A stretch of DNA of 35,816 bases from Candidatus Phycosocius bacilliformis (GTDB lineage Bacteria; Pseudomonadota; Alphaproteobacteria; Caulobacterales; Aquidulcibacteraceae). The notes under the pieces are model-generated. The model was not told where the DNA came from. It did not search any database and worked only from the letters and a program-made list of their open reading frames with translations. Below, in pieces: positions 1 through 35,816 of this stretch (its first letter is position 1; each line of letters opens with the position of its first letter). Location of the stretch: contig NZ_BFBR01000015.1 of the NCBI RefSeq assembly GCF_003112735.1, positions 1-35,816 of the forward strand, given 5' to 3'. The translations under genes and the position numbers were made by a program.

Positions 1-101
1 AGGGGTCGGGGGAGAGGGGGCCCGGCGCAAGCACTATTAGGTTTGTGGGAAGAGGGATTCTAAACCGCAATCAAATCTGTGAGTCTAAGCCCTCACCCTA
101 A

Positions 102-124
102 CCCCTCTCCTGGAGGGAGAGGGG
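102..124. repeat. CCCCTCTCC/GGAGAGGGG palindromic intergenic repeat
   Basis: A perfect 9-bp inverted repeat (102-110 with 116-124) with a 5-base loop lies just downstream of the aldehyde dehydrogenase stop codon. The adjoining CCTCACCCTAACC text (91-103) and a related inverted-looking G-rich stretch at 1-22 resemble a palindromic repeat commonly found between proteobacterial genes. It could help end transcription of the minus-strand gene, but there is no T-run, so it is not a standard intrinsic terminator. Confidence 0.55.
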
Positions 125-143
125 CTCTTCGGTGACCTATGCT

Positions 144-1583
144 CTATTCCGCCGCGACGGCACCATAGCCCATGACGGCTTTGACTTCGAGGAATTCTTC
201 GAGGCCGAAGTCGCCCCATTCGCGGCCATTGCCTGATTGTTTGTAGCCACCAAAGGGCGCGACCGAATCCGTACTTGCCCCATTGATATGGATCATGCCC
301 GCGCGGATTTGTTTGGCGACCTGGCGCGCGTGGTCCAGATTCTCGGACTGCACATAGCCTGACAGGCCATAGACCGTATCATTAGCCATGCGAATGGCAT
401 CTTCTTCGGTATCATAGGGGATCATGGTCAAGACAGGGCCGAAGATTTCTTCCCGTGCAATCGTGGTGTCGTTTGTTTGGCTAACAAACACGGTGGGGCG
501 CACGAAATAGCCTTTATTGAAGCCTTCGGGGCGACCCAGACCGCCAGTGACAAGCTCTGCCTCTTTCATGCCGATCTCGATCAAGGATTGCACCTTCTCA
601 AACTGGCGGCCATTGGCAAGCGGGCCCATGGCAAAACGCTTGTCGCCGGCAGGATCTGCCACAACGACCGATTCAGCCGTTGCTTTGGCGATGGCTGCGG
701 CTTCACCCAATTTCGGGCGGGGCACGAACATGCGGGTTGGCGCGTTGCATGACTGGCCCGAATTGGTCATCACTTGCATCACGCCGGACGACACAGCCTT
801 TTGAAGATCGGCATCTTCCAGCACAATATTGGGCGACTTGCCGCCGAGTTCTTGGGCGATGCGCTTGACGGTGGGTGCCGCGCTCTTGGCGATTTCGATC
901 CCGGCGCGGGTTGAGCCGGTAAAGGACACAAAGTCGACTTCCTCGTGGGTAGACAAGACGCTGCCAACGCCTGGGCCGTCACCATTGACCAGGTTGAACA
1001 CGCCCTTTGGCACACCCGCTTCATGGATGATGTCTGCCAAGATCATAGCGTCAAGCGGGGCCAATTCGGAGGGCTTCAGCACCATGGTGCAGCCAGCAGC
1101 CAAGGCCGGCCCCACTTTGCAGCCAATCTGGTTCATCGGCCAGTTCCAAGGGGTGATCAAGCTGCACACGCCAATGGCTTCATAGCGAATGCGGGTATTG
1201 CCGCGGGAGTGTTCCCATGTGAATTCTTTCAGCGCATTGAGTGCGCCCATCAATTGGCTCAAGCCAGAGGGGGCTTGGGCAGCACTGGCCAGCCACATCG
1301 GAGCGCCCATTTCTTGGCTGATGGCTTGGGCAATTTCGGGCATTTTGGCCGAGTAAAGCGCAATGATCTTTTCCATCAAGGCAATTCGCTCGTCCAAGCT
1401 GGTCTCGGAGAAGGCTGGAAAGGCAGCGCGGGCCGCCAAAATGGCCTTAACGGCATCCGCCTCGCTCCCCAGAGAGATGACGGCAATTGGCTCTTCAGTT
1501 GCCGGATTGATGACGTGATGATCGCGTGGCGTCACCGGATCAACCCAGGCTCCATCGATGTAAAATTGCTTGCGTTCAATCAT
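144..1583 (-). CDS. NAD(P)-dependent aldehyde dehydrogenase family protein
   Basis: A 479-residue cytosolic enzyme of the aldehyde dehydrogenase superfamily, which oxidises an aldehyde to a carboxylate with NAD(P)+. Family landmarks are visible: PWNWP with the oxyanion Asn near residue 147, the coenzyme-binding FTGSTRAG near 221-228, the general-base Glu in ELGGKSP near 245, and the catalytic Cys in NSGQSCN near 279. The length is normal for the family. The start at 1583 (MIERKQF) is preferred over an upstream in-frame ATG because GGGAG lies about 7 bases before it. It stands alone on the minus strand, 170 bp beyond the HerA-like gene. The substrate cannot be told from sequence; the closest general look is to aldehyde dehydrogenases of broad or unknown specificity. 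Confidence 0.93.
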   Translation of the reverse strand: MIERKQFYIDGAWVDPVTPRDHHVINPATEEPIAVISLGSEADAVKAILAARAAFPAFSETSLDERIALMEKIIALYSAKMPEIAQAISQEMGAPMWLASAAQAPSGLSQLMGALNALKEFTWEHSRGNTRIRYEAIGVCSLITPWNWPMNQIGCKVGPALAAGCTMVLKPSELAPLDAMILADIIHEAGVPKGVFNLVNGDGPGVGSVLSTHEEVDFVSFTGSTRAGIEIAKSAAPTVKRIAQELGGKSPNIVLEDADLQKAVSSGVMQVMTNSGQSCNAPTRMFVPRPKLGEAAAIAKATAESVVVADPAGDKRFAMGPLANGRQFEKVQSLIEIGMKEAELVTGGLGRPEGFNKGYFVRPTVFVSQTNDTTIAREEIFGPVLTMIPYDTEEDAIRMANDTVYGLSGYVQSENLDHARQVAKQIRAGMIHINGASTDSVAPFGGYKQSGNGREWGDFGLEEFLEVKAVMGYGAVAAE

Positions 1584-1753
1584 GGCAGACTCCCTTTTGC
1601 TGATCTGGTCGCGACGTGCGCGCATCTTATGGGTCCTGCCCGGAAGGCAGGCCACCAGCTTGTTTTGTCATATCAAGCCTGACCGATGATGGCGAGGGAC
1701 ATGGGCAGGAAAATCCTCCTGCTGAGCGACTTTTACCTGATCAGGCTTTGTCG

Positions 1754-3280
1754 CTAGCGTCGCCGAAGCGATCCCAAAAGCCCGCGCATCAATTCCCGCC
1801 CAATGGTCGAGCTGGCCTGACGCACCATGCTTTTGACGGCTGTTTCAGCCAAACTCTGCCGATTGCCACGTCTGCCAGTACCAAAGATCACCCCCATCAG
1901 GCCACCATCATCAGGACTTTCCTGGCGGGAGCTGCTGGATCGGGGGCTGGGGGCCGCTTCACGGGCTTCAAGCTCAGCCTGCTGGGCCTCAAGCTCGGCT
2001 GACTTGCGTGCCAGGATCTCAAAGGCGCTGTCGCGATCTGCGACACGGTCATAGCGCGGCCCAATCGGGCTTGCTGCCATCACGCGGGCGCGGGCCTCGG
2101 GGCTACACGGGCCAACTTGGCTGACCGGCGGGCGGATCAATGTGCGCTCTACCATGGTAGGCACACCCTTGTCGTCCAAGGTCGAAACCAGCGCTTCGCC
2201 CACACCCAAAGAAGTGATCATCTCTTCTGTCTTGAAACGCGGATTAGGTCGGAAGCTTTCGGCAGCTGTGCGCACGGCCTTGGTCTCGCTTGGCGTATAG
2301 GCGCGCAATGCGTGCTGGATGCGATTGCCCAATTGCGCCAGCACGGTTTCGGGAATGTCTTGCGGGTTCTGGGTAACAAAATACACCCCCACCCCCTTGG
2401 AGCGGATCAGGCGGACCACTTGCTCAATGGTCGACAACAGGGCTTTGGGGGCGTCTTTGAACAACAAATGGGCTTCATCAAAGAAGAAGACCAGCTTTGG
2501 CTTGTCGAGGTCGCCGACCTCGGGCAAATGTTCGAATAATTCCGACAGCATCCACAACAGGAAGGTGGCATAAAGCGTCGGGCTTTGCACCAGTTTGTCG
2601 GCGGCCAGAATATTGACAATCCCACGGCCTGACAGGTCGGTCCGCATAAAGTCGGCCAAATCAAGGGCAGGCTCGCCAAAGAAGCCACCTGCCCCTGCCT
2701 GATCAAGTTGCAGGATTTTGCGCTGCAAGGCGGCGATCGATTGGGGTGTCACAAGCCCATATTTCTTGGACACCACATCATCATGCTCGGCCATAAAGTC
2801 CAGAATGGCTTTGAGGTCTTTGAGGTCGAGCAACAAAAGCCCTTCCTCATCGGCCATTTTGAAGGCGACTGCCAGCGCGCCTTCTTGGGCATCAGTCACC
2901 TCCATCAAACGGGCAAGCAATGTGGGCCCCATCTCCGAAATGGTGGTGCGCACTGGATGGCCCTTTTGCCCATACAGGTCCCAATAGACAGTGGGGGTGG
3001 CATCGGTTTGATATTCAGTCAGGCCAATTTGTTCCGCACGCGCCTTGAACGGGGCCGAGGGCTCCCAATTCTGACTGATGCCAGACAAATCACCCTTGAT
3101 GTCCGCGGCAAACACCGGAACCCCCGCCCGAGACAATCCTTCGGCGAGAACTTGCAACGTCACGGTCTTGCCCGTCCCCGTTGCCCCCGCGACCAGACCG
3201 TGGCGGTTGGCCCGCTTCAACAGGAGTTCAATCGGGGCGAGCGGTTCGCCCCCGGCACCGATCAAAATGGACTCACGCAT
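1754..3280 (-). CDS. HerA-like ATPase of the DUF853 (YjgR) family
   Basis: A 508-residue P-loop ATPase. Walker A is GATGTGKT at residues 32-39 and Walker B is LVFFFDEAHLLF in the middle of the protein. The order of conserved blocks matches the DUF853/YjgR branch of the HerA-FtsK superfamily. Many annotations call such proteins helicases, but their physiological role is not settled. The C-terminal 90 residues contain a charged, Glu/Ala-rich stretch (ELEAQQAELEAREA), probably a short coiled coil, followed by a Ser/Arg-rich linker and a basic tail ending RRR. The start at 3280 has GGGGAG upstream. It lies 72 bp downstream of the SLC13 gene on the same strand and could share a transcript, although the two products have no evident functional link. 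Confidence 0.9.
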   Translation of the reverse strand: MRESILIGAGGEPLAPIELLLKRANRHGLVAGATGTGKTVTLQVLAEGLSRAGVPVFAADIKGDLSGISQNWEPSAPFKARAEQIGLTEYQTDATPTVYWDLYGQKGHPVRTTISEMGPTLLARLMEVTDAQEGALAVAFKMADEEGLLLLDLKDLKAILDFMAEHDDVVSKKYGLVTPQSIAALQRKILQLDQAGAGGFFGEPALDLADFMRTDLSGRGIVNILAADKLVQSPTLYATFLLWMLSELFEHLPEVGDLDKPKLVFFFDEAHLLFKDAPKALLSTIEQVVRLIRSKGVGVYFVTQNPQDIPETVLAQLGNRIQHALRAYTPSETKAVRTAAESFRPNPRFKTEEMITSLGVGEALVSTLDDKGVPTMVERTLIRPPVSQVGPCSPEARARVMAASPIGPRYDRVADRDSAFEILARKSAELEAQQAELEAREAAPSPRSSSSRQESPDDGGLMGVIFGTGRRGNRQSLAETAVKSMVRQASSTIGRELMRGLLGSLRRR

Positions 3281-3352
3281 GGGGGCTCCCCGAAAAAGTT
3301 GGCTGGCATGTTGCCCCGACTTTAGGGTGCTCGTGCGGCCTTGTTAAGGGCC

Positions 3353-4834
3353 TCAATTGCGTATCAACGGCCCGATCAGGCCAACTGCCAGCGCAATCGT
3401 GGCGATGCCGCACAGATTGAGGAAAAAGCCAACCCGCAACATCTCCCTTTGCTGGGGCGCACCTGTGGCATAGGCAATGGCATTGGCGGCCGTGGCAATG
3501 GGCAGCATGAAGCCGAAGCTTGCAGCAAATGTGGCGGACGCCCCAATCATCAGAGGGTCTCCGCCAGAGCCTGCGACCATGGCGGTCAGCACGGGCAGCA
3601 TCGCCGTCAAGGTGGCAACATTGGAGGCCAGTTCCGACAAAAACACCGTCGCCCCCACCAAAATCAGAACCACAAGAAGAACCGGCAGCGCCCCCAGTCC
3701 AGTCAGCTGCGCGCCAATATAGCTCGACAGGCCAGTTTGTTCGAGCGCCGCAGCAATCGATAAGCCCCCACCAAACAGGATGGCGATCCCCCAGGGGATA
3801 CGCTCAGCCACATCCCAATCCAACAAGCCTTTGCCGGGATTGGTCTTGTCCCCCGCTGGGACGATGAACAGGGCAACAGCCCCCAGAACCGCAATCACCA
3901 TATCGGTCAAGCCTGACAAGCCCGGCAGCTTACTGAGAGGTTCGCGAAAAATCCAGGCCAGTGCGACCAGCAGAAAGATGACCAGAACCCGACCTTCTTT
4001 CCGGCTGATGGGGCCGAGGGCGCGGGCCTCTGCAGCGATCACCGCGCGGGCGGTATCATCGCCCAAATGTTTGGGTAAGCGATAGGCAATGCGCGTCAGG
4101 ACAAACCAGGTCAAGGGCACCATGATCGCAATGATCGCCCCGCCAATCGCCATCCATTGAGGAAAGCTCAATCCCACGCCATTGGCCTCAAGCCAGCGTG
4201 CGCCGATCAGATTTGTCGGGGTGCCAATTGGCGTACCCACCCCACCGATTGAGGCACAATAGGCCACGCCCAGCACACAAGCTGCCATCAAGGAACGGCG
4301 GTGCGGCCCCTCTGGGGCTGCAGCTTGGCAGACGGCCAGCGCAATCGGGGTCATCATCAAGGCGGTGGCGGTGTTGGAAATCCACATTGACAACAAGGTC
4401 GTGGCCAACATGAAGCCGCCCACAATCGCGGCAGGACTGCTGCCCACCAGCAAAAGCACATGGATGGCGATACGCCGGTGCAGACCTGATTGCTCAATAG
4501 CCGCTGCAATCATGAAGCCGCCGATGAAGAGAAAAATGATCGGGTCGGCATAGGGGGCGGCCGCCTCCACCGGCTTGAGCACACCCATCATCGGCAGGAT
4601 ACACAGAGGCAATAATGCGGTTGCGGCCACCGGAATGGCTTCACTCACCCACCAGACGATCATCAAAGCCAATAGACAAAGGGCCAGCCAGGCTTTGGGG
4701 TTTAATCCGTCCGGTGCGCCCAGCCATGCCATCGTCCCGGCAATGGCAAGGCCCAGGAAAAAGCCGATCCGCTGGCCAAGGCCTGAGGTGGCATGACCCT
4801 CTTCCAAAAGGGTCTCTGGAGCAGGTTGGGGCAT
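3353..4834 (-). CDS. SLC13 / DASS-family anion (dicarboxylate) symporter
   Basis: A 493-residue polytopic inner-membrane protein with long hydrophobic segments throughout, as expected for the divalent-anion:sodium symporter family. These carry C4-dicarboxylates, citrate or sulfate together with Na+. The repeated Na+/substrate signature appears twice: ISNTATALMMTP in the first half, and LASNVATLTAMLP in the second, where the usual SNT is SNV. The start at 4834 is preceded by GAGGACAG. It is divergent from pgi with only 89 bp between the start codons, so both promoters must lie in that gap. The transported anion cannot be assigned from sequence alone. Dicarboxylate is the default guess for the family. 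Confidence 0.88.
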   Translation of the reverse strand: MPQPAPETLLEEGHATSGLGQRIGFFLGLAIAGTMAWLGAPDGLNPKAWLALCLLALMIVWWVSEAIPVAATALLPLCILPMMGVLKPVEAAAPYADPIIFLFIGGFMIAAAIEQSGLHRRIAIHVLLLVGSSPAAIVGGFMLATTLLSMWISNTATALMMTPIALAVCQAAAPEGPHRRSLMAACVLGVAYCASIGGVGTPIGTPTNLIGARWLEANGVGLSFPQWMAIGGAIIAIMVPLTWFVLTRIAYRLPKHLGDDTARAVIAAEARALGPISRKEGRVLVIFLLVALAWIFREPLSKLPGLSGLTDMVIAVLGAVALFIVPAGDKTNPGKGLLDWDVAERIPWGIAILFGGGLSIAAALEQTGLSSYIGAQLTGLGALPVLLVVLILVGATVFLSELASNVATLTAMLPVLTAMVAGSGGDPLMIGASATFAASFGFMLPIATAANAIAYATGAPQQREMLRVGFFLNLCGIATIALAVGLIGPLIRN

Positions 4835-4923
4835 CTTCTGTCCTCAGTCTGGCATGGCAAATACGCGGATACGCAAGGGTGGGAGGCCTCGACAAGCCTT
4901 CAGTGTCTTGGCAAGGGTGGGCC

Positions 4924-6528
4924 ATGACATATTCTGATCTGATCGCCCGTGGCCAGTCCGCATCTTCTGCCAGCCTCCCTGATTTGGTGTCCGATCCTGT
5001 CCGGCATCAACGCCTGACAATCACGGCCCAAGGTCTGCATTTTGACTTCTCGCGCGCCTTGCTCTCTGAAGCTGATTTCGACGCCCTCCTTACCCATGCC
5101 CAAGAAATTGGACTTGAACAAGCGCGTGCCGACCTTTTTTCCGGCAAGCCGATAAATGCGACCGAGGGCCGCGCGGTGCTGCATATGGCTCTGCGTCAGC
5201 CAGGGCGCGACTTTTTTGCCAAGGGCGAGGCGATCAGCACGGCTGTGCGGACGGGGCGGGCTGCTGCGACCGCTTTTGCCCATGGGGTGCGTGATGGCAG
5301 CATTTGTGCAACCGACGGCAGGCCTTTTAAAGCGATTGTTCACATCGGCATTGGTGGTTCTGACCTTGGACCACGACTGGTTCATGAGGCTTTGGCCCCA
5401 AGTGCTGGCAGCGACATCATATTGCGCTTTGCCGCCAATATTGAGCCAGGTGAATTGGCCGCAGCACTCGCCGGGCTTGATCCGCGTGAGACCTTGATCC
5501 TGTGCGTGTCGAAAACCTTCACGACGCTGGAGACGCTGGAAAATCTCAAGGCAGCACGGGCGTGGCTACAGGCCGCGATTGGGCCAGATGACAGCGCCCA
5601 TCTTGTTGCGATTAGTGCCGCACCAGAACGGACCAAGGCTGCAGGTTTCCGGCCAGATCGGGTGTTTGACTTCAAGGAATGGGTCGGTGGCCGTTTCTCT
5701 CTGTGGTCGGCTGTTGGGCTCTCGTGCAAGATTGCGTTGGGGCCAGATGTGATTGCCCGCATGCACGCCGGTGCTGCGGCGATGGACCATCTGTTTGAAA
5801 CCTTGCCTCTGGCCCAAAATCCGGTGGTGATTGCAGGCCTGATCGGCTGGTGGAATCGCACGTGCCTTGATTTCAAGAGCCGGGCTGTCATTCCTTATGC
5901 CAAGCGTCTGCGTCTTCTGCCGCAATTCCTGCAACAGCTTGAGATGGAATCCAACGGCAAGTCGGTCAATTTGGCCGGTCAGCGCGTTTCAACGTCCGGT
6001 CCGGTTGTGTGGGGGGCAGAAGGCACCAATGCCCAGCATGCCTTCTTCCAGCATCTCCATCAGAGCCCCGATGTGACCCCGGTCGAGTTCATTGCCATTG
6101 CCACCGACAACGAGGATGCGCCTGCTCGCACCCGCATGACCTTGGCCAATGCGCTCGCTCAGGCCGAAGCCTTGACCCATGGCAAAACGCGCGCAGACGT
6201 CGAGGCCACGATGCGGGCCGCCGGTGCTGATGATGCCTCCATTGCTGCCATTGCGCCGCATCGGGTGTTCAGCGGCAACCGACCATCGAGCTTTGTCTTG
6301 ATGGACCGATTGAGCCCGGAGAATTTCGGTGCCTATCTGGCCTTTTGCGAGCATCGCACCTTTGTTGAGGGCAAGCTGTGGGGCGTCAATTCCTTCGACC
6401 AATGGGGCGTGGAATTGGGCAAAGTGATTGCCAGCGAAATTGACGCGGATCTGCAGAAGGGGCCGAGTTCTCATCGCGATCGGGCCAGTGTCGCCTTGAT
6501 CGAAGCCATCCGCAGCTTGCGCAGCTGA
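4924..6528 (+). CDS. pgi: Glucose-6-phosphate isomerase
   Basis: A 534-residue cytosolic enzyme interconverting glucose-6-phosphate and fructose-6-phosphate in glycolysis and gluconeogenesis. The phosphate-binding loop GIGGSDLGP is at 142-150. Both family signatures are present: VGGRFSLWSAVG, and the C-terminal VNSFDQWGVELGK carrying the essential Lys. MESNGKSV and the TNAQHAFFQHLHQ block with the ring-opening His are also seen. The reading frame stays open about 100 codons upstream, but that part is antisense to the SLC13 gene. The ATG at 4924 follows AAGGGTGGG and gives the normal family length. Its stop lies only 2 bp from the stop of the convergent deacetylase gene. Confidence 0.97.
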   Translation: MTYSDLIARGQSASSASLPDLVSDPVRHQRLTITAQGLHFDFSRALLSEADFDALLTHAQEIGLEQARADLFSGKPINATEGRAVLHMALRQPGRDFFAKGEAISTAVRTGRAAATAFAHGVRDGSICATDGRPFKAIVHIGIGGSDLGPRLVHEALAPSAGSDIILRFAANIEPGELAAALAGLDPRETLILCVSKTFTTLETLENLKAARAWLQAAIGPDDSAHLVAISAAPERTKAAGFRPDRVFDFKEWVGGRFSLWSAVGLSCKIALGPDVIARMHAGAAAMDHLFETLPLAQNPVVIAGLIGWWNRTCLDFKSRAVIPYAKRLRLLPQFLQQLEMESNGKSVNLAGQRVSTSGPVVWGAEGTNAQHAFFQHLHQSPDVTPVEFIAIATDNEDAPARTRMTLANALAQAEALTHGKTRADVEATMRAAGADDASIAAIAPHRVFSGNRPSSFVLMDRLSPENFGAYLAFCEHRTFVEGKLWGVNSFDQWGVELGKVIASEIDADLQKGPSSHRDRASVALIEAIRSLRS

Positions 6529-6530
6529 TC

Positions 6531-7277
6531 TCAACCAAACATCAGTTTGGCTGCTGCTGCCTTGACGGGCAGGGTCTCCACCTTGGCATCGTGAAGGGCA
6601 GCGATGACATCTTCGAGATCTTGCGGCCGACACCCATAAGCCGATGGGTCCGGCCCGACATCATGGGTGAAGAAAATGATCCAGGCCTGTGTGGCAACAG
6701 CCTCGGCAATCAACGCGCGTACCTGGCCCATATCATGCTGGCGGCGCTCGATCCCGATGGCGCGCAGGTCGCCAAAATCCACCCGTCCTCTGTTCAGGCC
6801 GCGATAGACGCCACGGCATGTGAAGAAATGGCGGGCATAATAGGCCTTTGCTGACAAGCTGACCGCGCCATATGGATAGGCAAAGCTGGATAGCCGAACA
6901 TCCCCCAATGTCTGTGCGATAAAGTCCGCATTGGCCAAGCGGTCTCGATCGCGGGCTGCAGTGTTGAGGCGGGTCACGAACGGATGAGCAAAGCTGTGGC
7001 AGGCAATTTCATGGCCGGCCTCGTGCAGGGCAATGAGGTCTGATCGCTCATGCTGGGGGCGGTCCTCGAAACTCTTGCCCGTATGTCCGCCGCAGACATA
7101 GAACGTGCCGCTCATGCCAGCTTGGTTCAGGATGGGTGCGCCAACGCGGGCTGCCGAAAGAGGAATGTCATCAAAACTGATCGAGGCTATGGCTTGAGTT
7201 AGTTTTGATTGGATGGGGTTGAGGGGGATGGCTCGGGCCAATGCCGCCCCGGCGCGCGCCACAAGTCCTTGGGCCAT
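6531..7277 (-). CDS. Polysaccharide deacetylase (NodB/CE4-type) family protein
   Basis: A 248-residue protein with the CE4 metal-dependent deacetylase motifs in order: SFDD near 34-37 (catalytic base and metal Asp), HSFAHP near 94-99 (metal His pair), FAYPYG near 132-137, and a C-terminal FFTHDVG with the catalytic His near 205. Such enzymes remove N- or O-acetyl groups from sugars in polysaccharides or glycoconjugates. No clear signal peptide is seen, so it may act in the cytoplasm on a precursor. It starts 3 bp after the stop of the FkbH-like gene, so the two are surely one transcript. That pairing suggests a role in making or modifying a cell-surface glycan, which is inference. Confidence 0.87.
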   Translation of the reverse strand: MAQGLVARAGAALARAIPLNPIQSKLTQAIASISFDDIPLSAARVGAPILNQAGMSGTFYVCGGHTGKSFEDRPQHERSDLIALHEAGHEIACHSFAHPFVTRLNTAARDRDRLANADFIAQTLGDVRLSSFAYPYGAVSLSAKAYYARHFFTCRGVYRGLNRGRVDFGDLRAIGIERRQHDMGQVRALIAEAVATQAWIIFFTHDVGPDPSAYGCRPQDLEDVIAALHDAKVETLPVKAAAAKLMFG

Positions 7278-7280
7278 GTC

Positions 7281-9107
7281 TTAGACCATCTCCTGTGCGG
7301 CAAGCGCAGCCTGCGTCGCTTGGGTGATTTGCACTTTCACAATGTCGGCCCCGGCCACATCGGTCGGTAGAGTGAGACGCAAGTCACCTTCCCCTTCTCC
7401 AGTCGTCCGCAGTGTGAATCCCAAAGCCTCAAACATCGCAAGTGCAGCATCATTGCGCGCCGTTTTTCGATACTGGATGGTGAGCACCTCCGCACCAGCA
7501 CAGTGCTCGGCCAACCATCCTAAGAAGGCAGCTTCAACACGTTTACGCTGCACACGGCAGCTCATGAAAAAGTCGAGCATTTGACCCACATCGGGTTTGA
7601 TGTGGGCAAATCCGATAAGACCGTAATCGCCGAAGCGGTCGCGGCAGCGCATCGTCCATGCTTCAACCCCGTTTTTAGGCGTTGCCAAAGCGGCAACTTC
7701 CTCGCGTGTGAAGCGGGTGGCTGCCACATTGAGCTGGTTGGTTCGTTGGGACAATTCATACACACGTTCAATGTCATCTGATCCCAAAGGGGCGAGATCT
7801 AAGACAAGCGCGCAATTCCGCAAGAAGTCGTCCATATTCCCGTCCGCGGCCTCTGCGGCTTGGGCGCGCGCAGCCTCAACCGCATAGAGGGCCCGTCGAC
7901 CACGGCTTTCGGCCGTGATTGGTACGTCAAATTGCGGCCTGTCCAAAAGGCTGAGGGCGTCGACCTCGTTGAATACAGTGACGCTCGGGTGCGTTTCGCC
8001 AACCTCACCGCGCTCAAACGGCTGGTCATCAATGAAGACAAAACTGTCGAGCCCCAGATTGAGGGCATCTGCAATCCGCGTCAGGCTGGCACTTTTGGGG
8101 CCCCAGCCAATTTGGGGTACCAGCAAATAGTCAGACAAACCATGGTGGCGCAGCGCTGCCATGGCAGGCGCGTGATCGTTCTTGCTCGCAACCGACTGCA
8201 GGATTCCGCGCGCATCGAGTGCCTCGATCACCTCACGTATGCCCGGTCGCACCCGCAGGCCTTCCGCCCCATCCTCAACCAATATGCCATCCCAGATCGT
8301 GTGATCGAGGTCCCACACCACCACTTTGGCTTTTGTGGCCGGCATGATGGGGGCTGCCGTTTGGTTCGCTGGCCGATTATCGGCTTTGGCAAGGCTGACA
8401 AAGTCGCACAAGCCGAACAAAGCTTCGACACCTTCTGCCTCACCTACTGGTTCGATCTGGATCAAATGGTCAAATGATAGGTCAAGGTGGCGCGTGATGT
8501 CGGCCAGCGGAATTGTCGTCCGTGACCAGTCGCGTGTCAGACTGAAGCGGGTTTGAAACAGAGCCGGATTCTGCTTGTCGGTGGGCATGATCGTCAAAGT
8601 GAACGCCAAATCGTCGCCCGAAAGCGCGGCCCCCTCAACCATGAAGCTGTCAAAGCCTTCAGCCTTGCCTTGCGCCAAGGCACGATGGTGATTTGTCTGA
8701 TCGCGCGCCAGCTTGCGCGCCAGCACCGCGAGGCCCAGACCCAATGCTGGGCGAACGGCCTGCTCCAGACGTGCGGCTTCGGCCAGACCAAGTGCACGCA
8801 CCGGACCGCGCCCCTCAAGCTTGCCCCACCGGCGAAAGCGAATGCGCGTCAGAGGTATGTCCGTTGGACCCCCGTGCTCAACGGTCTCAATTCCATGTAC
8901 AAAGCGCCGACAATGTCCGTCCGGCCGCGGGGTGTAGAAATTGCAGGCCGTATAACAGGCCGGTGCCGCGCACTCAGAGCAATGCTCACCCCAAACAATT
9001 AAGCTGCGCTGGGCCACTAATTTAGCTGTTTTGGCCCGTTCCCCAGCCAGCCGCTCGGGCAGCACCAGCGGCGCGCGCGCGACATCGAGGGCAACGGTTT
9101 CCTTCAT
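7281..9107 (-). CDS. FkbH-like HAD-IIIC phosphatase/GNAT protein with Cys-rich N-terminus
   Basis: A 608-residue multidomain protein. The HAD core begins near residue 260 with VVWDLDHT (D266 and D268 as catalytic Asp residues), and FIDDQPFER follows later. The C-terminal 200 residues match the acetyltransferase-like half of FkbH proteins, which typically load or modify acyl or glyceryl units. The N-terminal 240 residues are unusual. They start with a Cys cluster (C43, C46, C51, C55, C66; spacing C-x2-C-x4-C-x3-C) that resembles the first cluster motif of DmsB-type ferredoxins. A strand-rich stretch near 80-235 that may be a jelly-roll or carbohydrate-binding fold follows. The start at 9107 has AGGGTG upstream. 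It forms an operon with the deacetylase. FkbH-type HAD proteins also occur in surface-polysaccharide loci, which fits that neighbour. Confidence 0.82.
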   Translation of the reverse strand: MKETVALDVARAPLVLPERLAGERAKTAKLVAQRSLIVWGEHCSECAAPACYTACNFYTPRPDGHCRRFVHGIETVEHGGPTDIPLTRIRFRRWGKLEGRGPVRALGLAEAARLEQAVRPALGLGLAVLARKLARDQTNHHRALAQGKAEGFDSFMVEGAALSGDDLAFTLTIMPTDKQNPALFQTRFSLTRDWSRTTIPLADITRHLDLSFDHLIQIEPVGEAEGVEALFGLCDFVSLAKADNRPANQTAAPIMPATKAKVVVWDLDHTIWDGILVEDGAEGLRVRPGIREVIEALDARGILQSVASKNDHAPAMAALRHHGLSDYLLVPQIGWGPKSASLTRIADALNLGLDSFVFIDDQPFERGEVGETHPSVTVFNEVDALSLLDRPQFDVPITAESRGRRALYAVEAARAQAAEAADGNMDDFLRNCALVLDLAPLGSDDIERVYELSQRTNQLNVAATRFTREEVAALATPKNGVEAWTMRCRDRFGDYGLIGFAHIKPDVGQMLDFFMSCRVQRKRVEAAFLGWLAEHCAGAEVLTIQYRKTARNDAALAMFEALGFTLRTTGEGEGDLRLTLPTDVAGADIVKVQITQATQAALAAQEMV

Positions 9108-9268
9108 CTCTACACCCTATGCCGTGGCGCTCGTGTCCGTTGGGCTTCCTGAAGATAATCAGCCTTAATCAACAGACAAATGATCAAAATCGAGACGCCA
9201 AACCTCGTCCAATATGAACCAACTAAGCTTTAGCAGAATGGCCTTAAGAAAGCATTTTTCGGGCCAGT

Positions 9269-9297
9269 TTGACTGGGCCTGCAACAGGACATGCAAT
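9269..9297 (+). promoter_or_regulatory. Candidate sigma-70-type promoter for the rsfS operon
   Basis: TTGACT at 9269-9274 and TGCAAT at 9292-9297 are separated by 17 bp, matching the -35 and -10 boxes at five and four of six positions. It lies about 64 bp before the rsfS start, in the 253-bp gap between rsfS and the divergent FkbH-like gene. It is a prediction from consensus only. Confidence 0.45.
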
Positions 9298-9360
9298 TTT
9301 CCTGCATCCATGCTAGAGTGACTTTCTCGTTGCAGAAAGGCTCATCCCCTGTCGTCCGAA

Positions 9361-9717
9361 ATGACTGATAATCTCCCCGTTGATCTTAAGAACATCATCC
9401 TCACATCGTTGGATGATGATCAGGCCGAAGATGTTTTGTGCATTGATCTGACTGGAAAAAGCTCCATCGCTGATGCCATCATCGTCGCCTCCGGGCGATC
9501 CCAGCGCCATGTCGCCGCGATAGCTGATCATATTGTGCGCAAGTTGAAAGATGCTGGCGTTGGCAAGGCGCGGGTTGAAGGCTTGCCCAATGCGGATTGG
9601 GTTTTGATTGATGCCGGTGATATCGTGGCGCATATTTTTCGGCCAGAAGTGCGGGCCTTCTATGCGATTGAGCGGATTTGGACCGGGGAAACCCGCCATG
9701 CCGCAGGTGCGGCTTGA
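9361..9717 (+). CDS. rsfS: Ribosome silencing factor RsfS
   Basis: A 118-residue protein of the RsfS/Iojap family, which binds ribosomal protein uL14 on the 50S subunit and blocks joining of subunits when nutrients are scarce. Characteristic blocks are DVLCIDLTGKSSIADAI, IIVASGRSQRHVAAIAD, and the ending WVLIDAGDIVAHIF with FYAIERIW. No strong ribosome-binding site precedes the ATG at 9361 and no better in-frame start lies upstream; length and homology support this start. The stop overlaps the start of rlmH. The usual alphaproteobacterial upstream neighbours (nadD, proA, obg) are not here; the gene instead faces an FkbH-like gene. Confidence 0.95.
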   Translation: MTDNLPVDLKNIILTSLDDDQAEDVLCIDLTGKSSIADAIIVASGRSQRHVAAIADHIVRKLKDAGVGKARVEGLPNADWVLIDAGDIVAHIFRPEVRAFYAIERIWTGETRHAAGAA

Positions 9718-10190
9718 ACCTGACTCTGGCTGCCATCGGGCGGCTTAAGTCCCAAGAACCTGAACATATTCTCACCCTTGATTGGATGGGGCGGGCTGAT
9801 GCCATGGGTAAGCCCCTGGGATTTAAGTCCGTGCGCTTGATGGAGGTCGATCCGCGACTGCGCGAACCCGACCGTGACAAGGAGGCTGCTGCGCTCTTGG
9901 CTGCCATAGAGCCGGGGAGTTTTATCATTGCCTTGGATGAACGCGGCGACACGCCAGGATCTGTCAGATTTGCTAATCGGCTGGCGGCCCTGCGTGATCA
10001 AGGCACTCGGCAAGTCGTCCTCGTGATTGGTGGACCAGATGGTCACGGGGAAGCGTTGAAACGTGCAGCTCATCAGAGCTTGGCCTTTGGGTCTTGGACT
10101 TGGCCACACAAGCTGGTGCGGGCCATGGCTGCTGAACAAATTTATCGCGCAATCGCCATTTTATCGGGCACACCCTACCATCGGGTTTGA
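9714..10190 (+). CDS. rlmH: 23S rRNA (pseudouridine-1915-N3) methyltransferase RlmH
   Basis: A 158-residue SPOUT-class methyltransferase that uses S-adenosylmethionine to methylate pseudouridine 1915 in helix 69 of 23S rRNA on the assembled 70S ribosome. FIIALDERGD, the SAM-pocket LVIGGPDGHG and the C-terminal PHKLVRAMAAEQIYRA with PYHR are all diagnostic. The start chosen is TTG at 9714, which overlaps the rsfS stop as TTGA. It gives the opening MNLTLAAIGRLK and the usual family length near 155. An earlier in-frame start would add 12 residues unlike the family. The overlap implies translational coupling with rsfS. Confidence 0.94.
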   Translation: MNLTLAAIGRLKSQEPEHILTLDWMGRADAMGKPLGFKSVRLMEVDPRLREPDRDKEAAALLAAIEPGSFIIALDERGDTPGSVRFANRLAALRDQGTRQVVLVIGGPDGHGEALKRAAHQSLAFGSWTWPHKLVRAMAAEQIYRAIAILSGTPYHRV

Positions 10191-10242
10191 CGGCCTGATG
10201 CGGGGGGATGACCCTGCGTGCAAATCTGGCTATTTCATCCCT

Positions 10243-11403
10243 ATGCGCAAACTTCGGGCACTTCTTCTGATTGGCCTTTCCCTCGGCGCAGCCATGCCTG
10301 TCTATGGCCAGAGCTCGGCGGAACAGGAATTGAAGCGGCTGGACGCCGAGCGCCAGCGTCGTGAGGAGCGTGTCGGCGCTTTGGTTGAAGATGCCAATAG
10401 ACTGGCCAATGACGCTGAAACCCTTCGAAAAAAACTGGTCGCGGCGGCTGAAGATCGTGATCGGCTTGAGCGCGAAGTGGAAAGCTCCGAGACCCGCCTG
10501 ATCGATTTGCGGGCACAAGAGCGTCGCCTCAATGCTAAGCTGGAAAGCAATCGTGATGCATTGGAAGATGTTGTTATTGCGCTTATCGCGATGGAGCGGG
10601 ACCGGCCGCCCGCTTTGGCAGTACGGCCTGAAAATGCAGCTGAGGCAGCCCGGGTGGCTATCTTGATGGGCGAAATCGCGCCTCTGCTCGATGATCGCGC
10701 GCGCCAAGCTGCCAATGACATTGCCCGACTAAAGCAAGTCCGGGAATCGATCCTGATGCAGAACACACGTTATCGGGAGGCTAATACGCGCCTGATTGTG
10801 GCACGTCAGACGATCGGTGGCCTTATACAAGAGCGACGCATGCTCCAAGCCCGCATCATGCGGGATGCTGAGTCAGAGCGGGCCCGCATTTCAGAGATTC
10901 TTCGCCGCTCAAACGATCTCAAGGAATTGGTGCTGCGTCTGGGTGGATCAATCCCTGGCTTGTCTGGGTTACAAGAACCAGATGGGTCCGACTTCGCGCA
11001 AGGTTTTGACCGTGCTTTGGGCAATGTCAGCTATCCAGCTTATGGGCAGATTGTCACCCGATTTGGTGCCAATCTTGAGAGCGGTGGTCGCAGCGAAGGC
11101 ATCACCATCCGCACGCGCAGATCAGCCCAAGTGGTTGCCCCTTATGATGGTGAAATTGAGTTTGCCGGTCCGTTTCGTTCCTATGGAAGGGTGATGATTC
11201 TCAACGTCGGCAATGGCTATCATATTGTTTTGGCAGGGATGGCCACAACCTTCGCCGAAGCTGGCCAAGAAGTCCTCGCCGGAGAGCCCATTGGGGAAAT
11301 GACGGACGACGTCCGCCTAGATCCAGATCTCTATATGGAGATCCGCAAGCAAAGTACGCCGCAAAATCCAAGCCTGTGGCTGCGGCAACCAGACGGTATC
11401 TAA
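10243..11403 (+). CDS. EnvC-like murein hydrolase activator with degenerate LytM domain
   Basis: A 386-residue secreted protein. A signal peptide is at 1-22 (MRKLRALLLIGLSLGAAMPVYG, cleaved near YGQ). A long Glu/Arg-rich coiled coil covers about 25-230, and a C-terminal LytM/M23 domain covers about 265-380. In active M23 enzymes the metal is held by an H/D pair and an HxH; here the equivalent C-terminal motif reads LYMEI. The domain is therefore probably catalytically dead, as in E. coli EnvC, which activates cell-division amidases. The start at 10243 was chosen for the signal peptide; 60 further codons upstream are open but overlap rlmH. It follows rlmH by 52 bp and precedes ctpA, a conserved alphaproteobacterial order, though the usual gpmI is absent. 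Confidence 0.9.
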   Translation: MRKLRALLLIGLSLGAAMPVYGQSSAEQELKRLDAERQRREERVGALVEDANRLANDAETLRKKLVAAAEDRDRLEREVESSETRLIDLRAQERRLNAKLESNRDALEDVVIALIAMERDRPPALAVRPENAAEAARVAILMGEIAPLLDDRARQAANDIARLKQVRESILMQNTRYREANTRLIVARQTIGGLIQERRMLQARIMRDAESERARISEILRRSNDLKELVLRLGGSIPGLSGLQEPDGSDFAQGFDRALGNVSYPAYGQIVTRFGANLESGGRSEGITIRTRRSAQVVAPYDGEIEFAGPFRSYGRVMILNVGNGYHIVLAGMATTFAEAGQEVLAGEPIGEMTDDVRLDPDLYMEIRKQSTPQNPSLWLRQPDGI

Positions 11404-11557
11404 GGCCGGAACGGGTCATATCGTCGAATATGCAGATTAATTCCGCGCAATGAACTGCGGTAGGTGGTGCTTAACCAGTTTCATTTGACTATATAGCTTG
11501 AAGATCATCTGGCCGCGCATGGGCCAACGACTAATGCTGAACCTGGAGACAACCCCG

Positions 11558-12997
11558 ATGACCAATTCCCAAAAGACACAGCGCTGGTGGATCGCGCCTG
11601 TCCTGGCCGGAACGCTGGGTTTAGGGGCAGCCTTGGGTGCGACGGCCGTGGCTTGGTCTGCCGGTGGCAAGTCAGAAGCAGCCAGAAGCGCGGCCAATAG
11701 CAGCGACACCTTACGCCAGCTGGAATTGTTTGCCGATGTGCTGGCCAGTGTCAAAAGCGATTATGTCGTGCCCGTGAAGGACGACAAATTGATTGCCGCG
11801 GCGATCGATGGGATGTTGCAGTCTCTTGACCCACATTCCAGCCTGATGACTTCCGATGACTTTAAGGATCTGCAATCGGCAACCAAGGGCGAATATGGCG
11901 GTCTTGGCATTGAGGTGACCTCAGAGGATGGGGCAGTCAAGGTGATTTCGCCGATGGACGAAGGCCCCGCGGCCAGAGCCGGGATCAAAAGCGGTGACAA
12001 GCTGATCGCGGTAGATGGCGTTTCCATTTTGGGTTTGCCGCTTGATGAAGCTGTCAAGAAGATGCGCGGGCCAGAAGGGACGTCGGTCGACGTTACAATT
12101 GCACGGGAAGGCCAAGAACCTTTCGTGGCAAAGCTCAAACGCGAAATCATTGTCCTGAAGCCCGTGACCAGCAAGATCGAGGGTGATTACGGCTATATTC
12201 GTATTTCGACCTTCGTCAATGAACGCACAAGCGAGGGCTTGAACAAGGCAATTGATGATATTCAGCGCAAGCTGGGTGGGCGCTTGAAAGGCATTGTGCT
12301 CGATCTGCGCAATAATGGTGGTGGGTTGCTGGACCAGGCTACCGAAGTGGCGGACGTGTTCATTGATCGGGGTGTGCTGGTGCAAACCCGTGGACGTCGG
12401 CCCGATGATGTCGACAGTCGCCTCGCGACACCGGGTCAGCGACTGGAAGGTGTGCCAATGGTGGTGCTGATCAATGAAGGAACGGCATCGGCCTCTGAGA
12501 TTGTGGCCGGGGCACTGCAGGACCGCGGACGGGCCACGATTGTTGGCATGGGTTCATTCGGTAAAGGCTCGGTTCAAAACATTATTCCCTTGCGCAACGG
12601 TTCTGATGGTGCCCTGCGCTTGACCACGTCGAAATATTACACACCAGCAGGACGCTCGATCCAAGGTGCTGGGATTGAACCCGATATTGAGATTAGCGCC
12701 GTTAGAATAACCGAAGAACAGCTCAATGAGCGCAAAGCGCTGTTCCGGGGTGAGGAAGATCTGCCACACGCGCTGGATAATGAAAGCGGGGTCAAACGCA
12801 AGCCGCCCCATATGCCCGCAGAAATGCCTCCGGTTGGTTGGAAAGAATCGGAGGATTATCAGTTGAAGCGCGCATATGAATTGCTGGCTGCGGGCCTGCC
12901 GAAACGTGCGCCTGCGCCGGCCACGCGTCGGGCTGAGGCCAAACCTGCAAAGGGTGTGGGCGCGCCGGTTTCCGGGGCTCCGATCTCGCCGAACTGA
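11558..12997 (+). CDS. ctpA: S41-family C-terminal processing protease CtpA
   Basis: A 479-residue periplasmic serine protease anchored or exported by an N-terminal hydrophobic segment (about 12-34). A PDZ domain spans about 105-190 (GGLGIEV, PAARAGIKSGDKL). The S41 catalytic domain follows, with the nucleophile in NEGTASASE (S311) and the general-base Lys in GSFGKGSVQ (K336), 25 residues later as in known family members. Its C-terminus is a Pro/Ala-rich tail. The ATG at 11558 was chosen because GGAG lies about 10 bases before it; an earlier ATG at 11534 has no such site. Family members trim or degrade envelope proteins, including cell-wall hydrolases, which fits the adjacent EnvC-like gene. 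Confidence 0.94.
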   Translation: MTNSQKTQRWWIAPVLAGTLGLGAALGATAVAWSAGGKSEAARSAANSSDTLRQLELFADVLASVKSDYVVPVKDDKLIAAAIDGMLQSLDPHSSLMTSDDFKDLQSATKGEYGGLGIEVTSEDGAVKVISPMDEGPAARAGIKSGDKLIAVDGVSILGLPLDEAVKKMRGPEGTSVDVTIAREGQEPFVAKLKREIIVLKPVTSKIEGDYGYIRISTFVNERTSEGLNKAIDDIQRKLGGRLKGIVLDLRNNGGGLLDQATEVADVFIDRGVLVQTRGRRPDDVDSRLATPGQRLEGVPMVVLINEGTASASEIVAGALQDRGRATIVGMGSFGKGSVQNIIPLRNGSDGALRLTTSKYYTPAGRSIQGAGIEPDIEISAVRITEEQLNERKALFRGEEDLPHALDNESGVKRKPPHMPAEMPPVGWKESEDYQLKRAYELLAAGLPKRAPAPATRRAEAKPAKGVGAPVSGAPISPN

Positions 12998-13007
12998 GGC
13001 TGGAAAC

Positions 13008-13721
13008 ATGGCGGAACATTCGACCCGGCTGGCTTTGCCTTCCGGGCGTTCCCTTGAGGTTCATATCACGCCCCGTCGCGGTGCTAAGCGCCTCAGCTTG
13101 CGTATGGATCCCATTTCGCGCTGCCTTAAGGTGAGTGGACCGGTCCGACTGTCACAACGTCAAGCCATGGCTTTCGTCCAGGATAATCTGGGTTGGATTG
13201 ATGCCCGGTTGGACGCATTACCGCCACCTGCCACTTTTTTAGAAGGCCGCCTCATCCTATTTCGCGGCAGACCAACAAGGCTCGTCCGCATTGAGGGGCG
13301 CGGTGCTGCCAGCTTTCAAGATGGCTGTGATCCGGTTCTGGTAATCGCCTCCAGCTCCGCACGTTTTGCTGCCCGCACGCTTGCCGCACTGAAAGGCTTT
13401 GCCCAGTCCGACGCGCTCGATTATGCAGACCGTCTCGCCGTGAAGCTGGGCCGCCGACCGACCTCAATCCGTTTGGGCGATATGCGTACGCGGTGGGGGT
13501 CGTGCACATCTCAAGGCGATATTCGGCTCTCCTGGCGCTTGATCGGCGCCCCGCCGAAGGTGTTCGAATATGTGGTTGCTCATGAGCTCGCCCATTTGTG
13601 CGAACTCAATCACTCCCCGGCCTTTTGGGCTCATGTCAGCCGCTTGATGCCCGATTGGAAGCCCGCACGCGCTTGGCTCAAAGCGGAGGCTGCCAGCCTA
13701 CAAGCGCTGGGACAGAGTTGA
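13008..13721 (+). CDS. YgjP-like (DUF45, SprT-type) zinc metallopeptidase
   Basis: A 237-residue protein of the M48-related YgjP/DUF45 family. The diagnostic RTRWGSCTSQG block is at about 161-170. The zinc motif HELAH is at 192-196, with a third ligand His in NHSPAFW near 202 and the closing W-K block at the C-terminus. No signal peptide is seen. The start at 13008 lies 10 bp past the ctpA stop with GAGGCTGGA before it; the frame is open further upstream only inside ctpA. In other alphaproteobacteria ctpA is often followed by rppH, so this position may have been taken by a different gene. The family's cellular substrate is unknown. Confidence 0.9.
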   Translation: MAEHSTRLALPSGRSLEVHITPRRGAKRLSLRMDPISRCLKVSGPVRLSQRQAMAFVQDNLGWIDARLDALPPPATFLEGRLILFRGRPTRLVRIEGRGAASFQDGCDPVLVIASSSARFAARTLAALKGFAQSDALDYADRLAVKLGRRPTSIRLGDMRTRWGSCTSQGDIRLSWRLIGAPPKVFEYVVAHELAHLCELNHSPAFWAHVSRLMPDWKPARAWLKAEAASLQALGQS

Positions 13722-14192
13722 CTTGCGCACCCACCCAGCGCCTTAAGCAAATCTCCCATAGGGATTATCTATTATTGTAATGAATGAATCTAGCGGATAG
13801 ATAGAAATAAGTGTGTCTTCGTAATGCCTTGATTAGATAATTCAAAATTCCCGATGCCACTTGTTACAAGCCACCAAACACCGCGCTGTTTGCCACGAAA
13901 GGCGGTCAGTTATCGCCACGGCGACGGTCAGCCGGGACAGAAAAGCAGACAGCCAACTGCAAGACATGTTCCCTGATCGCAACCGCCGCCTCAGGGCCAA
14001 CCTTTCACCCCTTCTGTCCGGAAATATTAATTGTGAATCTTGTCCTATGGTCTGCTTTGCGCCAAGGGTTGCCGTTTGGGGTGGGTTGGTGGTTGCTTGA
14101 AAGCGGACGTTCATGAGAGATAAAGAGGCTGACTCGATCAAGTCGAATTTCCAAAGGAGCTTTGGCTGGTTGTTGAGAGGCTGAAGCTAGAC
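13722..14192. other. Intergenic stretch without a convincing gene
   Basis: About 470 bp between the metallopeptidase and the first unknown gene. The first 130 bp are AT-rich (for example around 13755-13850) and the rest is of mixed composition. Short open frames on both strands have no recognisable motif or ribosome-binding site. GAAAGCGGACGTTC at 14099-14112 is a motif that recurs, inverted, near 15326. No terminator or RNA gene was recognised. Confidence 0.5.
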
Positions 14193-14573
14193 ATGTTCGA
14201 AGAGCAGATAGGACTTCCTCCCGCCATCGCATTTAACGCAGACCAAAGGGTGATTGGAACATCGCCCTATCCCTGCCCGTGGATCGAATTTAAGCAACGC
14301 TTTGCCTTCAATCCTCATTACATTCCAAAATTGGCCTTAGCTCCATATGCGGAGCACCTTAGAGGCATTGCAACGACTTGGGTGAACGTTACGGCTGACA
14401 AACCAGGGATCGGCCCTGGCGATGTGCCGGCCGCCTTCTGGAGGAAGACACCACAAGTGATCCAAGAGAAGGCGACACGCACTGTCTCCGCACGAAATGC
14501 AGATCATGCAGACTTTGATAAAATGATGTTTGCCATCGGCGCGAAAGGATTGATTGAAGGAGTTCGAAAATGA
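14193..14573 (+). CDS. Hypothetical protein, possibly N-terminally truncated
   Basis: A 126-residue soluble-looking protein that I do not recognise. It has no signal peptide or membrane segment. It contains a Pro/aromatic-rich central part (YPCPWIEF, FNPHYIP) and ends IGAKGLIEGVRK. The ATG at 14193 has only a weak purine-rich region before it. The same frame stays open back to 14133 with plausible protein sequence but no start codon, while AAAGGAG lies at 14153-14159. The 5' end may therefore have been lost or frameshifted. Its last four bases overlap the start of the lipoprotein gene (ATGA), so the two are translationally coupled and likely act together. The region is AT-richer than its neighbours, suggesting acquired DNA. 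Confidence 0.6.
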   Translation: MFEEQIGLPPAIAFNADQRVIGTSPYPCPWIEFKQRFAFNPHYIPKLALAPYAEHLRGIATTWVNVTADKPGIGPGDVPAAFWRKTPQVIQEKATRTVSARNADHADFDKMMFAIGAKGLIEGVRK

Positions 14574-15055
14574 CAGTGGCCACCAGAATTGGGATTATTT
14601 CTCTTGCTGTGTTCCCGGTCTCTGGATGTACCACGCGCGATACTCATATTGAGATTCAAGACGCAGCTATGCTTGCGGGCCCAAGGGGCCAAACAATGGG
14701 TTATGTTGCAGTGGATGCTGTCGATGCAAAGCGGATTGCTTGGGGACCAAATCAAGTACGCCTGAAGACATGCGTTGAAGAGCAAAGTATTTACCCTTGT
14801 TCCGAATACGTTGTCGGTTCTGTGAACAGCCCATCAGCTCCATTCGGTCTTTCAAATCGCATATATTTTGAATACGACCCAAATGGCGAAATCAACGTTA
14901 CAACTGGCCGCCAGGAAACAGATTTTGATGTTCGGAAAATAAAGTGCATTAAAATTAGGGTGCTACCTGGTGACTTCAAACCCGCTGGGGAATCTGATTG
15001 GTTTTGTAATTTGCGCTTTGAAGTTGTGAAGGACACAGTCACCGATACTCGCTAG
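14570..15055 (+). CDS. Predicted lipoprotein of unknown function
   Basis: A 161-residue protein with a classic lipoprotein signal: a short basic N-terminus, a hydrophobic core, and the lipobox VSGC at about 17-20. The mature protein should be lipid-anchored to the periplasmic face of the inner or outer membrane. The rest is polar and strand-rich with four further Cys residues (CVEEQSIYPCSEY, KCIKIR, WFCNLRF), which could form two disulfides in the periplasm. I do not recognise the family. An excellent AAGGAG site lies 8 bases upstream. It overlaps the preceding gene by 4 bp (ATGA). An immunity or envelope role is conceivable, but nothing in the sequence shows it. Confidence 0.72.
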   Translation: MTVATRIGIISLAVFPVSGCTTRDTHIEIQDAAMLAGPRGQTMGYVAVDAVDAKRIAWGPNQVRLKTCVEEQSIYPCSEYVVGSVNSPSAPFGLSNRIYFEYDPNGEINVTTGRQETDFDVRKIKCIKIRVLPGDFKPAGESDWFCNLRFEVVKDTVTDTR

Positions 15056-15514
15056 CGATGCAGCAACGCTCTCTGTGAAAAGGGTGATATTTCGCGGGTA
15101 TCTGGAAACGCCTACTATATCAGATCGGTGCGAGTGCAGGCACTGGATTGTTGCTGGAGCGCATAGAACAAAGAAACATGAGCTAGCTAATTGTGTGTCG
15201 TGAGCCTATGGCTCACGCAAGATCGCCTGGCGTCAGGCACCACCCCAAGATATACGTGTAAGCAAAGTGGCCCCTCAGCTTACTTTGAAAATTTTGCCGT
15301 ATGATTGGTACACCTATTCGGAATTGAACGTCCCCTTTCGGCCAACTTTTGCCGAACTGCCGCCGCTCAGAAATGCGCCAGAGGTTGCCGGTGAAGGGGA
15401 AACCGGGCTTTCCAGAAAGCCGACATTGGTCGCAGCGCATTGACGTCGCTAGAAAGGTCGCAACTGGTGGGCTGAATATGTTGCTCCTGCACCTCGTTGC
15501 TCTATGGTTTAGCC
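15056..15514. other. Intergenic stretch with repeat fragments and small hairpins
   Basis: About 460 bp with no convincing gene. It holds a perfect 8-bp hairpin at 15199-15217 (CGTGAGCC, loop TAT, GGCTCACG) and a smaller one at 15225-15238. GAACGTCCCCTTTCGGCC at 15326-15343 is an inverted relative of the motif at 14099, and GAAAGCCGACATT at 15415-15427 is a direct relative. Such degenerate motifs occur between genes in many alphaproteobacteria and produce spurious open frames on both strands. Confidence 0.5.
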
Positions 15515-15958
15515 ATGGACGCAAGCCTAACGATCCGAGCGGCGACAAAAAGCGATCTCGACCAGATCGCCTACGTTTGGCATGCGAGCACTTCTTCGAT
15601 CGATGCCATAGCGGCGCAGCTTCCTACGCAGGACAGTATGCGATCACGCATAAACGCGGAGTTGGATGCTGGTTGGGAGTTGTTTTTGGCGGAGCGCGTC
15701 GGCCAGATCATAGGCATGTTGGCGCTCAAACTCAGCGCGAACGTTTTGGATCAGATTTTTGTGCTTCCAGAGGCCCAGGGGTCAGGCGTAGGAGCCGCGT
15801 TAATGGCGCACGCGAAAACAATGATGCCCAACGGGTTTACACTACGGATGGCTGAAGAGAACCGACAAGCAGCCGACTTCTATGAGCGCTCTGGACTGAA
15901 GCAATTTGGATCCGGTTTAGCGGGCGCGATGACAAGGCCGCTAAACCGTTGTCTGTAA
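15515..15958 (+). CDS. GNAT-family N-acetyltransferase
   Basis: A 147-residue single-domain acetyltransferase. It opens with the typical IRAATKSDLDQI and has the acetyl-CoA loop EAQGSGVGAALM at about 86-97. It closes with the motif B region NRQAADFYERSGLKQFG, where Tyr commonly serves as general acid. The acceptor substrate (small molecule, protein or antibiotic) cannot be told. The ATG at 15515 is preferred to an in-frame TTG 6 codons earlier, because the conserved fold starts at once after it. An intrinsic terminator follows 18 bp after the stop, so this is a single-gene unit or the end of one. It lies in the AT-richer accessory stretch. Confidence 0.85.
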   Translation: MDASLTIRAATKSDLDQIAYVWHASTSSIDAIAAQLPTQDSMRSRINAELDAGWELFLAERVGQIIGMLALKLSANVLDQIFVLPEAQGSGVGAALMAHAKTMMPNGFTLRMAEENRQAADFYERSGLKQFGSGLAGAMTRPLNRCL

Positions 15959-15975
15959 ATCCCAGTTTGCCGTAG

Positions 15976-16000
15976 AAGCCGCTCAATGGGCGGCTTTTTT
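15976..16000 (+). terminator. Rho-independent terminator after the GNAT gene
   Basis: AAGCCGC (15976-15982) pairs with GCGGCTT (15990-15996) across a 7-base loop, and the T-run continues to 16000. It is correctly placed to stop plus-strand transcription before the convergent ABC permease gene. Confidence 0.85.
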
Positions 16001-16030
16001 GCATGTCAATCAAGGTCGGGTAAAGTCGCT

Positions 16031-18565
16031 TCACCCAAACTCTGACGCAGAGGCCAGAACCCGGTACGGGGGCCGACCCAGTGCGGCAAAGCCGATGACC
16101 ACCCCGATTAGACCAAAGGCAGTCACGGCTCCGGCGACAATCGACACCAATAGGTTGATATTCAACACCCAATCGGCCTCCAGCATCGCAGTAACAATCC
16201 AATAGGCTGCACCAAGGCCCAAGCCCGCGCCGATCAGCGCGGCAATCAATCCCGCGCACGCCTGCTCAAGGGCTAGGGCTACTACAATCCGGGCCCGGCT
16301 TGCGCCCAGGCTTTTGAGAATGGCTGCTTCATACAATCTGCGCCGACTGCCGGCGGCCAAGGCCCCGGCCACGGCGGCTGCACCGGCTGCAAGTGCAACA
16401 GCTGCGATGGCTTGGACTGCCATAGCCAGGCTATCGAACAAATCGCCCGTGGCGGCCAAGGCATCGCGTACCCGGATAATGCCAACTGCGGGAAAGTCCT
16501 TCGCCAGCGCAGTCGTCATGCGGGTCTCTTCGTCGGGTGAGAGGCGGGCAATAGCAAAATGGCGGAACTGGGCCCCCTCAAAGGCACCCGGGGCAAACAC
16601 CACAGCCAGATTGGGGCCAAATCCGCCCCATTCAATCTTGCGGAAATTGTCGATCTTGGCCTCGATTTCCCGGCCTGACACCAAAATGCCCAATGTGTCG
16701 CCCACTTTGGCCCCGATCCCCTCGGCGGCCTCAACTTCAAGGCTGACACGAGCTTCAAACGGATCATTCCAGTCTTGCGGCCACCAGCTTCCCGCCACAA
16801 TCTCGGCCCCAGCCGGGGGTTTGGCTTGCCAGGTCGAGCCGATTTCTTGTTCTACCAACCAGCGCTCGGAAGGCTTCACCTTGGCGGGGTCAAGCTCCTG
16901 TCCATTTAGGCTGATGATGCGGATCGTCATCACGGGGGTGCGGATGTAATCCTCGGGCTTCAAGCTGGGGACCACGGCTTTTATAACAGCATCAAAGCGG
17001 GCCGCGTCGGCATCGGGAATTTCAGTATAGGCCACTGTGGGGGCTTTGGCGGGTGCGGTATCGCGTACCTGAGCCACCAGATTGGACTGGATCTGGCCGA
17101 GCGCGACCAAAAGTGCCAGTCCGAGGCCTAAAGCCGGGGCAGCAGCCGGGGCCAAAGAACCCGGCCCTCCCAAAGCCGCGAGGCCAAGGCCCAACGCACC
17201 GCCAGGGCGCGGTAGCCGGTGGGCAATGATCTGGGCCAATTTGCCCAAGCCATAAAAAGCGAGCCAACCCACTCCAGCTCCCCCAGCCAGCATCAATGCC
17301 ATCATTGGATTGGGGCTTGTGGCAGCAAACAGACCAGCCAGTGCCACCAGACCAATGACTGCGGCCACACGCTCGGGCAGGGGGCTGGCGTGGTCACCAC
17401 CACCACCGCGCAGGAGATGGGATGGCGGGGTTGCGCGGGCAGCACCGAGTGGTTGGGCTGCAAAGGCAAAGGCGCACAAAAGGCCAATGCCGACGGCCGC
17501 AGCCAACGGCCTTGGGAACAGGGCGAGTTCGATCGGGACTGGCAAGGCGTCGCCATATGCCCAGGCGGTCAAAAATGGGGCAGCCCCGCCGATCGCAACG
17601 CCAAGTCCTGCGCCCAGAAGTGCCAAACAAAGAATTTGGATGCCATAGGCGAGACGAACATCGCCGCCCGATGCACCCATGGCTTTCAAGATGGCGATGG
17701 AACTGCGCCGGGTCTGCAAATGGCCGCGCACGGCACCGGCAACACCTAAGCCCCCTGCTAACAGGGCAGCAAATCCAACACAGGACAAAAAGAGCTCAAC
17801 CCGATCCAGCGCGCGGCCAAAACCTTCTGCAGAGCGTGCCTTGTCTCGCAAGGCGCGCGCATCAAGCGCAAAGGCTTTGTCAAAGGCTATCTTTGTGGCC
17901 GATGCGTCTGCTGGATTGGTCAACTTGATCCGTAATGCTGACGAATAAAGCGAGCCCGGTTGGGCAAGATTGAGCGGCTGTAGCGCCTTGGTTGACACCA
18001 TCAGGCGCGGAGAAAAGGCAAAGCCGCGCCCCAAAGCATCGGGTTCCTTCACCAGAACTGCGCGGATTTGTACCCCACCATATGGCAGAGCCAGTGTATC
18101 GCCCACCTTCAGCTTGAACGTGTCGAGCAGGGCTTGTTCAGCTACCGCCCCCCAAACACCGTCCTTTTGAGAAAGGAGATCTTGCAGCTTACCTGCCGGA
18201 GCCAAAGTCACCTGACCTTCGAGCGGGTGCAGGCCATCAACGGCGCGCACCTGGACCAGACGGCGGATGTCTCCGGCGCTGCCCATTGTATTGCTCTCAA
18301 TTGCCAGAGACATCGTGCCACGGGCCGAGAAAAAGGCGATTTGCTCAGGGCTTGGGGTGCGCTGGCGCAGACTGAGGACCAGATCGCCCCCCAGAATTCG
18401 ACGCTGCTCGGCATCCAGCCCGGCGCGAAAGGCTTGTGCCATACTGCCTGCTGCTGCAATGGCAGCTACGCCAATCGCCAAGCACACCATAAACAGACCA
18501 AAGCCCTTAATGCCGCTTTTGAGTTCAGCGACGGCAACGGAGAGGGCATAAGTCCAGCGCGTCAT
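16031..18565 (-). CDS. YbbP-like ABC transporter permease (FtsX family)
   Basis: An 844-residue inner-membrane protein with the FtsX/MacB-type layout. There is an N-terminal transmembrane helix (about 22-42), a large periplasmic region, and a first FtsX helix block near 265-370. Further membrane segments lie near 395-490, then a second periplasmic region, and a C-terminal FtsX block near 710-835. It is the partner of the ATPase encoded immediately upstream; the genes overlap as ATGA at 18562-18565. The pair matches YbbA-YbbP, which in many proteobacteria sits beside tesA, as here. The transported or extracted substrate is not established; a role in moving lipids or lipoproteins across the envelope is often suspected. 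Confidence 0.9.
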   Translation of the reverse strand: MTRWTYALSVAVAELKSGIKGFGLFMVCLAIGVAAIAAAGSMAQAFRAGLDAEQRRILGGDLVLSLRQRTPSPEQIAFFSARGTMSLAIESNTMGSAGDIRRLVQVRAVDGLHPLEGQVTLAPAGKLQDLLSQKDGVWGAVAEQALLDTFKLKVGDTLALPYGGVQIRAVLVKEPDALGRGFAFSPRLMVSTKALQPLNLAQPGSLYSSALRIKLTNPADASATKIAFDKAFALDARALRDKARSAEGFGRALDRVELFLSCVGFAALLAGGLGVAGAVRGHLQTRRSSIAILKAMGASGGDVRLAYGIQILCLALLGAGLGVAIGGAAPFLTAWAYGDALPVPIELALFPRPLAAAVGIGLLCAFAFAAQPLGAARATPPSHLLRGGGGDHASPLPERVAAVIGLVALAGLFAATSPNPMMALMLAGGAGVGWLAFYGLGKLAQIIAHRLPRPGGALGLGLAALGGPGSLAPAAAPALGLGLALLVALGQIQSNLVAQVRDTAPAKAPTVAYTEIPDADAARFDAVIKAVVPSLKPEDYIRTPVMTIRIISLNGQELDPAKVKPSERWLVEQEIGSTWQAKPPAGAEIVAGSWWPQDWNDPFEARVSLEVEAAEGIGAKVGDTLGILVSGREIEAKIDNFRKIEWGGFGPNLAVVFAPGAFEGAQFRHFAIARLSPDEETRMTTALAKDFPAVGIIRVRDALAATGDLFDSLAMAVQAIAAVALAAGAAAVAGALAAGSRRRLYEAAILKSLGASRARIVVALALEQACAGLIAALIGAGLGLGAAYWIVTAMLEADWVLNINLLVSIVAGAVTAFGLIGVVIGFAALGRPPYRVLASASEFG

Positions 18566-19248
18566 GTCGCCACCTTGCCGTCTTCCAGCCGCACGATACG
18601 GTCGCAGGCTTCTGCTAAACTGGCCTCATGGGTCACCAAAACAAGGGCTGCCCCCTGACTGCGTGCCACCTCAAACAGAAGATCGCGCACCGATTGGCCG
18701 GCCGACTGGTCAAGATTGCCGGTCGGCTCGTCCGCAAAAATCAACTTCGGCTGAATGACAGTCGCACGAGCAACGGCCACACGTTGTTGCTCACCCCCGG
18801 ACAGCTGACTGGGATAATGTTTCAGGCGATGACCAAGCCCGACTTTTTCCAAGGCTGAAGCAGCGGCTTTGCGTGCAGTCTGTCCGGTGGCGATGTCGGC
18901 AGTCTCAAGCGCGGTGGCGACATTTTCCAGCGCCGTCATATTGGGCAGAAGATGGAAGGCTTGGAATACAATGCCGACGCGGCCGCGACGCACCGCTGCC
19001 AATTGGTCCTCGTTGAGGCCAACCAATTCTGTTCCGAGCAATTTGACTGACCCACCACTGGCCGGCTCCAGACCCGAAGCCACAGCCAGCAGGCTAGATT
19101 TTCCCGATCCAGACCGACCCGTGATTGCAACAATCTCGCCCGCCCTGATCTGGCCATCAATCCCCTTGAGGATATGAACCGGTCCATCTGCACCGGGCAA
19201 GGAAAGCGTCACATTGTCGAGCGAGAGGAGGATTTCTGATTGGGTCAT
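18562..19248 (-). CDS. YbbA-like ABC transporter ATP-binding protein
   Basis: A 228-residue ATPase of the LolD/MacB/YbbA class. It has Walker A GRSGSGKSS, Q-loop VFQAFHLLPNMTA, signature LSGGEQQRVAVARA, Walker B LIFADEPTGNLD, and the switch His in LVTHE. The start at 19248 (MTQSEIL) gives the typical family length; longer in-frame starts run into the tesA promoter region and beyond. No clear Shine-Dalgarno sequence precedes it. The start codon is 60 bp from the divergent tesA start, so the two units share a short promoter region. It is translationally coupled to the permease and powers it. Confidence 0.92.
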   Translation of the reverse strand: MTQSEILLSLDNVTLSLPGADGPVHILKGIDGQIRAGEIVAITGRSGSGKSSLLAVASGLEPASGGSVKLLGTELVGLNEDQLAAVRRGRVGIVFQAFHLLPNMTALENVATALETADIATGQTARKAAASALEKVGLGHRLKHYPSQLSGGEQQRVAVARATVIQPKLIFADEPTGNLDQSAGQSVRDLLFEVARSQGAALVLVTHEASLAEACDRIVRLEDGKVAT

Positions 19249-19308
19249 GGACTGCACATAATCTGGAATGGGGCTGTCGCAATGGGCTGGAAGTCTTAAA
19301 TAAACGTC

Positions 19309-19995
19309 ATGCTGCAAAAGAATCCCCAATCGCCATCCCGCCGCACCCTCTTGATGGGGGTGGCAACGGTCGGTTTGGGTGCTGCCACGGCGCAGGCCCA
19401 AGCGCAAAGGGCAACCCCGCCAGCGCCGCGACCTTTCACCATTGTTGCCTTCGGTGATTCATTGACGGCTGGGCTTGGCGTCAAGCGCAGCGAGGCCTTT
19501 CCCGCGCGCCTTGAAGCCCGCCTTAAAGCAGCGGGCTATGATGTTCGCATCGCCAATGCCGGCTTATCGGGCGACACGAGTGCGGGGGCCTTGGCGCGTT
19601 TTGACTTCGCGGTTCCGCGTGGCACAGATGGGCTGTTGTTGGCCATCGGGGCCAATGACATGCTGCAAGGCCGCAGCCCGGAAGATGCGCGCAAAAATAT
19701 CGATACCATGATTGCCCGTGCAAAAGCCCGTGGGATCAAGATTGCCCTTTTGGGTATGCGGGCACCCAGCAATTGGGGGCCTGATTATCGGGCCCGCTTC
19801 GATGCGATTTATCCAGGCCTTGCCCGCAAACATGGCGTCGCGCTCGATCCGTTTGTGCTCGAAGGCGTTGCGCTCAATCCCACGCTCAATCAGGCCGATG
19901 GCATTCATCCCAATGCAGTTGGGGCCGACCGGATTGCTGCCCGACTGGCGCCATTTGTGGCAAAGTCATTTGGTCTTAAACCCAAGCGCCCCTAA
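19309..19995 (+). CDS. tesA: SGNH/GDSL arylesterase or lysophospholipase (TesA-like)
   Basis: A 228-residue exported hydrolase of the SGNH superfamily acting on acyl esters and thioesters. The four blocks are visible: FGDSL (nucleophile S51), NAGLSGDTSAG, GANDM, and DGIHPNAVG with the catalytic Asp and His. The N-terminus carries SRRTLLMG followed by a hydrophobic Ala/Gly stretch, a possible twin-arginine signal cleaved near AQA. It is divergent from ybbA-ybbP, the same arrangement as in E. coli. This supports the assignment and a link between the exporter and envelope lipid turnover. Confidence 0.9.
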   Translation: MLQKNPQSPSRRTLLMGVATVGLGAATAQAQAQRATPPAPRPFTIVAFGDSLTAGLGVKRSEAFPARLEARLKAAGYDVRIANAGLSGDTSAGALARFDFAVPRGTDGLLLAIGANDMLQGRSPEDARKNIDTMIARAKARGIKIALLGMRAPSNWGPDYRARFDAIYPGLARKHGVALDPFVLEGVALNPTLNQADGIHPNAVGADRIAARLAPFVAKSFGLKPKRP

Positions 19996-20036
19996 ACCCA
20001 CGCCCCAGAGCGAGCCGCTACAAAAGGAAATTGTCG

Positions 20037-21077
20037 ATGATCATGAAACCTCTGGGCCGCACCGGCCTGTCTGTTCCGCTGATCTGCCTTGGCACCATGA
20101 CGTGGGGTGAACAGAATACCGAGGCTGAGGGCCACGCCCAGATGGATTATGCCTTTGAGCGCGGCCTCAATTTCTTCGACACCGCGGAGCTTTATTCCAT
20201 CCCGCCGCGCCCTGAAACCACCGGCTCAACAGAGCGGATCATTGGCACATGGATGAAAGCGCGAGGCAATCGCGACAAGATTTTCCTCGCCTCCAAAGTG
20301 GCAGGCCGGTCACCCATGAATTGGTTCCGTGATTCAGGGGAAGGCTCGCGCGTCAATAAAGCCAATATTGATGAGGCCATTACCAAGAGCCTCTCGCGGC
20401 TGCAAACCGACTATCTCGATCTGTATCAGATCCATTGGCCCGATCGGCGGGTGAATATGTTTGGTGGCTGGAGCTATCGCGATTACAAGGATGATTACAC
20501 AGCATTCGAGGACGTGTTGGCGGCCTTGGCTCCTTGGGTTGAAAAGGGTGTGATCCGCCATATCGGGGTGTCGAACGAGACCGCATGGGGCGTCATGCGC
20601 TATGTTGAAGAGGCCGAACGCAATGGGCTGCCGCGTATCGCCTCAATCCAGAATGCATATAATTTGGTCAATCGAACTTTTGAGATCGGGCTGGCAGAGG
20701 TTGCCATGCGCGAGCAGGTCAGTTTGCTGGCCTATTCACCTCTGGCCCAAGGTTATTTGACGGGCAAATATCTGGGCGGTGCCCGCCCGCCTGGAGCCCG
20801 GTCGACCTTGTTTGAGCGTGGTCAGCGTTATCAAGGGCCTGGGGCCGAAACTGCCTTGAAAAATTATGTCGAGCTGGCAGCTGCCCATGGTCTAACCCCG
20901 GCGCAATTGGCACTTAAATTCTGTGCAACACGGGAATTCATGACTTCCGTCATTATCGGTGCGACCAGTATGGAACAATTGGCCCATGCCATAGATGCCT
21001 TTGATGTGGCCTGGACGCCAGAACTGGAAGCTGCTGTTGAGACCCTGCATGCGACCATTCCCAACCCTTGCCCCTGA
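20037..21077 (+). CDS. Aldo/keto reductase (Tas-like)
   Basis: A 346-residue NADPH-dependent oxidoreductase with a TIM-barrel fold. The catalytic tetrad is seen as Asp and Tyr in FFDTAELYS, Lys in FLASKVAG and His in YQIHWPD. The long PPRPETTGSTERIIGTWM segment and overall length match the Tas subgroup, whose native substrates are unclear. AAAAGGAAA lies about 8 bases before the ATG at 20037; a TTG two codons earlier is a less likely start. It is 41 bp downstream of tesA and 17 bp upstream of thpR and could share a transcript with both. Confidence 0.92.
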   Translation: MIMKPLGRTGLSVPLICLGTMTWGEQNTEAEGHAQMDYAFERGLNFFDTAELYSIPPRPETTGSTERIIGTWMKARGNRDKIFLASKVAGRSPMNWFRDSGEGSRVNKANIDEAITKSLSRLQTDYLDLYQIHWPDRRVNMFGGWSYRDYKDDYTAFEDVLAALAPWVEKGVIRHIGVSNETAWGVMRYVEEAERNGLPRIASIQNAYNLVNRTFEIGLAEVAMREQVSLLAYSPLAQGYLTGKYLGGARPPGARSTLFERGQRYQGPGAETALKNYVELAAAHGLTPAQLALKFCATREFMTSVIIGATSMEQLAHAIDAFDVAWTPELEAAVETLHATIPNPCP

Positions 21078-21094
21078 TCAGGCAGGCCACGCCG

Positions 21095-21637
21095 ATGTTG
21101 CGCCTATTTGTGGCTTTACCGCTGCCTGATCATATCGCTCACGTGGTGCAGACCACCCAGGGCGGGCTGGAGCATGCTTCGTGGAGCCAGCGCGACAATC
21201 TGCACATCACTTTGCGCTTTGTCGGTGAGGTTGATGAGACTGTGGCCTCAGACCTTGATTTGGCATTGGGCGATATTCGCGTCGCGCCGTTTGAGGTCAG
21301 CTTGAAAGGGGCAGGCTTTTTCGGCCATGAACGGCCTCATGCGGCCTGGATGGGTGTGGCTGAAAGTGCGCCCCTCATTCACTTGCACAAGGCATGTGAG
21401 CGGGCATGCCGGGATATCGGGCTGTTGCCCGACACACGCGCCTACACACCCCATGTGACCACGTGCTACTTAAAGCCAGCAGCATCACTTGCCGAAGTGA
21501 TGGCCTATCAGGCACGCCATAATCTGTTCAAGGCAGGCCCGTGGCTGGCGGATCGTTTCTATCTTTATGCCAGTCATCAAAACCGGCGGGGCCAGAACCA
21601 TTATTCGATCGAGGCCGAATATCCGTTGCGGGCCTGA
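21095..21637 (+). CDS. thpR: RNA 2',3'-cyclic phosphodiesterase (2'-5' RNA ligase family)
   Basis: A 180-residue member of the 2H phosphoesterase superfamily, which opens 2',3'-cyclic phosphates on RNA ends and may reversibly ligate tRNA halves. The two H-x-T motifs that define the active site are HIT at 37-39 and HVT at 120-122. The opening LRLFVALPLP and closing YSIEAEYPL are typical. The ATG at 21095 is chosen because the family begins exactly there; a longer frame would overlap the preceding reductase gene. AGGCAGG lies upstream. A 205-bp gap without a recognisable gene separates it from the altronate dehydratase remnant. Confidence 0.93.
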   Translation: MLRLFVALPLPDHIAHVVQTTQGGLEHASWSQRDNLHITLRFVGEVDETVASDLDLALGDIRVAPFEVSLKGAGFFGHERPHAAWMGVAESAPLIHLHKACERACRDIGLLPDTRAYTPHVTTCYLKPAASLAEVMAYQARHNLFKAGPWLADRFYLYASHQNRRGQNHYSIEAEYPLRA

Positions 21638-21842
21638 AGCATGTTTGGTTGCTTTAGATCCAAAGCACCAAGCTGTGCGTCTAAATTTTGACTGTGGGTT
21701 TCTGAACGAGGAGGGTTGGTGACCCGCAACCATGACCCACCTGAAAACGGCGGCTTGATTGTTTGAGGCAGTCCGCCGCTCAATTCTCTCTTGACGTCAT
21801 GCGTTGACCCGCAGGACCCTCGCCATTTTACGAGGCCTTGCT

Positions 21843-22415
21843 CTAAAGAAACGCCCTGATCTGCCACCAGGCCAAGCGGGCGTTCAGCTTATCGGCAATC
21901 TCGGGAGATTGGGCGCGGGCGAGCAAGAGCGCTTCGGCTCCATAGATTTCAGGTGTTTCCGACAAAATCGCCGTGCCACCATGGGCCACCAGAAGATCGC
22001 TGGCCACACCCAGGGCCGGATTGGCTGTCACCCCTGACCAACCGTCTGAACCACCGCATGGCAAGCCCAGCTTTAACGCATTTAAAGGGGCAGGCTGGCG
22101 GCGGGCGGTATCGGCTTCGCGCAGGAGCTCGGCGACCAGAGCAGCGCCATGCTCTATGGCCCGGCTGGTCTCACCCACATCTTGGATGGTGAAACGATGC
22201 AGATTTATAGACGGGGATAGGCCCATTTGGTCGCGGACCCGGTCGCTCTGTGTCACCTTATAGCCCAACCCGATCAATACAACTGAATGGAAATTGGCAT
22301 GGCGGGCATAGCCTGCCATGCCACAGCCTCGGGCTGCAACAAGCATAAAAGGGCATTGGTGAGCGCCCGGGTCGAATTTCAAGCCTGGGCCGCAGGCCTT
22401 GAGGAAACAGCCTGA
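21843..22415 (-). pseudogene. uxaA: Altronate dehydratase (UxaA) remnant
   Basis: This minus-strand frame encodes only the middle of altronate dehydratase, which normally has about 500 residues and converts D-altronate to 2-keto-3-deoxygluconate. Recognisable blocks are GYARHANF, VVLIGLGYKVTQ, LGLPCGGSDGWSG, and GGTAILSETPEIYGAEALL. It stops right after LAWWQ, where intact enzymes continue for about 150 residues more. The N-terminal SAF domain is missing, and the sequence runs directly from GCGMA into GYARH, where intact proteins have extra residues, suggesting an internal deletion. An in-frame stop closes the upstream side at 22416-22418 and no good start is present. It is a decayed gene beside an otherwise intact pectin-degradation locus. 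Confidence 0.85.
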
Positions 22416-22458
22416 TCAGACGACGCTGGGTGACCAAGGATGAAGCAAGAATGGACCA

Positions 22459-24090
22459 TCAGCCTGTTTCTAGTCCGCGATAGCTAAAGCGATGAAAAGT
22501 CGCCGATCCTGCTTTGCAGGTGTAAAGAGCCGGCCTCAGGCTCAAGAAGTCACCATCAGTGTTGTGATGATAGCCAGACACTTCCATTTGTACTGGAAAC
22601 TTCTCCCAAGTTTGACCATCGGCGCTCAGATAGATTGTCACGATGTGGCGATCGTTTCGAATGCGCAAATAGAGGCGTTCGCTTGGCTTGGTTGCACGGC
22701 GCATCCGGCGTTGCCGACCGTAGCGATGTAGGATCAGGCCTTGGTCGTCAAATCCCACCCCAACATAGAGCCGCTTGGAATAAAATAGCAGCAGGCCCGC
22801 TTCGGCCCCATTTTCCCGCGTGATGGCGCACTCAATCATATAAGCCAAGTCGCCTGCCGTAACACACAAAGGCGATGCGTCTGCGGGGCTGTTCCCCTTG
22901 GCAGTCATCGACAATCCGTCGGGGCGCAGGGCAAGTCGGTTGGCTTCATCGCGGCTGGGTTCATAAAAGGTCCAGCGCGTGCCAAGGGCGATGTCGGCAA
23001 AGCGGTCAGAACGTCCCAAACCGTGCTGGGCCACGCCAAGCCTGACTGGTTTGCGCAGAGGGCGGGAAAGATCCCCGCCGATGGCTGCGGGCCAACCATC
23101 AGCGGTCCAGCGCACGGGGTCAAGAAGCATCTGCCGCCCTAAGGTCCAAAAGCCATTTTCATAGCCATGATAGGCCATCCACCAACGCCCGTCAGGTGCT
23201 TCAATCAGGGTTGCATGGCCGCGGGACCACCATTTCTCTGCAGCCGACCACGTCCGCACAATCGGATTATGCGGGCAATCTTGCCACGGTCCAGCCAATG
23301 TCTTGGCGCGCGCAACAATCACCATATGGCCGGTGGGTGGACCCGCCGTACCGCCGACGGCGGTGATCATATACCAATATTCGCCGCGCCGGGTGATTTT
23401 GGGGCCTTCAGGCGAAAAGCTCTCCACGGTCCATGATTCAGGATAGCGCCAAGGGTCATAAATATGCTCCACCCCTGCCCGGGTCGAAAGACCGTCAGGG
23501 CTTAGCGCCACACGGTCCCCACCGCTTAAGAATAGCCAGCGCTGACCATCTTCATCCACCACATGATCGGGGTCGATATGGGCTGGCAGGCGCAGGTCTA
23601 TAGGCTCGCTCCAAGGCCCTTCAATCCGATCGGCATGAATGACATAGATAGAGCGATAATCGGCTGTCCGGGCAGGAATATAGAGATAGAAACGCCCGTC
23701 ATGATGGGCCAGTGCCGGGGCCCAGACCGAGCCAATATAGGTTCGAAGGGCGGCGGTGACCGGGGTCCAATTGATCAGATCGCGGGATTGCCAGATCAAC
23801 AGGCCAGGATAGGCCTCGAAGCTTGAAAACGTGAGATAAAACACCTCCCCGACCCGGATGAGGGCGGGGTCGGGGTGGTCACCGGAAAACACGGGATTAA
23901 GGAATTGGCCATTGCCGAGATCGGCCCGCCGCTCACCTTCTAACCCACGCGCCCATCGCAAGTGTTGCCATGCAGCACCATGAGCGGACAGTAAACCCTC
24001 TTGGCGCGACTTTGCCCCGCTGTCTGAAGGGGGAAATGAAGTCGCCGCCACGAGGCTCAGGCTTCCCCCAATCAGATCGCGACGGTCCAC
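22459..24090 (-). CDS. Glycoside hydrolase family 43 protein
   Basis: A 543-residue secreted glycosidase. The N-terminal MDRRDLIGGSLSLVAA looks like a twin-arginine signal. The five-bladed propeller spans about 60-350, with the GH43 triad: base Asp in GDHPDP (D74), pKa-modulating Asp in HIDPDH (D173) and acid Glu in FSPEGPK (E228). The C-terminal 190 residues look like the beta-sandwich (xylosidase C-terminal, concanavalin-like) domain of many GH43 enzymes. GH43 members remove arabinofuranose or xylose. In this locus, trimming of arabinan or xylogalacturonan side chains of pectin is the likely job. The start is GTG at 24090, 5 bp after the receptor stop, so the two are cotranscribed. Confidence 0.9.
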   Translation of the reverse strand: MDRRDLIGGSLSLVAATSFPPSDSGAKSRQEGLLSAHGAAWQHLRWARGLEGERRADLGNGQFLNPVFSGDHPDPALIRVGEVFYLTFSSFEAYPGLLIWQSRDLINWTPVTAALRTYIGSVWAPALAHHDGRFYLYIPARTADYRSIYVIHADRIEGPWSEPIDLRLPAHIDPDHVVDEDGQRWLFLSGGDRVALSPDGLSTRAGVEHIYDPWRYPESWTVESFSPEGPKITRRGEYWYMITAVGGTAGPPTGHMVIVARAKTLAGPWQDCPHNPIVRTWSAAEKWWSRGHATLIEAPDGRWWMAYHGYENGFWTLGRQMLLDPVRWTADGWPAAIGGDLSRPLRKPVRLGVAQHGLGRSDRFADIALGTRWTFYEPSRDEANRLALRPDGLSMTAKGNSPADASPLCVTAGDLAYMIECAITRENGAEAGLLLFYSKRLYVGVGFDDQGLILHRYGRQRRMRRATKPSERLYLRIRNDRHIVTIYLSADGQTWEKFPVQMEVSGYHHNTDGDFLSLRPALYTCKAGSATFHRFSYRGLETG

Positions 24091-24095
24091 GAGAC

Positions 24096-27080
24096 CTAGA
24101 ACTTCATCCGTGCGCCAAAGTAGAATTGGCGGCCGGAATTGGAGACATCAAACAGCAGGTCGTTCGCAACATTGCCTTGCGCTGTATTGTAGGTGATGCG
24201 GCTGTCTTGGGCTTCATCGGTCAGGTTCGTGCCTTCCAGCACGAAGGTGATACGATCATTGAGCTTGTAGGAGATTTGCATATCCAGCGAGCTCACCCCT
24301 TCTTTGCCCCACAGATCGGCTGACGATCCGGGGAGGAGGACCGAGATATAGCCGTCGCGATAGGAGTAGGACACCCGACCCGACAATTTCTTGCCTTCAT
24401 AATAAAGCGTCGCATTGTAGGAATTGGGCGACATGCCGATCAGATTATAGGCGGCATAGGTTGTTGCGGTCGCTGTCGAGGAGATCACATAATTGATCGT
24501 CGATTCCACCTGCGTGTAGTTCAAAATCACGCCGGTGTCCGACAAGAAGCTTGGCAAGAAGCTAAACGGCTGGTTGACCGAGATTTCATAGCCTTTGAGT
24601 TCGCCGCCCCGGGTGTTGACAGGCTGGGTGACCGTATAGGCCGTGGCGAGACTTTGGCCCGTGCCATCCAATAGCGAGACATCATAGCCCGTTTCACCAA
24701 ACGGAATGGTGCGCACTAAGGATTGGATCCAGGATTCCAAATCCTTCTTGAACAAGCTGACGGTGAACAAGGTGTCCTTGGAAGGATACCACTCAATGCT
24801 CATGTCATAGGTGTTGGCACGGATCGGGTCGAGATTGGGGTTGCCGATGCTTAGCGTATTGCTGGTGGTGTTGATCGACCCTGCCGGCGAAAGGCTCGCC
24901 AAGGTCGGGCGCGACATGGCTTTGGCAGCTGCAAAGCGGACCAAGACATTTTCCATCGGCTCAATCGTCAGATTGAAGGCTGGCAAGTAGTCTTCATAAG
25001 AGCGTTTCAGTGTGATTTTCTCTAAGACCGCACCGCGCGAGAAGAATCCGTCCACGGTTTGCGATGTGCCGACATAACGCACACCGATATTGCCGCGGAC
25101 CGGCATAGAACCAAGCTCGGTCTGGAAGTCAGACTGCACATAAAGGGCTGTATCTTCTTCTTGAGCCGAACGGTTGTTTGCCCGCGCATTATTATTGATC
25201 TTATTGACGGTGAACTGACCCCATTGATTGGTGCAGTTACAATTATAGTCAAACTTGGCGCGGATCTTATCCAGATCGGGAACCAAATAAGTCAGACCGG
25301 CTACGGTAACGGCTCGGGCATAATTGATCAGATTGCCGTTCAATTCGGCAACGATGCCAGACCCTGGTGTGGCGGCTTCGTTAGAGGTTTGGTCTGAAGT
25401 CGTGTAGCGACGCCATTCTTGGGTCTCAAACGAGAACACCTTGAACGAGCCACCAAACTTGAACTTCACAGAGTCGTTCCACTCATATTTGAAGTCCATC
25501 GCGCCGGTATTATAGGTATTTTCAACCGTCTGAGGACGCAAGCGGATCAAGGATGCGTCGCCATTGGCGTTGGTTGCGGCGGTGGTTGAAGAAGCTGCAG
25601 CATATTGCCAATAGCAACCTTGAGAAATGTTACAGCCCGTCGCGCTTCTGCCAAAGTCGATGATCGGCTTGGTCATGTCCGTCAGGTCATATTTATAGCC
25701 TTGGACATTGTAGGATTCAAAGGTGAAGGTCGTTTGCTCTGGGTTGTCGAGATAGGAGCGCGAGCTGCCAATCAAGAGCCTGCCCGAGAATTTATCGTTG
25801 AATTGCTGATCGAGCGTGAAATTGACCTGGTTGAACGTGGTCTTCAGCGCGTCAAAGCGCATTTCGCTGCGGATATCGACGTCATTGAAAGACGCCTTGG
25901 TGATCACCTTACGGCTATCGATCGTGTAATCATAAATATCGCTTTGCGGCACACCCGCTGTGTTGCGCGAGAAGGAGATGGGTTCGAGGTTATATTCGAT
26001 CCGGTCTGCGCTGAACTCAGAATGCAATACATCCAAGGTGAAGGTGGTGTTTTCGGTCGGGCGATATTGCAGCGAGCCTGTTATCCCCAAACGTTCTGCA
26101 TCGGTGATGAATTGGCTGGTGCGTAAGAAGCGTGGGTAGATAGCCTGCGTCACGGCCAAGGCCTCACCCGTCAAAGTCGGGTTGGTCGCGCTGACTTCGG
26201 TGGTGCTGCACACGCGGGTGGTTGCCGTGGTGCACGGCGTGATTTGAATGAAGGTGCGGCCGCCATCGGTGGAATAGGATTGCAGGCGGCCTGCATTGCC
26301 GGCGGAATAGGCATTTTGCCAGCGGCCTGAGTTCGGTCCTTCTTCAAAGTTTTGTTTGGTCGAATAAGCAATCGAGAACAGAGCGCCCAATTTGCCATCT
26401 GCCCAGCGGTTTGAGACCATGAAGGTCCCGCGCTTGCCGACATCTTCAGACAGATCATTGTAGCCGGCTTGCAGAGAGCCGGCCATGGTAAAGCCCTTAT
26501 AGTCGAAGGGGCGGGCTGTCCGCAGGTCGACGGTTGCCCCCAGCGAGCCTTCTTCGGTTTCTGCCGAAGTCGACTTGCGGACGGTCAGCGAGTTGAACAA
26601 TTCAGAAGCAAAGACGTTGAAGTCGAAGCCGCGGCCACGATTGGCCCCGCCATCCTTGTCTTTACCGCCCGTGGTAGAGATTGCTTCCAGTCCATTCAGG
26701 CGAACGCGGGTAAAGTCAGGGCCTAGGCCGCGAACCGTGATTGTCTTGCCTTCACCACCTTCGCGGTCGATGGCTACACCGGGGATGCGCTGAAGGGATT
26801 CTGCAAGGTTATTGTCGGGGAATTTGCCGATGTCCTCGGCCTTGATCGAATCGACAATGTCGATTTCAGCCCGCTTGGTTGCAATCGCTGAGCGCAAAGA
26901 CTCGCGGAACGACCCCCGTACGATGATCACGTCAACTTCAGGCTGGGGCTCCGCTGCGGCCTGGCCTTGCGTCTGGTTGGATTGGGACTGGTTGGATTGG
27001 GCTTGGGCCATACCCGCCATGAGACTGGCTGCAGCGACACCCATCATCAAACCAGCTGTCAGACGAAACTTGCGTGACAT
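24096..27080 (-). CDS. TonB-dependent receptor (Caulobacter/Xanthomonas type)
   Basis: A 994-residue outer-membrane active transporter. A signal peptide is at about 1-28 (ending MAGMAQAQ), followed by a Gln/Ser-rich linker (SNQSQSNQTQGQ) and a TonB-box-like VDVIIVRGS. The plug domain includes DIGKFPDNNLAESLQRIPG and TVRGLGPDFTRVRLNG, and the long beta-barrel ends in the terminal Phe of YFGARMKF, as outer-membrane proteins do. It resembles the large carbohydrate-linked receptors of Caulobacter and Xanthomonas. No SusD partner is encoded nearby. GGGGAGAAAACA precedes the ATG at 27080, 21 codons inside a longer frame. Location and regulation suggest uptake of pectin oligomers. Confidence 0.93.
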   Translation of the reverse strand: MSRKFRLTAGLMMGVAAASLMAGMAQAQSNQSQSNQTQGQAAAEPQPEVDVIIVRGSFRESLRSAIATKRAEIDIVDSIKAEDIGKFPDNNLAESLQRIPGVAIDREGGEGKTITVRGLGPDFTRVRLNGLEAISTTGGKDKDGGANRGRGFDFNVFASELFNSLTVRKSTSAETEEGSLGATVDLRTARPFDYKGFTMAGSLQAGYNDLSEDVGKRGTFMVSNRWADGKLGALFSIAYSTKQNFEEGPNSGRWQNAYSAGNAGRLQSYSTDGGRTFIQITPCTTATTRVCSTTEVSATNPTLTGEALAVTQAIYPRFLRTSQFITDAERLGITGSLQYRPTENTTFTLDVLHSEFSADRIEYNLEPISFSRNTAGVPQSDIYDYTIDSRKVITKASFNDVDIRSEMRFDALKTTFNQVNFTLDQQFNDKFSGRLLIGSSRSYLDNPEQTTFTFESYNVQGYKYDLTDMTKPIIDFGRSATGCNISQGCYWQYAAASSTTAATNANGDASLIRLRPQTVENTYNTGAMDFKYEWNDSVKFKFGGSFKVFSFETQEWRRYTTSDQTSNEAATPGSGIVAELNGNLINYARAVTVAGLTYLVPDLDKIRAKFDYNCNCTNQWGQFTVNKINNNARANNRSAQEEDTALYVQSDFQTELGSMPVRGNIGVRYVGTSQTVDGFFSRGAVLEKITLKRSYEDYLPAFNLTIEPMENVLVRFAAAKAMSRPTLASLSPAGSINTTSNTLSIGNPNLDPIRANTYDMSIEWYPSKDTLFTVSLFKKDLESWIQSLVRTIPFGETGYDVSLLDGTGQSLATAYTVTQPVNTRGGELKGYEISVNQPFSFLPSFLSDTGVILNYTQVESTINYVISSTATATTYAAYNLIGMSPNSYNATLYYEGKKLSGRVSYSYRDGYISVLLPGSSADLWGKEGVSSLDMQISYKLNDRITFVLEGTNLTDEAQDSRITYNTAQGNVANDLLFDVSNSGRQFYFGARMKF

Positions 27081-27163
27081 TGTTTTCTCCCCTCGAGGCT
27101 TGGCCCCTATCTTGTCTTGCAGGCTTGCTTGTCCATTGCACGCCAAGCCGCCAGACCGTCTTT

Positions 27164-27177
27164 TGCTACCGGTAGCA
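27164..27177. promoter_or_regulatory. Operator 1: perfect palindrome TGCTACCGGTAGCA
   Basis: A perfect 14-bp palindrome with the central CCGG typical of operators of some LacI-family regulators. It lies between the divergent receptor and lacI genes, over the likely -10 region of the receptor promoter. Its centre is 24 bp from operator 2. Binding by the adjacent LacI regulator is inferred. Confidence 0.75.
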
Positions 27178-27202
27178 TTTTCGAAAATGTCACCGGTGTC
27201 AA
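27174..27202 (-). promoter_or_regulatory. Candidate promoter of the TonB receptor-GH43 operon
   Basis: On the minus strand a perfect -35 box TTGACA (27202-27197) lies inside operator 2. Seventeen bases later AATGCT (27179-27174), a weak -10 match, overlaps operator 1. Repressor binding at either operator would cover the polymerase site. The 5' leader would be about 85-90 nt. Confidence 0.5.
27188..27201. promoter_or_regulatory. Operator 2: TGTCACCGGTGTCA
   Basis: A near-palindrome (one mismatched pair) with the same ACCGGT core as operator 1. Between them lies the perfect palindrome ATTTTCGAAAAT (27177-27188), whose centre is exactly midway, so the 38 bp from 27164 to 27201 form one large imperfect palindrome with 15 of 19 positions paired. 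Confidence 0.72.
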
Positions 27203-27270
27203 TCCTTATCTTGACCCAAGCGAAAAAACTGCTGCAGTGCCATGAGAGGTCGAGCTCAAGCTGGCCTTGA

Positions 27271-27298
27271 TTGACGTGCGCCGCGAGGCAAGGCTAAT
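27271..27298 (+). promoter_or_regulatory. Candidate lacI promoter
   Basis: TTGACG (27271-27276) and GCTAAT (27293-27298) are 16 bp apart, five and four matches to consensus, and end 25 bp before the GTG start. The paired operators lie about 70 bp upstream and do not overlap it, which would leave the regulator expressed when the receptor is repressed. Prediction only. Confidence 0.4.
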
Positions 27299-27323
27299 CC
27301 AACTATCGTATGCAGAGGTCAAC

Positions 27324-28403
27324 GTGAGCCACTCCCCCGACAGACATGATCAAACAGCTGCTTCAGGCAGCGGTGAGGGGCAGAGCCGCGGCAAGCCCAC
27401 GATCAATGATGTGGCCCGTTTGGCGAAAGTGTCCAAAAAAACGGTATCACGCGTCATCAATGAATCGCCCTTTGTCAAACAGAAGACGCGCGATGCGATA
27501 AAGGCGGTGATTGCCGAATTGGGCTTTACCCCGGATCCGCAAGCGCGGGCTTTGGCACGGCGCAAATCCTTTCTCATCGGGCTGGTATATGACAATCCCA
27601 GTCCACAATATGTGGTCAATATTCAGCGCGGCATACTTGATGCTTTGGAAGGCACGGACTTCCAACTGGTTCTCCATCCTTGCGACCGCACCAAACCTGA
27701 TCATGTCGCACGCGTGCGGGCTTTTGTGCAGCAGCACAAACCGTTCGGCCTTATTCTGCCGCCATCTGTTTCAGAAGACGAGCTGTTGGCGCGCACCCTG
27801 GATGAGGCGGAGGTGGATTATGTTCGCATCGCTTCGGTTCAGCTTGATAGTCCTTCCCGGATGATCCGGACACTGGACGGGGAGGGGGCCGCAGCCGCCG
27901 GTCGCCATTTGGCCGAGTTGGGCCATCGCCAAATTGCTCATATTCATGGCCCGTTGAGCTTCCGCTCAACCCATGAGCGCCGGGCGGGGTTTGAGCGCGC
28001 GCTCCATGAGGCGGGCCTGTCTCTTCAGCCTGATATGGCTGTTGAAGGCGGCTATACATTTGAAGGCGGCGTCACGGCCGCCGAGCAATTATTAAACCAA
28101 CCCAGCCCGCCTCAAGCTATTTTTGCGGGTAATGACGAAATGGCAACGGGGGCTTATGTCGCCGTGCGTCGGGCGGGTTTTCGAATTCCCGAGGACATCT
28201 CCATCGTCGGTTTTGACGATACGCCGATTGCGGGGCGGCTCTGGCCAGCGTTGACAACTGTTCGCTTGCCCATCCGCGAGATGGGAAGTGCGGCTGCGCG
28301 CCTTTTATTGGCGACGGCCAATGGTGCTGTTGCACGACAACTCGTAACATTCGAGCCAGAGATTGTCGTACGCGGCTCAACCGCAACCCCACACAAGGCC
28401 TAA
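27324..28403 (+). CDS. LacI-family transcriptional regulator of the pectin locus
   Basis: A 359-residue DNA-binding protein. The helix-turn-helix is TINDVARLAKVSKKTVSRVI at about 26-45, followed by the hinge helix region to about 80. A periplasmic-binding-protein-like effector domain follows (IGLVYDNPSPQY, HIHGP, AIFAGNDEMATGAY, ISIVGFDDTPIA). The start is GTG at 27324, preceded by GAGG at a good distance; an upstream frame would add 19 residues without a ribosome-binding site. An extra 25-residue polar tail precedes the helix-turn-helix. It is divergent from the receptor and 117 bp upstream of kduI. By context it likely represses both units through the ACCGGT sites and responds to a uronate such as 2-keto-3-deoxygluconate, an inference from position. 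Confidence 0.92.
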   Translation: MSHSPDRHDQTAASGSGEGQSRGKPTINDVARLAKVSKKTVSRVINESPFVKQKTRDAIKAVIAELGFTPDPQARALARRKSFLIGLVYDNPSPQYVVNIQRGILDALEGTDFQLVLHPCDRTKPDHVARVRAFVQQHKPFGLILPPSVSEDELLARTLDEAEVDYVRIASVQLDSPSRMIRTLDGEGAAAAGRHLAELGHRQIAHIHGPLSFRSTHERRAGFERALHEAGLSLQPDMAVEGGYTFEGGVTAAEQLLNQPSPPQAIFAGNDEMATGAYVAVRRAGFRIPEDISIVGFDDTPIAGRLWPALTTVRLPIREMGSAAARLLLATANGAVARQLVTFEPEIVVRGSTATPHKA

Positions 28404-28433
28404 TCATTCGATCGGATTATCGATCCGCTCCTC

Positions 28434-28462
28434 TTGCCAGCATCAGATTTCTCCGATAGGAC
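28434..28462 (+). promoter_or_regulatory. Candidate kduI promoter
   Basis: TTGCCA (28434-28439) and TAGGAC (28457-28462) are 17 bp apart, five and three matches to consensus. The ACCGGT site begins 10 bp downstream, near the expected transcription start, a position suited to repression. The -10 match is weak. Confidence 0.35.
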
Positions 28463-28471
28463 TTGTTCAAA

Positions 28472-28485
28472 TGACACCGGTTACC
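28472..28485. promoter_or_regulatory. Operator 3: TGACACCGGTTACC upstream of kduI
   Basis: It shares the TGnnACCGGT core with the two sites in front of the receptor gene, and is flanked by AAATG and CATTT. It lies 35 bp before the kduI start. Being less symmetric than operator 1, it may bind more weakly. Assignment to the neighbouring LacI regulator is inferred from the shared motif. Confidence 0.65.
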
Positions 28486-28520
28486 ATTTGGGCCGGATCC
28501 GCCGCGGGAGGGCGCTAAAG

Positions 28521-29369
28521 ATGTTCGACAAGGTTTATCATGCCACACATCCAGACATGATGGCCGGGGCCGATAATGATGCCTTGCGAGCCCGCTATGT
28601 TGTCTCCAATTTGTTTGAGCCTGAGGCGATCCACCTGAATTATTCCCATAATGAGCGGATGGTGATTGGCGGGGTGATGCCGGTGACACAATCTGTTGTC
28701 CTGCCGCACCAGAGCGAACCTGCATCCGCCGCCGGACATCCTTTCTTGGAGCGGCGCGAACTTGGCCTCATCAATGTCGGCGAAGGTGCCGGTATCGTCA
28801 GTGTTGATGGGCAAACATATGAGATCAAGCCGCGCGATGGTCTTTATGTTCCCATGGGATGCAAGGATGTTGTGTTTGCTTCGCAGTCTGCACAGGCACC
28901 GGCGAAATTCTATCTGGTCTCCACCCCGGCGCATGCGCGTTACGAGGTCGCCAAGATATCAATTGATACGGCCGTGCCTCTGGAGCGTGGCTCATTGGCT
29001 GAATCCAACGAGCGGGTGATTTATCAGTACATTGTCCCGGCGACGGTTAAATCGTGCCAATTGCTCTTGGGTCTTACCCAGCTCAATACGGGCAGCGTCT
29101 GGAACACGATGCCGCCGCACCTGCATGATCGCCGCTCGGAAGTCTATTTCTATTTCGGGCTGGGGGAAAAGGATCGGGTGTTCCACTTTATGGGTGAAGA
29201 AGACAAAATCCGCCACATCGTGATGGAAAATGACGAGGCGGTGATTTCCCCACCTTGGTCAATCCATATGGGGTCCGGCACGCGCAATTATAGCTTCATC
29301 TGGGCCATGGGTGGGGAAAACCTTGACTATACCGACCTTTCGGTCTGCGACATCTGCCAGTTGAAATAA
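28521..29369 (+). CDS. kduI: 5-dehydro-4-deoxy-D-glucuronate isomerase KduI
   Basis: A 282-residue cupin-type zinc enzyme converting 5-keto-4-deoxyuronate, released from unsaturated galacturonate, to 3-deoxy-D-glycero-2,5-hexodiulosonate. The metal ligands are evident: H200 and H202 in PPHLHDRR, E207 in SEVYFYF and H249 in WSIHMG. They are displaced by four residues from the E. coli positions as I recall them. FIWAMGGEN is the C-terminal hallmark. GGGAGG lies before the ATG at 28521. It heads the kduI-kduD-kdgK-esterase-lyase series. Confidence 0.97.
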
Positions 29370-29400
29370 GCGTTTGGAACAAACCCAAGGGGGACCCAGC

Positions 29401-30159
29401 ATGATCCTGTCATCCTTCAGCCTTGCAGGCAAAGTCGCCCTTGTCACCGGGGCCAATACGGGCCTTGGTCAAGGAATTGCACTCGCCTTGGCCGAAGCCG
29501 GTGCCGATATCGCCGCGGCGGGTATCGTGCCGGCTGAGGAAACCGGCGAAAAAGTGCGCGCTTTGGGCCGTCGCTTTCTCAATATCGAGGCCAATCTCAT
29601 CAGTATTGAGCCTGTTGAGCGGATTGTCTCTGAGACCGTCGCAGGCTTGGGTGGTCTTGATATTCTCGTCAATAATGCGGGTCTCATCCGGCGTCAGGAC
29701 GCGGTGGACTTTACTGAAAAGGACTGGGATGATGTGATGAATGTCAACATCAAGTCCGCCTTTTTCATGTGTCAGGCAGCCGGTCGTGTCATGATCCCGC
29801 AAGGCGCTGGCAAAATCATCAATATCGCCTCCATGCTGTCCTTCCAGGGTGGTATTCGTGTGCCCTCATACACCGCATCCAAAAGTGGCATTGCTGGGAT
29901 TACCCGGCTGCTGGCCTGTGAATGGGCGGGCAAGGGGTTGAATATCAATGCCATCGCGCCCGGCTATATGGCGACCGATAATACCGCACAATTGCGCGCA
30001 GATGAAAACCGGTCGGCTGAAATCCTCGGCCGCATTCCTGCTGGGCGGTGGGGCGAGCCCGCTGACTTGGGCGGGGCGGCGGTCTTTTTGGCCTCGCGGG
30101 CTGCTGACTATCTCAATGGCGCTGTCATCCCTGTCGATGGCGGCTGGCTGGCGCGTTAG
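29401..30159 (+). CDS. kduD: 2-dehydro-3-deoxy-D-gluconate 5-dehydrogenase KduD
   Basis: A 252-residue short-chain dehydrogenase that reduces the KduI product to 2-keto-3-deoxy-D-gluconate with NAD(P)H. It has the nucleotide loop TGANTGLG (16-23), NNAG (91-94), and the catalytic Ser near 144, Tyr157 and Lys161 in SYTASK. The C-terminal PVDGGWLAR is typical. AAGGGGGACC precedes the ATG at 29401, nine codons inside a longer frame. It follows kduI by 31 bp and precedes kdgK by 8 bp. Confidence 0.95.
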   Translation: MILSSFSLAGKVALVTGANTGLGQGIALALAEAGADIAAAGIVPAEETGEKVRALGRRFLNIEANLISIEPVERIVSETVAGLGGLDILVNNAGLIRRQDAVDFTEKDWDDVMNVNIKSAFFMCQAAGRVMIPQGAGKIINIASMLSFQGGIRVPSYTASKSGIAGITRLLACEWAGKGLNINAIAPGYMATDNTAQLRADENRSAEILGRIPAGRWGEPADLGGAAVFLASRAADYLNGAVIPVDGGWLAR

Positions 30160-30167
30160 GTTTGGTG

Positions 30168-31166
30168 ATGCCGGGCGCTGTCGTCTGCTTTGGAGAATTG
30201 CTGATCCGCTTAAGCGGCCCCGGGCATGAACGCCTGTTGCAATCACCCCGCCTGGATGTGGCGATCGGTGGGGCAGAAGCCAATGTGGCTGTCGGGCTCT
30301 CACGCTTCGGACACAAGGCCTCCATGGCCAGCGTGGTTGCAGATAATGAACTCGGCCGTGGTGCCATTGCCGCATTGCGAGCACAGGGGGTGGACACAAG
30401 TCTGGTTCGCCTGGCCCCCGGTCGAATGGGTCTCTACTTTCTCTCCCAAGGGGCAGTAAGCCGACCCTCCAGTGTGCTCTATGACCGGGCTGACACGGCT
30501 TTTGCGCGACTGGCCAAGAGCCTGACTGATCCAGCTGAGGTTTTGTCGGGCGCACGCTGGCTGCATGTGTCGGGCGTGACACCCGCAGTCGGCCCCCACG
30601 CGGCGCAGGCCGCTGTGGACTTGGCAAAAGCGGCCAAAGCACAGGGCGTTCATGTGTCCTTTGATGGCAATTATCGCGCGCAATTATGGGCGAGTTGGGA
30701 CGGTAACGGCCCTGATATACTGCGTGAGATTTTGTCATGCGCGACCTTGGCCTTCATCAATGAGCGCGACATTGCGTTGATACTTGGTGAGGGATTTGCC
30801 AGCCGACACGCCGCGTTCGCCCGCACCTTTGAGGTTTTTCCCAGCCTTACTTGGATCGCCGCAACCACCCGAAATCTGTCCTCGGTCAATCATCAAGTGC
30901 TGTCGGCAGAATTGGTGAGCCGCACCGAACGCTTTGTTTCCAGAGCCCATGAATTGGCTGGCGTGGTTGACCGGATCGGGGCAGGCGACGCCTTCGCCGC
31001 AGGCCTGTTGCACGGCTTCCTCTCCGGACAAGGCCCGCAAGCCAGTCTTGAGTTTGCCGTGGCTTCGGCGGTGATCAAGCATTCCATCCCCGGCGACTTC
31101 AATCTAACCTATGTTGAGGAGGTTGAGGATATATTGGCCGATGGCGGGCTCGATGTCAGGCGCTGA
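30168..31166 (+). CDS. kdgK: 2-keto-3-deoxygluconate kinase (PfkB family)
   Basis: A 332-residue sugar kinase that phosphorylates 2-keto-3-deoxygluconate to KDPG, the entry point to the Entner-Doudoroff aldolase step. The sugar-binding GGAEANVAVGLSRFG block is near 34-48 and the C-terminal PfkB signature DRIGAGDAFAAG has the catalytic Asp near 274. Adjacent TTG and GTG codons at 30162 and 30165 are possible earlier starts; the ATG at 30168 was preferred. Its 3' end overlaps the carboxylesterase gene by about 26 bp. No KDPG aldolase gene is in the window, so that step must be encoded elsewhere. Confidence 0.93.
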   Translation: MPGAVVCFGELLIRLSGPGHERLLQSPRLDVAIGGAEANVAVGLSRFGHKASMASVVADNELGRGAIAALRAQGVDTSLVRLAPGRMGLYFLSQGAVSRPSSVLYDRADTAFARLAKSLTDPAEVLSGARWLHVSGVTPAVGPHAAQAAVDLAKAAKAQGVHVSFDGNYRAQLWASWDGNGPDILREILSCATLAFINERDIALILGEGFASRHAAFARTFEVFPSLTWIAATTRNLSSVNHQVLSAELVSRTERFVSRAHELAGVVDRIGAGDAFAAGLLHGFLSGQGPQASLEFAVASAVIKHSIPGDFNLTYVEEVEDILADGGLDVRR

Positions 31167-32727
31167 TGGTCCCACCCGCCGTCGGGCCCTCGCCGGTGGG
31201 TTGGCCAGTTTTTTGATCTTTGATCAGGCGTGGGCCGATGTAGGCCAAGGCGTTGTGATGTCCCGCTTCGGCCCGGTGCGCGGGGTCAAAGAAGGCGGTC
31301 TGCAGATTTTCAAAGGCCTCCGTTACGGCCAAGATACAAGGCTGACACGCTTTGCCCGACCCCAGCCACCTGTGCCTTGGCAGGATGTGGTCGATGCCGA
31401 TACGTATGGCTCTGCCTGTCCCCAACCGGGCCGGGAGCCGAACCAGTCAGAAGACTGCCTCTTCCTCAATATCTGGACACCGGGACTGGATCCCCGCGCC
31501 AAACGCCCTGTCATGGTCTATATCCACGGTGGGGCCTATCATACTGGTTCGGGCACATCGCCCCTGACCGATGGCAGCCTGCTGGCCAGTCAAGAGGATG
31601 TGGTGGTGGTCACACTCAATCACCGCCTCAATCTATTTGGCTATCTCTATCTCGCGCAGCTCATGCCAGACACCTACCCCGATAGCGGCAATGCGGGGCA
31701 ATGGGACCTTGTGTTGGCGCTCAATTGGATCAAGGCCAATATCGCCCGGTTTGGCGGCGATCCACAGCGCGTTATGGTGTTTGGCCAGTCCGGCGGCGGC
31801 GCCAAGATTGCCAGCCTGATGGCCGCCCCGGCGGCGGCGGGTCTGTTTCATGCCGTTGCGACTATGAGTGGCCAGCAGGTGACCGCCTCTGGACCGCTCA
31901 ATGCCACACGCCGCGCCAGCACCCTTCTCGATGCCCTCAAGACAAGCCCGCAGGAAGTGGTCAATCTGCCCGCCCAGCGCCTTTTGGAAGGTCTTGTGGC
32001 GGCAGACCCAATCAACCCAAGCCAGAAGCTCTATATGGGCCCGGTGCTTGACCAACGCCATTTGACTCGTCACCCATTCTGGCCCGATGCGCCCGCACAA
32101 TCTGCTCATCTTCCCATGATTTTGGGCAATGTCGCTGATGAGACCCGTGGCCTGATCGGCCGAAGTCAGCCCGAGGCATTTGATCTGACGTTTGAAGCCC
32201 TGCCGACCTGGCTTGCGGCCCATATGCGCACCGACATTGCTCCCGCCCATGTCATTGCCACCTATCAAGCCGCCTATCCGGGGATCAGCGCCAGTGACCT
32301 GTTCTTCAAAGCCACAACCGCGGCGCGATCCTGGCGCGGTCAGGTCGAGGAAGCCGATGCCCGCGCCCGACAACAGGCCCCGACCTGGGTTTATCGCCTT
32401 GACCTCAAGAGCCCGGAAGATGGCGGCAAATGGGGGGCCTATCACACAATCGACATCCCCCATGCTTTTCGCACTCTCGCTGCATCTGGCCCGATGACGG
32501 GCACAGGCCCCGACGCACAGCGGGTCAGCCAACAATTGTCCTCCGCCCTTGTTCACCTGGCCCGGACGGGATCGCCCGCCACCAAGCACCTGCCACACTG
32601 GCCACGTTATGACCTGCCAAACCGGCAAACCATGATCCTCGATGCCACCAGCCGGGTTGAACGCGATCCGCGCGGGGTGGAGCGGGCTTTGTTCCAAACC
32701 GTGCCTTTCATCCAATGGGGCAGCTGA
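31141..32727 (+). CDS. Type-B carboxylesterase family protein, exported
   Basis: About 528 residues. It carries a twin-arginine-like N-terminus (TRRRALAGGLASFLIF) and the alpha/beta-hydrolase features of type-B carboxylesterases: SEDCLFLNIWTP, the oxyanion loop YIHGGAY, the nucleophile in GQSGGG (S217, where GESAGG is usual), acidic residue in ADET (near 334), and His in AYHTIDIP (near 435). Within this operon it probably removes acetyl or methyl ester groups from pectin before or after lyase cleavage, an inference from position. The start is uncertain: ATG at 31141 or 31153 fits, both overlapping the end of kdgK. It overlaps the lyase gene by one base. Confidence 0.88.
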   Translation: MAGSMSGADGPTRRRALAGGLASFLIFDQAWADVGQGVVMSRFGPVRGVKEGGLQIFKGLRYGQDTRLTRFARPQPPVPWQDVVDADTYGSACPQPGREPNQSEDCLFLNIWTPGLDPRAKRPVMVYIHGGAYHTGSGTSPLTDGSLLASQEDVVVVTLNHRLNLFGYLYLAQLMPDTYPDSGNAGQWDLVLALNWIKANIARFGGDPQRVMVFGQSGGGAKIASLMAAPAAAGLFHAVATMSGQQVTASGPLNATRRASTLLDALKTSPQEVVNLPAQRLLEGLVAADPINPSQKLYMGPVLDQRHLTRHPFWPDAPAQSAHLPMILGNVADETRGLIGRSQPEAFDLTFEALPTWLAAHMRTDIAPAHVIATYQAAYPGISASDLFFKATTAARSWRGQVEEADARARQQAPTWVYRLDLKSPEDGGKWGAYHTIDIPHAFRTLAASGPMTGTGPDAQRVSQQLSSALVHLARTGSPATKHLPHWPRYDLPNRQTMILDATSRVERDPRGVERALFQTVPFIQWGS

Positions 32728-34088
32728 TGCCAACAAGCTCAGCGACAGCCCTGTTGTTTGGCTTGATCACTCTGGCAAGCCCCGCCGTACCGGCATCGAC
32801 CAGCCCGGTCCAAAAGGCCTTTCCCGGTGCCGAAGGCTATGGCGCCTATACGCAAGGCGGGCGCGGCGGGCGCGTGATCAAAGTCACACATCTGGGCGAT
32901 GCTGGACCCGGCAGCCTGCGCGCGGCAATTGAGGCCAAAGGTCCCCGCATCATCCTGTTTGAGGTCGCAGGCACCATCGATCTTCAGTCCCCCTTGGTGA
33001 TACGAAACCCCAATATCACCCTTGCCGGGCAAAGTGCTCCAGGTGGCGGTATCACGCTCAAGCGCCACGGCTTGATCATTTCGGCAGGCGAGGTCATCAT
33101 CCGCTTCATACGTGTGCGACCAGGTGACATTTCGGGGACAGAAACCGATGCCATCTCGCTGACAGCAGGCCGCAACATCATCATCGACCATTGTTCGGCT
33201 TCGTGGTCGACCGATGAGACCTTGTCCGTCTCCCAACACTTGAGCCCGCCTGAGCGTCAGCTCGATCGCGTGACCGTGCAATGGTCGATCATCGCCCAGT
33301 CGCTGGATCAGTCGGTCCACACTAAGGGCGCACATGGCTATGGCTCTTTGGTGCGTGGTTCGGCAGGTTCGCGCTATAGCTTTCACCACAATCTGTGGGC
33401 TCATCATCGGGCCCGCATGCCGCGGCCCGGCAATTTTGCCGATCCGACCAGCGATCCCGTTGGCCCGGTGATCGAGTTTGCCAATAATGTCTTCTACAAT
33501 TGGGGCGGGGGGAAGGAGTCCGGCTCTGGCTATAATGTCGATGAGGCGGCGATCAGCCGCTATGATTTCCGCGCCAATAGCTATCGACCCGGCCCAAATT
33601 CGCAATCGGCCATCGCCTTTGTCGACTCCGCGCCCGGTGCGCAAGCCTTTGTTGAGGCCAATGTTATGGGTGGTGACGTACGACCAGCCCGTGAGATCTT
33701 TGTGTTGAAGCGCGCCGAGGAGGGCTATTTTAGCCCAGCACCCTTGGCAACGTCCGGCCTGAAAATTGACCCGGCCTTGCCGGCCGAGGCGCAGGTCTTG
33801 GCCCATGCCGGCGCGTCGGTCTGGCGTGACAGTCTGGATCAACAAATTGTTGCCGATGTGCGCGCCGGCACGGGACGCATCATCAATTCGCAGAATGAGG
33901 TTGGCAATTGGCCTGAAGTGCCCAGCGGGAAGGCTGCGGCAGACCGCGATGGGGATGGGATGCCTGATCTGTGGGAGGTCGCCCATGGCTTTGATCCTGA
34001 CAATGCTGCCGATGCGTCGCGCGATCCAGATGGCAATGGCTATTCGGCATTGGAAGACTGGTTGAATAGCTTGGCCGCAACCTTCTAA
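32727..34088 (+). CDS. Pectate lyase (PL1-like), secreted
   Basis: A 453-residue secreted right-handed beta-helix enzyme that cleaves polygalacturonate by beta-elimination. A signal peptide is at about 1-24. FPGAEGYGAYTQGGRGG opens the mature protein, GSLRAAIEAKGPRIILFEV and NITLAGQSAPGGGI follow, and IIIDHCSASWSTDE lies in the calcium-site region near 152-164. RARMPRPG and FANNVFYNWGG mark the later helix turns. The last 50 residues (DRDGDGMPD, DPDNAADASRDPDGNG) form Asp-rich calcium-binding repeats of thrombospondin type 3 character. Start chosen at 32727, where ATG overlaps the esterase stop (TGATG); an alternative in-frame ATG is at 32715. It is the last gene of the operon. Confidence 0.93.
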   Translation: MPTSSATALLFGLITLASPAVPASTSPVQKAFPGAEGYGAYTQGGRGGRVIKVTHLGDAGPGSLRAAIEAKGPRIILFEVAGTIDLQSPLVIRNPNITLAGQSAPGGGITLKRHGLIISAGEVIIRFIRVRPGDISGTETDAISLTAGRNIIIDHCSASWSTDETLSVSQHLSPPERQLDRVTVQWSIIAQSLDQSVHTKGAHGYGSLVRGSAGSRYSFHHNLWAHHRARMPRPGNFADPTSDPVGPVIEFANNVFYNWGGGKESGSGYNVDEAAISRYDFRANSYRPGPNSQSAIAFVDSAPGAQAFVEANVMGGDVRPAREIFVLKRAEEGYFSPAPLATSGLKIDPALPAEAQVLAHAGASVWRDSLDQQIVADVRAGTGRIINSQNEVGNWPEVPSGKAAADRDGDGMPDLWEVAHGFDPDNAADASRDPDGNGYSALEDWLNSLAATF

Positions 34089-34148
34089 CCCCCATGTCTC
34101 GCTGCCGAAGCGCAGCGCGGGAACCTTTTTATTTATTAGCGCGATGAG

Positions 34149-34176
34149 ATCCCGGATCGGCTTCGCCGTCCGGGAT
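34149..34176. repeat. REP-like palindrome, copy 1
   Basis: ATCCCGGA (34149-34156) pairs with TCCGGGAT (34169-34176), with an inner CGGC/GCCG stem and a TTC loop. The same outline returns at 34489-34517. Palindromes of the GTCATCCCGG...CCGGGAT type are frequent between alphaproteobacterial genes. Confidence 0.75.
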
Positions 34177-34210
34177 GACAGCGTGGTGGGTTTGGCTTTT
34201 CTACTCAGAA

Positions 34211-34243
34211 CCGTTTGGTGAAACCTGTGTTTCACCAAGACGG
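34211..34243. repeat. Strong isolated hairpin
   Basis: TTGGTGAAAC (34215-34224) is perfectly complementary to GTTTCACCAA (34229-34238) around a CTGT tetraloop, and outer CCGT and ACGG extend it with a one-base bulge. There is no T-run, so it is not an ordinary terminator. It lies 16 bp before the three-way-junction element. Confidence 0.75.
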
Positions 34244-34259
34244 CTCAGCGAGTTTGCGC

Positions 34260-34350
34260 GCGACATCTGGGTCGTCAAGTGCGCAGCTTTGCTGCGTCGC
34301 GACGCGATCGGTTTTCAGAGAAAACCGACACTTGACCACCCAGGTGTCGC
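34260..34350. other. Structured intergenic element predicted to form a three-way junction
   Basis: Bases 34260-34281 pair with 34329-34350 in a 22-bp stem with one mismatch and one G-T wobble. Inside, CGCAGC-TTT-GCTGCG (34282-34296) and a 9-bp hairpin TCGGTTTTC-AGA-GAAAACCGA (34308-34328) abut the outer stem directly, separated by an 11-base linker. A 12-bp palindrome GCGTCGCGACGC (34294-34305) offers a competing fold. It could be a mobile palindromic repeat (MITE-like) or a structured RNA; the strand is unknown. No coding sequence covers it. Confidence 0.65.
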
Positions 34351-34432
34351 AAGAACAATTGAGGTTGCGGTTTGGTGGACCATGGGGATCGCCAAAGCGC
34401 TTCCAGACAAAAATCTTCTCTAAACGATGTCA

Positions 34433-34463
34433 TCCCCGCCGGAGCGATAGCGGAGAGCGGGGA
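34433..34463. repeat. REP-like palindrome of a second type
   Basis: TCCCCGC (34433-34439) pairs with GCGGGGA (34457-34463) around CGGAGCGATAGCGGAGA. It is preceded by GTCA and followed by CCTCC, the outline of a second class of alphaproteobacterial intergenic palindrome. It lies between the two ATCCCGGA copies. Confidence 0.65.
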
Positions 34464-34488
34464 CCTCCATGCGCATGTGCACCACACG

Positions 34489-34517
34489 ATCCCGGATCGG
34501 CTACCGCCATCCGGGAT
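34489..34517. repeat. REP-like palindrome, copy 2
   Basis: ATCCCGGA (34489-34496) pairs with TCCGGGAT (34510-34517). The flanks GATCCCGGATCGGCT and CCGGGATGACAGC are shared with copy 1, in the same orientation, about 340 bp apart; the loop has diverged. Confidence 0.75.
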
Positions 34518-34605
34518 GACAGCCGATTATATATTTTCACCAAAGCGCTTCTCACTCTGAACCCAACACCCCCACCCCCGCTTGCACATCAAAGCGGGGT
34601 CACAG

Positions 34606-35277
34606 CTACAATAAGGTGATCATGGGTACTGGCCAGCGGCGCGGCGGGGGTAAGGGCGGGGGACGGCTTCGGCTTTTCTGGGTGATCTGAAAGCCCATGG
34701 CATCGAAGGTGGCGCTGATTTCATGGCCGCGTCGGGCCATGATGCGGGGGCGCTCGTCAGGGGCGAGCATGGGGCCAGGTCTGCGGCGGGCGAGGGAGAA
34801 GGCCAAGCGCTTGGCCTTGGCCTGGGGGTCGGCTGCGATGGCCTGCAGCAAGTCCAAGCGCCGCAACCAGTGGCCGATGGGCACAGGGGCGGGGGCAAAG
34901 TAAAAGGGCCGGGCTTGGCCTGTGATGGCCTTGTCCAGCGCCTCGAACCGCTGCGCGAGCATGTCCGGATGGGGCAGAAACGGGGCCGGAAAGACCCGAA
35001 AATCTGGCGTGCGAACAGAAGGCTTGCGCGCCTTCTTGCGGCGCAGGTTTTCAACCTGCGGCTTGGCGATCAATTCATGCTCCAGATCAAGCGCCATCAG
35101 GATCAATATCCGGCGCAAGAAGGCCTCAAGCGCCCGCACACCTGCCCGCAAACGTGCGGCCACCGCCTTGCGCACAAAGTGTGGCCGTTCCCACAAATTG
35201 TCCTTTGCCAAGACATGGCTATGCAGCTGCAAGGCGAGGGACAGCACAAAGGCAAAGGGGGCAAGCGAGAAGGCCAT
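34606..35277 (-). CDS. Hypothetical alphaproteobacterial-type protein
   Basis: About 223 residues with no function I can name. The N-terminus has a hydrophobic stretch (FSLAPFAFVLSLALQLH) followed by a helical, Arg/Ala-rich region (FVRKAVAARLRAGVRALEAFLRRILILMALDLE). The rest is basic and Pro-rich, with paired FRVFPAPFLP and FYFAPAPVPIGHWLRRLDLL segments, and ends in PPPLPPPRRW. The sequence looks like a real, biased high-GC coding region rather than noise. The start is uncertain: the frame is open to 35343, a few bases from the transposase stop, and no good ribosome-binding site is seen at either place. The nearby insertion sequence may have replaced its original 5' region. Confidence 0.55.
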   Translation of the reverse strand: MAFSLAPFAFVLSLALQLHSHVLAKDNLWERPHFVRKAVAARLRAGVRALEAFLRRILILMALDLEHELIAKPQVENLRRKKARKPSVRTPDFRVFPAPFLPHPDMLAQRFEALDKAITGQARPFYFAPAPVPIGHWLRRLDLLQAIAADPQAKAKRLAFSLARRRPGPMLAPDERPRIMARRGHEISATFDAMGFQITQKSRSRPPPLPPPRRWPVPMITLL

Positions 35278-35350
35278 CACACCATCATGGCGGGGGAAGC
35301 TATGCTGTGGGATAGATTGGGATGGCCCCCCCACCCCCACCACGCTGTCA

Positions 35351-35816
35351 TCAAGTCAGTTGTGGAATTGAGATTTGTATTGGTTTGAGGACGGCATTTG
35401 CGATGGTTACGAGTTTTCGTGCTACGGCGGCGAGGGCGAGTTTTTTGGGTTTTTTGTTGCTGAGAAGGTTTTGGTAGAAGTGTTTTAATTCTGGGTGGCA
35501 GCGTGATGCGGTCAAGGCGGCCATGAAGAGGGTGCGTCTGATGAGATCGCGTCCACCGGTCATGGGATATTTCTTGAAGCTGTTGCCTGACTGAGCGGGA
35601 TGGGGAGCAAGGCCTGCCAGACAGGCGATTTGTTTGCGGGTTGCATGACCAAGTTCGGGCAACATGGCGATGAGGGTATGGGCGCTGACGGGGCCGATGC
35701 CTTTGATGGCGCGCAGGCGCTTTTCTTGAACTTTGATGCGTGGATCGGACTTTATAAGGTCAGCGATCTGTTGCTCGATCTTATCGATTTGGGTGTTGAT
35801 AAAGCTGATTTCGGCG
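35351..35816 (-). mobile_element. IS110-family transposase, 3' part (runs off the window)
   Basis: The minus-strand frame is open from the window edge (35815) to the stop at 35351, about 154 residues, so the gene's 5' portion lies outside. A helix-hairpin-helix-like IKGIGPVSAHTLIAMLPELG leads into RKQIACLAGLAPHPAQSG, GGRDLIRRTLFMAALTASR and HFYQNLLSNKKPKKLALAAVARKL, the transposase_20 C-terminal domain of the IS110/IS1111 family. That domain holds the catalytic Ser of these RNA-guided recombinases. No frameshift is seen. The insertion sequence end must lie in the short stretch below 35351, but IS110 elements often lack clear terminal repeats and I cannot place it. Confidence 0.9.

Follow-up and report, generated by a model that had tools for sequence, protein, structure and literature searches.

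According to the survey by Ravcheev et al. 2014 (PMC4052901), some 20% of the operons under LacI-family control have tandem sites in front of them. The spacings of such sites peak at 13, 22 and 32 bp, and the 22- and 32-bp peaks are taken as a sign of cooperative binding; most sites of the family lie 30-140 bp upstream of the start. Table 1 of that survey names KdgR/UxuR-type LacI regulators of uronate catabolism, and its abstract and sections 9-11 name no pectin regulon for Caulobacterales. LacI-type regulators at sugar-receptor loci are described for SucR-SucA of Caulobacter crescentus (PMC11897816), where the receptor is TonB-dependent, and, in passages of PMC1790865, for SuxR with the sucrose TonB receptor of Xanthomonas. 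The locus described here shares this arrangement; however, both of those systems concern a different sugar and a different regulator, and operator layout is neither described for SucR-SucA nor present in the passages on SuxR. Literature searches returned no recognised description of the present regulon, which may already stand in RegPrecise; among the titles listed for the motif letters none concerns it, and the passages of PMC5507952 contain nothing on it.

The window, the whole stretch of 35,816 nucleotides that was analysed, is contig 15 of the 3.33-Mb genome of Candidatus Phycosocius bacilliformis. It holds a pair of sites that resembles the LacI-family tandem operators in the text of PMC4052901 in its even palindromes with central CG and in having more than one site per regulatory region, and this multiplicity is conserved (at least two sites in nine aligned loci and in 34 of 39 receptor promoters). 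It may depart from the peaks given there (13, 22 and 32 bp), the spacing being 24 bp in the present lineage and 31-35 bp in others. Judged against that part of the source, the best reading is that the pair belongs to this known kind. Likeness to the KdgR/UxuR regulators, as they appear in PMC4052901, lies in the LacI family and in the glucuronate/galacturonate target pathway, KdgR being a label given here from context.

The paired sites and their gene neighbourhood

The features of the region are as follows.

24096..27080, minus strand: gene of a TonB-dependent receptor (TIGR01782 type; start codon ATG), presumed target of the pair
27164..27177, strandless: O1, putative operator proximal to the receptor gene, the perfect 14-bp palindrome TGCTACCGGTAGCA; kept in 9/9 aligned loci (in G013 with TGCCACCGGTGGCA)
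27178..27187, strandless: linker of 10 bp, TTTTCGAAAA; of the pairs examined, only those of the genus have it fully symmetric
27188..27201, strandless: O2, putative operator distal to the receptor gene, TGTCACCGGTGTCA; kept in 9/9 aligned loci
27324..28403, plus strand: LacI-family regulator, presumed site binder, KdgR-like by context
28472..28485, plus strand: putative third operator, TGACACCGGTTACC, upstream of kduI; asymmetric, its right half unlike the halves of the pair
28521..29369, plus strand: kduI, 5-dehydro-4-deoxy-D-glucuronate isomerase
29374..30159, plus strand: kduD
30162..31166, plus strand: PfkB-family sugar kinase, probably 2-keto-3-deoxygluconate kinase (under the curated cut-offs of the KDG-kinase models)
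31111..32727, plus strand: carboxylesterase-family protein
32715..34088, plus strand: pectate-lyase-like protein (match under the Pfam cut-off)

The receptor gene runs leftwards on the minus strand from a start 83 bp from the proximal site, and a GH43 gene comes next after it. From its gene content, the locus reads as a pectin/uronate utilisation locus, and the receptor is a probable pectin-uptake receptor. The NCBIfam matches of the regulator are to other LacI members, each under its cut-off; a relative at 85% is found in Aquidulcibacter paucihalophilus. Elsewhere in the window, a 179-aa open reading frame (21843-22382) matches altronate/galactarate dehydratase domains in part only and is perhaps a remnant or a split gene.

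O1 and O2 are both 14-bp palindromes of the type TGNNACCGGTNNCA, even and with a central CG, and are centred at 27170.5 and 27194.5, hence 24 bp apart. Between them lies the perfect palindrome ATTTTCGAAAAT, centred at 27182.5, so that, over the whole 38 bp, 15 of the 19 arm positions agree; the symmetry ends at the edges, where five further bases on each side give one match in five. Direct inspection thus confirmed the sequence, coordinates, 24-bp spacing, midway central palindrome and 15/19 arm matches given in an earlier note on this DNA. That note had also placed two repressor dimers on roughly the same face of the helix. This holds only loosely: 24 bp is 2.29 turns at 10.5 bp per turn, and the sites are about 103 degrees out of phase. 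A spacing of 34 bp corresponds to 3.24 turns and 86 degrees, and 22 and 32 bp are closer to whole turns.

We considered whether such sites arise by chance or persist through phylogenetic inertia without having a function. Their overall number is at background: the window shows no enrichment of ACCGGT by itself (7 observed against a mean of 5.2 in shuffles), full TGNNACCGGTNNCA sites are not enriched genome-wide (7, where the reversed pattern gives 10), and a one-mismatch scan of the genome stayed at background level (28 and 19 against 27 and 20 in controls), with three exact matches, namely O1, O2 and C7:234868. However, two of the seven genome-wide sites falling within 60 bp of each other is expected only about 0.0008 times, and pairs are kept beside receptors across genera while the remainder of the sequence diverges. 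A functionless origin is accordingly very improbable.

Conservation, spacing and the presumed regulator

Among seven genomes of the genus, including the present one, all 38 positions are invariant, compared with 14/30 and 12/30 in the adjoining flanks. Both sites and their 24-bp spacing are kept in nine aligned loci (the present one, six of the genus, G011 and G013). These loci were picked for a pair beside the regulator; G123, whose pair lies 2.6 kb off, was omitted. The earlier note had named relatives that keep the genes and lose the sites as evidence against its reading. No such case occurs in the genus, where seven genomes have the regulator, the receptor, kduI and the pair, while G004 and G005 jointly lack the regulator orthologue, the receptor orthologue, kduI and the pair.

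In 398 genomes of the order, we searched for pairs of inner half-sites at a centre-to-centre distance of 16-46 bp; the true pattern matched 96 genomes and the reversed control 39. A pair set was assembled from 80 named loci and 63 loci among the matches listed from this search (L045-L067 and L148-L187); the listed matches G002:C75, G192, G111, G127 and G172:C6 and the own and genus copies L038-L044 were left out. Eleven of the 63 search loci yielded no row, their outer half-site differing from TG/CA. Among the matches listed and the named loci, 87 pair rows were obtained, 80 of them with a receptor homologue downstream. Collapsing identical sequences, some genomes being present in two copies, left 76 distinct pairs, 69 of which have a receptor homologue downstream.

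Within these 76 distinct pairs, the spacings were 15 bp (1 pair), 22 (3), 24 (18), 25 (1), 31 (1), 32 (11), 33 (12), 34 (21), 35 (4), 42 (1) and 52 bp (3), with none at 26-30 bp; 71 pairs from the named loci and matches listed thus fall at 22-25 or 31-35 bp. Not counted in this strict table are a 19-bp pair in L092 (edge filter), a neighbour at 23 bp in L080 and, in L143, a pair at 80 bp. The narrow classes suggest a constraint, be it dimer contact or promoter geometry; relatedness also contributes to their narrowness.

The receptor promoters of the 80 named loci were testable in 39 cases, L092 and L100 being left out of the count because their upstream DNA is too short. At least two full sites were present in 34, one in four and none in one; a second site is thus not obligatory. 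The single-site promoters are those of L090, L093, L097 and L122, the second operator being missing or degenerate in some lineages.

Some members of the pair set have a different layout. The receptor promoter of L167 seemingly has three sites, at spacings of 15 and 32 bp, and in those of L163, L166, L173 and L182 a third site seemingly lies 52 bp away from one of the two sites that the pair search had matched. Seven pair rows have no receptor downstream: L158, for which no family was found, and L162, L165, L170, L174, L183 and L187, all with a spacing of 33-34 bp. The L162 pair lies between the genes of KDPG aldolase and phosphoenolpyruvate carboxylase; L165, L174, L183 and L187 are like it in sequence, and the L170 pair lies beside a phosphoenolpyruvate carboxylase gene.

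The distribution of the pair follows that of the regulator. Taking a match to the LacI protein with an E value below 1e-94 as a regulator homologue, the pair is present in 51 of 85 genomes with a homologue and in 6 of 115 without (200 genomes; Fisher p 3.6e-18), and outside the family in 34 of 52 with and 6 of 88 without; p values of this kind overstate the association because related sequences are not independent. By the search pattern, 34 of the 85 genomes with a homologue have no pair. Of 30 loci, 29 retain the recognition segment VSKKTVSR. The altered segment of L034 suggested a correspondence with lost sites, but this idea was abandoned: the segment is intact in L018 and L024, and their short loci hold no site of at least 9/10 either.

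ACCGGT-centred sites suit several LacI-family regulators, and the genome contains four matches to the LacI protein, so that the main binder might be a paralogue rather than the adjacent protein. Against this stand the co-occurrence, the joint absence and the position of the pair beside the adjacent regulator, which make a paralogue an improbable main binder. The earlier note had assigned the two operators before the receptor gene to the neighbouring LacI protein. Conservation, co-occurrence and joint absence support this assignment, which is very probably right. We regard these data as good comparative evidence, short of proof, and presume that the adjacent LacI protein binds the sites.

Pair-type half-sites are found again at kduI, giving the pattern of a KdgR-type regulon, in which a LacI-type regulator has predicted sites at kdu and uptake genes. 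The exact 14-mer TGACACCGGTTACC of the third operator has 103 occurrences, spread over 71 of the 80 named loci; one half of this kdu-type operator is very often GGTAACC. A further candidate site with such half-sites, TGACACCGGTTTCC, lies elsewhere in the genome (G000:C7:234868-234881; L188:1501-1514), flanked on one side by a divergent pectate-lyase-like gene and on the other by a TRAP-transporter operon that includes a solute-binding protein (DctP).

Symmetry of the 38 bp and placement of the promoter

The earlier note had held the symmetry of the entire pair to be more than tandem operators need. This was not borne out. Of the 15 arm matches, 10 come with any two copies of TGNNACCGGTNNCA, whichever linker joins them, so that only the five linker matches are extra, and full linker symmetry is confined to the genus. 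The same note had proposed alignment in relatives as a check on the spacing and the central palindrome; the 24-bp spacing is kept in 9/9 loci, but the central symmetry is lost beyond the genus, falling from 5/5 linker positions to 4/5 in G011 and 2/5 in G013. Over the 18 distinct 24-bp pairs, linker symmetry averages 2.1/5, against 1.6 expected from composition, and a 38-bp composite operator with a symmetric linker is thus not conserved among them. For the 31-35-bp class (49 distinct pairs), the mean share of symmetric linker positions is 31%, with a maximum of 6/9.

We rejected the composite palindrome as a unit on the linker symmetry across relatives. This idea, in which the whole 38 bp would form one palindromic element, read by a symmetric higher-order complex such as two dimers joined across ATTTTCGAAAAT, draws on the fully symmetric linker, on the 38/38 invariance in the seven genus genomes and on the low probability of a 5/5 linker by chance (about 0.003 from composition). 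The incomplete symmetry in G011 and G013, the low means of both spacing classes and the automatic origin of two thirds of the arm matches speak against it, and we consider it unlikely. On these comparisons, the overall mirror symmetry is mostly a by-product of two paired symmetric sites and a linker that is symmetric in the genus. The invariance of that linker makes some constraint possible there, such as demands of the promoter or of DNA shape. As this case shows, two symmetric sites side by side can be enough to produce a striking long palindrome.

Two candidate elements of the receptor promoter overlap the pair.

27197..27202, minus strand: TTGACA, candidate -35, overlapping O2
27174..27179, minus strand: AATGCT, candidate -10 at a 17-bp spacer, extending into the edge of O1; a weak element, with 3/6 matches to TATAAT

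The placement of the -35 in one operator and the -10 in the other had been proposed in the earlier note. The TTGACA in O2 is indeed present, but the -10 is weak, and scanning 27060-27340 for a consensus promoter gave none; consensus promoter and terminator scans of the receptor and kduI regions likewise found nothing. Among 19 distinct pairs at 24-25 bp, a T stands before the distal TG in 17 and an A before the proximal TG in 17, giving the pattern TTGNNA-N17-nATGNN. A TTG separated from nnTGAC by a 17-bp spacer stands at 15 of 32 distinct single sites before kduI and at 22 of the 69 other single sites; it is missing from the kduI sites of the genus itself (L068-L073). The two 17/19 frequencies and the counts at single sites make it plausible that, in the 24-bp class, the -35 and the -10 lie inside the pair.

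In the 31-35-bp class, the T and the A are found in 26 and 29 of 42 pairs, respectively. Upstream of these 42 pairs, a TTG lies at 35-36 bp in 27 and TAnnnT at 11-12 bp in 23. These clusters make it likely that the promoter of this class lies upstream, with the operators at or past the transcription start.

These data bear on what sets the spacing. With the -35 in O2 and the -10 in O1, the 24 bp could reflect the 17-bp promoter spacer rather than dimer contact, the two sites blocking RNA polymerase independently. The T and A frequencies of the 24-25-bp pairs and the TTG at a 17-bp spacer of single sites, both at kduI and elsewhere, point this way. However, the -10 of the window is poor and no consensus promoter was found, the T and A also recur at 31-35 bp, where a -35/-10 at 17 bp is impossible and promoter-like clusters stand upstream of the pair, and TTG at 17 bp is missing from the genus's kduI sites. 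We therefore hold a promoter-set spacing to be a serious candidate but the less probable one.

A working model for receptor control

Taken together, the 38 bp are most probably two tandem operators of the adjacent KdgR-like LacI repressor over the receptor promoter, released by a pectin/uronate intermediate, with the kdu operon under one asymmetric site. In this model, two repressor dimers would sit side by side on O1 and O2, possibly bound cooperatively, and cover the receptor promoter region. A pectin or uronate breakdown intermediate, perhaps 2-keto-3-deoxygluconate or a related keto-sugar, would act as inducer and free the dimers, so that the receptor would be produced while its substrate is in use. 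The kdu operon would be controlled by the same LacI protein through the single asymmetric site at 28472.

More tentatively, and with considerable doubt, we propose that the pair may serve as a conserved promoter module, putting the receptor under tighter, more switch-like control than the single-site enzyme operon of the regulon. Caulobacterales would then have retained both operators, at a spacing of about two or three helical turns, even as the promoter shifted from within the pair to a position upstream. The contrast between receptor and enzyme genes, two symmetric sites against one asymmetric site, recurs in many relatives, and the predicted sites provide a testable operator map of a putative pectin/uronate regulon in the order to which the model Caulobacter belongs.
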